From assembly GCF_016909575.1 (NCBI RefSeq), contig NZ_JAFBGA010000017.1:1-64000 (forward strand): 64,000 bases of DNA, given 5' to 3'. Below are positions 1-64,000 of the stretch, one piece after another (the first letter of the stretch is position 1; every line of letters starts with the position of its first letter). This stretch comes from Streptomyces sp. HB132. Lineage in GTDB: Bacteria > Actinomycetota > Actinomycetes > Streptomycetales > Streptomycetaceae. Made by a program: the position numbers and the translations under genes. A model generated the notes under the pieces. That model made no database searches and had not been told where the DNA came from. It worked only from the letters and a program-made list of their open reading frames with translations.

Positions 1-70
1 GGAAGCTAAGCCTTTCAGCGCCGATGGTACTGCAGGGGGGACCCTGTGGGAGAGTAGGACGCCGCCGAAC
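1..70 (+). rRNA. rrf: 5S ribosomal RNA, 3' part (5' end outside window)
   Basis: The first 70 bases match the 3' two thirds of a Streptomyces 5S rRNA: the GGAAGCTAAGCC segment, the CCGATGGTACTGC loop, the GGGAGAGTAGGACG segment, and a closing GCCGCCGAAC that would pair with the missing 5' end. The 5' end of the gene, and presumably the rest of an rRNA operon, lies left of the window. A strong terminator follows within 15 bases. The exact 3' end could differ by one or two bases. Confidence 0.93.
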
Positions 71-82
71 AATTATTCCGGG

Positions 83-114
83 AAAGCCCCGTGCCTTTGT
101 GGCACGGGGCTTTT
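83..114 (+). terminator. Rho-independent terminator of the rRNA operon
   Basis: A perfect 10-bp stem GCCCCGTGCC (86-95) / GGCACGGGGC (101-110) with a five-base loop is preceded by AAA and followed by TTTT. It lies directly after the 5S rRNA, so it most likely ends the rRNA operon transcript. Confidence 0.9.
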
Positions 115-218
115 CTGCGTTCACGGCCCGTTCTCCCGTACCCCTGTGCACCGGCCGTCGGCGGCTGAGGGTAAGGTCAGGGGGCATCATTGGCACGTTC
201 CTCACAGGAGGCCCCCGG

Positions 219-827
219 GTGGAGGTCCAGGAGACTCGAGTTCAGACGGACCGAGTACTCACCATCCCCAACATCCTCAGCACGGCTCGTCTCCTCGGCG
301 TACCGCTCTTCCTGTGGCTGATCCTTCGCCCCGTGTTCGGCGGACCCAACAGTGACGGCTGGGCCCTGCTGGTCCTGATGCTGAGCGGGATCAGCGACTA
401 CCTGGACGGCAAGCTCGCCCGGCGCTGGAACCAGATCAGCAGCCTCGGCCGGCTCCTGGACCCGGCCGCCGACCGCCTCTACATTCTGTCGACCCTCTTC
501 GGGCTCACCTGGCGCGAGATCCTGCCACTGTGGCTCACTGCCGCACTCCTCGCCCGCGAGCTGATGCTCCTCGTCATGGTGGGAATCCTGCGCCGTCACG
601 GCTATCCGCCGCCGCAGGTGAACTTCCTCGGCAAAGCTGCAACATTCAACCTGATGTACGCCTTCCCCTTGTTGCTGCTCAGCGACGGAAGTGGTTGGCT
701 TGCTTCGCTGGGGACCATTTTCGGATGGGCGTTCGCCGGATGGGGTACAACCCTGTATTGGTGGGCAGGAATCCTTTACGTGGTCCAGGTCCGCCGTCTC
801 GTCAAGGCGGATCAAGCAGCCGATTAG
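219..827 (+). CDS. CDP-alcohol phosphatidyltransferase (eukaryote-like cardiolipin synthase / PgsA2 type)
   Basis: This 202-residue membrane enzyme of phospholipid synthesis transfers a phosphatidyl group from CDP-diacylglycerol to an alcohol acceptor. The full family signature D-x2-DG-x2-AR-x8-G-x3-D-x3-D is present, with Asp at residues 60, 63, 81 and 85, amid several hydrophobic helices. The GTG start at 219 is chosen because CAGGAGG ends seven bases upstream; a longer open frame reaches back to 24 but would overlap the 5S rRNA. The gene sits where M. tuberculosis has pgsA2 (Rv1822). From memory, the S. coelicolor protein in this context is the eukaryote-like cardiolipin synthase. The acceptor (phosphatidylglycerol or glycerol-3-phosphate) cannot be read from the sequence. 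Confidence 0.88.
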   Translation: MEVQETRVQTDRVLTIPNILSTARLLGVPLFLWLILRPVFGGPNSDGWALLVLMLSGISDYLDGKLARRWNQISSLGRLLDPAADRLYILSTLFGLTWREILPLWLTAALLARELMLLVMVGILRRHGYPPPQVNFLGKAATFNLMYAFPLLLLSDGSGWLASLGTIFGWAFAGWGTTLYWWAGILYVVQVRRLVKADQAAD

Positions 828-939
828 CTCGTTGACGTGGTGCCGTGCAGCGTCGCCGGCCCGCACCGGATAGTCGTGGTGTTGCCCCGACGGGCGAAGT
901 CGGCCAGACCGTCGTCTCTTCGAGGAGGACGTTTCCGAC

Positions 940-3435
940 ATGAAGGCCGTCGTGATGGCAGGCGGTGAAGGCACCCGCCTTCGCCCCATGACCTCAAGCA
1001 TGCCCAAGCCGCTCCTGCCCGTGGCCAACCGGCCGATCATGGAGCATGTGCTACGCCTGCTCAAGAGGCACGGGCTCAACGAGACCGTGGTCACCGTCCA
1101 GTTCCTCGCCTCCCTCGTCAAGAATTACTTCGGCGACGGCGAAGAGCTCGGGATGGAGCTCAGTTATGCCAACGAGGAGAAGCCACTCGGCACCGCGGGG
1201 AGCGTGAAGAACGCCGAGGAGGCACTGAAGGACGACACCTTCCTGGTCATTTCCGGCGATGCCCTCACCGACTTCGATCTCACCGACCTCATCGCGTTCC
1301 ACAAGGAAAAGGGCGCCCTCGTCACGGTGTGCCTGACCCGGGTCCCGAACCCGCTGGAATTCGGGATCACGATCGTGGACGAAGAGGGAAAGGTCGAGAG
1401 GTTCCTGGAGAAGCCCACCTGGGGCCAGGTCTTCTCGGACACCGTGAACACGGGCATCTACGTCATGGAGCCCGAGGTCTTCGACTACGTCCAGGCCGAC
1501 ACCTCGGTGGACTGGTCCGGTGACGTTTTCCCGCAGCTCATGAAGGACGGCAAGCTGATCTGCGGCTACATCGCAGAGGGCTACTGGGAAGACGTGGGCA
1601 CGCACGAGAGCTACGTGAAGGCCCAGGCCGACGTACTGGAGCGCAAGGTCGACGTCGAACTCGACGGCTTCGAGATCTCCCCGGGGGTCTGGGTCGCGGA
1701 AGGGGCCGAGGTCCACCCCGACGCCGTCCTGCGGGGGCCGCTCTACATCGGTGACTATGCCAAGATCGAAGCCGGCGCCGAGATCCGTGAACACACCGTG
1801 GTGGGCTCGAACGTCGTGGTGAAATCCGGTGCGTTCCTTCACCGGGCCGTCGTGCACGACAACGTCTACGTCGGTCAGCACAGCAATCTGCGCGGCTGTG
1901 TGATCGGCAAGAACACCGACGTCATGCGGGCGGCGCGTATCGAGGACGGCGCCGTCATCGGTGACGAGTGTCTGGTCGGCGAAGAGTCGATCATCCAGGG
2001 CAACGTCCGCGTCTACCCCTTCAAGACCATCGAAGCCGGCGCGTTCGTCAACACCTCCGTGATCTGGGAGTCGCGTGGTCAGGCGCATCTCTTCGGCGCT
2101 CGCGGTGTCTCCGGCATCCTGAACGTCGAGATCACCCCGGAACTCGCCGTACGGCTCGCCGGGGCGTACGCGACGACCCTGAAGAAAGGCGCGACGGTAA
2201 CCACCGCCCGTGACCACTCCCGTGGTGCCCGTGCGCTGAAGCGGGCGGTCATCTCGGCGCTGCAGGCGAGCGCCATCGACGTCCGGGACCTGGAGAACGT
2301 ACCGCTGCCGGTGGCCCGGCAGCAGACCGCGCGGGGCAGCGCCGGCGGCATCATGATCCGGACGTCGCCCGGTGTACCCGACTCGGTCGACATCATGTTC
2401 TTCGACGAGCGGGGAGCCGACCTCTCCCAGGCCCGCCAGCGCAAGCTGGACCGGGTCTACGCACGCCAGGAGTACCGCAGGGCCTTCCCCGGAGAGATCG
2501 GAGACCTGCACTTCCCGTCCAGCGTCTTCGACTCCTACACGGGCTCGCTCCTGCGCAACGTCGACACGGCGGGCATCGCCGACGCGGGGCTCAAGGTCGT
2601 CGTGGACGCGTCCAACGGCAGCGCGGGGCTCGTGCTGCCCAGCCTCCTGGGACGCCTCGGCGTGGACGCGCTGACCATCAACCCGGGGCTCGACGAGTCG
2701 CGCCCGACCGAGTCGGCCGAGTCGAGGCGTGCGGGACTGGTGCGCCTCGGCGAGATCGTGTCGTCCGCGCGGGCCGCCTTCGGTGTGCGGTTCGACCCCG
2801 TGGGTGAACGGCTGTCCCTCGTGGACGAGCGGGGCCGCATCATCGAGGACGACCGTGCGCTCCTGGTCATGCTCGACCTCGTGGCGGCCGAGCGGAGGAG
2901 CGGGCGGGTGGCCCTGCCCGTGACGACCACGCGCGTCGCCGAGCAGGTCGCGGCCTATCACGGGACGCAGGTGGAGTGGACGACCACGTCACCCGACGAT
3001 CTGACCCGTGTGGGCCGGGAAGACACCACCATCTTCGGCGGTGACGGCCGCGGCGGTTTCATCGTCCCCGAGTTCAGCAGCGTCTTCGACGGTGCGGCGG
3101 CCTTCGTCAGGCTGATCGGACTCGTGGCCAGGACACAGCTCACCCTCAGCCAGATCGATGCCCGCATCCCGCGCGCCCATGTGCTGCGTCGTGACCTCGC
3201 CACACCGTGGGCGGTCAAGGGGCTCGTCATGCGCCGGGTGGTGGAGGCCGCCGGAGAGCGGAACGTGGACACCACCGACGGTGTTCGCGTGGTCGAGACC
3301 GACGGCCGTTGGGTGATGGTGCTGCCCGACCCCTCCGAGGCCGTCACCCACCTGTGGGCGGAGGGCCCCGACGACGCCTCGGCCCAGGCGCTGCTCGACG
3401 AGTGGGCAGCCGTCGTGGACAGCGCGGGCGACTAG
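940..3435 (+). CDS. Mannose-1-phosphate guanylyltransferase-like protein with C-terminal degenerate phosphohexomutase domain
   Basis: The 831-residue protein has three parts. Residues 1-235 are a sugar-phosphate nucleotidyltransferase with the GGEGTRLRP and PKPLLPV signatures at the N-terminus. Residues about 245-360 are a left-handed beta-helix of hexapeptide repeats. Residues about 385-831 are a phosphohexomutase fold. The first domain should form GDP-mannose (or another NDP-sugar) for glycans. In the last domain the catalytic elements look lost: the serine loop near 466-480, the Asp triad loop (FDPVGERL near 618), the sugar loop (near 699-712) and the phosphate loop (near 794-809) all lack the expected residues. 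The ATG start has GAGGAGG upstream. The gene is inserted relative to the mycobacterial gene order. Confidence 0.87.
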
Positions 3436-3441
3436 CGCTCC

Positions 3442-3538
3442 TCGTTCGGATCGGGCCGGGCTGCGGCCTGATCCGCCGAACGAAGGGCCATGGTCGTACG
3501 CCCCGGTCCGGAAGCCGTGTGCCGCGGCTTCCGGACCG
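3442..3538 (+). terminator. Two consecutive hairpins after the nucleotidyltransferase gene
   Basis: Hairpin 1 pairs TCGTTCGG (3442-3449) with CCGAACGA (3476-3483). Hairpin 2 pairs CGGTCCGGAAGCC (3504-3516) with its exact complement at 3526-3538 around a nine-base loop. Neither has a U-tract, which is common for Streptomyces terminators. They separate the pyrophosphorylase gene from the DUF881 operon. Confidence 0.6.
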
Positions 3539-3588
3539 ACGGCGGGGCCATTCGGCGGCAGCAGGCATGACGTGCGACGATGTGCGGC

Positions 3589-4509
3589 ATGTCGCAGCCG
3601 CCCCCCGATCGGAGTAGCGCTCCGCCGCGTGCTCGCCCCGACGCGTCCATGTCGCTGCTGACCACCGTGATGGAACACAGCCTCGACGAGGGATACGCCG
3701 AGGCTTCGGCACGTCGCCGCGCCGACGGCACAGAGGGCATGCCTCGCACCCTGAAGGCGAAGCTGGGCCTCGCCGCGGGCCTGGTGCTGGCCGCCCTCGT
3801 GGTGACACTCGGCGCCGCCGAGGCCCAGGTCGCGGCGCCGGTCGTGGCGAAGGAGCGCGAGGAGCTCATCGACCGGGTGAACGCCGAGACGTCCACGGCC
3901 GACGCCCTGGAGGCGGACGTCGACGGGCTGCGCAAGGACGTCGGTGAGCGTCAGCGCAAGGCACTGCAGGAGCACGGTGGGGACCAGGGCGGCCTGGTGG
4001 CGCTGCTGTCGGGCGCCACCCCCGTCGAGGGCCCCGGGATCAAGCTGGTCGTGGACGACGCGGAGGACACCGACCAGGGCGGTGGCGGGCCCCGTGAGTC
4101 CACCGGCTTCGCCGACACCGGGCGCGTACGGGACCGGGACATGCAGCGCGTGGTCAACGGACTGTGGCAGTCCGGCGCCGAGGCGGTCGCCATCAACGGG
4201 CAGCGACTCACCGCCCTCTCCGCGATCAGGGCGGCGGGCGACGCCATACTGGTCGACAACAGGCCGCTCGTGCCGCCGTACACGGTGCTGGCGGTGGGGG
4301 ACGGGAAAAAGCTCGCCACCGCCTTCCAGGACAGTGCCGATGGCCAGTATCTTCAGGCGCTGCACGAGAGTTTCGACATCCGCACCAGCATCTCCGAGCA
4401 GGAGAAGGTACGTCTTCCTGCCGCGCCCAGCCTGATCGTGCGTACAGCAGAGCCTCAGGCCGCAGACACGGGCAGTGGTGCGGCAGACACAGGGAAGGGC
4501 ACATCGTGA
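3589..4509 (+). CDS. DUF881 family membrane-anchored protein (first copy)
   Basis: This 306-residue protein has a cytoplasmic N-terminus, one membrane helix at about residues 59-76, then a coiled-coil-like stretch and the DUF881 domain. Its motif GTRL-like turns 'EGPGIKLVVDDAED' and 'GAEAVAINGQRL' match those of the second DUF881 protein downstream. The family has no proven biochemical role; its conservation beside envelope and division regulators suggests envelope organisation. ATGs occur at 3580, 3589 and 3649 and none has a convincing ribosome site, so the start is uncertain. The stop overlaps the next start by four bases, which indicates translational coupling. Confidence 0.8.
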   Translation: MSQPPPDRSSAPPRARPDASMSLLTTVMEHSLDEGYAEASARRRADGTEGMPRTLKAKLGLAAGLVLAALVVTLGAAEAQVAAPVVAKEREELIDRVNAETSTADALEADVDGLRKDVGERQRKALQEHGGDQGGLVALLSGATPVEGPGIKLVVDDAEDTDQGGGGPRESTGFADTGRVRDRDMQRVVNGLWQSGAEAVAINGQRLTALSAIRAAGDAILVDNRPLVPPYTVLAVGDGKKLATAFQDSADGQYLQALHESFDIRTSISEQEKVRLPAAPSLIVRTAEPQAADTGSGAADTGKGTS

Positions 4510-4838
4510 TCGCCGTACTGGGCCTCGTCGTGGGAGTCGTGGTCGGACTGTTGGTCCGGCCCGAAGTGCCGGCGGTGGTCGAGCCCTATCTGCCGATCGC
4601 CGTGGTGGCCGCGCTCGACGCCGTATTCGGCGGTCTGCGGGCCATGCTCGACGGGATCTTCGTGGACAAGGTCTTCGTGGTGTCGTTCCTTTCGAACGTC
4701 GTGGTGGCCGCCCTGATCGTCTTCCTCGGCGACAAACTGGGCGTCGGAGCCCAGCTCTCCACCGGTGTGGTGGTCGTGCTCGGCATCCGGATCTTCTCCA
4801 ACGCCGCGGCCATCCGCCGGCACGTCTTCCGGGCCTGA
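4506..4838 (+). CDS. Small basic protein, Sbp/DUF1290 family
   Basis: The 110-residue integral membrane protein has three or four hydrophobic segments and matches the Sbp (DUF1290, YlxX-like) family, whose members lie between two DUF881 genes or near ftsZ. The GTG start at 4506 overlaps the upstream stop (GTGA) and has GGGAAGGG just before it; longer upstream extensions in this frame overlap the DUF881 gene and are rejected. Motifs include the VVGLLVRPEVP turn and a C-terminal arginine-rich tail. The function is unknown but it probably forms a membrane complex with its two DUF881 neighbours. Confidence 0.85.
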   Translation: MIAVLGLVVGVVVGLLVRPEVPAVVEPYLPIAVVAALDAVFGGLRAMLDGIFVDKVFVVSFLSNVVVAALIVFLGDKLGVGAQLSTGVVVVLGIRIFSNAAAIRRHVFRA

Positions 4839-4843
4839 CGCCG

Positions 4844-5680
4844 ATGAGCAACGAACAGCACCCGGGCGGCGGACACAACCACCGCCGCGAGCGTTCCGAC
4901 GGTGCGCTCCCGCCCGAAGCGCCCGCACCAGCACCGTCTCCCGATGTCCGGCCCGAGGAGGCCTCCGGCCGCCAGCGGCTGCGGTCAGGTCTCTGGCCGC
5001 CCAGGGTGAGCAGAGCCCAACTGATCGTGGCGCTCCTGCTGTTCGTCCTCGGTCTCGGGCTGGCCATCCAGGTGAGGTCGAACAGCGACAACAGCGCACT
5101 GCGCGGCGCCCGTCAGGAGGACCTGGTCCGCATCCTCGACGAGCTCGACAACCGCACCCAGCGCCTGGAGGACGAGAAGCAGCGTCTCGACGACCAGCGC
5201 ACGGAGCTGGAGAACAGCTCCGACCAGGCGGAGGAGGCGCGTAAGCAGACGCTCGAGAAGGAGCGCCAACTCGGTATCCTGGCGGGTACGGTCGCGGCGC
5301 ACGGCCCCGGCATCACGCTGACCATCAGTGACCCGAGCGGCGCGGTGGAGGCGGACATGCTCCTCGACACCATCCAGGAGCTGAGGGCCGCGGGCGCCGA
5401 GGCGATCCAGATCAATGGTGTACGCGTGGTGGCCAATACGTACTTCTCCGGTGACGGGGGAGAGCTGAAGGTCGACGGGCGGAAGATCGAGGCCCCCTAC
5501 GCGTTCAAGGTCATCGGCAAGCCGCAGGACCTGGAGCCCGCTCTGAACATCCCCGGTGGTGTCGTGCAGACGCTGGAGAAGGAGCAGGCCACGGCGGAGG
5601 TGACACGCGCCGAGGACATCGTCGTGGACGCCTTGCGGCCGGCGAAGCAGCCTGATTACGCTCGATCGTCGTCCCGGTGA
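4844..5680 (+). CDS. DUF881 family membrane-anchored protein (second copy)
   Basis: The 278-residue protein has a 57-residue Pro/Ala-rich cytoplasmic N-terminus, a single membrane helix (about 58-77), a charged coiled coil (about 88-150) and a C-terminal DUF881 domain. It is a divergent paralogue of the gene two positions upstream. The ATG at 4844 lies five bases after the Sbp stop, so the three genes form one operon, with the same order as Rv1823-Rv1824-Rv1825. The coiled coil suggests self-association at the membrane. The biochemical role is unknown. Confidence 0.85.
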   Translation: MSNEQHPGGGHNHRRERSDGALPPEAPAPAPSPDVRPEEASGRQRLRSGLWPPRVSRAQLIVALLLFVLGLGLAIQVRSNSDNSALRGARQEDLVRILDELDNRTQRLEDEKQRLDDQRTELENSSDQAEEARKQTLEKERQLGILAGTVAAHGPGITLTISDPSGAVEADMLLDTIQELRAAGAEAIQINGVRVVANTYFSGDGGELKVDGRKIEAPYAFKVIGKPQDLEPALNIPGGVVQTLEKEQATAEVTRAEDIVVDALRPAKQPDYARSSSR

Positions 5681-5870
5681 GAGGGCGGCGCGCGGTGTTC
5701 GAAGGAGACGGGCGTCAGGTTGCGGGGGGTCGGCGCAACGGATCGGTGACGCGTGGTGGAAACTGTCGGGTGGATACGGACGTTGTGAAGATGTCCGGGT
5801 CGGCAGGTGTGTTCATTCAGGGTTCGTCCTGCCCCACGGGCGGGTCTATTTCGGTCAAGGGGAAACGCCC

Positions 5871-6653
5871 GTGAAGTTGTTTGCGAAGTTGTTCGGAAAG
5901 AGTGCCCGCGAGGACAGCAACAGCGCTGCCCGCCACCGCGCTCCGCGTCAGGGTGCCGAGGAGCAGGGCTCGGAGCGCCCGCTCTTCCGCGACGAGGTCC
6001 AGGGGGCCGCCGGCGGGTCCGGCGCGCCGTCCGTTGACCCTGGAGGTGCGGGACGCATAGGTTTCGGTGAATCATCGACCTCGAACACGGGTGGAGGCTT
6101 CGGCCCTGCTCCGGAGGGCTCGTCCATGCCAGTTTGTACGAGGTGCGGGCATCGGAACGCCGAGGCCAGCCGTTTCTGCTCCAACTGCGGCGCGCCGCTG
6201 CGGGGCGGGGTCCCCGAGCGTGCCTCGGAGACGACCTCGACCATCTCCATCTCCGGTATCGAGGCGTACGAGGCCGAGGCGACGGGCCAGACGGCCGTTC
6301 CCTCGCTCTCCCCGGAGGCCCAGGCCGCCGTCGACGCCCTGCCGGCGGGATCCGCGCTGCTGGTGGTCCGGCGCGGCCCGAACTCCGGCAGCCGCTTCCT
6401 GCTGGACGGCGACCTGACGACGGCGGGCCGTCACCCTCAGAGCGACATCTTTCTCGACGACGTGACCGTGTCGCGGCGTCATGTGGAGTTCAACAGGAGC
6501 CCGGACGGTAGTTTCACCGTGGGCGACGTCGGCAGCCTCAACGGCACCTACGTCAATCGCGAGCGCATCGATTCCGTCGCGCTGACCAACGGTGACGAAG
6601 TCCAGATCGGGAAGTACCGGCTGGTCTTCTACGCCAGCCAGCGGGGCGTGTGA
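5871..6653 (+). CDS. garA: GarA/OdhI-type FHA-domain regulator with zinc ribbon
   Basis: The 260-residue protein carries an FHA domain at about 160-255 (GRHPQSD, SRRH and SLNGTYVN motifs) that closely resembles mycobacterial GarA. An ETTS phospho-acceptor motif lies at residues 120-123. In GarA and OdhI, Ser/Thr kinases phosphorylate this motif, the FHA domain then binds it, and control of 2-oxoglutarate dehydrogenase and glutamate dehydrogenase is released. A CxxC-x10-CxxC zinc ribbon (Cys 89, 92, 103, 106) and an 85-residue basic N-terminus precede it and are absent from the short mycobacterial protein. The start is GTG with AAGGGGAAA upstream; an internal ATG at 6126 would begin just before the zinc ribbon. 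The 190-base upstream gap probably holds its promoter. Confidence 0.85.
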   Translation: MKLFAKLFGKSAREDSNSAARHRAPRQGAEEQGSERPLFRDEVQGAAGGSGAPSVDPGGAGRIGFGESSTSNTGGGFGPAPEGSSMPVCTRCGHRNAEASRFCSNCGAPLRGGVPERASETTSTISISGIEAYEAEATGQTAVPSLSPEAQAAVDALPAGSALLVVRRGPNSGSRFLLDGDLTTAGRHPQSDIFLDDVTVSRRHVEFNRSPDGSFTVGDVGSLNGTYVNRERIDSVALTNGDEVQIGKYRLVFYASQRGV

Positions 6654-6695
6654 CCCTCCCCCGGACTCCGTCCGGGGGAACCCCCAGGAAGGTCC

Positions 6696-7439
6696 ATGCT
6701 GCGAACACCGACAGGCGGTGCCGGTCACGGCACCGCCGCCGCAGGCGAGCGCGCGATGAGCATCGGCACGGTGCTCCTGCAGCTGCGCGACGAGTTTCCT
6801 GAAGTCACCATCTCCAAGATCCGCTTCCTGGAGGCGGAAGGCCTGATCGACCCCCAGCGGACGCCGTCGGGCTACCGGAAGTTCAGCCCCGGCGACGTCG
6901 AGCGGCTCGCTCAGGTGCTGCGCATGCAGCGGGACCACTACCTCCCGCTCAAGGTCATCCGTGAGCATCTGGAAGCCCTGGCCCGCGGTGAGCAGGCGGC
7001 GCTGCCGTCGCCAGGCGGGCCTGGCGAGCCCGTCGACCCGCTCAGGGACCAGGACCCGGGGCGGGCCACCGCTGCCCGTATCGGACGCCCGGAGCTCCTG
7101 GCCGCCGCTGAGGCCACCGAGGAGCAGCTGGACGAGTGGGAGTCGTACGGGCTGATCGTGCCCGCCTCCGGGGGCAGCTACGATGCCGAGGCGGTGAACG
7201 TGGCGCGTCTGGTGGCGGATCTGGGCCGATTCGGTTTGGAACCGCGGCATCTGCGGGCTGTCAAAGCGGCCGCGGAGCGCGAGGCCGGCCTGGTCGAACA
7301 GGTGGTCGCGCCGCTGCGCCGGCACCGGAATCCGCAGACCAGGGCCCATGCCGAGGCCACGGCGAAGGAGCTGGCGGAGCTCTCGGTCCGGCTTCACGCG
7401 GCGCTCGTGATGACCGCGCTGAAGGCCGGCTTCCACTGA
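6696..7439 (+). CDS. ftsR: MerR-family transcriptional regulator FtsR
   Basis: The 247-residue protein has an N-terminal MerR winged helix-turn-helix at about residues 21-95 (TISKIRFLEAEGLI, RTPSGYRKFS), then a longer all-helical C-terminal half. Length and sequence match Rv1828/FtsR, which in Corynebacterium activates ftsZ. The position directly after the GarA-like gene matches the conserved order. AGGAAGG stands just before the ATG at 6696; a second ATG at 6756 begins closer to the helix-turn-helix. A small GC hairpin (CCCCGGAC/GTCCGGGG, about 6662-6680) lies between the FHA gene and this one and may attenuate read-through. Confidence 0.87.
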   Translation: MLRTPTGGAGHGTAAAGERAMSIGTVLLQLRDEFPEVTISKIRFLEAEGLIDPQRTPSGYRKFSPGDVERLAQVLRMQRDHYLPLKVIREHLEALARGEQAALPSPGGPGEPVDPLRDQDPGRATAARIGRPELLAAAEATEEQLDEWESYGLIVPASGGSYDAEAVNVARLVADLGRFGLEPRHLRAVKAAAEREAGLVEQVVAPLRRHRNPQTRAHAEATAKELAELSVRLHAALVMTALKAGFH

Positions 7440-7492
7440 GGGCGGAGGAGCCCGACTATCCAAACATGGCGGGCACGTCCTAGGGTTGCTGT

Positions 7493-7966
7493 GTGAACGA
7501 GCTCGACGTTGTGGGTGTCCGGGTGGAAATGCCCTCCAACCAACCGATCGTGCTCCTGCGTGAAGTGGGAGGCGACCGGTATCTCCCTATCTGGATCGGC
7601 CCTGGGGAAGCGACCGCGATCGCCTTCGCCCAGCAGGGCATGGCTCCGGCCAGGCCGCTGACCCATGATCTCTTCAAGGATGTGCTCGAGGCCGTGGGCC
7701 AGGAGCTCACCGAGGTCCGGATCACGGACCTCAGGGAAGGGGTCTTCTACGCGGAGCTGGTCTTTGCCAGTGGGGTCGAGGTGAGCGCCCGGCCGTCCGA
7801 CGCCATAGCGCTCGCCCTGCGCACCGGCACGCCGATCTACGGCAGTGACGGTGTGCTGGACGACGCCGGCATCGCCATCCCGGACGAGCAGGAGGACGAG
7901 GTGGAGAAGTTCCGCGAGTTCCTCGACCAGATCTCGCCGGAGGACTTCGGTACCAACAGCCAGTGA
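7493..7966 (+). CDS. Bifunctional nuclease (BFN, DUF151) domain protein
   Basis: The 157-residue protein is a complete BFN/DUF151 domain with the typical PIWIGPGEATAIAFAQQG and RPSDAIALALRTGTPIY segments. Plant members have nuclease activity; bacterial members such as Rv1829 are uncharacterised. The start is GTG at 7493, 53 bases after ftsR. The gene keeps the conserved position between FtsR and the second MerR gene, so it is probably part of the same growth-control group. Confidence 0.88.
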   Translation: MNELDVVGVRVEMPSNQPIVLLREVGGDRYLPIWIGPGEATAIAFAQQGMAPARPLTHDLFKDVLEAVGQELTEVRITDLREGVFYAELVFASGVEVSARPSDAIALALRTGTPIYGSDGVLDDAGIAIPDEQEDEVEKFREFLDQISPEDFGTNSQ

Positions 7967-8050
7967 CCGTCCTGAACGGCGGGGGCGTCAGCGCATCCGG
8001 CAAGCCTTTCCCGGAAATCAGTCACGGGAAACCACCCTCAGGGTGATTAT

Positions 8051-8106
8051 CACTCGGCGTGCCGAGTGTGGCGATCGTTGACGCACCCCTGGTGACTGCC
8101 TACCTT
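8051..8106 (+). promoter_or_regulatory. Operator palindrome and sigma-70-like promoter of the second MerR gene
   Basis: An 8-bp inverted repeat CACTCGGC-GT-GCCGAGTG (8051-8068) lies just upstream of a near-consensus promoter: TTGACG (8078-8083), a 17-base spacer, TACCTT (8101-8106). The predicted transcript starts about 24 bases before the GTG at 8137. The palindrome is well placed for regulator binding, possibly by the MerR protein itself. Confidence 0.6.
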
Positions 8107-8136
8107 CGAGGTGGCAGGTCTAGGACGGAGGTCGGC

Positions 8137-8757
8137 GTGAGAAGTAGCGGCGACGGTACGGCTGAGGGTGGGCCGTACCGGCAGCACGGGAGTGCAGCCG
8201 ACCACTCCATCAGACAGCCGGTTCAGCCGGCGGTGGTGGCAGCGGACGGTGTGGCAGCAGGGGCAGGGGACATCGGCTATCGAGGGCCGACGGCGTGTGC
8301 GGCGGCCGGGATCACCTACCGACAGCTCGACTACTGGGCCCGTACGGGGCTGGTGGAGCCGAGCGTGCGCCCGGCTTACGGGTCGGGGACGCAACGTCTT
8401 TACAGTTTCCGGGACGTGGTCCTCCTCAAGATCGTCAAGCGGTTCCTGGACACGGGGGTCGCCCTCCAGAACATCCGCACCACCGTCCAGCACCTCAGGG
8501 CCCGCGGATTCACGGATCTCGAGCGGATGACCCTGATGAGCGACGGAGCGACGGTCTACGAGTGCTCCTCGCCCGACGAGGTCGTGAAGCTGCTCCAGGG
8601 GGGTCAGGGCGTCTTCGGCATCGCCGTGGGCGTCGTGTGGCGGGACGTCGACGCGGCGCTGTCCCAGCTCCACGGAGAGCGCGTCGACACCGGGGAGACC
8701 CTGATCGGCAACAACCCCGCCGACGAACTGGCGCGGCGACGCAACCGCGCGGTCTGA
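8137..8757 (+). CDS. MerR-family transcriptional regulator (Rv1830-like)
   Basis: The 206-residue regulator has a MerR helix-turn-helix at about residues 45-115 (AAGITYRQLDYWARTGLVEPS) and a C-terminal region ending in a basic tail. It corresponds in place and sequence type to Rv1830, linked in mycobacteria to growth resumption and drug tolerance. The GTG at 8137 is chosen because GGACGGAGG precedes it and a strong promoter lies at 8078-8106; the longer frame starting at 8059 would begin inside that promoter. The N-terminal 45 residues are Gly/Ala-rich and probably disordered. Confidence 0.86.
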   Translation: MRSSGDGTAEGGPYRQHGSAADHSIRQPVQPAVVAADGVAAGAGDIGYRGPTACAAAGITYRQLDYWARTGLVEPSVRPAYGSGTQRLYSFRDVVLLKIVKRFLDTGVALQNIRTTVQHLRARGFTDLERMTLMSDGATVYECSSPDEVVKLLQGGQGVFGIAVGVVWRDVDAALSQLHGERVDTGETLIGNNPADELARRRNRAV

Positions 8758-8827
8758 GCCGCCGGGGCGGTGCGGCCCGGGTGCCGGGCGGGGCGGTTGT
8801 CAGTGGTGTAGGGCAGCATCGGTCGGT

Positions 8828-10294
8828 GTGAGAGCCGCGCCGACCATCCTGCATCTGGACATGGATGCCTTCTACGCCTCTGCGGAGCAGGCGGCGAAGC
8901 CCAGCCTGCGCGGCAAACCTGTGGTCGTCGGCGGCCTCGGGACGCGCGGCGTGGTCGCCACCGCTTCGTACGAGGCCCGGCGTCTGGGTGTGCACTCGGC
9001 GATGCCCATGGCGCAGGCGAGGCGGCTCGCGCCCAACGCCGCGTATCTGGTCCCGCGTTTCGCGCTCTACCGGACGGTGAGCGACCAGGTGATGGAGCTT
9101 CTGGGGCGGCTGTCCCCGCTCGTCGAACCGCTCAGCCTGGACGAGGCCTTCGTCGATCTGGAGGCCGGCGGGGTCGCCGACGACTCGGCGTCCGCCCGTC
9201 TGGTCGGTGAGCAGCTGCGCACCGTGATCAAGGGCGTCACCGGGCTGAGCGGTTCGGTGGGTCTGGCCGGCTCCAAGATGCTGGCCAAGATCGCCTCGGA
9301 GGAGGCGAAGCCGGACGGGCTGCTGCTGATCGAGCCCGGCACCGAGCGTGAGCTCCTGGCACCCATGTCCGTGCGTACCCTCCCGGGTGTGGGGCCCGCC
9401 ACGGGCGACCACCTCCGGCGCGCCGGGATGACCGTCGTCAGTCACCTGGCGGAGGCCGGTGAGGCGGAGCTCGTGAGACTGCTGGGCAAGGCGCACGGAG
9501 TGGCGCTCCACCGCATGGCGCGAGGCTACGACGATCGTCCCGTCGTCGCCGAGCGGGACGCCAAGTCGGTGTCGGTCGAGGACACCTTCGACGTCGACCT
9601 GCACGACCGGGTGCGCGTCAGGACGGAGGTGGAGCGCCTGGCTGACCGCTGTGTGCGGCGGCTGCGGACCGCGGGGCGGTCCGGGCGCACGGTCGTCCTC
9701 AAGGTGCGCCGATACGACTTCTCGACCCTCACCAGGTCCGAGACGCTGCGTGGCCCCACAGACGAGCCCACGGTGGTCAGGGAGGCCGCAGCGCGGCTCC
9801 TGGAGGCCGTGGACACGACCGGCGGTGTGCGGCTGCTCGGAGTCGGTGTCACCGGCCTGGCGGACTTCACGCAGGAGGATCTCTTCGCGCAGGCTGCCGA
9901 CGCGGAACACGCGGCCGAGGAGTCCGCGGCCGCCGACGCCGCCACCACCGACGGGCGGGGCGGGGCACCGGACGAAGCGTCGGGAGCGGAGTCCCGGGGG
10001 AGCGGGGAACAGCCTGCCCTGCGGCGCTGGCAGGCCGGGCACGACGTACGGCACGACGTCCACGGTCACGGCTGGGTGCAGGGCAGTGGTGTCGGCCGTG
10101 TCACCGTGCGCTTCGAGGAACCGTGGACGCCCCCCGGCCGGGTGCGCACGTTCCTCGTCGGCGATCCGGCGCTGAGGCCCGCCGACCCACTGCCTCTGGT
10201 CCGGGAGGCGGCGGACTACTCCTCGTGGCCGGCCAGCTTGCCGAAGTCCCTGTCGGGGCCCGTGCCGGCGGAGGAGGACGAGTCGAGCCCGTAG
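8828..10294 (+). CDS. dinB: DNA polymerase IV (Y family)
   Basis: The 488-residue translesion polymerase has the ILHLDMDAFYASAEQ motif with metal-binding Asp, and the SLDEAFVD motif carrying the catalytic Asp-Glu pair. The thumb, little-finger and helix-hairpin-helix regions follow. It is longer than E. coli DinB because of a low-complexity acidic insert (about residues 355-400, Ala/Glu/Gly-rich) and a C-terminal extension containing RWQAGHDVRHDVHGHGWVQG, a segment common in actinobacterial homologues. The start is GTG. The 3' end overlaps the convergent PRC-barrel gene by 79 bases. Confidence 0.93.
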   Translation: MRAAPTILHLDMDAFYASAEQAAKPSLRGKPVVVGGLGTRGVVATASYEARRLGVHSAMPMAQARRLAPNAAYLVPRFALYRTVSDQVMELLGRLSPLVEPLSLDEAFVDLEAGGVADDSASARLVGEQLRTVIKGVTGLSGSVGLAGSKMLAKIASEEAKPDGLLLIEPGTERELLAPMSVRTLPGVGPATGDHLRRAGMTVVSHLAEAGEAELVRLLGKAHGVALHRMARGYDDRPVVAERDAKSVSVEDTFDVDLHDRVRVRTEVERLADRCVRRLRTAGRSGRTVVLKVRRYDFSTLTRSETLRGPTDEPTVVREAAARLLEAVDTTGGVRLLGVGVTGLADFTQEDLFAQAADAEHAAEESAAADAATTDGRGGAPDEASGAESRGSGEQPALRRWQAGHDVRHDVHGHGWVQGSGVGRVTVRFEEPWTPPGRVRTFLVGDPALRPADPLPLVREAADYSSWPASLPKSLSGPVPAEEDESSP

Positions 10295-10587
10295 TGGCGG
10301 TAGAGCTGCAGCTCCTGCTCGGGGGACAGGTGGCGGCCCACGCCGAAGTCGGGCGCGTCCTTGATCAGCGACCTGTCGAAGGGGATCAGCAGGGCACCGT
10401 CGACGAACTCGCTCGGCTCCAGGGGGACGAACGCGTCCCTGGTGAACAGGCCGGTGCGTACGGCGGCCCACTCGGGCACCCCGGTGGCATCGTCGAGATA
10501 GACCTCGTCCACCGTCCCGATCTTGGCACCTTGACGGTCGAAGGCCTTGCGTCCGATCAGGCTGCGCGGATCGATGTCGGTCTGCAC
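10216..10587 (-). CDS. PRC-barrel domain protein
   Basis: The 123-residue protein has a PRC-barrel (about residues 6-75: LIGRKAFDRQGAKIGTVDEVYLDD) and a short C-terminal tail with RHLSPEQELQLYRHYGL. Such proteins occur in Streptomyces as small soluble stress-related proteins of unknown function. The GTG at 10587 is preferred because GGGAGG stands six bases before it; an alternative GTG at 10599 adds four residues. Its last 79 bases are antisense to the end of dinB. Confidence 0.82.
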   Translation of the reverse strand: MQTDIDPRSLIGRKAFDRQGAKIGTVDEVYLDDATGVPEWAAVRTGLFTRDAFVPLEPSEFVDGALLIPFDRSLIKDAPDFGVGRHLSPEQELQLYRHYGLDSSSSAGTGPDRDFGKLAGHEE

Positions 10588-10701
10588 GGTGCCTCCCACT
10601 GGTCACGACTCCATGAAGTGGTCGCGGCTGCTCCACAGGCACTACGAAAAGCCAGATCCGGGCCGTCGGCCACTCGAGACGGCCCGCGCCCACCCCGCTG
10701 G

Positions 10702-10707
10702 TAGGCT
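10702..10707 (+). promoter_or_regulatory. Probable -10 box (TAGGCT) for the gcvP riboswitch transcript
   Basis: TAGGCT has the common Streptomyces -10 form and is placed so that transcription would start near 10714, about 14 bases before the first glycine aptamer. No convincing -35 box is visible. Confidence 0.45.
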
Positions 10708-10727
10708 GGAACACGGCTGCTGACCCT

Positions 10728-10942
10728 GTGCGGGAGAGTCCTCCGGAGTGGTCCGGAGGCGCCGAAGGAGCAACTCCTCCCCGGAATCTCTCAGGCCCCC
10801 GTACCGCACGGACGAGGTCACTCTGGAAAGCAGGGCGGGATCCGTACGGCAGCGCGCCGCGACGGGCACCTCCCTCACCGACGGTGAAAACCGGTATGCC
10901 CTGGGCGTGCCGGTGAAGCTCTCAGGTCAGATGACAGAGGGG
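10728..10942 (+). promoter_or_regulatory. Tandem glycine riboswitch
   Basis: Two glycine aptamers occupy the leader of gcvP. Aptamer 1 (10728-10809) is closed by GTGCGG/CCGCAC and has the GGGAGAGTCC 5' strand, the CGCCGAAGGAGCAA core and AATCTCTCAGG. Aptamer 2 (about 10817-10942) has CTCTGGAAAGC, CACCGACGGTGAAA, GAAGCTCTCAGGTCAGATGACAGAGG. Such double aptamers bind glycine and usually switch on glycine-cleavage genes. In Streptomyces griseus glycine riboswitches are reported to activate the glycine cleavage system. About 65 bases separate aptamer 2 from the gcvP start; I cannot settle the off-state structure by eye. Confidence 0.93.
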
Positions 10943-11008
10943 GAGGCCGTCCGGGCAGCCACGCCGTGGCGCCCCTCGCAGGTCGTGACAGACCAGGAGG
11001 CCTCCAAC

Positions 11009-13894
<2,886 letters not shown>

Positions 13895-13912
13895 GCCGGG
13901 CGTACACGCGTC

Positions 13913-13945
13913 GGGGCCGGTGCGGAGCTTCTCCGGGCCGGCCCC
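13913..13945. terminator. Hairpin between convergent gcvP and DUF5999 genes
   Basis: GGGGCCGG (13913-13920) pairs with CCGGCCCC (13938-13945), and an inner CGGAG/CTCCG pair extends the stem. It is placed to terminate transcripts arriving from both sides. Confidence 0.6.
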
Positions 13946-13964
13946 CGTGTCCGGTCGGCCGCGG

Positions 13965-14171
13965 TCAGGCGGCCTTCATCACCCGGCCGCCCTTCAGCGG
14001 GCGGTGCGGGGCGATGATCTGCCCGTCCGGGAGCAGCTCACCGGTGTCCTCGAAGAGCAGGACGCCGTTGCACAGCAGGCTCCAGCCCTGCTCCGGGTGG
14101 TGCGCCGTCAGGCGTGCGGCTTCCCGGTCGTTGGAGTCGGCGGTCGGGCAGGGGGGCTGGTGCTGGCACAT
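13965..14171 (-). CDS. DUF5999 family small protein
   Basis: This 68-residue protein of unknown function is typical of Streptomyces. It begins MCQHQPPCPTA and has the conserved core EQGWSLLCNGVLLFEDTGELLPDG and a basic end. Two N-terminal Cys and one His could bind metal, but this is unproven. The ATG at 14171 is chosen by family length; the frame remains open further upstream without similarity. No clear ribosome site is visible. Confidence 0.75.
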   Translation of the reverse strand: MCQHQPPCPTADSNDREAARLTAHHPEQGWSLLCNGVLLFEDTGELLPDGQIIAPHRPLKGGRVMKAA

Positions 14172-14412
14172 GGCTGGGTTCTTTCGCTGCGTCGAGTCGA
14201 ATGTCCTGCGGGTGGACGGTGTGGTCGTGGCCGCCCCCGTATCAGGTCGGTCCGGTCCCAGTGTTGCCCTACGGACGTCTCTCCGCAGGGATTTCGCGGC
14301 AGCTGCTGTTCTCCTCCCATTCCGCATCACCCGGCCGGACGGTTCAATCCAACTGCACTGTCCGTTCGGATGGTTCGGGGTGACCTGACCGGACTAGTCC
14401 GGACGGGCAACG

Positions 14413-14450
14413 ACGCGCCCCCGCCGGGCAGCAGCTCGGCGGGGGCGCGT
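14413..14450 (-). terminator. GC-rich terminator after the 14463-15077 gene
   Basis: A perfect 14-bp inverted repeat (ACGCGCCCCCGCCG at 14413-14426 with its complement at 14437-14450) around a ten-base loop lies just beyond the stop of the reverse-strand gene. The remaining bases between here and 14172 show no gene I can support. Confidence 0.75.
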
Positions 14451-14462
14451 GGGGAAGAGCGG

Positions 14463-15077
14463 TCAGGCGGGCGACCCGAGGAGGCCGGGGACTTCGGGAA
14501 GGTCCGGAAGCGGTGCCGGGGCGACACGGAGTGTCATGACCGGAAGCAGGTCCGCGACCCGGTGCGGACGGTGGGCCGTGATGCCCGGAGGCGCGGGTGC
14601 CAGGGGCACCAGCACATCGCTCGGGGCGAGTGCGCCGCTGCCGGCGTCGGCGTCGACGTCGTGATGCAGCCACAGCGTGAACATGTACAGCTCAGGTACC
14701 GACAGCAGGCGCGGCTGGTACCGATTCGTCGTCGACTCCGCCTGCCGTACGGCCAGTTCGGTGGAGACGATGTACGGGCCCTCGAAGAAGTGCGAGAAGG
14801 TCCAGCCGTCGGCGGTGAGCATCGTGTCCGCGGCGGCGACGACGCGCTCACCGCTGCGGATCAGGAATCGCCAGCCGGCGAGGCGGGTGCGCGGCTCGGC
14901 CTCGTGCGGCACGATCCGGTCCAGTACGTGGACGGGCAGCGGGAGTTCGGGACTCATCGCTCCCTGGACGGAGCGGAGGGCGGGCGTGTGGGCCTCGCGG
15001 ACCGCGGTAGGAGAACCGAGGGCCGCGAGAACGCTGCGCAGTGCGGGCGCTGGGGCCGGGGAAACATGCAGCGGCAT
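14463..15077 (-). CDS. Hypothetical protein, 204 residues
   Basis: I do not recognise this family. The protein has a Pro/Ala-rich N-terminus, then a mixed alpha/beta region with the segments GWRFLIRSGERVVAAADTML, SHFFEGPYIVSTE and LYMFTLWLHHDV, and a Pro-rich C-terminus. There is no signal peptide or membrane helix. The ATG at 15077 has GAGAGG nine bases upstream; longer versions to 15224 run into an AT-richer, non-coding-looking region. Codon use is typical of the genome. A strong terminator follows. It is transcribed divergently from the GCS2-type ligase gene. Confidence 0.7.
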   Translation of the reverse strand: MPLHVSPAPAPALRSVLAALGSPTAVREAHTPALRSVQGAMSPELPLPVHVLDRIVPHEAEPRTRLAGWRFLIRSGERVVAAADTMLTADGWTFSHFFEGPYIVSTELAVRQAESTTNRYQPRLLSVPELYMFTLWLHHDVDADAGSGALAPSDVLVPLAPAPPGITAHRPHRVADLLPVMTLRVAPAPLPDLPEVPGLLGSPA

Positions 15078-15568
15078 AGTGGGTTGCCTCTCACTTGGAG
15101 ACACGGTGATGCGTGGGCGGGTGCAGACGGCGCTGTCGGCGTGCGGGGCCAGAGGAAGGCCGGTGACGGGGCGGACGGGCCGATGCGTCAACTCTCTGCC
15201 TCGTTCGCAGAGTTTATACGACAAATGTTCACACTATGTTTCGGCTACCCGTCCCGCGTATTGCGCGCAAGGAGGATTCGAGCCTTTGAATTGCACGTTT
15301 CCTGTGGATTCGGGTCCTGCCCGGCCCCCGTCGCCAGGTACTTTCCCGATGCGGCGGTAGGCTGAAACCCATCGGTGTATCAGCCGTGCACCTCGACCGT
15401 GCGAACCGCATATGCCTCATGCCTTCGGAATGTGCCTCCGGCTTCAGCTCCCAGACTACTGGGTGTCCGTGGACCGCGGGGACGTTACGGATCATCTCGG
15501 CGGGGCATTATCGAACGTGATGCGAGCGGCCTGGGCCGCGGGCCGCCCACTCGAGGAGGGACCCTTCG
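15078..15568. other. 491-base divergent intergenic region
   Basis: No gene is supported here. The stretch 15205-15300 is noticeably richer in A+T than its surroundings. It contains a perfect palindrome TTGCGCGCAA (15261-15270), an inverted repeat CTCTGC-N7-GCAGAG (15194-15212) and a possible -10 box TAGGCT (15358-15363) for the ligase gene. It probably holds promoters for both flanking genes. Confidence 0.5.
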
Positions 15569-17074
15569 ATGGGTGAGAAGGTCGTGGCGGGCGCGTTCGC
15601 CCCGTCCGATCGGCAGGCGTACCGCGAGAAGCTCACCCAGTGCCTGACGGGGCTGGAGAGGCTCCTGTCGGAGCGGAGGTTCGAACGCCCCAGGAATCTC
15701 ATGGGGCTGGAGATCGAGCTGAATCTCGCGGGTTCGGACGGCATGCCGAGGATGCGTAATGCGGAGGTGCTCCAACGCATCGCCAGCCGGGATTTCCAGA
15801 CGGAACTGGGGATGTTCAACCTGGAAGTGAATATTCTTCCCCACCGGCTGAGCGGTCGGGTATTCGATCAGCTGGCCGAGGAGTTGCGCACGGGGCTCGC
15901 TTATGCCCACAGGAAGGCGGCGGAGGTCGACGCCGGCATCGTGATGATCGGCATCCTGCCGACGCTGGGGCGGGACGACGTGGTGTCGGCGAACCTGTCG
16001 GACGTCGACCGTTACACGCTCCTCAACGATCAAATGGCGGCCGCGCGCGGCGAGGAATTCATACTCGATATCGAAGGCGTCGAGCGCCTGGTCTCGACCT
16101 CCGCGTCGATCGCCCCGGAATCCGCGTGCACATCGGTCCAGCTGCACCTGCAGGTGACGCCGGACCGCTTCGCGGACGTCTGGAACGCGGCCCAGGCCGT
16201 CGCGTCGGTGCAGATCGCACTCGGAGCCAACTCTCCCTTCCTGTTCGGCAAGGAGCTGTGGCGGGAGTCGAGGCCGCCGCTCTTCCAGCAGGCCACGGAC
16301 GTACGGCCGCCCGAACTCCGGAATCAGGGCGTCCGCCCGCGAACCTGGTTCGGGGAGCGCTGGATCAGTTCCGCGTACGAGCTCTTCGAGGAGAACGTGC
16401 GCTTCTACCCGCCCCTGCTGCCGATCTGCGACGAGGAGGATCCGCTGAGGGTCCTCGACGAGGGCGGTGTGCCGTCACTGGCCGAACTCGTCCTGCACAA
16501 CGGCACGGTCTACCGGTGGAACCGGCCGGTATACGGGCTGGCCGACGGCGTTCCCCATCTGAGGGTGGAGAACAGGGTCCTGCCCGCCGGCCCCACGGTC
16601 GTCGACGTCATCGCCAATGCCGCTTTCTACTACGGACTGGTGCGCGCGCTCGCCGACGAGACCCGGCCCGTGTGGACCAGGCTGCCCTTCGAGGCGGCAG
16701 AGGAGAACTTCGACGCCGCCTGCCGCCACGGGATCGACGCCGAGCTGCTCTGGCCGCGCCCCGGCCGCTCCGGCGGCGTGGCGAAGGTGCGCGCCGTCGA
16801 CCTCGTACGCGACGAACTGCTGCCGCTCGCGGCCGCCGGGCTCGACGCCTGGAACATCGAACCCGCGGACCGTGACCGCTACCTCGGCGTCATCGAGGAG
16901 CGCTGCCGGCTCCGCGTCAACGGCGCCTCCTGGCAGGTCGACACGTACCACCGCGCCTTGGAGGCCGGACTCGAACGGGAGGGTGCGCTCGCGGCCACCA
17001 CCCGCCGTTACGGAGAGCTGATGCAGGTGGGTGAGCCGGTGCACACCTGGCCCGTCGGCTTTCCCGCCCCCTGA
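15569..17074 (+). CDS. Glutamate-cysteine ligase family protein (GCS2-type carboxylate-amine ligase)
   Basis: The 501-residue ATP-dependent ligase-like protein belongs to the GCS2 group, which joins a carboxylate such as glutamate to an amine. Visible family features are GLEIELNL (metal/substrate Glu residues) near residue 47, the ELGMFNLEVN strand, the ACTSVQLHLQV segment and LRVENRVLPAGPTVVD near residue 335. The ATG at 15569 follows GAGGAGG. Streptomyces makes mycothiol rather than glutathione, so the substrate is not evident; EgtA of ergothioneine synthesis is a related enzyme, but no other egt genes are adjacent. Confidence 0.82.
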   Translation: MGEKVVAGAFAPSDRQAYREKLTQCLTGLERLLSERRFERPRNLMGLEIELNLAGSDGMPRMRNAEVLQRIASRDFQTELGMFNLEVNILPHRLSGRVFDQLAEELRTGLAYAHRKAAEVDAGIVMIGILPTLGRDDVVSANLSDVDRYTLLNDQMAAARGEEFILDIEGVERLVSTSASIAPESACTSVQLHLQVTPDRFADVWNAAQAVASVQIALGANSPFLFGKELWRESRPPLFQQATDVRPPELRNQGVRPRTWFGERWISSAYELFEENVRFYPPLLPICDEEDPLRVLDEGGVPSLAELVLHNGTVYRWNRPVYGLADGVPHLRVENRVLPAGPTVVDVIANAAFYYGLVRALADETRPVWTRLPFEAAEENFDAACRHGIDAELLWPRPGRSGGVAKVRAVDLVRDELLPLAAAGLDAWNIEPADRDRYLGVIEERCRLRVNGASWQVDTYHRALEAGLEREGALAATTRRYGELMQVGEPVHTWPVGFPAP

Positions 17075-17169
17075 GGAGACGGCCGCCCGGTGTCCCGCCG
17101 CCACGGCCCCGTCGGGCAAGCTATGACCACGCATGGCTGACGGCAGGTGTACAGGTGGAGGCGGGGCTC

Positions 17170-17949
17170 GTGGCTGAATGCATTCCTCACGAGGGGGTGT
17201 CCCGGCGGATCCTGCGGTCTGAGACGCTCCTCGTGCTGGCTCTCTCGCTCGGGGCCAGCGGGGTGTCCGCCCTGATCAGCTTCGTCGGGTCGCTGACCAA
17301 ACCGGGCGGTCTCAAGGACCAGGCGGCGACGTTGAACGGCTCGTACGCCCCCGGGCGGCCGTGGCTGGACCTGGCCTGGCAGATGTTCGGCATCGCCTCG
17401 GCCCTCGTGCCGGTCGCGCTGGTGGCCCACCTGCTCCTTCGGGAGGGTGCCGGCCTGCGGACCCTCGGATTCGACCGCACCAGGCCCTGGCCGGATCTGC
17501 GCCGGGGCACCATGGTCGCGGCCGGGATCGGCAGCGCGGGGCTGGCGTTCTACCTGGCGGCGCGGGCCGCGGGATTCAACCTGACGGTGGTTCCGGAGTC
17601 GCTCCCCGATGTGTGGTGGAAGTTCCCCGTACTGATCCTCTCCGCGGTGCAGAACTCCCTCGTGGAAGAAGTCGTCGTCGTCGGCTATCTGCTGCGGCGG
17701 CTGGGGCAGCTCGGGTGGACGCCGATGGCCGCCCTGGCGGCGAGTTCCGTGCTGCGCGGCTCGTACCACCTGTACCAGGGGATCGGCGGGTTCATCGGGA
17801 ACATGGTCATGGGCGTCGTCTTCGTGCTGCTGTACAGGCGCTGGGGGCGGGTCGGGCCGCTCATCGTCGCGCACGCCCTGCTCGACATCGGGGCGTTCGT
17901 CGGATACGCGCTGCTCGCGGGGAAGGTGGGCTGGCTGCCCACCCCGTGA
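17170..17949 (+). CDS. CPBP-family intramembrane metalloprotease-like protein
   Basis: The 259-residue multi-pass membrane protein has the CPBP (Abi) motifs: an EE pair in SLVEEVVVVGYLLRRLG, a His in GSYHLYQG, and HALLD in the last helix. The usual EExxxRG Arg is replaced by Val, a variant I believe is common among Streptomyces members but cannot check here. Family proteins cleave prenylated or other membrane substrates, or act in self-immunity; the substrate here is unknown. GTG at 17170 is preferred because GGAGG ends eight bases upstream; GTG at 17155 would add five residues. Confidence 0.82.
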   Translation: MAECIPHEGVSRRILRSETLLVLALSLGASGVSALISFVGSLTKPGGLKDQAATLNGSYAPGRPWLDLAWQMFGIASALVPVALVAHLLLREGAGLRTLGFDRTRPWPDLRRGTMVAAGIGSAGLAFYLAARAAGFNLTVVPESLPDVWWKFPVLILSAVQNSLVEEVVVVGYLLRRLGQLGWTPMAALAASSVLRGSYHLYQGIGGFIGNMVMGVVFVLLYRRWGRVGPLIVAHALLDIGAFVGYALLAGKVGWLPTP

Positions 17950-17979
17950 GCGGGGCCGCCCACCCCGCTCCCGCGGCCC

Positions 17980-18801
17980 TCAGAAGCCGGCCAGCAGCTC
18001 CCCGTCGATCACCGTGACGGCGCTGCCCGTCAGTAGTGTGCGACCGCCGCGCAGCGAGGTGCGTACCAGACCCGACCGGGCGGAGGCCTGGAGTCCGACG
18101 AGGTCGTCGCGGCCCGATCGTGCCGACCAGAACGGCGCCAGGGCGGTGTGGGCGCTGCCGGTCACCGGGTCCTCGTCGATACCGACCCGAGGGAAGAAAC
18201 CCCGGGAGACGAAGTCGTAGGCGCCCGCGGGGTCCTCGGCCGCCGCGGTGGCGATGACTCCCCGGCGGGAGCACGAGGCGAGTGATGCGAAATCCGGCCG
18301 CAGGGCGCGCACGGCAGCCTCGTCGGACAGCTCCACCAGGAGGTCACCGACGTGCTCCCCCGTGTCGTGGACGGAGAGCGGTGACGCGCCCAAGGCCTCC
18401 GCCAGCCCGGGCGGGGCGGACACGGGTGTCAGCGGCGCTGTCGGGAAGTCCATCGTCAGGCTGCCGTCGGAGTGGACTGTGGTGCCCAGGACGCCGGAAC
18501 GGGTGGCGAAGCGCACCGTGCCGCTCGCGATCCCGGTGGTGTGCAGCACATGGGCGGTGGCGAGTGTCGCGTGGCCGCACAGATCGACCTCGGTGGCCGG
18601 GGTGAACCAGCGCAGCGCCCAGTCGGCCTCACCGCCCGGCGGCAGCGGATGGACGAACGCCGTCTCGGAGAGATTGAGCTCGGACGCGACGAGCTGGAGG
18701 CGGTCCGCCTCGGGGAAGGCCGCCGAGTCCAGGACCACGACTCCGGCGGGGTTGCCGGCGAAGGGGCGGTCGGTGAACGCGTCGACGATACGGATCTTCA
18801 T
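17980..18801 (-). CDS. PhzF family isomerase/epimerase
   Basis: The 273-residue protein matches PhzF-like enzymes, which have a diaminopimelate-epimerase fold. Features are IVDAFTDRPFAGNPAGVVVL at the N-terminus, the catalytic-Glu motif LNLSETAFV, the FTPATEVDLCGHATLATAHVL segment and DEDPVTGSAHTALAPFW. PhzF in phenazine synthesis isomerises a hydroxyanthranilate intermediate, but isolated homologues such as this one have unknown substrates, and no phenazine genes are nearby. The ATG at 18801 begins exactly at MKIRIVDAF. It is convergent with the CPBP gene, 30 bases away, and divergent from padR. Confidence 0.87.
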   Translation of the reverse strand: MKIRIVDAFTDRPFAGNPAGVVVLDSAAFPEADRLQLVASELNLSETAFVHPLPPGGEADWALRWFTPATEVDLCGHATLATAHVLHTTGIASGTVRFATRSGVLGTTVHSDGSLTMDFPTAPLTPVSAPPGLAEALGASPLSVHDTGEHVGDLLVELSDEAAVRALRPDFASLASCSRRGVIATAAAEDPAGAYDFVSRGFFPRVGIDEDPVTGSAHTALAPFWSARSGRDDLVGLQASARSGLVRTSLRGGRTLLTGSAVTVIDGELLAGF

Positions 18802-18919
18802 GGAGCCGACCGTAGGCGGGGCCGCCTCGAGCGGTCCAAGGCCAATCACGGATGCGCGGCCCCTCGGGCTTGCTGCTCCCGCGCGTCCGAGCCGGTGAGG
18901 TCGCCGGCCGGCGAGACGC

Positions 18920-18949
18920 TTGTCAGACGATACGTTCCGATATATCGTC
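18920..18949 (+). promoter_or_regulatory. padR promoter overlapped by an inverted repeat (likely autoregulatory operator)
   Basis: TTGTCA (18920-18925), a 17-base spacer and TATCGT (18943-18948) make a plausible promoter. A perfect inverted repeat GACGATA-N10-TATCGTC (18926-18932 and 18943-18949) covers the spacer and -10 box. PadR proteins commonly bind such ATAT-rich palindromes at their own promoters, so repression by occlusion is expected. Confidence 0.62.
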
Positions 18950-19009
18950 GAAGTGTCGCGACAGTTCGACGAAGGGTCGCGTAAGGACAATGACGAAAGG
19001 AGCGCGGTC

Positions 19010-19606
19010 ATGCGTTCACATGGAGACGACCACGGATGCGGCCCCGGGCGGCGAGGCCCCGGCAGGGGTGACTTCGAAGGTGGCCGCGCCGCGTTCGGCC
19101 CGTTCGGACCGCCCTTCGGCGGCGGGCCCTTCGGTGGCGGCCGCGGTCGGGGCGGTGGCCGGGGGAGGGCCAGGCGCGGTGACGTACGCGCGTCGATCCT
19201 CGCGCTGCTCAAGGACCGCTCGATGCACGGTTACGAGATGATCCAGGAGATCGGCGAGCGCAGCGGAGGGGCCTGGAAGCCCAGCCCCGGCTCGGTGTAC
19301 CCCACGCTGCAACTGCTGGAGGACGAGGGGTTGATCACCAACGCCAGCGAGGGCGGGAAGAAGCTGTTCACCCTCACCGACCTGGGCCGCAGTGAGGCCG
19401 AGTCCGGCCCTGACGCCCCCTGGGAGGAGGCTGGGCGCGGTGTCGACTGGGAGGGTGTGAACGAGATCCGGCAGGCCGGCTTCGGTCTGATGGAGGCGTT
19501 CGGCCAGGTCTGGAAGACCGGCTCGGCCGACCAGCGGCAGAAGGCCCTCACCGTGATCAACGACGCCCGCAAGAAGCTGTACCTGATCCTCGCCGACGAG
19601 CACTGA
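19010..19606 (+). CDS. PadR family transcriptional regulator with glycine-rich N-terminus
   Basis: The 198-residue protein has a low-complexity Gly/Arg/Phe-rich N-terminus (about residues 5-58, including GPFGPPFGGGPFGGGRGRGGGRGRARRG). The PadR winged helix follows (about 60-135: ILALLKDRSMHGYEMIQEIGERSGGAWKPSPGSVYPTLQLLEDEGLI), then a short C-terminal helix. The ATG at 19010 has AAAGGAG before it. The disordered, RGG-like tail is unusual for a DNA-binding repressor and could aid nucleic-acid contact or phase behaviour. The promoter carries a palindrome suggesting autoregulation. Confidence 0.88.
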   Translation: MRSHGDDHGCGPGRRGPGRGDFEGGRAAFGPFGPPFGGGPFGGGRGRGGGRGRARRGDVRASILALLKDRSMHGYEMIQEIGERSGGAWKPSPGSVYPTLQLLEDEGLITNASEGGKKLFTLTDLGRSEAESGPDAPWEEAGRGVDWEGVNEIRQAGFGLMEAFGQVWKTGSADQRQKALTVINDARKKLYLILADEH

Positions 19607-19627
19607 GCCGTGCGACACGCACAGGTG

Positions 19628-19658
19628 GGGGAAGGGCCCTCTCGTGGGGCCCTTCCTC
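19628..19658 (+). terminator. Terminator after padR
   Basis: The stem GAAGGGCCC (19631-19639) / GGGCCCTTC (19647-19655), with further pairing outside it and a seven-base loop, lies 21 bases after the padR stop. Confidence 0.75.
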
Positions 19659-19682
19659 GGTACGCCACGTCGCCCCGGACGG

Positions 19683-19724
19683 CGCGACCTCACCCGCGAG
19701 GATCGCGACCTCATCCGCAAGGAT
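19683..19724 (+). repeat. Two tandem 21-base repeats
   Basis: Copies at 19683-19703 and 19704-19724 differ at only two positions. The unit length is seven codons, and one frame reads RDLTRED-RDLIRKD, but no credible gene spans it. It lies in the gap between padR and the Clp-N gene. Confidence 0.8.
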
Positions 19725-19817
19725 GAGGAACCTCGCCGCTGTCCCCGCCTTTCGCGGGACGGTGGATGGGCCGAGCCGGGGGATGTGTCCGCCCTCCGGG
19801 GCTGATGGGGTGGAGAC

Positions 19818-20360
19818 GTGCACATCCGGACGTCAGGGATCCCCGAACAAGCCCCGCCGACCCACCCGTGGGCCGGTGACGGACTGAGCGGCGCCATGGC
19901 CGCCGTGGTGACCGGCGCGCGCAGGCGGGCCGTGCGCGACGGTGACCGTCATGTCGACACGGCTCATCTCCTGCACTCCCTGGTCGAGTCCGATCCAGCT
20001 GTCCGGGAGGTCTTCGACGGCGGGTCGCAACTGGCCAGGGTGCTCGGATACCTCGTGCAGCGCAGTATCGGGTACGGCCTCCGCTGGCAGGGGACGCAGG
20101 AGGATTCGGGCGGGTTCCCCGCCGTACGGGTGCCCCCGGGCGACGGGTGGTCCGCCACGGCGACGGCGGCCCTGGACCGTGCCGGCCGCGGCGCGCTGCT
20201 GCGCGGGGAGGTCCACGCCGATGGACTCGATCTCCTGGCGGCGCTGGTCGCGGATCCGCGGAGCCGTGCGGTCGAGGTGCTGGAGCGGGCCGGGGTCGCG
20301 GTGGAATCGCTCGGCGCCCGTGCGTCGGACCGGGCGCCCCGGGGGTTTCCGCGGGGGTGA
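19818..20360 (+). CDS. Clp N-terminal (double Clp-N motif) domain protein
   Basis: The 180-residue protein consists of two imperfect Clp-N repeats (HVDTAHLLHSLVESDPAVREVF and HADGLDLLAALVADPRSRAVEVLERAGV). This domain feeds substrates or adaptors to ClpA/ClpC ATPases. There is no AAA+ domain, so it is probably an adaptor or regulator rather than a chaperone. The start is GTG at 19818 with a purine-rich GGGGTGGAG before it. The next gene on the same strand begins 67 bases later under its own probable promoter. Confidence 0.8.
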   Translation: MHIRTSGIPEQAPPTHPWAGDGLSGAMAAVVTGARRRAVRDGDRHVDTAHLLHSLVESDPAVREVFDGGSQLARVLGYLVQRSIGYGLRWQGTQEDSGGFPAVRVPPGDGWSATATAALDRAGRGALLRGEVHADGLDLLAALVADPRSRAVEVLERAGVAVESLGARASDRAPRGFPRG

Positions 20361-20392
20361 TCATGAACACGGCATGGACAGGTGTGACAGGG

Positions 20393-20421
20393 GTGACGCT
20401 GATGACGCCTGCTGCCATGAT
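20393..20421 (+). promoter_or_regulatory. Promoter for a probably leaderless EamA mRNA
   Basis: GTGACG (20393-20398), a 17-base spacer and CATGAT (20416-20421) lie six bases before the ATG at 20428. No ribosome site precedes that ATG, so transcription probably starts at or next to the start codon. Confidence 0.45.
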
Positions 20422-20427
20422 GTGCCG

Positions 20428-21459
20428 ATGCACGCGTCTCAGGCGAGAAGCGCCGGTCTGGGCCTGGCCCTTGGCTCGGCCTTCGCATTCGGTGGTTCAG
20501 GGGTCGCGGCCAAGCCGCTGATCGAGGCGGGGCTCGACCCGCTGCACGTCGTGTGGCTGAGGGTGGCCGGCGCCGCCCTCGTCATGCTGCCGGTCGCCTG
20601 GCGGCACCGGCATCTCGTGCGGGAGCGGCCCGTTCTGCTGGCCGGCTTCGGTCTGTTCGCCGTGGCCGGCGTACAGGCCTTCTACTTCGCCTCGCTCTCG
20701 CGCATCCCGGTCGGCGTCGCACTCCTCATCGAGTACCTGGCACCCGCGCTCGTCCTCGGCTGGGTGCGCTTCGTGCAGCGACGGCCCGTCACCCGCGCCG
20801 CCGCGGCCGGTGTGGTGCTGGCGGTCGGCGGACTCGCCTGCGTCGTGGAGGTGTGGGCCGGTCTCGGCTTCGACGCGATCGGGCTGCTGCTCGCACTCGG
20901 CGCAGCGTGCTGCCAGGTGGGCTACTTCGTCCTGTCGGACCAGGGCGCCGGCCACGGGGACACGGCGGACACCGACCCCCCGCACCCCGTGGGTGTGATC
21001 GCGTACGGACTGCTCGTCGGCACGGTCGTGCTCACGGTGGTGGCCCGGCCCTGGGGCATGGACTGGTCCGTACTCGGCGGCAGCGCGGACATGGGCGGGC
21101 ACGGCGTCCCGGCGTGGCTGCTGCTCGGCTGGATCGTGCTGCTCGCGACCGTGCTCGCCTACGTCACCGGTGTCGTGTCGGTACGGCTGCTCTCGCCCCA
21201 GGTGGCGGGCGTCGTCGCCTGCCTCGAGGCGGTCATCGCGACCGTGCTCGCATGGGTCCTGCTCGGTGAACACCTCTCCGCGCCGCAGCTCGTGGGCGGC
21301 GGAGTGGTGCTGATCGGCGCCTTCATCGCGCAGTCGTCCGCGCCCAGACCGCCGTCGGGTCCGGTGGCATCGGGTCCGGGTGCGACGGCCGCGGTGGCGG
21401 CCCCGGCGCACGCGACCGCTGTCGGGAGCGAGTTGTCCCGGCCTCAGCCCCCGTCGTAG
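20428..21459 (+). CDS. EamA/DMT family transporter (first of two)
   Basis: The 343-residue inner-membrane protein has about ten helices arranged as two EamA repeats (residues about 8-140 and 170-300), as in RhtA-like metabolite exporters. The N-terminal repeat begins GLALGSAFAFGGSGVAAKPLIEAGLDPLHVVWLR, and a Pro/Ala-rich cytoplasmic tail ends the protein. Its substrate is unknown. The ATG at 20428 has no ribosome site but sits just after a -10-like box, which fits a leaderless transcript. A second EamA gene follows 156 bases downstream. Confidence 0.87.
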   Translation: MHASQARSAGLGLALGSAFAFGGSGVAAKPLIEAGLDPLHVVWLRVAGAALVMLPVAWRHRHLVRERPVLLAGFGLFAVAGVQAFYFASLSRIPVGVALLIEYLAPALVLGWVRFVQRRPVTRAAAAGVVLAVGGLACVVEVWAGLGFDAIGLLLALGAACCQVGYFVLSDQGAGHGDTADTDPPHPVGVIAYGLLVGTVVLTVVARPWGMDWSVLGGSADMGGHGVPAWLLLGWIVLLATVLAYVTGVVSVRLLSPQVAGVVACLEAVIATVLAWVLLGEHLSAPQLVGGGVVLIGAFIAQSSAPRPPSGPVASGPGATAAVAAPAHATAVGSELSRPQPPS

Positions 21460-21462
21460 GGT
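21433..21462 (+). promoter_or_regulatory. Promoter for the second EamA transcript
   Basis: TTGTCC (21433-21438), an 18-base spacer and TAGGGT (21457-21462) form a good Streptomyces promoter inside the end of the first EamA gene. The expected start point is near 21468-21470, at the ATG of an 11-codon open frame. Confidence 0.6.
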
Positions 21463-21469
21463 GTCGGCC

Positions 21470-21505
21470 ATGCCGCAGACCGTACTGCCGCCTCCTGTCG
21501 CCTAG
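21470..21505 (+). CDS. Putative leaderless 11-residue leader peptide ([11 protein letters not shown])
   Basis: The 11-codon open frame begins with ATG seven bases after a -10 box, so the mRNA would start at the start codon itself. It encodes three consecutive prolines, a sequence known to slow ribosomes, and ends with TAG. Two GC-rich hairpins and the second EamA gene follow. Position and shape fit a translated leader that controls the exporter by attenuation, but no comparative evidence is available here. Confidence 0.45.
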
Positions 21506-21535
21506 CGCGAGGCGGCCACTCCGGACTAAGGCCGG

Positions 21536-21586
21536 GCTCGGGTACGCCCCGAGCGGTTCGTCGCTGCCCGCGCGGAGCCGAGCGAC
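21536..21586 (+). promoter_or_regulatory. Two leader hairpins upstream of the second EamA gene
   Basis: GCTCGGG/CCCGAGC (21536-21554, five-base loop) is followed by GTCGCT/AGCGAC (about 21560-21586). They separate the leader peptide from the EamA start and could form an attenuator. There is no U-tract. Confidence 0.4.
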
Positions 21587-21615
21587 CGACCACCCCCCTT
21601 CTTCCGGAGAGTCAC

Positions 21616-22572
21616 GTGTCCCACCCTGTCGCCGGTCCGCCCGTCGGGCGGAGCCTGGTTTATCTCGTCGTAGCCGGCATTGCCTGGGGTACGGCGGGGG
21701 CTGCCGCATCCCTGCTGTTCCGGATCAGCGATCTCGGGCCTCTGGCCCTGTCGTTCTGGCGCTGTGCCGGCGGACTCGTCCTGCTGGCAGGTGCGCTGGC
21801 GCTGCGTCCCGGCCGCCCGCGCACCTCCGACGAGCCACGTCGCAGGCGGCTGCTGCGCATCCTGGGGACGGGCATCGGTCTCACCGTCTTCCAGAGCGCG
21901 TACTTCGCGGCGGTCGAGGCGACCGGGCTCGCCGTGGGGACCGTGGTCACGCTGGGCGCGGGGCCCGTCCTCATCGCGGTCGGCGCGCGGTTGACCATGG
22001 GGGAGCGGCTCGGTGGGGGCGGTCTCGCCGCGGTGGCCGGAGCGCTCGCCGGTCTCGCCGTGCTGGTGCTCGGTGGCGAATCAGCCGAAGTCCGGCCCGT
22101 GGGGCTGCTGCTGGCCGTTCTGTCCGCCGCGGGCTACGCGGCGATCACGCTGCTGACCCGGTATCTCGGCAGGGACGGCGAGGCGGGCGACCCCCTTGCC
22201 ACCAGCGCGTGGGCCTTCGGCATCGGAGCCGTGGGGCTGCTGCCCATGGCGGCTGCCGAGGGCCTCGTGCCGCACACCGCCGAGACGGGGCACGTGCTAC
22301 TGCTGCTCGTCTACGTGGCGGCGGTGCCGACCGCACTCGCGTACGCGCTCTACTTCGCGGGTGCCGCGGCCGTCCGCTCGGCGACCGTATCCGTGATCAT
22401 GCTGCTCGAGCCGGTGAGCGCCGCGGTCATCGCGGTGACCGTGCTGCGGGAACGGCTCACCGCGGCCACGGTCGTCGGCACGCTGATCCTGCTCACCGCC
22501 GTGGCGGGACTGGCCCTCGCCGAGACGCGCGGTGCCGCCGCGGCCCGCCGCCGGGCAGCCGTGGGGGCCTGA
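21616..22572 (+). CDS. EamA/DMT family transporter (second of two)
   Basis: The 318-residue protein has ten predicted helices in two EamA repeats, beginning [36 protein letters not shown]. It should export a small metabolite or amino acid. The start is GTG at 21616 with CCGGAGAG upstream. About 155 bases of leader carry a short peptide and hairpins, suggesting regulated expression. It is only distantly similar to the EamA protein just upstream, so it does not look like a very recent duplicate. It is convergent with the FMN-binding protein gene. Confidence 0.88.
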
Positions 22573-22586
22573 CCCGCCCCGCCCCG

Positions 22587-23312
22587 TCACCCTGCGGGAG
22601 ACAGGCCGCTGTCGGGCCTCGGCGCGGTGAGGTAGTCCGGCACTCGGACGGCGGGGTCCAGGTCGCCGGAGGGCACCGGCGCCGCGTATGCCGGGGCCAC
22701 CGGGACCACGCCCGCCCAGTGCGGCAGGGAGAGGTCCTCCGGCTCGTCGTTCGGTCCACCCGTGCGGATCTTGGCGGAGACCTGGTCGAGGTCGAGGCGG
22801 ATCACCGCGGTCGCGGCGAGTTCCTTCGCGTCCGCCGGACGCGAGTCCTTCGACCTGCCCGGCACCACCTGGTCGACGATGGCGTCGAGCGCGATGCGCC
22901 GCTCCTCCGGGTCCGTCACCGTACGGGCGGTTCCGTGGACCACCACGGAGCGGTAGTTCATCGAGTGGTGGAAAGCGGAACGGGCCAGTACGAGGCCGTC
23001 CACGTGCGTCACGGTCAGGCAGACGGCGAGGCCGGGATCGGCCGCGCCCGTCGCGCGCAGAGGGCGCGATCCCGTCGAGCCGTGGACGTACAGCCGCTCG
23101 CCCACCCGGCCGAAGAGCGTCGGGAGGACGACGGGCGCGCCGTCGCGGACGAAGCCCAGGTGGCAGAGGTACGCCTCGTCGAGTATCGCGTGGACCGTCT
23201 CCCTGTCGTACGAGGCGCGTTCCCTGGCGCGGGTCGGGACCGTGCGTTCCGTCGCCTCGTAGGCCGTGGCCCCGGGGCGGCCGGTGCTGTCGGGCGTAAC
23301 GGTGTCCGGCAT
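22587..23312 (-). CDS. Pyridoxamine 5'-phosphate oxidase-fold (FMN-binding) protein
   Basis: The 241-residue split-barrel flavoprotein has typical segments: YLCHLGFVRDGAPVVLPTLFGRVGERLYVHGSTGS, DGLVLARSAFHHSMNYRSVVVHG and the C-terminal substrate region GGPNDEPEDLSLPHWAGVVP. The ATG at 23312 is preferred over the one at 23324 because GGAG then lies at the right distance. It is divergent from a MocR regulator with a palindrome in the shared promoter, so the MocR protein probably controls it. The pairing suggests vitamin B6 or related cofactor chemistry, but the substrate is unproven. Confidence 0.85.
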   Translation of the reverse strand: MPDTVTPDSTGRPGATAYEATERTVPTRARERASYDRETVHAILDEAYLCHLGFVRDGAPVVLPTLFGRVGERLYVHGSTGSRPLRATGAADPGLAVCLTVTHVDGLVLARSAFHHSMNYRSVVVHGTARTVTDPEERRIALDAIVDQVVPGRSKDSRPADAKELAATAVIRLDLDQVSAKIRTGGPNDEPEDLSLPHWAGVVPVAPAYAAPVPSGDLDPAVRVPDYLTAPRPDSGLSPAG

Positions 23313-23340
23313 TGCGTACTCCATTGCACTAGTGCATACT
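23312..23340. promoter_or_regulatory. Shared promoter/operator of the PPOX and MocR genes
   Basis: For the forward gene, TTGCGT (23312-23317), 17 bases and CATACT (23335-23340) place the start near the GTG at 23348. A perfect 12-bp palindrome TGCACTAGTGCA (23325-23336) lies in the spacer and just upstream of the divergent gene. It is a good candidate MocR binding site controlling both directions. Confidence 0.6.
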
Positions 23341-23347
23341 GTCGTTT

Positions 23348-24679
23348 GTGCTAGGAGAGTATCGGATCAGTGGGCGACGCGCATCCGAAATCGCCGCGAG
23401 TGTGGAGTGCGGTGTATCCGCAGGTGACCTCGAGCCCGGTCATGTGTTGCCTCCCATGAGGGAGTTGGCGACTCTGCTCGGTGTCAACGCGAACACGGTC
23501 GCCGCCGCGTACCGGACGCTGCGCGAACGTGGAGTGATCGAGACGGCGGGGCGGCGGGGGAGTCGGGTGAGGCCGCGGCCCGCGACCACGGCGCGTGGAT
23601 CGCTTCGCGTGGAGGCCCCGCCGGGGGTGCGCGACCTCGGTGACGGCAATCCCGACCCCGCTCTCCTGCCCTCGCTCGGACCGGCGCTGGCTGTCGCCTC
23701 GGACGCGTACGCCCGTCGGCCCGGCATGTACGGCGACGACCCGGTGGTTCCGCGACTGGCCGAACTGGTGCGGGCCGGTCTGGACTCAGACGGCCTTCCG
23801 GCGGGGCCGGTGGCACTCGCGTCGGGGTCGCTCGACGCGATCGAACGGGTGCTGTCGGCGCATCTCAGGCCCGGTGACGCCGTCGCGGTGGAGGACCCGG
23901 GGTGGGGTGCCCTGCTGGACCTGATCCCCGCGCTCGGCATGCACGTCGTCCCGGTGGCCCTGGACGACGAGGGTCCGCTGCCGGGGGATGTGGAGGGTGC
24001 GCTGCGGGCGGGAGCCAAGGCTCTGGTGGTCACCGACCGGGCGCAGAATCCGACCGGTGCCGCCGTGGGGCGTCTGCGGGCGGACGAGTTGCGGTCCGTC
24101 CTCGCCGAGCACCCCGGCGTGCTCCTGATCGAGGACGATCACGGCCACGCGATCGTCGACCTGCCGGTCCATCCCCTCGCCGGCGTCACGGAACGCTGGG
24201 CGTTCGTCCGGTCCGTCTCCAAGGCGTACGGCCCCGATCTGCGGCTCGCCGTGCTCACCGGGGACGCGCTGACCGTCGACCGGGTGACGGGCCGTCAACA
24301 CCTCGGGCCCGGCTGGGTCAGCGCGCTGCTGCAGCGGACCGTGGCACACCTGTGGGCGACGGATGCCGTGGACACGGCGGCGGTCGCCCGCTCGTACGGG
24401 CGTCGCCGTGACGCACTGGTGGGGGCGCTGGGGGAGCGGGGGATCGCGGCGTACGGGCGGACCGGGATGAACGTCTGGGTGCCGGTGAGTGACGAGACCG
24501 GGGCCGTCGCCAGGATGCTGCACTCGGGTTGGGCGGTGGCCCCGGGGGCGCGGTTCCGGCTCACCTCGCCGCAGGGGATGCGTCTGACCGTCTCGTCGCT
24601 GTGTGCCGCCGACATCGAACCCCTCGCGGACGCCGTCGCGGCAGCGGCGCGCCCCGCCCGGCCGGTCGGGCACGGCTGA
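23348..24679 (+). CDS. MocR/PdxR-type regulator (GntR helix-turn-helix fused to aminotransferase domain)
   Basis: The 443-residue protein joins a GntR winged helix (about residues 8-78, LPPMRELATLLGVNANTVAAAYRTLRERGVIETAGRRGSRV) to a fold-type I aminotransferase domain. The PLP Lys is near residue 292 in RSVSKAYGPDLRLAV. MocR proteins sense PLP or an amino compound and control B6 or amino-acid genes. The GTG at 23348 has no ribosome site and sits seven bases after a -10 box, so a leaderless mRNA is likely. The divergent neighbour is a pyridoxamine-oxidase-fold protein. Confidence 0.9.
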   Translation: MLGEYRISGRRASEIAASVECGVSAGDLEPGHVLPPMRELATLLGVNANTVAAAYRTLRERGVIETAGRRGSRVRPRPATTARGSLRVEAPPGVRDLGDGNPDPALLPSLGPALAVASDAYARRPGMYGDDPVVPRLAELVRAGLDSDGLPAGPVALASGSLDAIERVLSAHLRPGDAVAVEDPGWGALLDLIPALGMHVVPVALDDEGPLPGDVEGALRAGAKALVVTDRAQNPTGAAVGRLRADELRSVLAEHPGVLLIEDDHGHAIVDLPVHPLAGVTERWAFVRSVSKAYGPDLRLAVLTGDALTVDRVTGRQHLGPGWVSALLQRTVAHLWATDAVDTAAVARSYGRRRDALVGALGERGIAAYGRTGMNVWVPVSDETGAVARMLHSGWAVAPGARFRLTSPQGMRLTVSSLCAADIEPLADAVAAAARPARPVGHG

Positions 24680-24769
24680 GCGGCAGGGTGTGCGACGACC
24701 GCGTCCTCCCGAGCGGGAAGGCGTAGAACAGCTGATGCTTCACGGTGTGACAGACGTAGCATCGCTTAC

Positions 24770-25678
24770 ATGTTGAATCTGGAGCGCCTGCGTACGCTGG
24801 ATGCCCTCGCCCGGCACGGTTCGGTGAGCGGGGCGGCCGGCGGCCTCCACGTCACGACCTCGGCGGTCTCCCAGCAGATGGCCAAACTGGAACGCGAGGT
24901 GGGGCAGCGGCTCCTGGCCAGGAACGGGCGGGGAGTCCGTCTCACCGACGCGGGCCGGCTGCTCGCGGACCACGCCGCGAAGATCCTCTCGCAGGTGGAG
25001 ACCGCCCAGTCCGACATCGAGGCCCAGCGTGGCCAGGTGGTGGGGGAGGTCCGGATCGCGGCCTTCCCGACCGCCGCCCGCGGGCTCTTCCCCGCCGCCC
25101 TCACCGCACTCCGCACGAAGCACCCCGAACTCGAGCTGCGTACGACCGAGCAGGAGCCGGAGAGCGGCATCCGTTCGGTGCTCCGCGGGGATGTCGATCT
25201 CGCCGTGGTGCTCGACTGGAGCAACAAGCGCCTGCCGGTCCCCGTCGGTCTGGGCAAGACCGAACTGCTCGACGACGCACCGGACATCGCCATGCCCTCG
25301 GACCACCCCCTCGCGGACCGCACGGAGGTGGACATGGAGGACTTCGCCGAGGACGACTGGGTGTCCTGGCCGGAGGGCGAGTTCTGTCACGACTGGCTGA
25401 TGTTCACGCTCCGGTCCAAGGGCATCGAGCCGCGCATCGCGCACCTCGCAGGCGAGCACCACACGCAACTCGCCCTGATCGCGGCCGGATTCGGGGTCTG
25501 TGTGGCGCCCCGGCTGGGGCGGGGGCCGGTTCCGGACGGTGTGCGTCTGGTGCCCGTGCGGCAGCCGATGCGACGTCATGTCCACGTGGTGTGGCGCGCG
25601 GACGCGGACCGGCGCCCTTCGATCAGGGCCGCCGTCGAGGCCCTGCGCTCCGCGGGCCGGGCGCCGGAAAGCGGTTGA
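24770..25678 (+). CDS. LysR family transcriptional regulator
   Basis: The 302-residue regulator has an N-terminal LysR helix-turn-helix (about 1-62: LERLRTLDALARHGSVSGAAGGLHVTTSAVSQQMAKLEREVG) and a periplasmic-binding-protein-like effector domain. The ATG at 24770 begins at the family's usual MLNLERL. TAGCAT (24757-24762) lies seven bases upstream and no ribosome site is seen, so translation is probably leaderless. The target is not obvious: it is not divergent from a neighbour, and the next gene is convergent. Confidence 0.89.
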   Translation: MLNLERLRTLDALARHGSVSGAAGGLHVTTSAVSQQMAKLEREVGQRLLARNGRGVRLTDAGRLLADHAAKILSQVETAQSDIEAQRGQVVGEVRIAAFPTAARGLFPAALTALRTKHPELELRTTEQEPESGIRSVLRGDVDLAVVLDWSNKRLPVPVGLGKTELLDDAPDIAMPSDHPLADRTEVDMEDFAEDDWVSWPEGEFCHDWLMFTLRSKGIEPRIAHLAGEHHTQLALIAAGFGVCVAPRLGRGPVPDGVRLVPVRQPMRRHVHVVWRADADRRPSIRAAVEALRSAGRAPESG

Positions 25679-25836
25679 GGTGTCCCGTGATCCATGGCGG
25701 GCGCGCGACGACAGCCACGGCACCCCGCCGCGTTGTCGGAACGCCCGAATGCGTCCGGTATGCGGACGTCCCTCCTCTATGCGACGCACCGCATCCGCCG
25801 CCGCGCGCTGATCCACCGGGGATCACCGCACGGCCC

Positions 25837-26307
25837 TCAGGCCGGGCCGGACATCTTCCTGAAGTCCCAGGACCTGACGGTCTGCGGTGTCAGCCGGAGC
25901 CAGGCGTGCCGTTCGTCGTGCGGCATGGACTCGATACCGAAGTACTTGGAGGCGAACATCCGCTCCGGGGACTCCAGATCCACGCAGCCCTCACCCCTGC
26001 GGGGGATCTCGCCGACGAAGGAGACCTCGCCGGTGAGCTCCACACCGCGCAGCTCGCCGTACTCGACCCCGTCGTCCACCACCACGGCGATCCTGGGGTC
26101 GCGCCGCAGTTGTGCCCAGCGCAGACTCCGGGTGAGGGAGTAGAACCAGACGGAACTGCCGTCCCACACGAACCACAGCGCCCCGACATGTGGCATGCCC
26201 TCCTGGGAGACCGTGGCGACGCGGCAGGTGCGCTGCCCCGCGAGGTAGGCGTCCCGTTCCGCGTCGGTCATCATGATCCGACGGCCACGGCGCTGGGCAA
26301 CGGTCAC
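25837..26307 (-). CDS. PPOX-class F420/FMN-dependent protein
   Basis: The 156-residue split-barrel protein has the segments RTCRVATVSQEGMPHVGALWFVWDGSSVWFYS and RDPRIAVVVDDGVEYGELRGVELTGEVSFVG, typical of small F420- or FMN-binding PPOX proteins. The GTG at 26307 has AGGAAGGG upstream; an ATG at codon 12 or 13 is an alternative. It is convergent with the LysR gene, and 158 bases between them hold nothing I recognise. The Rieske lipoprotein gene ends close to its start on the other side and shares its strand. Confidence 0.83.
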   Translation of the reverse strand: MTVAQRRGRRIMMTDAERDAYLAGQRTCRVATVSQEGMPHVGALWFVWDGSSVWFYSLTRSLRWAQLRRDPRIAVVVDDGVEYGELRGVELTGEVSFVGEIPRRGEGCVDLESPERMFASKYFGIESMPHDERHAWLRLTPQTVRSWDFRKMSGPA

Positions 26308-26393
26308 GGGACGCCCTTCCTGGGTTCCGGCAGGTTCCCGGCATCATGGAGGCTCATCCGTGTTCACGCAACGCCCCCGACCGGTCCGGTCCC

Positions 26394-26849
26394 TCAGGCC
26401 AGGGTGATCGCGCCGTTCTCCACCCGGATCGGCTTCTCCGGGAGCGGTACGGTCGCCGGTCCGCCCGTCGCCTCACCTGTCGTGGCATCGAACGTGCTGT
26501 TGTGACAGGGGCACTTGATGACTCCGTCGGCGACCCCCTTCACCGCGCAGCCCTGGTGGGTGCACTTCGAGGAGAACGCCTTGAACGTGCCGGGCGTGGG
26601 CTGGGTCACCACGACGCCCTCGTCGGCGAAGACCATGCCGCCGCCCTCGGGGATGTCGGACGTCTTCGCCAGGACCGCTCCGTCGCCGTTCGCTCCGTCC
26701 CCACTCCCGGCCGGCCGGACCGTGTCCGAACCTCCGGTGTCCTGCGAGCCGCCGCACGCGGTGAGAGCGGCGGTCACGCCCACGGCGCCGACCGCCGCCA
26801 CTACCGAGCGACGCCCCGGGCGGGCCTGGCTCCCCTGTGATGCGTTCAT
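26394..26849 (-). CDS. Rieske [2Fe-2S] lipoprotein, Tat-exported
   Basis: The 151-residue protein starts with a twin-arginine signal (PGRRSVVAA) that ends in a lipobox LTAC with Cys32, so it is probably folded, exported by Tat and lipid-anchored. The Rieske domain has Cys96-x-His98 and Cys113-x2-His116, plus Cys101 and Cys115 for the stabilising disulfide. It should be a small extracytoplasmic electron carrier. Its redox partner is not encoded next to it; a P450 gene lies upstream on the same strand but is cytoplasmic. Confidence 0.92.
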   Translation of the reverse strand: MNASQGSQARPGRRSVVAAVGAVGVTAALTACGGSQDTGGSDTVRPAGSGDGANGDGAVLAKTSDIPEGGGMVFADEGVVVTQPTPGTFKAFSSKCTHQGCAVKGVADGVIKCPCHNSTFDATTGEATGGPATVPLPEKPIRVENGAITLA

Positions 26850-26988
26850 GCCGGCATTCCCTTCATCGGAGTGACAAGACCTCGGAAGTGGATACGGACC
26901 GTCCCTCGCGTTCAGCCGCGCAGGGCCGGAGCGTCGACGCCGAGGAGGGAGTCACGGCGGGCGCGGGGCGGCCAGGGGGCGACCGCCC

Positions 26989-28278
26989 TCAGCCGTGCAG
27001 GCGCACCGGCAGCGCCCGCACGCTGTTGCCCACGAAGGAAGCGTGCCGCGGCAGCCGGGCCTCCGGGACGGCGAGGTCCAGGTGGGGGAAGCGTGCGAAC
27101 AGCCCGGCGAGCGCGACTGTGCTCTCCATCCTGGCCAGCGGCGCTCCCATGCAGAAGTGCGCGCCGTGGCCGAGTGAGAGGTGCCGGGTCCCGGTGGCAC
27201 GGGTGATGTCGAAGCGGTCGGCATCGGGTCCGTGCGCCTTCTCGTCGCGGCCCGCCGCGGAGTAACCGGCCAGCACCGGCGTCCCCTTGGGGATCACGGT
27301 GCCGTCGAGTGTCAGGTCCCTGGTCGGGTAGCGGAAGGGGAAGTAGCTGACCGGGCTGTCCCAGCGCAGAGTCTCCTCGACCACGTCCGCCCAGCTCGCC
27401 CGGCCCGACCGGACGAGGGCGAGCTGATCCCGGTGGGTGCACAGGGCGCGTACGGCGTTGGTGATCAGATTGAGCGTGGTCTCGTGTCCGGCGATGATCG
27501 TGAGCATCAGGGTGCCGATCAACTCGTGCGGGCCGAGTCGGTCGCCGTTCTCCTCACGGGCCGCGATCAGCGCGCTGGTCAGGTCGTCCCCCGGATTCGC
27601 GGTCCTGTCGGCCGCGACGCCGCCGAGCACCTCCACCATCTCCCGGTTGGCCGCCACCGCCTCCTCGGGCCCGATGTCGGTGGCGACGATACGGTTGGAC
27701 AGCTGGTGCAGCCGGTCGTGATACCCGGCGTCCACTCCCAGGAGCTCACAGATCACGCTCATGGGCAGCGGCAACGCGAAGTGCGTACGCAGGTCGGCGA
27801 CACCGTCACCGGCGGTGGCGGCCCGGTCGAGCCCGTCCAGGAGTGAGGTGGTCAACTCCTGGACACGCGGCCGCAGTTCCTCCACCCGTCGCGCGGTGAA
27901 CGCCTTGCTCACGAGGGCCCGCAGCCGTCGGTGGTCGCCGCCGTCGGCGGTGGTCATCCCCTGTACCGTCGCGAACGTCTTCAGCGGCCAGCCGTCCGGG
28001 ATCCCGCCTGCCTGGAGCGCCGCGAAGTGCTGGGCGTCCTTGGCGACATCCGGGTGCGCCAGGAACTCCTTGAGGGCGGCGTGACCCAGTACCGCCATGC
28101 CCTCCACCCCGCCGGGCAGGAGCACCTCCGCCACCGCTCCCCGGGCCAGCAGGCGGGCGTTGGCCGCGTGCGGGCAGCCGCCGGACGGGTCCATCGCGTG
28201 TGGGCTGCCGGGTGCGGAGTTCGCCGGTGAGGTGTTCAACAGGGCTCCAGGTCGTAGGGCGGACGGAGGTGCGGGCAC
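26989..28278 (-). CDS. Cytochrome P450
   Basis: The 429-residue soluble bacterial P450 has all key motifs: the I-helix IIAGHETT, the K-helix EETLRW (ExxR), and the haem loop LGHGAHFCMGAPLAR with the Cys ligand at residue 376. The length is slightly above the usual 400 because of an N-terminal extension. GTG at 28278 is the longest start, and ATG at 28194 (MDPSGGCPHA) is a realistic alternative; neither has a clear ribosome site. No ferredoxin or reductase gene is adjacent. It may belong to secondary metabolism or xenobiotic oxidation; the substrate is unknown. Confidence 0.92.
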   Translation of the reverse strand: MPAPPSALRPGALLNTSPANSAPGSPHAMDPSGGCPHAANARLLARGAVAEVLLPGGVEGMAVLGHAALKEFLAHPDVAKDAQHFAALQAGGIPDGWPLKTFATVQGMTTADGGDHRRLRALVSKAFTARRVEELRPRVQELTTSLLDGLDRAATAGDGVADLRTHFALPLPMSVICELLGVDAGYHDRLHQLSNRIVATDIGPEEAVAANREMVEVLGGVAADRTANPGDDLTSALIAAREENGDRLGPHELIGTLMLTIIAGHETTLNLITNAVRALCTHRDQLALVRSGRASWADVVEETLRWDSPVSYFPFRYPTRDLTLDGTVIPKGTPVLAGYSAAGRDEKAHGPDADRFDITRATGTRHLSLGHGAHFCMGAPLARMESTVALAGLFARFPHLDLAVPEARLPRHASFVGNSVRALPVRLHG

Positions 28279-28485
28279 GTTTCGATCCGTCGTTCGTCCG
28301 ACGCGCCGCGGCCAACCGCCGTTCCGTGCTCGGCTGCCGACTCGGACTCGCCCCGGCGGCGTCGCGACCCGCGGTCACGCGAGCCGGAGCCCCGGGACGC
28401 GTCGAACCGGCCTGCGAAGCGGAGGACATGGGAAGCGTAGACCAACGGCCCTGCCCGGCAACGGCTTTCCTCCACCATGACGGAA

Positions 28486-28511
28486 GGCGGGCCCGGGAGG
28501 GTGAGCCCGCC
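28486..28511 (-). terminator. Possible terminator after terD
   Basis: GGCGGGC (28486-28492) pairs with GCCCGCC (28505-28511) in the 298-base gap between terD and the P450 gene, both on the reverse strand. I see no gene in the rest of this gap. Confidence 0.4.
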
Positions 28512-28576
28512 CCGGGTCCGCCTACGTCCGCTCCCGCGAAGGGCGAACCGCCTCGCACGGCCGCCCGTACGCGACG

Positions 28577-29152
28577 TCAGATGTTGACGCCGAAGTCGGC
28601 GGCGATGCCGGCCAGGCCGGAGGCGTAGCCCTGGCCCACCGCGCGGAACTTCCACTCGCTGCCGTGGCGGTAGAGCTCGCCGAAGACCATGGCGGTCTCG
28701 GTCGAGGCGTCCTCGCTCAGGTCGTAGCGGGCCAGCTCGACGCCGTCCGACCGGTTGACGACCCGGATGAAGGCGTTGCGGACCTGGCCGAAACTCTGCC
28801 CGCGCGTGGACGCGTCATGGATGGACACCGGGAAGACGATCTTCGTGACCTCTGTGGGCACGGACGCCAGCTCCACATTGATCGACTCGTCGTCGCCCTC
28901 GCCCTCACCGGTGAGGTTGTCGCCGGTGTGCTGAACCGAACCGTCGGGACTGGTCAGGTTGTTGTAGAAGACGAAGTGCCGGTCGGATACGACCTTGCCC
29001 GCTTCGGTGCACAGCAGGGCGCTGGCGTCGAGGTCGTGATCGGCACCGGTGGTGGTGCGCACGTCCCAGCCGAGCCCGACCGTCACGGCGGTGAGGCCGG
29101 GGGCCTCCTTGCTGAGCGATACGTTGCCGCCCTTGGACAGGCTGACTCCCAC
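28577..29152 (-). CDS. TerD family stress protein
   Basis: The 191-residue TerD-domain protein has the calcium-binding-type segments [46 protein letters not shown] and [15 protein letters not shown]. TerD proteins are linked to tellurite, oxidative stress and phage tolerance; in Streptomyces, TerD paralogues affect development. The start is GTG at 29152 ([10 protein letters not shown]) because GGAGG lies at the right distance. It is divergent from a TatB-like gene with a TTGCGCAACT motif in between. Confidence 0.92.
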
Positions 29153-29225
29153 GAGTGTTCCTCCATTGCTCTGGTCTGTGTCGTCATCCGGTCCAACGCC
29201 GGAGCGGTCACGATGGTTCCATCGA

Positions 29226-29235
29226 TTGCGCAACT
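29226..29235. promoter_or_regulatory. TTGCGCAACT motif, copy 1 (terD / TatB-like divergent region)
   Basis: The core TTGCGCAA is a perfect palindrome. The same ten bases recur near 30479, and a one-base variant occurs at 29824, all within 1.3 kb and all in upstream regions. This suggests a common regulator. Confidence 0.5.
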
Positions 29236-29305
29236 TTGAAACTATGGATGACGACGATGGCCGTCCCGGCGGCGCGGGGGCCCCGGCGGCCCGGGAGGTG
29301 GCGAC

Positions 29306-29761
29306 TTGTTCGCCGATGTGGGTTTTCTGGAACTGGTCACGCTCGTGGTCCTCGCCCTGGTGCTGTTCGGCCCGGACAAGCTGCCCCAGGCGATCAGGAC
29401 CGTATCCGGGTTCGTCCGGAAGTTCCGGGAGTTCTCGGAGAGTGCGAAACAGGAGGTGCGGACCGGGCTGGGTCCGGACTTCGAGGACTTCGAGTTCGAG
29501 GACCTGGATCCGCGCGCTTTCGTGCGCAAGCATGTGCTGAGCGACGACGGTCCTGGGCTCGACGCCGTTCGCGACGCCCTGGACCCGCGCCCCGAGCTGG
29601 ACGAGGTCATGAGGGCGGTGCGGGAGGCGGCCGGCGCCGAGCCGGTCCGCGACTCCCCGGCGGCGCCCTCTGCCCCGCCCCGCCCGGAGGGGGACCGTGT
29701 CTCTCCGCGCAAGGGCGGGGTGGCGGCCGGACGCCCTCCGTTCGACCCTGACGCCACCTGA
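29306..29761 (+). CDS. TatB-like Sec-independent translocase component
   Basis: The 151-residue protein has one N-terminal membrane helix (about residues 7-22, [20 protein letters not shown]), the FGPDKLP hinge and an amphipathic helix, followed by an acidic, Pro-rich tail. This is the TatA/B architecture; length and tail favour TatB. It starts at TTG (29306) with GGGAGG seven bases before. No TatC is in the window, so it must use a TatC encoded elsewhere or act separately. It sits divergent from terD. Confidence 0.82.
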
Positions 29762-29823
29762 CCCGGGCGGGTGATGCCGGACCTTCGCGTCCCCGCGTGA
29801 CGGACTTCACGACAGTTTAGAAC

Positions 29824-29833
29824 CTGCGCAACT
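29824..29833. promoter_or_regulatory. TTGCGCAACT-like motif, copy 2 (CTGCGCAACT)
   Basis: One base differs from copy 1. It touches a TATTAA -10-like box (29833-29838) that stands five to eleven bases before the candidate ATGs of the next small gene. Confidence 0.45.
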
Positions 29834-29848
29834 ATTAAAGTGATGTGC

Positions 29849-30079
29849 ATGAGTGGAGACGGTACGACGGTGTGGGAAGTCGCGGTGCTCGCCGGAGGGC
29901 CCGCCGACGGGCTGCGGATGAGGGTGGCCGACCGGCCCGGGGTGGTCCAGGTGACCAGCCCCTGCGAGCTGGACGGACCGCCGCCGGGGGTGCGGGTGGA
30001 CGCGCTGTACGTCTACCGGCGCGAGCCGCAGCCGCGAGGTGGGCTGCTGCGCTACGGGTTCGACGCGGCCAGCCCCTGA
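29849..30079 (+). CDS. Small hypothetical protein, 76 residues
   Basis: I do not recognise a named family. The protein (MSGDGTTVWEVAVLAGGPADGLRMRVADRPGVV at its start) looks like a compact beta-rich domain with a conserved-looking VAVLAGGPADGLRM segment and YVYRREPQPRGG near the end. Possible starts are GTG 29840, ATG 29843 and ATG 29849. A TATTAA box ending at 29838 suggests a leaderless transcript. It is convergent with the TatA-like gene, 20 bases apart. Confidence 0.6.
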   Translation: MSGDGTTVWEVAVLAGGPADGLRMRVADRPGVVQVTSPCELDGPPPGVRVDALYVYRREPQPRGGLLRYGFDAASP

Positions 30080-30099
30080 TGCGCGCGCCGGGCGCGGGT

Positions 30100-30402
30100 T
30101 CAGCGCCCCGGGGCGCCGTCCTGCCGGACGGGCCTGTGGGGCGGAGTCGCGCCGTCGGGGTCGGCCGCCGTGGTCCGGGGTGTGACGGGTTCGGTCTGTG
30201 CGGCTGCGGGTGCGGCGGTGGCGCGGGGAGCAGCCCCGGGGGGCGTGCCGTCCTCCTTCATGGCCTTCGTCTCACTCTTGAGGATGCGCAGGGACTGGCC
30301 CAGTGCGCGGGCCGAGTCCGGCAGCTTCTTCGATCCGAACAGCACGATGACCACGATCGCCAGGATCAGCAGGTGCCAGGGTTCCAGTCCGTTGCGGAGC
30401 AT
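30100..30402 (-). CDS. TatA-like Sec-independent translocase component
   Basis: The 100-residue protein has a short N-terminus, a membrane helix ([17 protein letters not shown]), the FGSKKLPD hinge, and an amphipathic helix [18 protein letters not shown] followed by a Pro/Ala-rich tail. These are classic TatA features. The ATG at 30402 is chosen since the family starts just before the helix; GTG at 30408 or a longer frame to 30486 is possible. It has no TatC partner here. Its upstream region contains the third TTGCGCAACT motif, shared with the divergent LCP gene. Confidence 0.82.
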
Positions 30403-30478
30403 TGCCACCCCGTCCTCTCTCTTGCCGGTGCGGGCGTGCGTCGCGGTGGGTGCGACGTACGCTTCAAAGATTGCTAGA

Positions 30479-30488
30479 TTGCGCAACT
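30479..30488. promoter_or_regulatory. TTGCGCAACT motif, copy 3 (TatA-like / LCP divergent region)
   Basis: It is identical to copy 1 over ten bases and lies between the TatA-like gene and the LCP-family gene. Local A+T content is raised (TTCAAAGATTGCTAGATTG just before), as expected of a promoter. Confidence 0.5.
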
Positions 30489-30551
30489 GTACAAGCGTGG
30501 GGCGGGTTCAGTCGTCCCCTTCGCCGGAGCCGGACGAACGAGGGCGCACAG

Positions 30552-32066
30552 ATGACAGGCAGTCACCGGGCGGCGACGACCACCCGCCGGAGCACCGGGA
30601 CCGCGGCCTCGGGCCGTCGGTCCGGGCACACCCGGATACGGATCGTCCTCGTCACGGCGGTGTCGCTCCTCGTCCTGGTGACAGCCGGTGCGGGCTGGGC
30701 GTACCTCAGGCTCAACGGCAACATCGACACCTTCGGTGCGGACGGGGTGTCCGACGACCGGCCCGCCGCCGCATCGGACGGGCGGAACGTCCTGGTGATC
30801 GGTTCGGACGCCAGGACCGGGGGGAACAGCGAACTGGGCGGTGGCGACAAGAACGACATCGGCCGCTCCGACACCGCGTTCCTGCTGCACGTCTACGCGG
30901 ACCACCGGAACGCGGTCGCCGTCTCCATCCCCCGTGACACGCTGCTCGACATCCCGCCGTGCAGACTGCCCGACGGAAGCTGGACCGAGACCAGGCACCA
31001 GGCCATGTTCAACGAGGCGTACACCGTGGGAAGTACGGCCGAGGGCAACCCCGCCTGCACCCAGAACACCGTCGAGCACCTCACGGGCCTGCGCGTCGAC
31101 CACACCGTGGTCGTCGACTTCAAGGGCTTCTCGGCGCTGACCGAGGTCGTCGGCGGCGTGGAGGTCTGTGTGCCGCAGGACATCTACCAGAAGGACCTGA
31201 ACCCGGGCCGCGCCACCCGCGGGAAGCGCCTCTTCACCGAAGGGGTGCAGACCGTGTCCGGCCAGAAGGCCCTGGACTACGTACGCATCCGGCACGGCAT
31301 CGGCGACGGTTCCGACATAGGCCGCATCAAACGGCAGCAGGCCTTCGTCGGCAGCCTGCTCAAGAAGGTGAAGACCGACGGTCTCACCCCCTCGAAACTG
31401 CTGCCGCTCGCTGACGCGGCGACCACGTCCATGACCGTCGACCCCGGCCTCGGGTCTGCCGACAAACTGGTCTCCTTCGTGATGTCGCTGAAGGACATCG
31501 ACCTGAACGACACCAGGTTCGTCACCGTCCCCTGGCGGTACGAGGGCGCGCGCGTCGCGATCGTCGAGCCGGACGCCGGTGCGCTGTGGGCGGCACTGAA
31601 GGCCGACCGCACCCTCGACGGCGACGACGCCGGCGGTGTGGGCGCAGGAAAGGAGCCGGACTCCACCGCCTCAGCGGACGCGGAGGAGCGGGTCCCGGCC
31701 GAGGACATCTCCGTCACCGTCCGCAACGGCACCCGCGTCACCAGGCTCGCCGCCCGAGCCGCCGACGTCCTGGAGGAGGCCGGCGTCACCGTCACCGGTA
31801 CGGCTACGGCGAGCAGCCAGGACCACCGCACCACGGTGATCGAGTACGGCCCCGGCCACAAGGAGGAGGCCGAGACACTCGCGAGGCTGCTCGGCACGGG
31901 GGAAGTCCGCTCCGGCACCGGCGGCCTGGACGTGGTACTCGGGCGGTCCTACGCCGACCAGGTCTCCGCAACCCCCTCCGCGGTCCCCTCCGGGGTGCCG
32001 GCCGAGGTCACCGAGGGCGCCCGCACCGCGGACGAGGACCTCTGCACCGGACTGTCGTACGGCTGA
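30552..32066 (+). CDS. LytR-CpsA-Psr (LCP) family protein
   Basis: The 504-residue protein has a basic cytoplasmic N-terminus, one membrane helix (about 29-52) and an extracytoplasmic LCP domain (about 75-250) with VLVIGSDARTG, GRSDTAFLLHV, VSIPRDTLLDIP and the Arg-rich motif YVRIRHGIGDGSDIGRIKRQQ. A C-terminal LytR_C domain (about 385-470) follows. LCP enzymes attach teichoic acids or other glycopolymers to peptidoglycan. The ATG at 30552 follows a GAGGGC site. A large hairpin terminates the gene. It is divergent from the TatA-like gene. Confidence 0.93.
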   Translation: MTGSHRAATTTRRSTGTAASGRRSGHTRIRIVLVTAVSLLVLVTAGAGWAYLRLNGNIDTFGADGVSDDRPAAASDGRNVLVIGSDARTGGNSELGGGDKNDIGRSDTAFLLHVYADHRNAVAVSIPRDTLLDIPPCRLPDGSWTETRHQAMFNEAYTVGSTAEGNPACTQNTVEHLTGLRVDHTVVVDFKGFSALTEVVGGVEVCVPQDIYQKDLNPGRATRGKRLFTEGVQTVSGQKALDYVRIRHGIGDGSDIGRIKRQQAFVGSLLKKVKTDGLTPSKLLPLADAATTSMTVDPGLGSADKLVSFVMSLKDIDLNDTRFVTVPWRYEGARVAIVEPDAGALWAALKADRTLDGDDAGGVGAGKEPDSTASADAEERVPAEDISVTVRNGTRVTRLAARAADVLEEAGVTVTGTATASSQDHRTTVIEYGPGHKEEAETLARLLGTGEVRSGTGGLDVVLGRSYADQVSATPSAVPSGVPAEVTEGARTADEDLCTGLSYG

Positions 32067-32090
32067 TCCGGGCGCGGCCCGCGTTTTTGG

Positions 32091-32142
32091 CGGTGCCGGT
32101 CGGCACCGCGGTGCCCCGGCCCCGCGGTGCCGACCGGCACCG
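32091..32142. terminator. Long nested hairpin between convergent LCP and P-type ATPase genes
   Basis: A perfect 21-base inverted repeat (arms 32091-32111 and 32122-32142) has a ten-base loop. Each arm contains an almost complete palindrome of its own (CGGTGCCG-GT-CGGCACCG), so one long hairpin or two small ones can form. GTTTTTGG precedes it. It is suited to ending transcription from both directions. Confidence 0.8.
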
Positions 32143-32183
32143 CGGTGTCTCGGGCCTGCTCGGGGCAGCTGCGGACGCCCCGC

Positions 32184-34868
32184 CTACCGCCCTGTGCCGG
32201 GCCTGTCGTAACGGGACCGGGCGACCGTCAGCGCCACCGTGTACACGGCCAGAACCGCGCCGAGCAACGGGTAGTAGAGGGGTGGCAGAGCGGTCATGCC
32301 CAGCAGCGGTCCGAGCGGGGAGAGCGGCAGCAGGATGCCGATGACGGCCAGGCCGGCAGCGGCCCAGCGGACCGGGCCGGCGGTGCCGCCCCCGGCGGCG
32401 CGGCAGCCGGTGCGCAGCAGCAGCATCACCAGCGCCTGGGTGAGGAGGTTCTCGGTGAACCACCCGGAGTGGAAGGCGGCCTCCCCGGACTCGGCCGCGT
32501 CGTGCAGGGCGAGCGCGAGGACGCCGAAGGTCGCCAGGTCGGCGGCGGCTCCCAGCAGCCCGAAGCCGGTGATGAAGCGTAGGAAGTTGCGCGGCTGCAG
32601 CACCGTCGGCGCGCGGAGCGCGGCGGGGTGGAGCCGGTCGAACGCGAAGGCGAGCTGGGCTGCGTCGAAGCACAGGTTCTGGACCAGGATCTGTGCCGGG
32701 AGCATCGGCAGGAAGGGCAGCATCAGGCCGGTCGCGAGCATCGCGATCACGTTGCCGAGGTTGGACGAGAGCGTGATGCGCAGATAGGTGGCGATGTTCA
32801 CGCTGCTGTGCCGGCCCGAGGTGATCGCGTGGGCGATGGCCGTGAGGTCCTTGTCGGCCAGGACCACGTCGGCGCTCTCGCGGGCCACGTCCACGGCGTC
32901 GCGCGGACAGATGCCGACATCGGCCGCGTGCAGCGCGGGCAGGTCGTTGACGCCGTCGCCGAGGAAACCCGTGGTGTGCCCGTCGGCACGAAGCACGGAG
33001 ATGATCCGGGCCTTGTGCTCGGGGGCGCAGCGCGCGAAGACGGTGGTGCGCCGGGCGAGATCCGCCAGCTCGCCGTCCGTCAGGCTCTCGACGGTGTCGG
33101 CGGAGAGGACGACGCCGGGGTCGAGCCCGAGATCCGTGCACGCGCGGGCCGCCGTGCCCGGGTGGTCACCCGTGAGGACCTTGACGGTGACGCCGCGGTC
33201 CGAGAAGACCTTCAGCGCGTCCGCGGCGGTGGGCGCGAGTGCGTCGCTCAGGGCGACGAATCCGACCAGCGTGAGCCCGCGCTCGTCGGCCGGGGTGTAG
33301 TCGCGGTTGCGGGCCTGCCGTTCCGAGGTGGCGACCGCGAGGATTCTCAGGCCGCTCCGCGCCTCCCGCGCGGCGAGCGCGAGAAGCCGGGCACGCTCGT
33401 CATCGGTCAGCGCGCATCGCTCGATCACGTCCTCCGCGCCGCCCTTGACGACCAACGTGTGCAGACCGAGGCGTCCCGGCCGGCGCACCACCGCTGTGGA
33501 GAGGCGCCGTACCGGATCGAAGGGCAGCGCGGCCACACCTTCGTACCCCAGCAGCTCGTCCTCCTCGACGGCGTCCAGGATCGCCTCGTCCAGGGCGTCC
33601 GGGGTGGGCAGGTCGGCGAGCTGGAGCGTCCACCAGGCGTTGACCCCGGCCCAGTGCAGTACCTGGGGAGCCGGACGGCCCTCCACGTCCAGGGCGTGGC
33701 CCAGGACCGGCCGGTCCTGGGTGAGGGTGCCCGTCTTGTCCAGGCACAGCACGTCGACCGCACCGAGATCGTGGAGCGCCGGGAGCCGCTTGACGATCAC
33801 CCTGTGGTCACGGGCGAGAAGGGATGCCCCCCGGGCCAGTGCGGTGGTGACGATGACCGGCAGCATCTCCGGGGTGAGCCCGACCGCGACCGCGACCGCG
33901 AACGGCAGCGTCTCGAAGCCCCGGCCGCGCAGCGCCGCGTTGGCCATGAGGACCAGCGGCGGGGTCAGCAGCATGAAGCGGATGAGGACCCAGGAGATCC
34001 CGTGCACCGACCGGTCGAACGCACTGGCCACGCGCGGCCCCGGTCCGCTCCGGGTGGCGGCGAAGAGGGTGTGGGCCCCGGTCGAGACGACGACCGCCGT
34101 ACCGCTGCCCGATGCCACACTGCTGCCCTGGAAGCACAGCTGAGGCTGGTCGAACAGTCCGCCCCCCGGCTCCGGCGCGTCGACGGGGTGCTTGGACACC
34201 GGCGCCGACTCGCCGGTCAGCGCTGCCTGGTGCACCGTGAGGCCGCTCGCGCGCAGGAGCCGTACGTCGGCGGGGACGAGGTCACCGGGGCCGAGACGGA
34301 TCACGTCGCCCGGTACCAGCTCGTCGACCGGGATCTCCCGTGACCGGGGCGTCCCGTCCTCGGCCGTGCGTCGCAGTACGGTCGCTGTGGTCGCGACCAG
34401 CTTCCGCAGGGCGGCCACGGACCGGTCGGCCCGGCGCTCCCCGCTCGAGCGCAGGACGCAGCTGACCACCACCAGTGACAGGATCACGCTCGCGGTGCCC
34501 CAGGCCGCCACTGTGGCCGACACCAGTCCCAGACACAGCAGCACCGCGGTGAACGGATCCCGAAGGCTTCCCACGAGACGGCGGGGCCAGGACGCCGTAC
34601 GCCATGACGGCACCGTGTTCTCGCCGAACCGGGTGAGCCGCTCCGCGGCCTCCGTCTCGACGAGCCCGCGGGGCCCGCTCTCCAGCTGCCGCAGTACCTG
34701 GAGGGAGGTGAGTCCGGGCCAGGGCGGCGATCCGTCGCCCGGCCGGAGGTCCGTGCCCGACGGCCGGGGCGCCCGCTGTTCCTCGGGACCCGCAGGATCG
34801 GTACTGCCGGTCGCTGCGGTCTCAGGCACCGAGGTCACGGAGACGGGGGACCGAGGCGTGCGCGGCAC
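32184..34868 (-). CDS. P-type ATPase, MgtA-like (P3B) cation transporter
   Basis: The 894-residue membrane ATPase has the phosphorylation motif CLDKTGTLT, the TGES actuator loop, and the TGDHP and GDGVNDLPAL hinge. The helix-4 sequence GLTPEMLPVIV and ITLSSNLGNV are characteristic of the P3B magnesium-type group. The N-terminal cation-ATPase domain and ten-helix layout are complete. The start is unclear: GTGs at 34868, 34838 and 34829 are possible, all overlapping the upstream arsR gene; GTGCCTGA at 34829 would couple translation. Control by an ArsR protein hints at response to a metal other than, or besides, magnesium. Confidence 0.88.
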   Translation of the reverse strand: MPRTPRSPVSVTSVPETAATGSTDPAGPEEQRAPRPSGTDLRPGDGSPPWPGLTSLQVLRQLESGPRGLVETEAAERLTRFGENTVPSWRTASWPRRLVGSLRDPFTAVLLCLGLVSATVAAWGTASVILSLVVVSCVLRSSGERRADRSVAALRKLVATTATVLRRTAEDGTPRSREIPVDELVPGDVIRLGPGDLVPADVRLLRASGLTVHQAALTGESAPVSKHPVDAPEPGGGLFDQPQLCFQGSSVASGSGTAVVVSTGAHTLFAATRSGPGPRVASAFDRSVHGISWVLIRFMLLTPPLVLMANAALRGRGFETLPFAVAVAVGLTPEMLPVIVTTALARGASLLARDHRVIVKRLPALHDLGAVDVLCLDKTGTLTQDRPVLGHALDVEGRPAPQVLHWAGVNAWWTLQLADLPTPDALDEAILDAVEEDELLGYEGVAALPFDPVRRLSTAVVRRPGRLGLHTLVVKGGAEDVIERCALTDDERARLLALAAREARSGLRILAVATSERQARNRDYTPADERGLTLVGFVALSDALAPTAADALKVFSDRGVTVKVLTGDHPGTAARACTDLGLDPGVVLSADTVESLTDGELADLARRTTVFARCAPEHKARIISVLRADGHTTGFLGDGVNDLPALHAADVGICPRDAVDVARESADVVLADKDLTAIAHAITSGRHSSVNIATYLRITLSSNLGNVIAMLATGLMLPFLPMLPAQILVQNLCFDAAQLAFAFDRLHPAALRAPTVLQPRNFLRFITGFGLLGAAADLATFGVLALALHDAAESGEAAFHSGWFTENLLTQALVMLLLRTGCRAAGGGTAGPVRWAAAGLAVIGILLPLSPLGPLLGMTALPPLYYPLLGAVLAVYTVALTVARSRYDRPGTGR

Positions 34869-35175
34869 GGTCGGTCAGCTGCCCGATCATCAGCCGCACC
34901 ACCGTCACCACGTCGGGGTCATCGACGAAGTACACCTGGCGTCGCCCTTCGCGCCGGGAGCGTACGAGGCCGGCGAGCTTCAGCTTCGTCAGATGCTGGC
35001 TCACCGCGGGCAGGGCTCCGCCCACCCGCTGGGCGAGGCCGCTCACGTCGCTCTCGCCCTCCGCCAGGGCCCACACGATGTGCAGGCGCGGTGGCGAAGC
35101 CAGCAGCCCGAACGCCGCAGCCGCGTCCGCCAGCACCTCGGCGGGCGGATCGTCGGAGTGCCCTGCTGCCACCAT
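34822..35175 (-). CDS. ArsR family winged-helix regulator
   Basis: The 117-residue regulator has the ArsR fold with the recognition helix PAVSQHLTKLKLAGLVRSRREGRRQVYFV. It has no cysteine, so it cannot use Cys-based metal sites; a few Asp/His residues near both ends could form one. The ATG at 35175 has GGGAGAG before it. It overlaps the P-type ATPase start, forming a two-gene operon, and probably represses it. A palindrome lies about 30 bases upstream. Confidence 0.88.
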   Translation of the reverse strand: MVAAGHSDDPPAEVLADAAAAFGLLASPPRLHIVWALAEGESDVSGLAQRVGGALPAVSQHLTKLKLAGLVRSRREGRRQVYFVDDPDVVTVVRLMIGQLTDRAAHASVPRLRDLGA

Positions 35176-35204
35176 CGCTCTCCCGTCCGGCCTGGGCCGC
35201 TGTC

Positions 35205-35225
35205 GGACCCGAAGGTCCCAGTGTA
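35205..35225 (-). promoter_or_regulatory. arsR promoter -10 box and candidate operator
   Basis: On the reverse strand TACACT (35225-35220) is a good -10 box, and the inverted repeat GGACC-CGAA-GGTCC (35205-35218) sits at the predicted transcription start. This is a typical place for an ArsR operator. The -35 region is weak. Confidence 0.5.
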
Positions 35226-35564
35226 GGCGCCGTGCGGAAACCGGATCAGCGGCTCCCGGGCCGCCCGGGGACCGGAGCCCCGGGCCACGGTGCCGAGGCC
35301 CGCGTGGATGACGGGGAGGCATGCGGCACGCGCCGCCCGCTTCGGCAGCCGCCGCCGCGACCGGTGCATCGTCCGAGGTAATGGGGACACGTCGGGCCCG
35401 AGGCGGACGCGGCAAGCGGGGTGTCGCCCACCGGCGGCTGCTTGAGTGTCCCTTCCGGGCGGCAGATGAGTTTCCGTGTCCCGCCGGGTCCACAGCGGGG
35501 ACACGATCGCGTCTGCCGCCGAACAGGCTGGATCGGCCGTCGGGGCCGAAGAGAGAGGTGCGAG
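35226..35564. other. Intergenic region between arsR and the DHFR-fold gene
   Basis: These 339 bases show no gene I can support on either strand. The region must hold promoters for the divergent neighbours, but I can point to no convincing -10/-35 pair for the forward gene. Confidence 0.5.
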
Positions 35565-36203
35565 ATGAAACTGGTGGTGCAGGAGTTCCTGACGCTCGAT
35601 GGTGTCTCCCAGGGCCCTGGATCCCCTGACGAGGACACCGGCGGAGGGTTCGAGAGGGGCGGCTGGTTCGTGCCGTACCTGGACGAGGAATTCGAGCGGG
35701 TGGCCGGCGACTGGCTCGGTGAGGCCGACGCGTTCCTCTTCGGCCGCCGTACGTACCAGAACTTCGCGCGGGACTGGCCGACCATGACCGACCATCCCTT
35801 CGCCGGCATCCTGAACGGCCTGCCGAAGTACGTGGCCTCCCACAGCCTGGCCGAGGCCGGGTGGAACCCGACCACGATCCTGTCCGGCGACGTCCCCGCC
35901 CAGGTCGCCGAACTGAAACGGCGGCCGGGTCGCGAACTGCAGGTCCACGGCAGCGCCCGACTGGCACAGTCCCTGCTGGCCGCCGGGCTGATCGACACGC
36001 TGCGGCTGGTGATCGCCCCTGTGGTGGTGGGCCAGGGCCGACGCCTGTTCCCGGACGGAGGGGCACCGGCCGGTCTACGCCTCGTCAGCCATCAGGCGAC
36101 ACCGGGCGGCCTGTCGGTGCACGTCTTCGAATCGGTCGGGCGTCCGGAGTTCGGGACCTACGGGGCCGACGCCCAGGCCCCGGATGCCGGGACCGGCGTC
36201 TGA
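35565..36203 (+). CDS. Dihydrofolate reductase-fold (RibD C-terminal) family protein
   Basis: The 212-residue protein has the RibD_C/DHFR-like fold with the motifs KLVVQEFLTLDGVSQGPG at the N-terminus, FLFGRRTYQNFARDWP, GSARLAQSLLAAGLIDTLRLVIAPVVVGQGRRLFPDG and a final strand HVFES. Such YyaP/YwjB-like proteins bind NADPH and are annotated as dihydrofolate reductase family, but their substrates are unknown. The ATG at 35565 follows GAGAGAGG. It stands alone as a single gene. Confidence 0.86.
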   Translation: MKLVVQEFLTLDGVSQGPGSPDEDTGGGFERGGWFVPYLDEEFERVAGDWLGEADAFLFGRRTYQNFARDWPTMTDHPFAGILNGLPKYVASHSLAEAGWNPTTILSGDVPAQVAELKRRPGRELQVHGSARLAQSLLAAGLIDTLRLVIAPVVVGQGRRLFPDGGAPAGLRLVSHQATPGGLSVHVFESVGRPEFGTYGADAQAPDAGTGV

Positions 36204-36304
36204 CCGAGCCGACGACCCGCGCGAGACCCAGGTGGCCCGCGCCCCTCACCCCCTGACGTCCCGTCGGCCGCGTCCGCGGTTTCCGTAGCGTCGCGCGCCC
36301 CGGC

Positions 36305-36413
36305 GGGGCGGCCGGGGGGCCGGGGGGGGCCGGTGGGGCGGTCCCTCTCGGGCGCGCGCCCGTACGACGAAGCGGAGGGGACCGGACTCGTTGTCACTGG
36401 GGCCGCCTAGAGT
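36305..36413 (+). promoter_or_regulatory. G-rich tract and -10 box upstream of the DUF4132/MoxR operon
   Basis: Four runs of four to eight G (36305-36338) separated by two to five bases could fold as a G-quadruplex on the forward strand. Seventy bases later TAGAGT (36408-36413) is a good -10 box without a clear -35. The predicted leader is about 85 bases. No gene is supported between 36204 and 36505. Confidence 0.4.
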
Positions 36414-36505
36414 CTCTCCCACTCGTCACGGTGCGTTGCCGCTGACGGGTTTCATCAGCGTGCCGCCGGTTCGGCGGCCGTCCGGGACAACGGGGAGAAC
36501 AGCGC

Positions 36506-37366
36506 ATGGGGTGGGTCACGGCGGGCGACTACGAAGTCGCCCTGGAGGCGGGCAAGGTGGTCTGCCGCAACGGGAAGGGCCGGCGGCTGAAGTCCGTCCC
36601 GGCAAGATTGAAGGACGACCCGGCGGTCGTCGGACTCCGGCAGTTGACCGAGTGGCTGGAGCGGCACGAGCGCCAGTGCCTGACCGACGTCGAGCAGTGG
36701 ATGGTGCGTTCGTTGCCCGTCCCCACGGCCGTGCTCGCCCGGGTCTGGCCCGACCCGGCGTGGCAGGAGGCCCTGCGGGACGTGGTGGTGACCGGCGCGG
36801 ACGGCGGGGTCGCCGGATTCCTGCGCGACGTCGACCCCGATCGCGGCCTCGGCCTCGTCGACCTGGACGGCGACACGGTCCGCATCACCCCGGACGTCGT
36901 CAGCGTGCCCCACCCCGTCCTCCTCGACGACCTCGACGAACTGCGGGAGTTCGCGGTCGAACTGGGGGTGCGACAGAACGTGGAGCAACTGTTCCGCGAG
37001 GTGTGGCGCCGCCCGCCGGGCATCGCCCCGGACACCACCTCCGTGGACACCTACGCCGGCGGCGTCTTCAAGGAACTGCGCTTCCTGCACGGCCGCGTCA
37101 CCCAACTCGGGTACCGGTCACGCGGTGGATACGCGGTGTGCCCGGTCGTCGAGGACGGTGCCACCGCCGAGGCGCGCATCTGGATCGGCGAGCACGACGG
37201 ATACGACGAGTACGGCACCGAGACGGGCCCCCTGGGCTGGACCGAACCCTCGGGGCGCGCGCTCACGGCAGCCGAGGTCGGCCCCGTCGCGTGGTCCGAG
37301 GGCATGCGCATGGCGGCGGCGCTCTACGCCGGCCGCGACGTGGCGGACGAGGAGCAGGCGGCATGA
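36506..37366 (+). CDS. DUF4132 domain protein (MolR/YehI-like), first gene of a five-gene operon
   Basis: The 286-residue protein is a compact DUF4132 domain: GWVTAGDYEVALEAGKVVCRN, GRRLKSVPARLKDDPAV, WLERHERQC and VEQWMVRSLPVPTAVLARVWPDPAW. DUF4132 is the domain of E. coli YehI/MolR, whose function is unknown. No catalytic residues are known. The ATG at 36506 follows a GGGGAGAAC site. Its stop overlaps the next start by four bases (ATGA). In other bacteria this domain is encoded beside MoxR ATPase, vWA and SWIM genes, as here, so it is probably a component or client of that machinery. Confidence 0.82.
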   Translation: MGWVTAGDYEVALEAGKVVCRNGKGRRLKSVPARLKDDPAVVGLRQLTEWLERHERQCLTDVEQWMVRSLPVPTAVLARVWPDPAWQEALRDVVVTGADGGVAGFLRDVDPDRGLGLVDLDGDTVRITPDVVSVPHPVLLDDLDELREFAVELGVRQNVEQLFREVWRRPPGIAPDTTSVDTYAGGVFKELRFLHGRVTQLGYRSRGGYAVCPVVEDGATAEARIWIGEHDGYDEYGTETGPLGWTEPSGRALTAAEVGPVAWSEGMRMAAALYAGRDVADEEQAA

Positions 37367-40300
37367 GCAACACGACGACGAACACCGACGCGAACACGAC
37401 GGCAGCGGGCACGGTGTCCCTCCCCGCCCAGGCCCGGAGCGGGAGCACCGCCACCCCCGCAGCCGAGGCCCGCGTTGCCGCCCTGCTGGACGCGGGCGCG
37501 GTCCTCCCCGCCGGTATGACCGACCGGGACGACGCCGACGCGCTGACCGCCCGCACCTACACGCACACCGCCCTCGGCGACCGCCCCGTGGTCCGGCTCG
37601 TGCCCGGCACCCTCGGCGAAGCCGAGGACCTGGCCCTGGAGTTCCTCGGACTCTCCCGGACCGCCGAGACCCCCGTCGTGGGCCAGGTGCGCCGCGAAAC
37701 GCTGGGCTTCCCGGCCTGGGCCCTGGTCAACGACCCGGCCAACGGGCACCACGCCCTGGCCCTGGTCAAGGACATCGAGCGGCTGGGCCGACAGGCCAGG
37801 AGCCGAGCCGGAGCGGCCAAGGAGGGCTTCGACGCACTCGGCACCCGGCTCGGCCGGGCCGTGCCCCACTTCCTCCCCACCTACTACGAGCAGGTGGCCC
37901 GCCTCTTCCTCCAGGCGGAGAACACCAGCTACGCCGCCTCCTTCTTCGGCAAGGCCCGCGAGGCCGAACGGGTGCACGGGCTGGTCGTGGACGAGGACCG
38001 CCAGCGGGCCGTATTCCTGGAGTTCGCCTTCGCCGGCGCGCTGACCGTCAAGGCCCTGCGGCAGTACGTGCGCGACCTGGTGGCCCGGCTCGCACCGGCG
38101 GACGCCTGGGCACAGTTCCGCCGCCTGCTGGTCGAGCGCTGCGCCGCCGGCATGCCTCCGTACGCGGCGCTGCCGCAGGACGTACGCGCGCTGGTCAAGG
38201 CCGCCGGGCTGGACCGCGAGGCCGCCGAACGCGAGCTGGTGGCCGACCTGATCGGTTCCCCGGGCATCGTCCGCGCCCCCGCCTCGTTCTGGACGGCCTA
38301 CCGCTCCGCGCTCGTCACCCTCGCCCGAGGGGAGGACGCCGTGCGCGTCCGGCTCCTCGGCTTCTTCCCCGAGACCTTCAGCGAGAGCGGCCGGGACGCC
38401 GACGGCGAACACGGCTGGCTCGAGCTGCTGGCCGAATCCGGCGCCGAGGACCTGCTGACCGCCGTCCCGGACACCTCGGATTCCTCCGCCTCCGGTGACC
38501 CGTCGGTCTCCCCGGCGGACTGGATCGCCCGCTGGGAGGGGCACCGCCGGCGCAACCGTGTCTCCCCCGGCCGCAGCCCGCAGACCCTTGACCTGGCGAC
38601 CCGGATGGCAGACCGGCTGCGCGCCGACGGGCGCCCCGTCCAGCTGTTCCAGGGGCGCTGGCAGCGCACCGCCGACCTGGACCTCCTCGACCTCTGCCTG
38701 GCCTCCGGCATCCCCGTCGCCGAGCCGGACGACCAGACCACGGGCACCGCGCAGGGCCCCGGCGTCCCGCTCGGTTCCTGGCTCACCGACACCGCGCCCG
38801 GAGCGCGGGATCTGACCGCCGTCGCCGAACGGCCGGTCTTCCGCGCCCTGCTGAGCCGGACCGTCGGCGGCCTCGGCGGCGGACGCGGTCAGCGGCCGGA
38901 CGACACCGGCATGGCGAAGCTGGCGGCGCATCCGGTTCTGTCCGCGATCCTGCGGGAGTGGCTGACCGCCTGCGCCGAGGAGTACACGGCCGCGCGAGGG
39001 CTTCCCGGACTGCACGTCGCCCTCAACAAGCTCTCCGCGTACCGCTCCGTGGTCGCGGAGGTCGCGCCGGAAGCGGTGCGGCACCTCGAGGGCCACGACG
39101 TCGTCCCGCTGCTCGCCTCGACCCTGCGCACCGGCGTCCTCGACGAACTGGGCTGGCCCGCCCTGGACGAGACGTACGCCGAACTGGCCGCCGAGGCCGC
39201 CGCCACGCGTCAGCAGCGCCACCGGACGGAGAGCGTCGGTGTCACCGGCGCCTGGCCCGCACTGATCCTGAACACTCCCGAACGGGCCGTGGTCATAGGC
39301 CCCGAAGGCGTGCTGCTGCGGCACACCCTGCGGTTGCCCACCACCCTCGACCACTGGCGGACGCCCGGCTTCCGTTATGTCGACGGCGAGTTGCTGGTCA
39401 TCTGGTGGGAGGACGGCAAGCAGCGCGGCTACTGGTCGCACCGCCCCGCCGAGGTGTTCACCGTCGGCGGCGAGCAGATCCCCCGCTGGGGCGGCTCGGG
39501 CCCCTCGGACGAGGTCTGCCTGCCGCTGCCCGGAGGCGGCCGCGCCACCGGCGGCAAGGCCCTGCACGCGGGCGACACCTCCCTCCCGCCCAGGCGCGCC
39601 GTCATCTCCGACGGCACCGGCCACTGGCGGGAAGGCCACCAGGGCACGCAGCGCGTGTGGCTGGAGTACGACCCGGTCGGCGGCGCGCACGGCCGCGCGT
39701 CCCTCCCCGCCTTCCTCCGCTCAGGGGTGCAGGACGGCACCCGCCTGCTCACCGAGCACTGCCAGGTGCTGCCCCTCCAGCCCGGTCTGCAAAGCACCCC
39801 GTTCGGCACGGACGGCACGGTCCTCGGCCGCTGGGTCCGCCGCACGGTCACCGAGCCCGGCACGGCCCCTCCCGCCGACGGGCACCGGATCGTCGCCGGC
39901 AGCCCCGACGGCCACACGGTCTCCCTGCCGCACCCGCTGCCCGGCGGCCGGTCCCCGGTGCCGCTCGGCGCCCTCACCCTGCCCGGCGGGTCACGGCCGG
40001 TCGTGGCCCTGAACCACCGCTCCGTCGAAGCGCACCCGGCGGACACGGACGGCACCGGCGGCAGTCTGTGGTCCGTCACCCTCGACTCCTCCGGCGGGAA
40101 CGTCGCGGCGGGCACCCCCTACGTGCCTCCCGTCGCCTACTGGCACGCCCTGCGCCCGCGGGACGAGCGGGGCTCCATCGCCCTGCGGAACCTCGGCGAC
40201 GCCCGGGCGGGCGAGCTGTTCGAGGAGGTCGCCGTCGCGGTCACCCGGCACCTCGAGGCATTCCGGGCCGTCGAGGAGTACACCGGGCCCTCGTCGAGGG

Positions 40301-42549
40301 AACTGAGCCAGGAGGCCGTCGCCCGGGTGCTGCCCGAGGTGTCCGACGCACGGCTCCTCGCGGGCGTCACCGCACTCGTCCGGAACGCGGTGGACCGGGC
40401 TGTCGCAGCCGCCCAGTACCTGGAACCGCCCAAGCCCGTGCAGCCGGCCACCCCCCGGAACACCGCGCGCACCCAGGGCATGTTCTTCGATCACGAGCCC
40501 GAGCACGGCGACGACATGACCCTGCGCAACGCCTCCGCCTGGGGCTCCGAGCGGATGCACGGCAGCTGGTGGGGAGGCGGGAGCCGGTGGACCGTGATCC
40601 GGCAGATCCTCGCCGTCAACCATGTCCTCGGCGGCGAACCCGCGTTCGGCCCGCCCACGCCGTCCAAGGTCCCGTTCACCCCTGCGGACGGCTGGCAGCG
40701 GGACGAGTACACGGTGCCCGGCGACTCCCCGGCCTGGACCTCCCTCCTCGACAAGCTGCCCGAACTGGCCTACCGGGCCGCGTCGGCGACCACCTCCCCC
40801 GAGCACCGCACAGGGCTTCTCGTCCTGCTGGAAGCCCTCGCCGCGGGACCGCTGGCCGACCCGGCGGGCACGGTCCGGAAGGTGGAGCTCGTCGAGCCGT
40901 TCGCCGGAGTAGCACCGGCATCCGGGCCCGGACGCCCCGAGATCGTGCACCGCCTCGGCCAGGTGCTGCGCAAGGGCGCCCGCACCGTCGTGATCATCGC
41001 CGACCGCGGCCGTAACTACCGGAACGACGCGGCACGCTGGCTCGCCCTGGACCACGACCCGACCGGCGCCTTCGGCCCCGTCCCCGGCTTCACCCTGGAC
41101 CGCGAGCACGTCTACCGCCAGGGCATCGCCCGCGACCGGCTCACCCGGCTCACCGCCCTGGTGCGGGAGCAGGGCCCGGCGCCCTGGCTTCCGGAGGCCG
41201 CCGAGGCGTTCGACTCGGCCACCGGAATCGGTCCCCTCCAGGCCGCCGCCCTGCTGTCGGCAGCCGGCGAGGAGCCCGGTGCCGAGGCGCTCGCGCTGCT
41301 GGGGACGAAGACACGTGCCTTCGAGGCGACCCGGGCCAGGCTGGACGCCCTGCCCCGCGACGACCGGCACGCCCTGCTCCGAGCCCTGCTGCCCGCGGAC
41401 CCGGCCGAGCTGTGGTCGACGGGCCCCGACGTCCGGGCCGCCGCCGAGGTCTGGAAGGAACGCCTGGCCTCCCTCGTCCGCGTCCCGGAGGAACTGGACC
41501 TCGACCTCGCGGGCACCACCCCGGACGCCGTCGACCTGATCCTCAACGCGGCCCACCGGAACTGGCTCGCCCACGGCACCGACGTCCAGGACGGCATCGG
41601 TGGCCCCGGCCTGCACCGGGTGGGCTCACGCGGCGCGCTCGTCGTGGCACTGACCGCCCTGCGCACCCTCGCCTACACACTGCCGTACGGGCACCCCCTG
41701 CGGGCGCACCTGCCCGTCGGACTCGCGGCCCTGCGTGACCGTCTCGTCGAACCGGACCTGGTGCTGGACCTCGGTCTGAACTGGACCGATTCGGGACACT
41801 CGATCGGCCCCGCGGTCCGCGCCGCCCACGGGCTCCCCGAGTCCGGCGGCGCCGAAGCCGACGGGCTGGTCAGGGCCGGCACGGCGCTGCTCCTCGCCCC
41901 CAGCCACGGCAACAGCGAGAAGGTGCTGATTCGCCCGGCAGGTCTGGCGGGCCCCGACGACCCGGCGTTCGGCCTCATCGAAGGCACCGTCGGCCCTCAC
42001 AGCGCCGGCGATCTGCTCGCCCTGCGCGCGCTGCTGGGCGAGGAGACCGGCATGTTGGCCTCGGCGGGCGCCCCCGACGGCTCCCCGCACCACCCGGCCC
42101 AGGACCCGACGCGCGCGGTGCCGGACCTGGTGGCAGAGGCGGCCGACGCCCTCGGGCTGAGCGCCGACACTGCCGCCCTCTACCTGATGCTGCTCGCCCT
42201 GCCAGACCCTACGGACCGCAACTGCGTCCGCTGGACCGAATGGAAGCCCGCACGAGTCAAGAAGGCCCGGGCGGAACTCGCCGCCACGGACCTCGTCGTG
42301 GAGGCGAAGCGCCCCCGGGCCGGCCGCACCCTGTTCCTGCCCTGCGGCTGGCTCGAACGCCCGGCACCCGGACTGCCGCTGGAGACCTGGAAGGAACGCC
42401 TCTACCCCCTGGCCGGGTCCGCCCGGACCCTGCCCCACCTCCCCGTGCCCGAGCTGTTCGCAGCCGCCTGGACACGGGTCCGCGGCGGCGACGCCCCCGC
42501 CTTCGAAGAGCTGGACACCCGCGCAACCCGGAAGGGCCGCCGTCGATGA
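37363..42549 (+). CDS. Very large protein of unknown function in the MoxR-vWA operon
   Basis: The 1728-residue cytoplasmic protein has no signal peptide or membrane helix and no domain I can name with confidence. The N-terminal third is alpha-helical and repeat-like (RLGRAVPHFLPTYYEQVARLFL, YAASFFGKAREAERVHGL). The middle is rich in Trp, Gly and beta-strand patterns (GAWPALILNTPERAVVIGPEGVLLRHT, GYWSHRPAEVFTVGGEQIPRW). The C-terminal part is helical again. The ATG at 37363 overlaps the DUF4132 stop; longer open frames upstream run antisense-like through that gene and are rejected. Translational coupling and co-conservation would make it a dedicated partner of the MoxR ATPase encoded next. Confidence 0.78.
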   Translation: MSNTTTNTDANTTAAGTVSLPAQARSGSTATPAAEARVAALLDAGAVLPAGMTDRDDADALTARTYTHTALGDRPVVRLVPGTLGEAEDLALEFLGLSRTAETPVVGQVRRETLGFPAWALVNDPANGHHALALVKDIERLGRQARSRAGAAKEGFDALGTRLGRAVPHFLPTYYEQVARLFLQAENTSYAASFFGKAREAERVHGLVVDEDRQRAVFLEFAFAGALTVKALRQYVRDLVARLAPADAWAQFRRLLVERCAAGMPPYAALPQDVRALVKAAGLDREAAERELVADLIGSPGIVRAPASFWTAYRSALVTLARGEDAVRVRLLGFFPETFSESGRDADGEHGWLELLAESGAEDLLTAVPDTSDSSASGDPSVSPADWIARWEGHRRRNRVSPGRSPQTLDLATRMADRLRADGRPVQLFQGRWQRTADLDLLDLCLASGIPVAEPDDQTTGTAQGPGVPLGSWLTDTAPGARDLTAVAERPVFRALLSRTVGGLGGGRGQRPDDTGMAKLAAHPVLSAILREWLTACAEEYTAARGLPGLHVALNKLSAYRSVVAEVAPEAVRHLEGHDVVPLLASTLRTGVLDELGWPALDETYAELAAEAAATRQQRHRTESVGVTGAWPALILNTPERAVVIGPEGVLLRHTLRLPTTLDHWRTPGFRYVDGELLVIWWEDGKQRGYWSHRPAEVFTVGGEQIPRWGGSGPSDEVCLPLPGGGRATGGKALHAGDTSLPPRRAVISDGTGHWREGHQGTQRVWLEYDPVGGAHGRASLPAFLRSGVQDGTRLLTEHCQVLPLQPGLQSTPFGTDGTVLGRWVRRTVTEPGTAPPADGHRIVAGSPDGHTVSLPHPLPGGRSPVPLGALTLPGGSRPVVALNHRSVEAHPADTDGTGGSLWSVTLDSSGGNVAAGTPYVPPVAYWHALRPRDERGSIALRNLGDARAGELFEEVAVAVTRHLEAFRAVEEYTGPSSRELSQEAVARVLPEVSDARLLAGVTALVRNAVDRAVAAAQYLEPPKPVQPATPRNTARTQGMFFDHEPEHGDDMTLRNASAWGSERMHGSWWGGGSRWTVIRQILAVNHVLGGEPAFGPPTPSKVPFTPADGWQRDEYTVPGDSPAWTSLLDKLPELAYRAASATTSPEHRTGLLVLLEALAAGPLADPAGTVRKVELVEPFAGVAPASGPGRPEIVHRLGQVLRKGARTVVIIADRGRNYRNDAARWLALDHDPTGAFGPVPGFTLDREHVYRQGIARDRLTRLTALVREQGPAPWLPEAAEAFDSATGIGPLQAAALLSAAGEEPGAEALALLGTKTRAFEATRARLDALPRDDRHALLRALLPADPAELWSTGPDVRAAAEVWKERLASLVRVPEELDLDLAGTTPDAVDLILNAAHRNWLAHGTDVQDGIGGPGLHRVGSRGALVVALTALRTLAYTLPYGHPLRAHLPVGLAALRDRLVEPDLVLDLGLNWTDSGHSIGPAVRAAHGLPESGGAEADGLVRAGTALLLAPSHGNSEKVLIRPAGLAGPDDPAFGLIEGTVGPHSAGDLLALRALLGEETGMLASAGAPDGSPHHPAQDPTRAVPDLVAEAADALGLSADTAALYLMLLALPDPTDRNCVRWTEWKPARVKKARAELAATDLVVEAKRPRAGRTLFLPCGWLERPAPGLPLETWKERLYPLAGSARTLPHLPVPELFAAAWTRVRGGDAPAFEELDTRATRKGRRR

Positions 42550-43769
42550 CGAACGACACCACGACCACGATCGACACCACCCCGACGGGCGGTGTCCCGG
42601 ACCAGGCGACCGCGCCCGGCCGGGAGCACCGCCAGGTGGTGCCGCCCGAGGACCGGTACGCCACCGAGCTGGCCTTCCTCGCCGCACACGACTCCGGGCC
42701 CCGCCCACCCGGCTGGCTGCTCACCCCGCGCGCCGTCGTCACCTTCGTGATGGGCAGCGCGGGCGAGGCACTGAGCCTGCCGAAGGGCGCACGGCCCGGA
42801 ACCGGGGTGCCACGCCGCCTGGTGATCGAGCAGAAATTCGTCGGCGAGCGCGCCCTGGTCGAACGCTGCGTGGTCACCCTTGCCGGAGAGCGCGGGCTCC
42901 TCCTCGTGGGGGAACCCGGCACCGCCAAGTCCATGCTCTCCGAGCTGCTGTCGGTGGCCGTGTGCGGGACCAGCGCGCTCACCGTGCAGGGCACCGCGGG
43001 CACCACCGAGGACCAGCTCAAGTACGGCTGGAACTACGCGCTGCTGCTCGCCCAGGGCCCCACCGAACAGGCCCTGGTGCCCTCCCCGGTACTCGCCGCC
43101 ATGACCCGGGGGGCCGTCGCCCGCGTCGAGGAGGTCACCCGCTGTCTGCCTGAGGTCCAGGACGCCCTCGTGTCACTGCTCTCCGAGCGGCGGATCGCGG
43201 TCCCCGAACTCGCGGGCGGCGAGGGTGCCCAGGTGCACGCGGCCCCCGGATTCACCCTCATCGCCACCGCCAACCTGCGGGACAAGGGCGTCTCGGAGAT
43301 GTCGGCGGCGCTGAAGCGGCGCTTCAACTTCGAGACCGTGGGGCCCATCGGGGACGTGGACGCCGAGACAGCGCTCGTCCGAAGCCAGTCGCGGGCAGCC
43401 GTCGAACGCGCGGGCGCCGCCTACCAGGTGGACGACGCGGTCCTCGAAGCCCTGGTCACCGCCTTCCGGGACCTGCGTGAGGGCCGCTCGGCGGAGGGCT
43501 GGGAGGTCGAGCGCCCCTCCACGGTGATGAGCACGGCGGAGGCCGTCTCCGTCGCGGGCTCCCTGAGCCTGGCCGCCGCCTACTTCCCCGGCGACCGGGA
43601 TGTGCTCTCCCTCCTGCCCGGCCATCTGCTCGGCGTCGTCCGAAAGGACGACCCCGCCGACGCGGCACGGCTGCTGGGGTACTGGGACGGGCCGGTGCGC
43701 AGGCGCGCCGAGCAGGGGTCGGCCACCTGGCGTGCCCTGTGGGACCTGCGCGCGGTGCTGGAGAGCTGA
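42546..43769 (+). CDS. MoxR-family AAA+ ATPase (YehL-like)
   Basis: The 407-residue AAA+ ATPase has Walker A GEPGTAKS (residues 122-129), a Walker B-like ARVEEV with Glu195-Glu196 in place of the usual Asp-Glu, sensor 1 in TLIATANLRD (Asn243) and the arginine-rich LKRRF. A C-terminal lid follows, and a 90-residue extension precedes the core. MoxR proteins remodel or activate partner proteins together with vWA-domain proteins, which fits the next gene. The ATG at 42546 overlaps the upstream stop by four bases. The substitution in Walker B keeps an acidic pair, so ATP hydrolysis is likely. Confidence 0.9.
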   Translation: MTNDTTTTIDTTPTGGVPDQATAPGREHRQVVPPEDRYATELAFLAAHDSGPRPPGWLLTPRAVVTFVMGSAGEALSLPKGARPGTGVPRRLVIEQKFVGERALVERCVVTLAGERGLLLVGEPGTAKSMLSELLSVAVCGTSALTVQGTAGTTEDQLKYGWNYALLLAQGPTEQALVPSPVLAAMTRGAVARVEEVTRCLPEVQDALVSLLSERRIAVPELAGGEGAQVHAAPGFTLIATANLRDKGVSEMSAALKRRFNFETVGPIGDVDAETALVRSQSRAAVERAGAAYQVDDAVLEALVTAFRDLREGRSAEGWEVERPSTVMSTAEAVSVAGSLSLAAAYFPGDRDVLSLLPGHLLGVVRKDDPADAARLLGYWDGPVRRRAEQGSATWRALWDLRAVLES

Positions 43770-43772
43770 CGG

Positions 43773-46700
43773 ATGAGCGAGTCGACCACCCCCGGTACAC
43801 GGTCCACCTCCGAGGCGTCGCCCACCGGTGCTCCGGCTCCGGGGCAGGGCCCGGCGGCCGGGCCCGCCACCCCGGAAGCCGCGGTGGCGGCCCTCGCGGC
43901 CAGCGGGCCCGGGTCGCCGTTCCTGATCGGGGTGCGCCACCACGCGCCCTCGCTGGCCGCCGCCCTCCCGGCGTTGCTGGACGCGGCGGCCCCCGACGTC
44001 CTCCTCGTCGAACTGCCCGCCGAGTTCCAGCCCTGGCTGGGCTGGCTCGCCCACGAGCAGACCGAGGCCCCGGTGGCGCTGGCCGCCGTGCCCGCCGAAG
44101 GGCCCGGGGCCGGCTCGGCAGGCGAACGGGGCCCGGCCTTCTACCCGTTCGCGGACTTCTCGCCCGAACTGGTGGCTCTGCGCTGGGCGGCGAGGAACGG
44201 GGTCCCTGCCGTGGCCTGTGACCTGCCGCTGGCCGACCGGGCGTGGGCGGGGGGCGGTCCGGACACCACCGTCCCTGTCCCGGGCGCCGACTCCGCACCC
44301 GTACCGGGGGAGGGCCACGGCTTGTCCGCCGCGCTCCGGTCCCGGCTCACGGGCCGGGACGGGGAGGACCTGTGGGACCGGCTGGTGGAGGCCCTCGCGC
44401 CCGGTTCGACACCCGAGGCGCTCCGCCGTGCCGCCCTGCTCACCGGCTGGGCGCTGCGCCGCGAGGCCGAGGCCCGGGGCGGGGTGAACGGCACGGACCT
44501 GATGCGCGAGGCGTGCATGCGCGGACACGTCGCCGAGGCGCTGGCGAGCGGGCGGCGTCCCGCCGTGGTGGTGGGGGCCTTCCACACCCCGGCGCTGCTG
44601 CCGTCCGCCGTCGGGGCCGCCGGGGATCCTGCCCCCTACGCGGACGACCACGTGAACGGCGCTGCCACGACGGCGGCGTGCACGGTCTCCCTGGTCCCGT
44701 ACACGTACCCGCTGCTCGACTCACGGTCCGGCTACCCGGCCGGTATCCGGGACCCGGAGTGGCAGCACGCCGTCCTGGACGCCGACGGGGACCCGGCCGC
44801 GCTGCACGAGGCGCTGATCCGCACCGCGGTCCGCGTCTGCGCCGCCCTGCGCGAACAGGGCCACCCCTACGGCCCGGCGGACGGCCGGGAGGTGGTCCGG
44901 GTGGCCGGCGACCTGGCCCGCCTGCGCGACCTGCCCGCCCCCGGCCGCGGTGAACTCCTGGAAGCCGTGCAGACGGTGCTGGGGCGCGGCGAGACCTACG
45001 GCACGGGCCGTGCCGTCGCCCGGGCCCTCGAACGCGTACTCGTCGGAACCCGCACCGGACGGCCCGCGCCCGCCGCTCCGCGCAGCGGACTGGGCCCCGC
45101 CGTCGAGGCCGAGACAGCGGCGCTCTCCCTCCCCGGGCCGCAGGACACGCACGAGAAGACACCGCGCGACCTCCGGCTCGACCCGGCCCGCTCCGCCCTG
45201 GACCGGCGCCGTGAACTGCTGCTGCGCAGGCTGACGGTGTGCGGCATCCCCTATGCGCAGGAGCAGGGGGTGACCGGCGCGGCGGGTACGGAAGGACTCA
45301 CGACGCGCTGGCAGGTGCGGTGGACCCCGGCGACGGCCGCGATGCTCACCGCGGCCGGGGCCCGCGGCGTCACCCCCGCCCAGGCGGCCGAGGGCGTACT
45401 GCGGCAGCGGCACGCGGCCGAGCGCGCGGAGGGCGGCCCGACGGCCGCCCAGGTCGTCCGCGGCCTCACGGAGGCCGCCGAGTGCGGGCTTCCCGCCCTG
45501 GCCGACGAACGGCTGACGGAACTGGCGGCCGTACTCCCCGCGAGCGGGACCCTTCCCGAACTCCTCGCCGGGCTCGACCTGCTGGATCGCGTCGCCGCCG
45601 GTCACCTGCCGGGTCCGGCCGCGCCCGAGCACCCCTCGGACCCGGATCCGGACGCCTCCGCCCGTGCCGCAGGCACCGCGCGCGCGGCCGAACTCCTGAC
45701 CTCGGCCGCGGTCCGCCAGGTCGACGGCCTGACCGGCTCCGAGGAGCCCGAGGCCGCCAGGGCGCTGCTCGAACTGGCCCAACGGGCCGACCGGGTGGGC
45801 GGCATCCGGCTCACCGACGCCCTCGCCCGGCTGGCCGCCGACGGCACCCCGTTGATCGCCGCGGCCGCCGGGGCAGTCAGGGTGCTCACGGGCCACGAGG
45901 AGGCCGCGGCTTTCGGGGGGCGCGTCGCCTCCTGGGTGGACGGAGCTGTGGACAGCACCTCCAGGGCCGCGCTCACCGCCCGCCTCACCGGCGTCCTGAC
46001 GGTGGCGGGCCCGCTCCTGACCGTCGGTGTCGACGCCCTGGACCCGTTGCTCGCCCGGGTAGTCGAGCTGGACGACACCGCGTTCCTGGCCCGGCTGCCC
46101 GCCCTGCGCGGCGGCTTCGACACCCTGAGCCCGGCGGCCCGGGACCGGCTGCTGGACACCGTCGGGGAGCGGCTGGGCGAACGGGTGGACACCCTCGACG
46201 CGGACGATCCGGCCGAGCTGGCCCGCCGAACGGCCGCCGACCTCGCGGCCCGCGAGCTCCTGACCGGCCTCGGCCTGCCCACCCCGCCACCCCCGCGCGA
46301 CGGCCGGATCCCACCGCCGTCCGGCCAACCCGTCGCGACGTCCCCCACCGTCACACCCGCCACCGCACCGACCACCGGGGCCGCCCCCGTGCGGACCCTC
46401 GCCCCCGCCGACCGGTGGCGGCTCGTGCTCGGTCGGCGTCCCGACCGACTGCCGCCCGGCGCAGCCCGCCTGGCGACCGCTCTGGACGAGCTCTACGGCG
46501 CGGGACACGGCGAGGGATCCCGCGGTGGCATGCCCGGCTCCGGACCGCGCGGCGGCCGCGAACCCTCGTTCCCCGGTGTCCGCGAGTGGTCTGAGGAACT
46601 GGCCGCACTGTTCGGCCCCGGCGTCCGCGAGGAGGTCCTCGCCGCCGCAGCCGGGACAGGGCGGCAGGACGTCCTCGCCGAACTCGACCCGGCGGCCGCC

Positions 46701-47501
46701 ACCCCCTCCGTGGAACTGCTCCGGACGATCCTGCGGTACGCCGGCGGCCTCCCCGAAGCCCGTCTCGCGGCGCTCCGGCCCCTGGTCCGACACCTGGTCG
46801 ACGAACTGACCCGGCAGCTCGCCACCCGGCTGCGACCCGCCCTCACCGGCACCATGCGGGCCCGGCCCACCCGCCGCCCCGGCGGCCGGCTGGACCTGCC
46901 GCGCACGCTGCGCGCCAACCTGGCCACCGCCCGCCGGACGGCCGACGGAACGGTCCAGGTGATCCCCGAGAAACCGGTGTTCCGCAGTCGCGGCCGCCGG
47001 ACGGCCGACTGGCGTCTGATCCTGGTCACCGACGTCTCCGGATCCATGGAGGCGTCCACGATCTGGTCCGCGCTGACCGCCTCCGTGCTCGCAGGGGTGC
47101 CGACCCTGAGCACCCATTTCCTGGCCTTCTCCACGGAGGTCGTCGACCTCACCGGCCATGTGCGCGATCCTCTCTCCCTCCTGCTGGAGGTGAGTGTGGG
47201 CGGGGGCACCCACATCGCCGCCGGGCTGCGGCAGGCCCGCAGTCTGATCGAGGTGCCCAGCCGCACCCTCGTCGTCGTCATCAGCGACTTCGAGGAGGGC
47301 GCGCCGCTCGGCGGACTGCTGGCCGAGGTGCGGGCTCTGGTGAACACCGGCTGCCACGTCCTCGGGTGCGCGAGTCTCGACGACGCCGGCCGGCCCCGTT
47401 ACTCGACGGGCGTCGCCGGACAGCTCGTGGCCGCCGGGATGCCCGTGGCGGCCCTCAGCCCACTCGAACTGGCCCGCTGGATAGGGGAGAAGACCGCATG
47501 A
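43773..47501 (+). CDS. DUF5682 and vWA (CoxE/YehP-like) domain fusion protein
   Basis: The 1242-residue protein has two parts. The N-terminal region (about 1-700) resembles DUF5682 (YehM-like), starting FLIGVRHHAPSLAAALPALLD and VLLVELPAEFQPWLGW. The C-terminal vWA domain has a complete MIDAS metal site: DVSGSM (residues 1087-1092), Thr in VGGGTHIAAG, and Asp in VVVISDFEEGAPL. In E. coli the corresponding parts are separate (YehM and YehP). vWA proteins pair with MoxR ATPases as metal-dependent adaptors. The ATG at 43773, three bases after the MoxR stop, has GGAGAG before it. Confidence 0.87.
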   Translation: MSESTTPGTRSTSEASPTGAPAPGQGPAAGPATPEAAVAALAASGPGSPFLIGVRHHAPSLAAALPALLDAAAPDVLLVELPAEFQPWLGWLAHEQTEAPVALAAVPAEGPGAGSAGERGPAFYPFADFSPELVALRWAARNGVPAVACDLPLADRAWAGGGPDTTVPVPGADSAPVPGEGHGLSAALRSRLTGRDGEDLWDRLVEALAPGSTPEALRRAALLTGWALRREAEARGGVNGTDLMREACMRGHVAEALASGRRPAVVVGAFHTPALLPSAVGAAGDPAPYADDHVNGAATTAACTVSLVPYTYPLLDSRSGYPAGIRDPEWQHAVLDADGDPAALHEALIRTAVRVCAALREQGHPYGPADGREVVRVAGDLARLRDLPAPGRGELLEAVQTVLGRGETYGTGRAVARALERVLVGTRTGRPAPAAPRSGLGPAVEAETAALSLPGPQDTHEKTPRDLRLDPARSALDRRRELLLRRLTVCGIPYAQEQGVTGAAGTEGLTTRWQVRWTPATAAMLTAAGARGVTPAQAAEGVLRQRHAAERAEGGPTAAQVVRGLTEAAECGLPALADERLTELAAVLPASGTLPELLAGLDLLDRVAAGHLPGPAAPEHPSDPDPDASARAAGTARAAELLTSAAVRQVDGLTGSEEPEAARALLELAQRADRVGGIRLTDALARLAADGTPLIAAAAGAVRVLTGHEEAAAFGGRVASWVDGAVDSTSRAALTARLTGVLTVAGPLLTVGVDALDPLLARVVELDDTAFLARLPALRGGFDTLSPAARDRLLDTVGERLGERVDTLDADDPAELARRTAADLAARELLTGLGLPTPPPPRDGRIPPPSGQPVATSPTVTPATAPTTGAAPVRTLAPADRWRLVLGRRPDRLPPGAARLATALDELYGAGHGEGSRGGMPGSGPRGGREPSFPGVREWSEELAALFGPGVREEVLAAAAGTGRQDVLAELDPAAATPSVELLRTILRYAGGLPEARLAALRPLVRHLVDELTRQLATRLRPALTGTMRARPTRRPGGRLDLPRTLRANLATARRTADGTVQVIPEKPVFRSRGRRTADWRLILVTDVSGSMEASTIWSALTASVLAGVPTLSTHFLAFSTEVVDLTGHVRDPLSLLLEVSVGGGTHIAAGLRQARSLIEVPSRTLVVVISDFEEGAPLGGLLAEVRALVNTGCHVLGCASLDDAGRPRYSTGVAGQLVAAGMPVAALSPLELARWIGEKTA

Positions 47502-49357
47502 ACGCCGACCGGTTGCCACCCGTCGCGCCCGAGGTCACGGCCACGCTGGTCGAGGACCTCTCGCCCCGGCTGCGCAAGCGGCTGGACGCGGCCGTCACCA
47601 AACTCGGCGCCCGCCCGACGCACCGCGACGGGGACACGGTGACGATCGCGGTCGACGAGGAGACCGAGTTGCGCCTGCACGCCCCGGGCGGCGTGGTGGC
47701 GACTGCGGACGCCATCACCTGTGGTTGCCTCCTCGCCCCGGCATGCGTCCACCGCGCGGCCGCCGCCTGCGCCGCCCCCGTGGCCGACCCTGCGCCGGAG
47801 CCCCCCGAGCAGCCCACCCGGGTGCTCCCCGACCCTGTCTCCGGAACGGGCCCCGCCCCCGGCCCCGCCCCCGGCCCCGCCTCTCCGCCCGAGGTGGCGA
47901 GCCCGGCCCAGCGTGCCGCGGCCGACGCACTCTGGTCGGCGGGGGCCGCCGTGCTGGATGCCGGCGTCGACGGGGCCGGCGCCGTCACCCAGTCGGCCCT
48001 CCTGCGTGCAGCGCACACTGCCCGGATCCGGCACCTGCCGCGTGCCGCGGGTGCCGCACTGTCCGTCGTCACGCTGCTGCGCGCGGCCCGCGCCGGGGAC
48101 CCCTCCTACCGCACCGCCGACCTCGTCACGGCCCTGGCCGAACTCCTGGGCACCGCACGCCGAGTGGGGACGGCGTCCGGGGCGGAGCTGGCTGCCGTCA
48201 GAGGCCGCGCGCGTCGGCCGTACAGCCCGGACGGCTCACTGCGTCTGTACGGCCTGTTCACCGAACCCGTGGTCACCGATTCGGGGCACGGCGGCGTCCG
48301 GACCTGGGTCGCCGGATCCGACGGCCGCCTCTGCACGGTCGGTGACGTGGCACCCGGCGGCGTCGGGCGCGCCGTGGGCGTGGCCGACCGGGCGGTGCGC
48401 CTGGGAGACAGCGCGCTCACCCATCGGGAGCTGGGCCGGGCCGGCCTGGCGGTCTCGGGGGCGACGGTCTCGCCGGACGGCAGACTGGGCGCCGGGAAGG
48501 GTGTCAAGGCCGTGACCGCCCGGGGCGCGGCGTGGACGGAGCCGCCGCTCGCCGCCCTGTGGGAGACGCCGCCGTCCGAACAGGCCGCCCGTGCCCTGCG
48601 GTCCACCTCCCGCTACGCCGACACGGACGGCGGTGGCGGCAGCGACCTGCTCTTCCTGGACGTCGAACTCCTCGGGGCCGTACGGGAGTCGGGCGGAACC
48701 TGCCTGCTCGCGCTGTGCGAGGGGGGTACCCCCGTCCGGCTCACCGTCGCAGACGACGACCCCGCGCTGGCCCACCGCGACAACCTGATGCTGCTGGCCA
48801 CGGCTCCGGGGACACGGCTGAGGATCATCGGCCGCATGGTGCCCGCCCTTCACCCCCGGCTCACCCTCCTCGCCTGCTCGCACCCCACCGGCGAGGGCAC
48901 GATCGACCTCGGCCTCGACCGCCTGCGCCGCGCCGACCTCCCGGACCCGGCTGCCCCCGTGCGCCCCGCCCCGCCCCGGCCCGGAGGACCCGGCGTCCAC
49001 TCGCCGCTGTACCTCCTGGAGCGGCGCGTCGAACAGACGGTCCCGGCGGGCCGCGCCGCCCTCGGCATGCTCGGTGACGTCTCCGCCGAGACCCGCCGCC
49101 TCCGCCGGGCGGGCCTTCCCACAGCCGCCGGCCTTCTCGCCGCCCTGTGCGCCTCGGCGGCCCGACGCGATCGCGACGTCTTCGGCCGCCTCGTCCCCGC
49201 CGACACCGACGGCTTCGCCACCTACTGGCTGAGTGCCGCCCGTTACACGTCCGCCGTGGCCGAGTCCCTGTGCGCGGCAGCCTGGGAACCGACGAGGGAG
49301 GGCCGGGCCGAGGCGTCGTCCGCATCGGACCAGGAGCCAGGACGGGCCATGGTGTAG
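47498..49357 (+). CDS. SWIM zinc-finger domain protein (YehQ-like)
   Basis: The 619-residue protein has a SWIM zinc finger near residues 75-85 (CGC followed by CVH, the CxC-xn-CxH pattern), a Pro/Gly-rich linker with GPAP repeats, and a long C-terminal region of unknown fold. SWIM domains bind DNA or proteins. The ATG at 47498 overlaps the vWA gene stop (ATGA). It is the last gene of the five-gene operon; a 236-base gap follows with no recognisable gene. The role within the system, perhaps target recognition, is inferred only from the operon. Confidence 0.84.
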   Translation: MNADRLPPVAPEVTATLVEDLSPRLRKRLDAAVTKLGARPTHRDGDTVTIAVDEETELRLHAPGGVVATADAITCGCLLAPACVHRAAAACAAPVADPAPEPPEQPTRVLPDPVSGTGPAPGPAPGPASPPEVASPAQRAAADALWSAGAAVLDAGVDGAGAVTQSALLRAAHTARIRHLPRAAGAALSVVTLLRAARAGDPSYRTADLVTALAELLGTARRVGTASGAELAAVRGRARRPYSPDGSLRLYGLFTEPVVTDSGHGGVRTWVAGSDGRLCTVGDVAPGGVGRAVGVADRAVRLGDSALTHRELGRAGLAVSGATVSPDGRLGAGKGVKAVTARGAAWTEPPLAALWETPPSEQAARALRSTSRYADTDGGGGSDLLFLDVELLGAVRESGGTCLLALCEGGTPVRLTVADDDPALAHRDNLMLLATAPGTRLRIIGRMVPALHPRLTLLACSHPTGEGTIDLGLDRLRRADLPDPAAPVRPAPPRPGGPGVHSPLYLLERRVEQTVPAGRAALGMLGDVSAETRRLRRAGLPTAAGLLAALCASAARRDRDVFGRLVPADTDGFATYWLSAARYTSAVAESLCAAAWEPTREGRAEASSASDQEPGRAMV

Positions 49358-49593
49358 ACAGCTGAGTACCAGAGGGCGCCGGTCCGCTCCCGCCCCTCGC
49401 GTCGTACTCCTCGACGCAGGCCCGACGGCCGTTGCCCGTCCCGGTCGTCCTCGCGTACGCGCAGACGGGCGGGCGGGCACCCGGTCAGCAGTCCCCGGAT
49501 CGCCCCAGGGCTGAACGGGGTGCTTCTCCAGCTTTGATGCCCCTGCCTCCGGTCCATGGATCTCCAGGTAGCGGCTCCGTATAGCCTGGGGAA

Positions 49594-50478
49594 ATGCTGA
49601 CAGAAGTCACCACGACTCGCTATGTCACGCCCCTGCGGGAGGGCGGATCACTGCCCGGGATCGTCGAGGCCGATGACCTGGGTACGTACGTCATGAAGTT
49701 CACCGGGGCCGGACAGGGCCGCAAAACCCTGGTCGCGGAAGTGGTCTGCGGAGGGATCGGCCGGAGGCTGGGGCTGCGCGTGCCGGAACTGGTGACCATG
49801 CAGCTCGACCCCGTCATCGGTCTCGCCGAGCCGGACCAGGAGGTGCAGGAGCTCCTCAAGGCCAGTGCCGGACTGAACCTGGGGATGGACTACCTGCCGG
49901 GCTCCCTCGGATTCGACCCGCTCGCCTACGAGGTCGGCGCGGCGGAAGCCGGAAGGGTCGTCTGGTTCGACGCGCTGATCAACAACGTGGACCGTTCGTG
50001 GCGGAACCCCAACATGCTCGTCTGGCACGGCGATCCGTGGCTGATCGACCACGGGGCCACCATGATCTGGCACCACAACTGGCCCGGCGCGCAGGCCTCC
50101 GCGGCCAAGCCGTACAACGCATCCGACCACGTCCTCGCGCCGTTCGGGCCCGACATCGCCGCTGCGGCCGCCGAGCTCGCACCGCTCGTCACGGAGGAAC
50201 TGCTCACCGAGGTGACGGCGGAGGTCCCGGACGAGTGGCTGGTCGGTGAGCCGGGGTTCGAGACCCCGGACCAGCTGCGCCGGGCGTACGTGGAGCCGTT
50301 GCTGGCACGCGCCGCCGGCATCCACGAGCGCATCGTCCTGGAAGCACCCACGAAGACCCGGCCCTCCCAGGCCCCCGGATGGCTCACCGGGCGCCTGAGC
50401 CCCCGGCCGAAGCCCACCGGGACGGACCACGACGTGCAGGCGGGCGCCGTACGCGACAGCAAGGACGGCGGCCGATGA
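49594..50478 (+). CDS. HipA-like kinase domain protein
   Basis: The 294-residue protein has a HipA-type kinase core: TYVMKFTGAGQGRKTLVAEVVCGGIGRRLGLRVPE near the N-terminus, and the catalytic segment FDALINNVDRSWRNPNMLVWHGDPWLIDHGATMIW with Asp and Asn residues in kinase-like positions. HipA toxins phosphorylate glutamyl-tRNA synthetase, but this shorter family lacks the usual N-terminal domain and has no HipB antitoxin next to it. The ATG at 49594 lies seven bases after TATAGCCT, so the mRNA may be nearly leaderless. Its stop overlaps the DUF3037 start. Confidence 0.8.
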   Translation: MLTEVTTTRYVTPLREGGSLPGIVEADDLGTYVMKFTGAGQGRKTLVAEVVCGGIGRRLGLRVPELVTMQLDPVIGLAEPDQEVQELLKASAGLNLGMDYLPGSLGFDPLAYEVGAAEAGRVVWFDALINNVDRSWRNPNMLVWHGDPWLIDHGATMIWHHNWPGAQASAAKPYNASDHVLAPFGPDIAAAAAELAPLVTEELLTEVTAEVPDEWLVGEPGFETPDQLRRAYVEPLLARAAGIHERIVLEAPTKTRPSQAPGWLTGRLSPRPKPTGTDHDVQAGAVRDSKDGGR

Positions 50479-50858
50479 GCGAGCGCGATGTCTTCGAGTA
50501 CGCGGTCCTGCGCGTAGTTCCGCGCGTGGAGCGCGGTGAGTGCTTCAACGCGGGCGTACTGGTCTACTGCCGGGCCAAGTCCTTCGTCGCCGCGCGAACG
50601 CACCTGGACGAGCGCAAGCTCGAGGCGCTCGACCCGCACGCCGACGTACTCGGTGTGCGGGCCGCCCTGCGGGCGGTCGAGGGCCTATGCGGCGGCGGTG
50701 AGGGGGCGGGCCAGGCGGCGGGCGACGACGCGGGGCGACGCTTCCGCTGGCTGATCGCGCCACGCTCCACGGTCGTCCAGCCCGGTGCGGTTCACAGCGG
50801 TCTGACCGCGGATCCGGCCGCCGAGGTGGAGCGGCTGCTCGACCTGCTGGTCCGCTGA
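50475..50858 (+). CDS. DUF3037 domain protein
   Basis: The 127-residue DUF3037 protein (EYAVLRVVPRVERGECFNAGVLVYCRAKSFVAAR at the N-terminus, RFRWLIAPRSTVVQPGAVHSG near the C-terminus) is of unknown function. The ATG at 50475 overlaps the HipA-like stop by four bases, so the two are translated together. DUF3037 genes are regularly found with this HipA-like kinase, which suggests a partner, inhibitor or substrate of the kinase. Confidence 0.83.
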   Translation: MSERDVFEYAVLRVVPRVERGECFNAGVLVYCRAKSFVAARTHLDERKLEALDPHADVLGVRAALRAVEGLCGGGEGAGQAAGDDAGRRFRWLIAPRSTVVQPGAVHSGLTADPAAEVERLLDLLVR

Positions 50859-50940
50859 TCCGAAGGCCGTCGCCCCGGCCCGGGAGGTTCGGGGCGGCAG
50901 CGCCGTCCGGTGTGACATGCGCCCGTGGCCCCGTGTGCCG

Positions 50941-51003
50941 TTGACACCGGGTGCCAGGGCTTCTAGCGTCTCGACTGCTGAAGGTACTAAGCGGTTGCTC
51001 AGT
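50941..51003 (+). promoter_or_regulatory. fabG promoter and downstream operator
   Basis: TTGACA (50941-50946), a 17-base spacer and TAGCGT (50964-50969) are close to consensus. Just after the expected start point lies the imperfect palindrome ACTAAGCGGTTGCTCAGT (50986-51003). Its position suggests repression by a roadblock-type regulator, probably of the TetR family as is usual for fatty-acid genes. The regulator is not identified. Confidence 0.7.
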
Positions 51004-51060
51004 TATCGGGAACTTCCTGACGTCCGCTGAGCCGCGATCCAAGGGCGAGGAGAACCAAGC

Positions 51061-51822
51061 ATGTCCACCACCGAGCAGCGCGTCGCCATCGTGACGGGAG
51101 CGGCACGGGGCATCGGCGCCGCCACCGCTGTACGCCTTGCGGCCGAGGGCCGCGCCGTCGCCGTACTCGACCTCGACGAGGCGGCGTGCAAGGACACGGT
51201 CGAGAAGATCACCGACGCCGGGGGCAAAGCCCTCGCCGTCGGCTGCGATGTGTCGGACAGCGCCCAGGTGGAGGCCGCCGTCGCGCGTGTGGCCGCCGAG
51301 CTCGGCGCCCCGACGATCCTCGTCAACAACGCGGGCGTGCTCCGCGACAACCTGCTCTTCAAGATGAGCGAGTCCGACTGGGACCTCGTGGTGAACGTGC
51401 ACCTCAAGGGCGCCTTCCTGATGGCGAAGGCCGTCCAGTCACACATGGTGGAGGCCAAGTTCGGCCGCATCGTGTCGCTCTCGTCCTCCTCGGCGCTGGG
51501 CAACCGGGGCCAGGCGAACTACTCCGCCGTCAAGGCCGGCCTCCAGGGCTTCACCAAGACGCTCGCCAAGGAGCTCGGCAAGTTCGGTGTGACCGCGAAC
51601 GCCGTCGCCCCCGGCTTCATCGTCACCGAGATGACGGCCCAGACGGCGGAGCGCGTCGGCATGGGCTTCGAGGAGTTCCAGGCCGCCGCCGCGACGCAGA
51701 TCCCCGTGCAGCGCGTGGGGCGCCCCGAGGACATCGCCAACGCCATCGCCTTCTTCACGGGCGAGGACGCGGGCTTCGTGTCCGGACAGGTCATGTACGT
51801 CGCCGGCGGACCGCTCAACTGA
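51061..51822 (+). CDS. fabG: 3-oxoacyl-ACP reductase (FabG-like SDR)
   Basis: The 253-residue short-chain dehydrogenase has the NAD(P) motif TGAARGIG, the NNAGV motif, the catalytic Ser in LSSSSALG and the YSAVK Tyr/Lys pair. The best match is FabG, reducing 3-oxoacyl-ACP or -CoA. The ATG at 51061 follows GGCGAGGAGAACC. The upstream promoter and operator suggest control by a fatty-acid-type regulator. A second SDR gene follows 22 bases downstream in the same operon, so the pair may act on related acyl substrates. Confidence 0.87.
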   Translation: MSTTEQRVAIVTGAARGIGAATAVRLAAEGRAVAVLDLDEAACKDTVEKITDAGGKALAVGCDVSDSAQVEAAVARVAAELGAPTILVNNAGVLRDNLLFKMSESDWDLVVNVHLKGAFLMAKAVQSHMVEAKFGRIVSLSSSSALGNRGQANYSAVKAGLQGFTKTLAKELGKFGVTANAVAPGFIVTEMTAQTAERVGMGFEEFQAAAATQIPVQRVGRPEDIANAIAFFTGEDAGFVSGQVMYVAGGPLN

Positions 51823-51844
51823 CCCCGGAAGGGCAACGGACAAC

Positions 51845-52600
51845 ATGACTGTGCAGGACAGTGGCAAGGTCGCGCTGATCACGGGCGCGAGCCGGGGCAT
51901 CGGCTACGGCATCGCCGAGGCGTTCGTCGCGCGGGGTGACCGGGTGGTCATCACGGGCCGTGGCGAGGACGCCCTGAAGGAGGCCGTCGAGAAGCTCGGA
52001 GCCGACCGGGCGGTCGCCATCGCGGGCAAGGCGCACGACGAGGCGCACCGGGCCGCGGCCGTCGAACGTGCCATGGAGGCGTTCGGCCGGGTCGACTACC
52101 TGGTCAACAACGCGGGGACGAACCCCGTGTTCGGGCCGATGGCCGAGCTCGATCTCAACGTCGCACGCAAGGTCTACGAGACCAATGTGATCTCGGCGCT
52201 CGGATTCGCCCAGCAGACCTGGAAGGCATGGCAGAGGGACAACGGCGGGGCGATCGTCAACATCGCCTCGGTGGCGGGCGTCTCGGCGTCCCCGTTCATC
52301 GGTGCCTACGGCATGAGCAAGGCGGCCATGGTCAACCTGACCCTCCAGCTGGCTCACGAGTTCGCGCCGGTCGTACGGGTCAACGCGATCGCCCCGGCCG
52401 TGGTGAAGACCAAGTTCGCGGAGGCGCTGTACGAGGGCCGTGAGGCCGAGGCTGCGGCCGCCTACCCGCTGGGCCGGCTCGGTGTCCCGCAGGACATCGG
52501 CGGTGCGGCGGCGTTCCTCACCTCGGACCAGTCCGACTGGGTCACGGGGCAGACGCTCGTGGTCGACGGCGGCATCTTCCTGAACGCAGGCGTCGCCTGA
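51845..52600 (+). CDS. Short-chain dehydrogenase/reductase (SDR)
   Basis: The 251-residue SDR has TGASRGIGYG, NNAGTNPVFGP, the catalytic Ser in NIASVAGVSASP and YGMSK. The C-terminus WVTGQTLVVDGGIFLN is typical of classical SDRs. It is the second gene of the fabG operon. The exact substrate is unknown; its divergence from the upstream FabG argues for a different step rather than a duplicate. Confidence 0.86.
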   Translation: MTVQDSGKVALITGASRGIGYGIAEAFVARGDRVVITGRGEDALKEAVEKLGADRAVAIAGKAHDEAHRAAAVERAMEAFGRVDYLVNNAGTNPVFGPMAELDLNVARKVYETNVISALGFAQQTWKAWQRDNGGAIVNIASVAGVSASPFIGAYGMSKAAMVNLTLQLAHEFAPVVRVNAIAPAVVKTKFAEALYEGREAEAAAAYPLGRLGVPQDIGGAAAFLTSDQSDWVTGQTLVVDGGIFLNAGVA

Positions 52601-52635
52601 GAGAGACCTGAGCCGGTTTGGGTCCGATTGACTCA

Positions 52636-52706
52636 AGTGCCCCGCCGGACCGGAGGATTGCCCCGCCGGGCCATGGGATTGCCCCGGCGGGGCACTGCGG
52701 TATGGT
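52636..52706 (+). promoter_or_regulatory. Hairpin repeats overlapping the promoter of the substrate-binding protein gene
   Basis: AGTGCCCCGCCGG (52636-52648) has a perfect complement at 52684-52696, and a second copy of its core (TGCCCCGCCGG, 52659-52669) can pair with the same segment. This can terminate the upstream SDR operon. TTGCCC (52679-52684), 16 bases and TATGGT (52701-52706) form a promoter overlapping the last arm. Confidence 0.55.
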
Positions 52707-52740
52707 CTGCCGACCCACAGGCCGATCGAGGAGCGTGCGC

Positions 52741-54321
52741 GTGTTCTACCGGGCCAGTCTGCAGGCCGCTGCAGCCCTTGCATCCCTGTCTCTTCTCGCC
52801 GGTTGCGGCCTGCTGTCGGACAGCGGTTCGGAGACGGACCAGCGGATATCGGTCGGTACGACGAGCTCGCCCTCGACCCTTGATCCGGCGGCGGCGTGGG
52901 ACGGTTCCTGGGAGCTGATGAGGAACGTCTTCCAGACCCTGGTGAGCTTCCCGACCGGCAGCACCAGCCCGGAGCCCGACGCGGCGGAGGAGTGCCTGTT
53001 CACCGACGCCACGAGCATGGCCTACCGGTGCACCCTTCGCTCCGGCCTGAAGTTCTCCGACGGGGAGAAGATCGACGCCGAGGCCGTGAAGTACTCCATC
53101 GACCGGATCTTGAAGATCAAGGTCAAGGGCGGTCCGGCCGGCCTCCTCGGATCCCTCGACCGGGTGGAGACCGAGGGCGACGACACGGTCATCTTCCACC
53201 TCGCCAAGGCGGACGCGACCTTCCCGTTCATCCTGGCCACTCCCGCGATGTCGATCGTCGCTCCCGGTGACTACCCGGCGGACGGCATCCGCGACGACGG
53301 CAAGGTCACCGGTTCGGGTCCGTACGTCCTCGATTCGTACGAGCCGGGCAAACAGGCCGAGCTGACGAGGAACCCCGGCTACAAGGGGTTCGCGGACCGG
53401 AAGAACGACGCGGTAACGATCCGTTACTTCGAGGACTCCACCCCCATGGTGGAGGCGCTGAAGAACAAGGAGATCGACGCCACCTACCGCGGTCTGACCG
53501 CCGAGGAGGTCGTCGGGCTCGAGGACGACAAGAAGGACAACAACGGTCTCCAGATCGTGGAGTCGGTCGGCGCGGACATCCGCTTCCTTGTCTTCAACCC
53601 CGACGACCCGGCCGCGGGGAAGGTCGCCGTCCGGCGGGCCGTCGCCCAGGTGGTGGACCGTGACGCCCTGGTCGCCAAGGTCTACCAGGGCACAGCCGAA
53701 CCGCTGTACTCCATGGTCCCGAAGGGCATCGCCGGGCACGCCACCAGCTTCTTCGACTCCTTCGGCGACCCGGACGTGGCCGAGGCCAGGGCGCTGCTGT
53801 CGAGAGCCGGTATCACCGAGCCGGTGAACTTGACCTTCTGGTACACCACGGACCGCTACGGCTCCTCCACCGCTCGCGAGTTCGCCGAGCTGAAGCGCCA
53901 GCTCGAGGCGTCCGGCCTGTTCCGGATCACGTTGAAGAGCGCCCCGTGGAAGACCTTCCAGGAGGGATTCACCAAGGGCGACTACCCCGTCTTCGGACGT
54001 GGCTGGTTCCCCGACTTCCCGGACCCGGACAACTTCATCGCTCCCTTCGTGGGCCAGGACAGCGTCACAGGCACCCCGTACCTGAGCCGCGAGATCACCC
54101 AGCAGCTGCTGCCGACCTCCCGCAAGGAGAGCGACCGCGGTGCCGTGGCCGACCAGTTCAAGCGGGCCCAGGAGATCCTCGTCAAGGACGTGCGGCTGCT
54201 GCCCCTGTGGCAGGGCAAGCTCTACGTGGCGGCGGGTGAGGACATCGGCGGCGGCGAGCGGGCGCTCGACCCGCAGACGGTCATGCAGATGTGGGAGCTG
54301 TACCGCAAGACGAGCTGGTAG
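52741..54321 (+). CDS. ABC transporter substrate-binding lipoprotein (family 5, peptide/opine type)
   Basis: The 526-residue extracytoplasmic lipoprotein has a short signal peptide ending in the lipobox LLAGC. The SBP_bac_5 domain follows, with segments ISVGTTSSPSTLDPAAAWDGSWELMRNVFQTLV and the typical GSGPYVLDSYEPGKQAELTRNPGY. It should capture oligopeptides or similar solutes. No permease or ATPase genes are adjacent, so it is an orphan binding protein. The GTG at 52741 is chosen from GAGGAG seven bases upstream; the frame is open further upstream through the promoter. Confidence 0.92.
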   Translation: MFYRASLQAAAALASLSLLAGCGLLSDSGSETDQRISVGTTSSPSTLDPAAAWDGSWELMRNVFQTLVSFPTGSTSPEPDAAEECLFTDATSMAYRCTLRSGLKFSDGEKIDAEAVKYSIDRILKIKVKGGPAGLLGSLDRVETEGDDTVIFHLAKADATFPFILATPAMSIVAPGDYPADGIRDDGKVTGSGPYVLDSYEPGKQAELTRNPGYKGFADRKNDAVTIRYFEDSTPMVEALKNKEIDATYRGLTAEEVVGLEDDKKDNNGLQIVESVGADIRFLVFNPDDPAAGKVAVRRAVAQVVDRDALVAKVYQGTAEPLYSMVPKGIAGHATSFFDSFGDPDVAEARALLSRAGITEPVNLTFWYTTDRYGSSTAREFAELKRQLEASGLFRITLKSAPWKTFQEGFTKGDYPVFGRGWFPDFPDPDNFIAPFVGQDSVTGTPYLSREITQQLLPTSRKESDRGAVADQFKRAQEILVKDVRLLPLWQGKLYVAAGEDIGGGERALDPQTVMQMWELYRKTSW

Positions 54322-54399
54322 CGGGCTCGGCGGTCCCGTTGTCAGAGGCCCCCGGTAGGTTCTCGACCAAGAACCGATTGCTTACCGGAGGTTGTGGAC

Positions 54400-55119
54400 G
54401 TGACCGACACCGACCTGCTGCCCGAGTCCTGGCGCGGCGTCCTCGGCGATGAGCTGCAGAAGCCCTACTTCGAGGAGCTCATGGCCTTCGTCGAGGAGGA
54501 GCGGGCCAGGGGTCCTGTGTATCCGCCGCGCGAGCAGGTCTTCGCCGCGCTGGAGGCCACCCCGTACGACCGGGTGAAGGTGCTCGTCCTCGGCCAGGAC
54601 CCCTACCACGGTGAGGGCCAGGGCCACGGCCTGTGCTTCTCGGTGCGGCCGGGCGTCAAGACGCCCCCCTCGCTGCGCAACATCTACAAGGAGATGCACG
54701 AGGAGCTCGGCCTGCCGGTTCCGGACAACGGATACCTGATGCCGTGGGCCGAGCAGGGCGTCCTGCTGCTCAACGCGGTGCTGACGGTCCGCGGCGGCGA
54801 GGCGAATTCGCACAAGGCCAAGGGCTGGGAGAAGGTCACCGACGCGGTCATCCGCGCGGTGGCCGAGCGGCCCGACCCGGCTGTCTTCGTCCTCTGGGGC
54901 AACTACGCGCAGAAGAAGATCCCGCTGATCGACCAGGAGCGCCACGTGGTGGTCAAGGGCGCGCACCCCTCGCCGCTCTCCGCCAAGAAGTGGTTCGGCT
55001 CCCGTCCCTTCACCCAGATCAACGAGGCCGTCGCCGCACAGGGGCACGAGCCCATCGACTGGCGGATCCCGGACCTGGGCCTGAAGCCGACCCGGCCGAC
55101 CGCGGGGGCCCGCGCCTGA
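54400..55119 (+). CDS. ung: Uracil-DNA glycosylase
   Basis: The 239-residue enzyme removes uracil from DNA. It has the water-activating motif GQDPYHGEGQGHGL, the LLLNAVLTV uracil-specificity loop, and HPSPLS with the catalytic His. GTG at 54400 is preferred because GGAGG ends eight bases before it; GTG at 54394 would leave only two bases. It is a single gene with normal family length. Confidence 0.95.
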   Translation: MTDTDLLPESWRGVLGDELQKPYFEELMAFVEEERARGPVYPPREQVFAALEATPYDRVKVLVLGQDPYHGEGQGHGLCFSVRPGVKTPPSLRNIYKEMHEELGLPVPDNGYLMPWAEQGVLLLNAVLTVRGGEANSHKAKGWEKVTDAVIRAVAERPDPAVFVLWGNYAQKKIPLIDQERHVVVKGAHPSPLSAKKWFGSRPFTQINEAVAAQGHEPIDWRIPDLGLKPTRPTAGARA

Positions 55120-55189
55120 GCGGGATTACCCATCTGCGACTAGCGTCTGAGTGACCGGAACATGCCGGGCGCTGATCGGAGAGGCCTCT

Positions 55190-55687
55190 GTGGTGGAGCA
55201 GCAGCAAGTGCCGGGCGACGCCGTCATGACCAGGATCGGCCAGGCGGTCATGCTGCTCCACGCGGGGGACAGGGAAGAGGCACGCAACCGGTTCGGGACC
55301 ATCTGGTCGGAGATCGGTGAGAGTGGTGAGGCGCTGCACCGCTGCACCCTCGCCCACTACATGGCCGATACCCAGGACGACCCCGGCGACGAGCTGGCCT
55401 GGGACCTGCGGGCGCTGACGGCCGCCGAGGGCCTGGCCGGGGCGGTGGTCGCGGAACCGGACGCGGAGCACCGGGACGCCACGGCGGTGCGGGCCCTCGT
55501 GCCGTCGCTGCACCTCAATCTGGCTGCGGACTACGTGAAACTGCAGCGCTTCAGGGCCGCCCGGGTCCACCTGGACCGGGCCTGGGACGCCGTCGGTGTG
55601 CTGGAGGACGACGGATACGGCGGAGGTGTCCGCGCCGCCATCGGACGTCTGGAGCGGCGCATGCGGGGGAGTGCGGCAGGGGAGTGA
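55190..55687 (+). CDS. Tetratricopeptide-like hypothetical protein
   Basis: The 165-residue all-helical protein has TPR-like pairs (MTRIGQAVMLLHAGDREEARNRFGTIWSEI, SLHLNLAADYVKLQRFRAARVHLDRAWDAV). It is probably a small protein-interaction module. GTG at 55190 has GGAGAGG just upstream; GTG at 55193 and 55151 are alternatives. TAGCGT (55141-55146) may be its -10 box. The function is unknown. Confidence 0.77.
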   Translation: MVEQQQVPGDAVMTRIGQAVMLLHAGDREEARNRFGTIWSEIGESGEALHRCTLAHYMADTQDDPGDELAWDLRALTAAEGLAGAVVAEPDAEHRDATAVRALVPSLHLNLAADYVKLQRFRAARVHLDRAWDAVGVLEDDGYGGGVRAAIGRLERRMRGSAAGE

Positions 55688-55753
55688 CCCGGCTCGGAGC
55701 CCCGCGCGGCGTCGGCGGACACCGGAAACCGTCCGGTCTCGCCGGGGCTTCAC

Positions 55754-56398
55754 CTACGTGCCCGACGTGCCCGACGTGCCCCAAGTGCCCGGACCGAGCA
55801 TCCCCCGTAGCAGTTCGGTGCAGCCCGTCCGCAGCTGGGCCTCCGTCGGCACGGCCCGGTGGTAGGACCCCACGGCGCACGCGAACATCATTCCCTCGGC
55901 CCACGCCACGACCGAGAGCGCATGGCGTTCCGGTTCGGCCGACCCCGCCGTGGCCATCAGCGCCACCAGCGGTTCGCGGAACCGTCTGCCAGCCTCGTCG
56001 TAGAACGTCCTGAGCGCGGGGCGCCTCGTGGCCTCCAGCGCCAACTCGTAACGGCACACCAGTAGCCCGGCGCTGCCGGACAGATACCGGTGCAGTGCGT
56101 GTGCCAGCCCTGCGGCCATCCCTTCCGGACCGCCGCCCGCCGGCAGTTCCCCGGGTGCGAGCACCTGCCCTTCGAGCTCGGCCAGCCGGCGCACGGCGGC
56201 TTCCAGCAGCGCCTCCCTGGTGCGGGCGTGGTTCGACGTCGAGCCCTGGGGGAGGCCGGCCCGCTCGTCCACCGCCCGGTGCGTGAGGCCCCTCATGCCG
56301 CGTTCCGCGAGGAGGGCGAGCGCGGCGTCGGCGATCAGGTCGGCGCGGGACGGGCCTGTCCGCGGAGTGCTGTCTGCGGGTGTCGGGCGTGTGGGCAT
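55754..56398 (-). CDS. TetR family regulator
   Basis: The 214-residue regulator has a TetR helix-turn-helix (about 18-65: IADAALALLAERGMRGLTHRAVDERAGLPQGSTSNHARTREALLEAAV) and a C-terminal ligand domain. The last residues GTWGTSGTSGT come from a short DNA repeat. It is divergent from an FAD monooxygenase gene. The intergenic region contains two palindromic sites in perfect inverted arrangement, which are very likely its operators. The ligand is unknown, presumably related to the monooxygenase substrate. Confidence 0.9.
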   Translation of the reverse strand: MPTRPTPADSTPRTGPSRADLIADAALALLAERGMRGLTHRAVDERAGLPQGSTSNHARTREALLEAAVRRLAELEGQVLAPGELPAGGGPEGMAAGLAHALHRYLSGSAGLLVCRYELALEATRRPALRTFYDEAGRRFREPLVALMATAGSAEPERHALSVVAWAEGMMFACAVGSYHRAVPTEAQLRTGCTELLRGMLGPGTWGTSGTSGT

Positions 56399-56417
56399 GA
56401 AGTCAATCTACCGCTGT

Positions 56418-56461
56418 CACTACACCTGTAGTAAGGTGAGGTCGTTACTACAGGTGTAGTG
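56418..56461. promoter_or_regulatory. Double TetR operator (17-bp inverted repeat)
   Basis: CACTACACCTGTAGTAA (56418-56434) and its exact complement TTACTACAGGTGTAGTG (56445-56461) are separated by ten bases. Each arm also contains the near-palindrome CTACA-NN-TGTAG. The site lies between the divergent tetR and monooxygenase genes. It is an unusually clean arrangement for cooperative TetR dimer binding. Confidence 0.82.
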
Positions 56462-56495
56462 AGAAGGGGGTTCGGTCCTGGCGGCATCCCGAGCG

Positions 56496-57689
56496 GTGGT
56501 CATCGGCAGCGGCATCGGCGGACTCACCGCCGCCGCGGCACTGTTCCGAAGCGGCTGGCAGGTCACCGTGCTGGAGCGCGCCGCCTCGCTCGAACCCATC
56601 GGCGCGGGCATCAGCCTCGCCCCCAACTCCCAGCGTGCCCTCGACGTCATCGGGCTCGGCGACGAGGTCAGGTCACTCGCCGCCTGGCAGGGCGACGGGG
56701 GCATCCGTACGCCGTCCGGGCGCCGACTCGCCCGGACGGACAGCTCCGCCGCGGCCGAGCGGTTCGGCGGGCCCCTCGTGCTGCTGCACCGGTCCGCGCT
56801 CATCGGCCTGCTCCGCGCCCGGCTCCCCGCGTCCGCCGTACACCCCGGCACACCGGCACGGATCGTCGCGCCCGGCAGTGCGGACGGGCGCCGGGCCGTG
56901 GTCAGGACTCCCTCGGGAGACATCGAGGCCGACCTGGTGATCGGCGCCGACGGCATCGGGTCGGCGGTACGCACCGCGCTCTTCCCCCGTCATCCCGGAC
57001 CGTCGTACAGCGGCTTCACCACCTGGCGTGTCATCGCCCCGGGACTCGGCCGCACCTTCAGCCCGCACGAGACCTGGGGCCGCGGCGAGCTGTGGGGCAG
57101 CCACCCGCTGAAGGACGGCGGGATCTACGCCTACGCGGCGGCGGCCGTGCCGGCGGGAGTCCGGGCCGCGGACGACGAGAAGGCGGAACTGCTGCGCAGG
57201 TACGGCGACTGGCACGACCCGATCCCCGGGATCATCGACTCTGTGGCGCCCGACCAGGTGCTCCGCCACGACGTGTACCACCTGGACGTGCCGCTGCCGT
57301 CCTTCCACCGGGGGCGCACCGCGCTCGTCGGTGACTCCGCGCACGCCATGGTGCCCTTCCTCGGGCAGGGCGGCAATCAGGCCATCGAGGACGCCGTCGT
57401 GCTCGCCCACCACGTCACGCAGGGCGGGGACCTGGGCGCGGGCCTGGCCTCCTACAGTGCGGCCAGGGTGCCCCGCACGACCGCCGTGGTCCGCAAGGCC
57501 GCGCAGGTCTCCCGGATGACCAGGCTGTCGGGGGCGCCGGCCGTCGCCCTGCGCGACGGGCTCATGTCCGCGGTTTCCCGGCTCGGCCCCGGGCTCGTCC
57601 TGCGGACGTTCGACGGAATCTGCGACTGGCGCCCGCCGCAGCGCACGTATGCTGCCGTGACCAGGGAAGGGCAGAGCACACGACCGTGA
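56496..57689 (+). CDS. FAD-dependent monooxygenase (PHBH/aromatic hydroxylase fold)
   Basis: The 397-residue flavoprotein has the dinucleotide motif VIGSGIGGLTAAAALFRSGWQVTVLERA, the DG motif GADGIGSAVR and GDSAHAMVPFLGQGGNQAIEDA. It should hydroxylate a small, perhaps aromatic, molecule using NAD(P)H. The GTG at 56496 removes all residues before the first strand and has no ribosome site. CTG at 56478, with GAAGGGGG seven bases upstream, would add six residues and may be the true, non-standard start. The divergent TetR gene probably controls it. Confidence 0.88.
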   Translation: MVIGSGIGGLTAAAALFRSGWQVTVLERAASLEPIGAGISLAPNSQRALDVIGLGDEVRSLAAWQGDGGIRTPSGRRLARTDSSAAAERFGGPLVLLHRSALIGLLRARLPASAVHPGTPARIVAPGSADGRRAVVRTPSGDIEADLVIGADGIGSAVRTALFPRHPGPSYSGFTTWRVIAPGLGRTFSPHETWGRGELWGSHPLKDGGIYAYAAAAVPAGVRAADDEKAELLRRYGDWHDPIPGIIDSVAPDQVLRHDVYHLDVPLPSFHRGRTALVGDSAHAMVPFLGQGGNQAIEDAVVLAHHVTQGGDLGAGLASYSAARVPRTTAVVRKAAQVSRMTRLSGAPAVALRDGLMSAVSRLGPGLVLRTFDGICDWRPPQRTYAAVTREGQSTRP

Positions 57690-57722
57690 CGACGCCCTGG
57701 TCAAGGCGACAGGGAGAACCTC

Positions 57723-58628
57723 GTGAAGGTCGGCTGCATCGGGCTCGGCGACATCGCGCAGAAGGCGTATCTGCCGGTACTGACGACCCTGCCCGGCGTC
57801 GAACCGCATCTGCAGACCCGCACCCCGGCCACGCTGGCAGCCGTGGCGGCGTCCCACCGGATCCCCCCGGCGCAGTGCCACGAGGATCTCGGCTCACTCC
57901 TGGACCAAGGGCTGGACGCCGCCTTCGTGCACGCCCCGACCGCAGCTCACGCGGAGATCGCCGGCCGGCTGCTCGAAGCCGGCGTCCCCACCTACGTCGA
58001 CAAGCCCCTGTCGTACGAACTCGCCGATTCCGAGCGGCTCGTGGCCCTCGCCGAGGACCGCGGTGTCTCGCTCGCGGTCGGGTTCAACCGCAGGCTCGCC
58101 CCGTCGTACGCGCAGTGCGCCGAGCACCCGCGTGAGCTGATCCTCATGCAGAAGAACCGGGTGGGTCTCCCCGAGGACCCGCGCACCATGGTGCTCGACG
58201 ACTTCATCCACGTCGTCGACACCCTGCGCTTCCTGGTCCCCGGCCCCGTGTCGAACGTCGTCGTGCGGGCACGCGTCGCCGAAGGGCTGATGCACCACGT
58301 GGTGCTCCAGCTGTCCGGCGACGGTTTCACCGCCATCGGCACGATGAACCGGCTCAACGGATCGACGGAGGAGATCCTCGAGGTCTCGGGGCAGGACGCC
58401 AAGCGCCAGGTCCTCAACCTCGCGGACGTCATCGACCACAAGGGGCAGCCGACCCTGCGGCGACGCGGCGACTGGGTGCCGGTCGCCCGCCAGCGAGGCA
58501 TCGAACAGAGCGTGCTGTCCTTCCTCGACGCGGTCCGGGCCGGGCGGGTTCTCAGCGCCCAGGACGCCCTGGAGACCCACCGGCTGTGCGAGCGGGTCGT
58601 CCAGGACGCGGTGGAGCAGGCGTCCTGA
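57723..58628 (+). CDS. Gfo/Idh/MocA family oxidoreductase
   Basis: The 301-residue NAD(P)-dependent oxidoreductase has the N-terminal Rossmann motif VGCIGLGDIAQKAYLPVL and the EKP-like motif in YVDKPLSYEL. The GFO/IDH C-terminal domain follows. It probably acts on a sugar or inositol. GTG at 57723 has AGGGAGA before it. It is 33 bases after the monooxygenase gene and may be cotranscribed. Its 3' end overlaps the convergent lnt gene by 77 bases. Confidence 0.9.
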   Translation: MKVGCIGLGDIAQKAYLPVLTTLPGVEPHLQTRTPATLAAVAASHRIPPAQCHEDLGSLLDQGLDAAFVHAPTAAHAEIAGRLLEAGVPTYVDKPLSYELADSERLVALAEDRGVSLAVGFNRRLAPSYAQCAEHPRELILMQKNRVGLPEDPRTMVLDDFIHVVDTLRFLVPGPVSNVVVRARVAEGLMHHVVLQLSGDGFTAIGTMNRLNGSTEEILEVSGQDAKRQVLNLADVIDHKGQPTLRRRGDWVPVARQRGIEQSVLSFLDAVRAGRVLSAQDALETHRLCERVVQDAVEQAS

Positions 58629-60180
58629 GACGCCTCAGCCCCGCCGCACCCAGGAAGACGGCCAGCACCGCAAGCGCGCCGTACACCGGCCAGGCGCCCA
58701 GCCGGACGTAGAGAGTGGTGCCCCGGGCGAGCGGCACGTCGTACACGGCGGCCTCGCTCGCGTCCGTACCGAGCGCCGCTCCCACCTGTTCACCCCGAGG
58801 TCCGTACACCGCGCTCACACCCGTGAGCGTCGCGTGCACCATCGGGCGGCCCGTCTCGGCCGCCCGCAGCGCCCCGAGCGAGGCGTGCTGTGCGGGGGCC
58901 CAGCTGTGCTGGAACGTCGAGGTGGACGACTGCGCGACGAGCAGTCGTGCCCCGTCCTTAGCCAACTGCCGGCTCATGTCCGGGAACGCCGACTCGAAAC
59001 ACACCAGAGGGCCCACACGCAGCCCGTCCGGCAGGTCCATCACCACGGGGCCGCTGCCGCGCAGCCGGTCCTCGCCCGCCGCCTTGCCCACCGACGTGGC
59101 CCATCCGAGCAGGCCGCGGGCCGGGACGTACTCACCGAACGGCACCAGGCGCATCTTGTCGTAGCGGTCCCCGGTCGGGCCCTCGGGGCCCACCAGCACG
59201 GCGGACTTGAAGATGCCGGTGCGGTCGGGGCCGTCCGTGCGACGCGCGTCCATGTTGACCAGCACGTCGGCGCCGACCAGACGCGACAGCGCGGCGACGC
59301 GGTCCGCCGTGCCCGGACTCCGGGACAGATCGACACCCACACTGCTCTCGCCCCACACCACCAGGTCCACGTCCCGGCCCGCCAGACCACGGGTCAGTTC
59401 CTCGCCGCGCGCGAAGCGGCGTTCGACGCTGCCGGGACCCTCGACCACACCAGGCTGTACCACCGCGATCCTGGCCGTACCGGAAACCCGGGGCTGCGGC
59501 GCCCATGCCACTGTCGCCCCGACGCCGATCGCCCCCGCCACCAGGCACGCGGCCGCGGCCGTGCGGGCCGCCGGTACGGCGAGCAGCAGCGTGAGCGCCG
59601 TGTTCACGGCCACCACGCCCAGACTGACCAGCCATACTCCGCCCACCGAGGCGACGCGCAACGCGGGCGGGACGTCCCACTGGCTGGCGCCGAGCAACCC
59701 CCACGGGCCGCCGAGCCCCTCCCAGGAGCGGACCAGTTCGATCATCAGCCATCCGGACGGCACCACGGCCACGGCGGCCACGGAGCGGAGCGCGGACGGC
59801 GAGCCCCCGAGCAGCCGGGCCACGAGCAGGCCCCAGGGGGCCCACAGCAGACCGAGCAGGGCGGCGAGCACCACGATGAACACATGAAGGCTCGGCATCA
59901 GCCAGTGGTGCACGGCGAGCATGAAGCCCACGCCGCCGAGCCAGCCGTCGGCCGCCGCACGGCGTCCCGTCCCCGCCGACCGGATCAGCAGCAGCCAGGG
60001 CACCAGAGCGACGTAGGCGAGCCACCAGAGCGAGGGCGCCGGAAACGTGAGCGCGGGCAGGGCCCCCGCGAACAGAGCCGCGACGCCCCGCCCCGTACGG
60101 GACCGCAGCAGCCGCTCGTACGGCCGTGCGCCGCCCTCACCCGCCCGCCCGGCCGGAGGCCGCTCGCCCCGCATAGGCAT
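58552..60180 (-). CDS. lnt: Apolipoprotein N-acyltransferase
   Basis: The 542-residue membrane enzyme adds the third acyl chain to lipoproteins. Five to seven helices (residues about 30-225) precede a nitrilase-like domain (about 235-500) with the catalytic triad Glu278 (VVWGES), Lys342 (DKMRLVPFGEYVP) and Cys394 (LVCFESAFPD). A final helix and a basic Pro-rich tail end it. The ATG at 60180 has GAGGAGG upstream. Streptomyces carries more than one Lnt homologue. The 3' end overlaps the convergent Gfo/Idh/MocA gene. Confidence 0.93.
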   Translation of the reverse strand: MPMRGERPPAGRAGEGGARPYERLLRSRTGRGVAALFAGALPALTFPAPSLWWLAYVALVPWLLLIRSAGTGRRAAADGWLGGVGFMLAVHHWLMPSLHVFIVVLAALLGLLWAPWGLLVARLLGGSPSALRSVAAVAVVPSGWLMIELVRSWEGLGGPWGLLGASQWDVPPALRVASVGGVWLVSLGVVAVNTALTLLLAVPAARTAAAACLVAGAIGVGATVAWAPQPRVSGTARIAVVQPGVVEGPGSVERRFARGEELTRGLAGRDVDLVVWGESSVGVDLSRSPGTADRVAALSRLVGADVLVNMDARRTDGPDRTGIFKSAVLVGPEGPTGDRYDKMRLVPFGEYVPARGLLGWATSVGKAAGEDRLRGSGPVVMDLPDGLRVGPLVCFESAFPDMSRQLAKDGARLLVAQSSTSTFQHSWAPAQHASLGALRAAETGRPMVHATLTGVSAVYGPRGEQVGAALGTDASEAAVYDVPLARGTTLYVRLGAWPVYGALAVLAVFLGAAGLRRLRTPAPPRPGRPARTAGGSPGRPGR

Positions 60181-60293
60181 GCGTCTCCTCCTCGCCCGTC
60201 CTGCGCTTGATCCCAGTGTGGTGCAGAAGATCAGCAGCGCACAGGGGGCGTGCCGCGGTACCGAGGTGTGCGACGACCGTCACCGGCAGTGGA

Positions 60294-60764
60294 TCAGCCT
60301 GCGTCCGCTCCGGGCGCGCACCTCCACATCCGGTGCGCCGTGGCGGATCGGATCCGCCAGCCCACCTCCGTGCGCCGCAGTTCGAAGACGTACCGGCCGC
60401 CGGTGAACAGGGCCGGAGCCGACTCCCCGTCCCAGGCCTCCGGGCCCGCCGGACCGAGGTAGTCGGCCCGCACCTGCGCCCGGTCGCCCGGACAGCCGCC
60501 CAGGTCCTGCAGGTCCAGACGCCGGTTGACGATCAGATGCTGGCGGGCGGGAAAGGGCCGTAAGCCCTCCGCGAGCCACCTCCCTGCCTCGGCGGCCGGT
60601 CCCTCGGACCCGCCCGCGCCGCGGTAGTCGGCCTGCCCGTCCGGCGTGAACAGTGCGGCGTACTCCTCCCAGGCACCGTCGCCCACCGCCACCGCGTAGT
60701 CGGTGATCACTGCATCGATGGAGAGCCGGTCCATCACCGTCGCGAGAGCCACGCGCTGTGTCAT
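60294..60764 (-). CDS. NTF2/SnoaL-like fold protein
   Basis: The 156-residue protein has a SnoaL-like (NTF2) fold: VMDRLSIDAVITDYAVAVGDGAWEEYAALFTPDGQADYRG at the N-terminus, HLIVNRRLDLQDLGG in the middle, and FELRRTEVGWRIRSATAHRMW at the end. Members are isomerases, dehydratases or ligand-binding proteins; this one cannot be assigned. The ATG at 60764 is chosen from family length; much longer reverse frames reaching 63026 are antisense to the nitrate reductase gene and are rejected. No clear ribosome site is seen. Confidence 0.8.
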   Translation of the reverse strand: MTQRVALATVMDRLSIDAVITDYAVAVGDGAWEEYAALFTPDGQADYRGAGGSEGPAAEAGRWLAEGLRPFPARQHLIVNRRLDLQDLGGCPGDRAQVRADYLGPAGPEAWDGESAPALFTGGRYVFELRRTEVGWRIRSATAHRMWRCAPGADAG

Positions 60765-60796
60765 CGCCCAAGTCTCGTCGGTCGGGAGCGGCACGC

Positions 60797-60940
60797 CTAG
60801 GGGGTGTCCGCGACCTCTCCGCTCTGCTGCCGGTCCCGGCGCCGGGCGAAATCGTGGCAGGGCCACGGGGAAGCGATCGGACCGCTCAGTTCCGGGCTGA
60901 TCCCCGGCCGGGGATCGCCGTAGTGGCCGTACGGGCTCAT
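60797..60940 (-). CDS. Possible small protein, 47 residues
   Basis: A short open frame (MSPYGHYGDPRPGISPEL at its start) has GC at most third codon positions, as expected of a real Streptomyces gene, and ends 32 bases before the NTF2-fold gene on the same strand. I recognise no family, and a ribosome site is not evident. The remainder of the gap from 60765 to 61151 holds no other gene. Confidence 0.33.
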   Translation of the reverse strand: MSPYGHYGDPRPGISPELSGPIASPWPCHDFARRRDRQQSGEVADTP

Positions 60941-61063
60941 GGGCGACCCGCGGCCGAAGCCGCGGCACACCCCCTCCACCGGGAACACGACCGCCACCAC
61001 GCCCCGCCGAGCGCCGCGGCCACGGTGGCCTCACCGGTGTGCGCCGGTGACTGTGCACTGGAC

Positions 61064-61102
61064 GTAACCACGTTCGATCGCCCTGCGTGACACCGGGGAA
61101 AC
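61064..61102 (+). promoter_or_regulatory. GlnR-like binding box upstream of the nitrate reductase gene
   Basis: GTGAC-N6-GAAAC (61087-61102) matches the GlnR half-site exactly, and GTAAC-N6-CGATC (61064-61079) is a weaker second half-site 23 bases upstream (22 expected). GlnR controls nitrogen genes, including nitrate assimilation, in Streptomyces. The site is about 50-90 bases before the ATG. Confidence 0.6.
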
Positions 61103-61151
61103 GGCGGTTTCGTACCCTCGCGTTATCAGCGTCCCCCATGAAAGGCCGTTC

Positions 61152-64000
61152 ATGACCGTGCCGAATCCGCAGCCGGACACCCCCACCCAGGTGCGGACGG
61201 TCTGCTCGTACTGCGGTGTCGGCTGCGGGATGGTCCTCGACATCGGCATGGGCCCCGACGGGCGGCGTACGGTCCTGAAGGCCGCGGGGGACAAGGCGCA
61301 CCCCGCGAACGGCGGTCGGCTCTGCACGAAGGGGGCGACGAGCGCCGAGATGCTGGCCGCCCCCGGCCGGCTGACGACCCCCCTGGTGCGGGCGGACCGC
61401 AGCGAGGAGCCCGCGCCGGCGCCCATGGAAGCGGCGGTCAGGGAGACCGCGCGACGGCTCCGCGCGATCGTCGACGAGCACGGGCCCGACGCCCTCGCCC
61501 TCTACGTCTCCGGGCAGATGACGCTGGAGGCGCAGTACCTCGCCAACAAGCTGGCCAAGGGCTTCGTCCGTACGAGCTGGATCGAATCCAACTCCCGGCT
61601 CTGCATGGCCGGCGCGGGCAGTGGCTACAAGCTCTCGCTGGGCGCCGACGGCCCGCCCGGCTCGTACGAGGACTTCGGGCACGCCGACACGTTCCTCGTC
61701 ATCGGCTCGAACATGGCGGACTGTCACCCCGTCCTCTTCCTCCGCCTCATGGAGCGGGTGAAGTCCGGCGCGAAGCTCATCGTGGTCGACCCCCGGCGCA
61801 ACGCCACCGCCGACAAGGCGGATCTCTTCCTGCAGATACGCCCGGGCACGGACCTCGCCCTGCTCAACGGCGTGATGCACCTCCTCATCGAGAACGGACA
61901 CACCGACCCGGAGTTCATCGCCGAGCACACCGAGGGCTGGGAGGCCATGCCCGGCTTCCTGCGGGACTACCCGCCCGCCGCGGTCGCGGAGATCACCGGC
62001 ATCCCGGAGGCCGACATCCGCCTGGCCGCCCGCTGGATCGGTGAGGCGGGCGAGTGGATGAGCTGCTGGACCATGGGCCTCAACCAGAGCACCCACGGAA
62101 CCTGGAACACCAACGCCCTCGTCAATCTGCATCTCGCCACCGGGGCCATCTGCCGCCCGGGCAGCGGCCCGTTCTCGCTCACCGGCCAGCCCAACGCCAT
62201 GGGCGGCCGCGAGATGGGTTACATGGGCCCCGGCCTGCCCGGCCAGCGCGCACTGCAGTCGGACGAGGACCGGGCCCACGTCGAGGAACTGTGGGACGTC
62301 GAGCCGGGGACCCTGCGTACGGACGCGGCGGGTACCGGGACCGTCGACATGTTCCGGCGCATGGCGGACGGCGAGATCAAGGCGTGCTGGATCATCTGCA
62401 CCAACCCGGTGGCATCCGTGGCCAACCGCCGGACCGTCATCGAGGGGCTCGAAGCGGCGGAGTTCGTCGTCACCCAGGACGTGTTCGCCGACACCGAGAC
62501 CAACGCCTACGCCGACATCGCCCTGCCCGCCGCGCTCTGGGGCGAAGCCGAGGGGGTCATGGTCAACTCGGAACGCAACCTCACGCTCGCCGGACAGGCA
62601 GCCGATCCGCCGGGGGAGGCGTGGCCGGACTGGCGGATCATCACGCGCATCGCCTGCGAGATGGGCTACGAAGAGAACTTCGGCTACACAAGCGCCGAGG
62701 AGATCTTCGACGAGATCAAACGGGCCCACAACCCGAAGACCGGATACGACCTGCGCGGAGTCACCTACGAACGGCTGCGGCGCACCCCCGTCCAGTGGCC
62801 CAGCGCCGCCCTGGACGGGCCCGACCGCAATCCGGTCCGCTACCTGAACGACGGCGTCAGCCAGACCCTGGCCGTACGCCCGGACGGGAGCGTGCCCCGG
62901 CTGGCCTTCCCCACCGCGAGCGGCCGGGCGGTGTTCTTCGCCCGCCCGCACGTGCCCGCGGCCGAGATGCCCGACGACGACTTCCCCTTCGTGCTCAACA
63001 CAGGCCGCCTGCAGCACCAGTGGCACACCCTGACGAAGACCGGGAAGGTCGCCAGGCTCAACCGGCTGAACCCCGGGCCCTTCGTGGAGATCAGCCCGCG
63101 GGACGCGGCAGCCCTCTCGATCGCCGAGGGCGACTCGGTCGAGGTCGCCTCACGGCGTGGCCGCGCCGTGCTGCCGGCCGTCGTGACCGACCGGGTGCGG
63201 CCCGGGGACTGCTTCGCACCGTTCCACTGGAACGATCTCTTCGGCGAGTACCTCAGCGTCAACGCGGTCACGAACGACGCCGTCGACCCGGTGTCCTTCC
63301 AGCCCGAGTTCAAGATCTGTGCCGTGACACTGGTGAAGGTCGCCGCCGCACAGGTCCTTGCCCCCGTGCCTGTGGAGGCCGCCGAGGCCCCCGTCGCCGT
63401 CCTCGCCGGCGTGTTCGGGATCGCGGACGCGGCCCCGCCCGCACTTGCCGAACACGAGCGGCGCTACCTGACCGGGTTCCTCGCGGGGCTCGGCACACAG
63501 CCCGCGGGCACGCCCGTGCTCCCGGTGCACGCACCGTTCGAGCCGGACCACGCCCTCTGGGTCAACGGGGTGCTGGCCGGCATGTTCTCCCGGACTCCCG
63601 GCGCCACGTCACGAGACGCTCGACCCGACGGGACGACGCAGGTACCCGATGCGGTTCCAGGAAGGCAGATCGTCGTGCTGTGGGCGTCGCAGACCGGGAA
63701 CGCCGAGGTGGTGGCCGCGGCGGCGGCCCGGCGGCTGACCGCCGAGGGGCGGACGGTGACGCTCCTCGGGATGGACGACCGGCCCCTGGAGAGCCTCCCG
63801 CGCACAGCCGATCTGCTGGTCGTCACCAGCACGTTCGGAGACGGCGAGGCTCCGGACAACGGCTCCGGTTTCTGGCAGTCCCTCAACGGGGCCGACACGC
63901 CCCGGCTGGACGGCGTGCGCTATGCCGTACTCGCCCTGGGGGACTCCTCGTACGACGACTTCTGCGGGCATGGCAGGCGGCTGGACGAACGCTTCGGCGA
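61152..64000 (+). CDS. Assimilatory nitrate reductase fused to sulfite-reductase-type flavoprotein (3' end outside window)
   Basis: At least 949 residues are seen; the gene runs off the window. The N-terminus has a [4Fe-4S] motif (Cys18, Cys21, Cys25, Cys58). The molybdopterin oxidoreductase domain follows, with Cys151 in NSRLC as likely Mo ligand and the C-terminal molydop-binding domain near 600-720. After a linker that includes a BFD-like or unknown segment, a flavodoxin domain begins near residue 840 ([12 protein letters not shown]), as in CysJ and P450 reductases. It thus combines the catalytic subunit and its electron-supply arm. The ATG at 61152 has GAAAGG before it. Confidence 0.92.

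Follow-up and report, generated by a model that had tools for sequence, protein, structure and literature searches.

What is the function of a promoter, an 11-codon reading frame with three consecutive proline codons and a series of hairpins standing in front of an EamA-family exporter gene? These elements occupy positions 21433–21615 of the window, by which we mean the entire 64-kb stretch of DNA analysed, and all features described below lie on its forward strand. We conclude that this interval is probably a cis-acting, ribosome-stalling leader-peptide attenuator of the exporter gene, with control of translation as its likeliest output.

The locus and its promoter

The presumed regulated gene (21616–22572) begins with GTG and encodes a 318-residue EamA exporter of the DMT superfamily (Pfam E-value 7.8e-30), which matches the NCBIfam amino-acid exporter models only far below their cut-offs. 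It is the second of two EamA-family genes in tandem; the first (20428–21459) is a neighbour that lies outside the proposed switch. Among the best 80 of 158 relatives, the closest named orthologue of the exporter is that of Streptomyces mutomycini (96% identity). The conserved neighbourhood in the same best 80 of 158 includes a PPOX-type oxidase (77 of 80 loci) and a MocR regulator (75 of 80), and a match to the upstream EamA gene lies 5' of the leader in all 78 loci with a called leader.

Inspection of the sequence agrees with the first-pass annotation, which had described a promoter, an 11-codon Pro-Pro-Pro frame, hairpins and an EamA exporter in succession. The putative promoter (21433–21462) consists of a −35 element TTGTCC (21433–21438), an 18-nt spacer and a −10 element TAGGGT (21457–21462) that shares bases with the stop codon of the EamA gene before it. 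Seven nucleotides after the −10 element follows the ATG of the leader frame (21470–21505, with the TAG stop at 21503–21505), then the hairpins and, at 21616, the exporter gene. A sigma-70 scan using the TTGACA/TATAAT consensus found no promoter. TAGGGT is the commonest −10 element among 50 divergent relatives (19 of 50); a −10-like hexamer (T-A/T-nnn-T) was itself required by the filter that selected these representatives and is present in all 50 by construction. TTG was not a selection criterion, and a TTG −35 element lies exactly 18 nt upstream of the −10 element in 30 of the 50. The distance from the −10 element to the start codon is 7 nt in 38 representatives, 6 nt in 10 and 8 nt in 2. The promoter and the short ORF are conserved together, and because this spacing would set the start of the mRNA at or next to the ATG, we infer that the leader start codon stands at or beside the mRNA 5' end and that the ORF is leaderless.

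Taken as a single sequence, 21433–21615 folds unexceptionally (z −1.75; 13 of 200 shuffles fold equally well), so the case for a leader rests on conservation. A comparison of 21000–22000 with Rfam gave no match at the gathering score, and the single sub-threshold match, to a microRNA, lies outside the leader.

The leader frame is under peptide-level selection

A frame of this type (TAnnnT, 6–8 nt, ATG and at most 16 codons with Pro-Pro-Pro) occurs once in the window, whereas 20 first-order Markov shuffles of the window sequence together produced a single example (0.05 per shuffle), a rarity on which we rejected a chance ORF. A search of 100 genomes with the exporter protein identified orthologues at E≤1e-60 in 47, all of the window's own genus, and the leader was present in 47 of 47. 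It was called by the first filter at 29 of 30 loci (L037 has a GTG start) and in the other 17 genomes by a looser filter, accepting any short Pro-Pro frame after a −10-like hexamer. Scanning a second collection with the same protein gave 158 relatives, of which the best 80 were kept, and 78 of these 80 loci have an intact leader frame; some species are possibly common to both sets. Decayed frames were seen at L085, where AGG replaces ATG, and at L116, where CAG replaces the stop codon and the peptide M-D-T-H-W-L-L-L-P-P-P-A-V is nonetheless kept. A further 29 loci (L003–L031) had been retrieved by the leader DNA itself; they do not count towards the association of leader and exporter and are included in the frame tables, alignments, segment counts, fold statistics and the earlier swap test described below.

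A class-wide protein search of 246 genomes returned 27 with an exporter at E≤1e-50, of which eight belong to other genera, placed by their database labels in two other families (48–63% identity). By the looser filter the leader precedes all eight of these orthologues, reading MSSTVLSPPAA (twice), MSVTVLSPPAV, MNAMALSPPVA, MTFTALAPPAA, MTPFIVSPPPAR, MTPFTVSPPPAR and MTLIVSPPPAR. A search of the phylum with one other-genus exporter added no further genus, its hits being 7 of 346 genomes, all of the own genus. The frame picked out in the first-pass annotation is thus conserved upstream of EamA genes, in the 47 genomes, in 78 of the best 80 loci and before the eight other-genus orthologues.

We also built a covariance model from 41 leaders. 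At E≤0.01 it gave a single match in each of 87 genomes out of the 121 searched in the genus, and some of these genomes had supplied sequences to the model. In the 61 genus genomes that had also been searched with the protein, the model found 46 of the 47 with the exporter, in 45 of them beside the exporter, and none of the 14 without it. The genome G036 has a leader that the model missed, and the G025 match falls in front of a truncated paralogue on a different contig. A draw of 119 genomes from the order, most of them again of this genus, gave a single match outside it, which was weak (E 0.04) and has the look of a chance hit; the draw also included G360, with two good matches.

Related leaders occur at paralogous genes. 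A second EamA clade carries PPPP leaders, reading MQTFLTPPPPAV, MQLCLTPPPPAA, MQLFLTPPPPAS and, at L216, MHQMLTPPPPVL, and L208 and L209 are second leaders upstream of paralogous EamA genes. At L225, a truncated paralogue, the leader filter found nothing; L208, at the same place, reads MQLCLTPPPPAA without a TAnnnT −10 element. L214 (in genome G479) is a partial model match, over positions 26–119, that ends in CTT-Pro-Pro-Pro-Ala-Ala-stop and is followed by an EamA-like start; no leader start codon was identified in it. Three weak model matches, L211, L212 and L213, have no Pro-Pro leader frame and were set aside as probable chance matches.

Selection on the peptide was assessed in the 50 representatives, which are less than 80% alike and were drawn from 233 of 251 locus rows, many from the same genome; the 80% cut is the sole control for kinship in these counts. 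Entry to the set also demanded a motif resembling segment 2 and, ahead of the gene, a GGAG, and the leader filters require a −10-like hexamer and an in-frame Pro-Pro, both of which are conserved by construction in the resulting tables. When the frames are aligned on the last Pro-Pro, valine stands at −3 in 44 representatives, leucine at −2 in 44, and the residue that follows the pair is alanine in 44 of 50. In the valine and leucine codons, positions 1 and 2 are nearly fixed and position 3 is mixed (Val T19 G16 C9 A6; Leu T30 C11 G9). Stop codons interchange (TAG 24, TGA 20, TAA 6), as do start codons (ATG 45, GTG 5), and the leaders vary between 33 and 45 nt in whole-codon steps, giving 10–14 residues, in a search pattern that demanded an open frame.

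The strong nucleotide conservation and the inverted repeats would also be expected of a conserved RNA or DNA element, such as an operator or a structured RNA, in which the reading frame is incidental. We consider this very improbable, since it does not account for a third position that is free across the Val-Leu-Pro codons while the first two are fixed, for stops and starts that exchange, or for length changes by whole codons. Because position 3 varies where positions 1 and 2 are kept, RNA pairing alone is an insufficient explanation, and the leader ORF is under selection at the level of the peptide Val-Leu-x-Pro-Pro-Ala. A conserved peptide might equally suggest a small protein that acts in trans. 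Conservation is, however, limited to the last 6–7 residues, with an N-terminus that varies in sequence and length; the codons of the peptide complement the adjacent RNA, and the leader stays beside the exporter gene. We give an 11-residue trans-acting product hardly any credence.

The proline codons themselves bear on what the leader might sense. The longest proline run is three in 41 representatives, two in six and four in three (at least two being demanded by the filter), and in several lineages it is reduced to two, with serine or alanine first (LSPP, LAPP). Choice of proline codon is free among the 50, where Pro-Pro itself was demanded by the filter. Rare codons are also used, which we count in favour of a stalling leader: across 115 leaders, the residue before Pro-Pro-Pro is encoded by CTT in 82, a codon that makes up 1.6% of leucine codons in the exporter genes (n=117). 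CCT likewise serves unusually often for prolines two and three (48 and 41 of 115, against 6.6%). Proline supply was one trigger suggested in the first-pass annotation, and a classical amino-acid attenuator, in which the proline codons gauge the level of charged tRNA-Pro so that the exporter follows the supply of proline, would place such a run next to the stop codon, as it is here; proline-responsive leaders such as mgtL are known (PMC6460261, in the available part of that report). The runs of only two prolines and the free codon choice fit this poorly, no proline genes were found among the six neighbouring proteins scanned, and induction of an exporter on proline shortage would be physiologically odd. 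We therefore regard a proline-supply attenuator as improbable.

Segment geometry and the proposed switch

The preferred reading, a stalling leader that acts in cis, draws on the relation between the frame and the RNA behind it. From the first nucleotide of the last Pro-Pro (21491 in the window) to the end of the stop codon the distance is exactly 15 nt in 46 of the 50 representatives, the window included. In toeprints, a ribosome with the first proline of the last pair in its P site reaches about 15 nt, and a ribosome stalled there would therefore cover segment 1, the Pro-Pro-Pro-Val-Ala codons (21488–21502), and leave segment 2 free. Segment 2, a GC-rich block (CGCGAGGCGGC, 21506–21516), abuts the stop codon in the window and begins 0–3 nt after it in 49 of the 50 representatives, other versions being CGCGGGCGGC, GGCGGGC and CGCGCGCGGC. 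It is complementary both to the Pro/Ala codons of segment 1 and to segment 3 (GCTGCCCGCG, 21563–21572), from which it is separated by 46 nt in the window. Segment 3 is almost invariant; the stretch GCTGCCCGC is unaltered in 100 of the 117 unique leader regions (120 less three without a called start codon).

Two elements sit between segments 2 and 3. One is an anti-Shine-Dalgarno (anti-SD) stretch, CTCCGGA (21519–21525), which complements, and in the minimum free energy fold pairs with, TCCGGAG (segment 4, 21603–21609), the SD region of the exporter gene; the GGAG of the latter (21606–21609) precedes the GTG start at 21616. The other is the predicted hairpin H2 (GCTCGGG/CCCGAGC, 21536–21554), in which a CG pair is changed to UA in 16 of 41 sequences. 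Hairpin H3 (GGTTCGTCGCT...AGCGACC, 21555–21587), also from predicted folds, includes segment 3 and has no T-run on its 3' side, and for want of such a run we rejected the reading of the hairpins as an intrinsic terminator.

We propose that a ribosome would initiate at the 5'-terminal ATG and slow at x-Pro-Pro. When the P site holds the first proline of the last pair, the leading edge of the ribosome would stand at the stop codon, and the exposed segment 2 could capture segment 3 while the mRNA is being synthesized. Pairing of 2 with 3 would block the fold that sequesters the SD, formed by anti-SD:SD pairing in the group of the window and by segment 3:SD in a VLPPPAA group, and the exporter would be translated. 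Without a stall the ribosome would terminate, 1:2 would form again and the exporter's ribosome site would remain closed.

We analysed predicted folds in two groups obtained from the 117 regions by removing near-duplicates: group 1, resembling the window (n=52), and group 2, mostly VLPPPAA leaders with GGCGGGC (n=23). Alignments A1 and A2 comprise 41 of the 52 and 18 of the 23, respectively, and A3, the alignment behind the covariance model, 41 of 72. As free full-length RNA, 46 of 52 and 11 of 23 form 1:2. When the leader is masked and the SD has not yet been made, the 2:3 helix is present in the partial transcripts of 51 of 52 and 18 of 23 sequences, including that of the window (0.87), and in group 1 it also appears without a stall in 31 of 52. 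The SD pairs with the anti-SD in 30 of 52 free RNAs of group 1. In group 2 it pairs with segment 3 in 11 of 23 free RNAs, in 19 of 23 with segment 2 covered and in 3 of 23 with the ribosome on the proline codons. On these models, the two lineages seem to close the SD differently around the same leader; segment 3:SD pairing as a general mechanism of sequestration was rejected, being found in none of the 52 free RNAs of the window's group.

We swapped pairing partners among the 50 representatives. For anti-SD:SD, none of 500 swaps matched the true pairs (z −4.7), while 2:3 gave z −2.1 and 1:2 z −0.9. Controls ranged from −3.2 to +2.5, so only anti-SD:SD stands out, and modestly. An earlier swap test on 80–111 less diverse pairs gave z −7.2 for anti-SD:SD and −4.2 for 2:3, with one control at +6.7. 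Exporter starts were called by script, for L242 at least too far downstream, which leaves a wrong UTR end on a few of the 50 in the swap and forced-fold tests. Elsewhere the anti-SD:SD pairing is rebuilt with other letters, as ATCTCTCC:GGAGAGAT in L247 and CCGCAGGGGA:TCCCCTTGCGG in L246, and these comparisons support sequestration of the SD in the exporter leader. The alignment holds no compensatory changes in the 2:3 helix, because its letters hardly vary; its covariation is 0.112 against 0.121 for a control slid by three columns, and 89.5% of its cells pair against 66%.

Opening of the SD by the stall is weakly supported by the models, and least of all in the window itself. Over 115 of the 117 sequences, the mean unpaired probability of the SD is 0.11 in the free RNA and 0.19 in the stalled state, with 42 of 115 rising by more than 0.1 and six falling; masking the leader to +13, which covers segment 2 and is expected to close the site, gave 0.22. 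In the leader-masked full-length RNA, 2:3 is dominant in only 27 of 52 and 13 of 23 sequences, and the anti-SD of group 1 remains paired with the SD in 23 of 52, as against 30 of 52 in the free RNA. Forcing the 2:3 helix in 49 of the 50 representatives left the SD fully open in one, more open than in the best fold in 14 and less open in four. Even when the leader is masked, the window favours its closed fold over the 2:3 fold by 10.5 kcal/mol, and the switch would therefore need kinetic trapping during transcription.

The weak predicted opening of the SD would be less troublesome if the same stalling leader had a transcriptional output, in which early termination, dependent on Rho or caused by a hairpin, takes the place of access to the ribosome site. 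Precedents exist: the mgtL and mgtP poly-proline leaders act on transcription elongation (PMC6460261, available part), and several antibiotic-responsive uORFs of Streptomyces and other bacteria act transcriptionally (PMC12421871, available part). Against this, no intrinsic-terminator-like site was found in 20800–22000, and the sequence 3' of H3 is rich in C and A and has no T-run. The anti-SD:SD pairing, moreover, is kept with changed letters across lineages, which counts against a purely transcriptional switch because such a switch would not need that helix. We judge a transcriptional output rather unlikely. Conservation extends to the peptide, to the spacing of the promoter and to the geometry from stop codon to RNA segments, and this makes cis control of the exporter by a leaderless Pro-Pro-Pro leader by far the best reading, as the first-pass annotation had suggested.

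Its trigger is most likely a condition that prolongs stalling at Pro-Pro rather than a shortage of proline. Limitation of EF-P is one possible candidate, and a drug or inhibitor that the pump may export is another. A more speculative picture, which we advance as doubtful, is of a sensor widespread among actinomycetes: a leaderless ribosome standing on x-Pro-Pro-Ala-Ala-stop would gauge how difficult the Pro-Pro bond is to make and turn on a dedicated EamA pump to remove the offending compound, the TPPPPA leader of the second EamA clade being the same device for a second compound. The conditions sensed may be a shortage of EF-P, a proline analogue on tRNA-Pro or a natural inhibitor of the peptidyl-transferase centre.

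Relatives of the leader and its biological meaning

Searching one open-access collection of papers, we found no description of a family of Pro-Pro-Pro leaders before EamA genes, only relatives in mechanism. The first-pass statement that no leader of this type had been described holds, within that collection, for the family before EamA genes and is too broad for its elements, as poly-proline leaders, RAPP-type arrest peptides and leaderless poly-cysteine attenuators are known. Translational attenuators of the erm and cat type combine a leader peptide, alternative 1:2, 2:3 and 3:4 pairing and a sequestered SD. The EamA leader resembles them in its peptide and, as proposed here, in its pairing logic and sequestered SD, and a short ORF conserved upstream of the regulated gene, by which this type is recognized, is present here with conservation at the peptide level; its predicted leaderless start, its Pro-Pro motif and its exporter target set it apart. 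Leaderless short ORFs with poly-cysteine runs were reportedly described in mycobacteria by Canestrari et al. in 2020 as attenuators of cysteine-responsive operons. They are likewise actinobacterial and built on a run of a single amino acid, and have the leaderless start and the attenuation of the downstream gene that we propose for the EamA leader; the run there is of cysteine before cysteine-responsive operons, and here of proline before an exporter.

Among poly-proline leaders, mgtL and mgtP of Salmonella are the nearest in design. The available part of PMC6460261 describes them as proline-codon leaders that exert EF-P-sensitive control over mgtA and mgtCBR, in which a stall at proline alters the RNA fold and raises the downstream mRNA. 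Both systems place a short ORF with proline codons before a membrane transporter gene. We noticed no sequence similarity between them, and they differ in layout and target: mgtL occupies nt 71–124 of a leader of 264 nt and works through transcription elongation (same source), whereas the EamA leader ORF lies at the predicted 5' end of the mRNA, with its proline run C-terminal, no terminator seen and an EamA gene rather than a Mg2+ transporter downstream. The poly-proline uORF CutF, which regulates the downstream multicopper oxidase gene cutO (PMC10987492, available part), is similar in kind and differs in having an oxidase gene as its target.

The arrest peptides of the RAPP type, ApcA, ApdA and ApdP and seven in S. 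lividans, together with the related SecM, which frees a sequestered SD, are described in the available parts of PMC10987492 and PMC12992588. They share with the EamA leader, for which the stall is inferred, an x-Pro-Pro arrest near the C terminus of an upstream ORF and actinobacteria among their hosts. According to the same parts, RAPPs are secretory or membrane proteins with arginine, histidine or glutamine before A/G-P-P, and precede secA, secDF, yidC and other genes. The EamA leader, at 10–14 residues, has no room for a signal sequence and no such arginine, and does not follow the RAPP motif: leucine or valine is followed by proline, serine or alanine and then by Pro-Pro. ABCF genes of Streptomyces have antibiotic-responsive uORFs (MLV, MVGDDDISG) with a ribosome binding site and predicted transcription attenuation (PMC12421871, available part). 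The genus, the position before a resistance-type gene and ribosome-mediated attenuation, which for the EamA leader is proposed, are common to both; the peptides, the ribosome binding site and the ABCF target differ. An earlier survey of actinobacterial leader peptides covers trp, leu, ilv and cys genes (PMC1262725, available part), and the words proline, transporter and permease do not occur in the text of it that could be searched. The EamA leader family differs from each of these relatives in peptide, position or target gene.

Most of the Streptomyces genomes sampled, and genera belonging to two other families, keep the leader, as a rule in a single copy per genome, and it would add a leaderless poly-proline kind to the known attenuator leaders. 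It offers a regulatory handle on an unstudied family of transporters, and the cause of the x-Pro-Pro pause should reveal the substrate of the pump. The leader would also be a natural reporter of Pro-Pro stalling in actinomycetes, the source of many antibiotics that act on the ribosome.

Tandem EamA genes and the codon before the proline run

In the window, two EamA genes lie in tandem (20428-22572), and the leader promoter overlaps the stop codon of the upstream gene, which is present at every one of the 78 loci where a leader was called. Of 115 relatives, 82 have the rare Leu codon CTT directly 5' of the Pro-Pro-Pro run, compared with a CTT share of 1.6% among the Leu codons of the exporter genes; the window's own codon at this position is CTG (21485-21487).

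Leader variants and paralogous leaders

Two relatives carry altered leaders: CAG replaces the stop codon in L116, with readthrough, and AGG replaces the ATG in L085. These changes represent either natural tests or sequencing errors.

PPPP leaders (MQTFLTPPPPAV, MQLFLTPPPPAS, MQLCLTPPPPAA and MHQMLTPPPPVL) also precede a second, paralogous EamA clade, at loci L209/L251 (genome G360), L215 and L208 (G025) and L216 (G113). Most have a GCGGGC-like block 3' of the stop codon, and the EamA gene downstream of the L208 leader is truncated.

Exporter neighbourhood

A convergent PPOX-type oxidase and a MocR/GntR-aminotransferase regulator occupy 22587-24679 of the window. Among the best 80 of 158 relatives, these genes adjoin the exporter in 77 and 75 loci, respectively. 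The regulator has a PtsJ-like match, below the cut-off. There may be a vitamin B6-type link.
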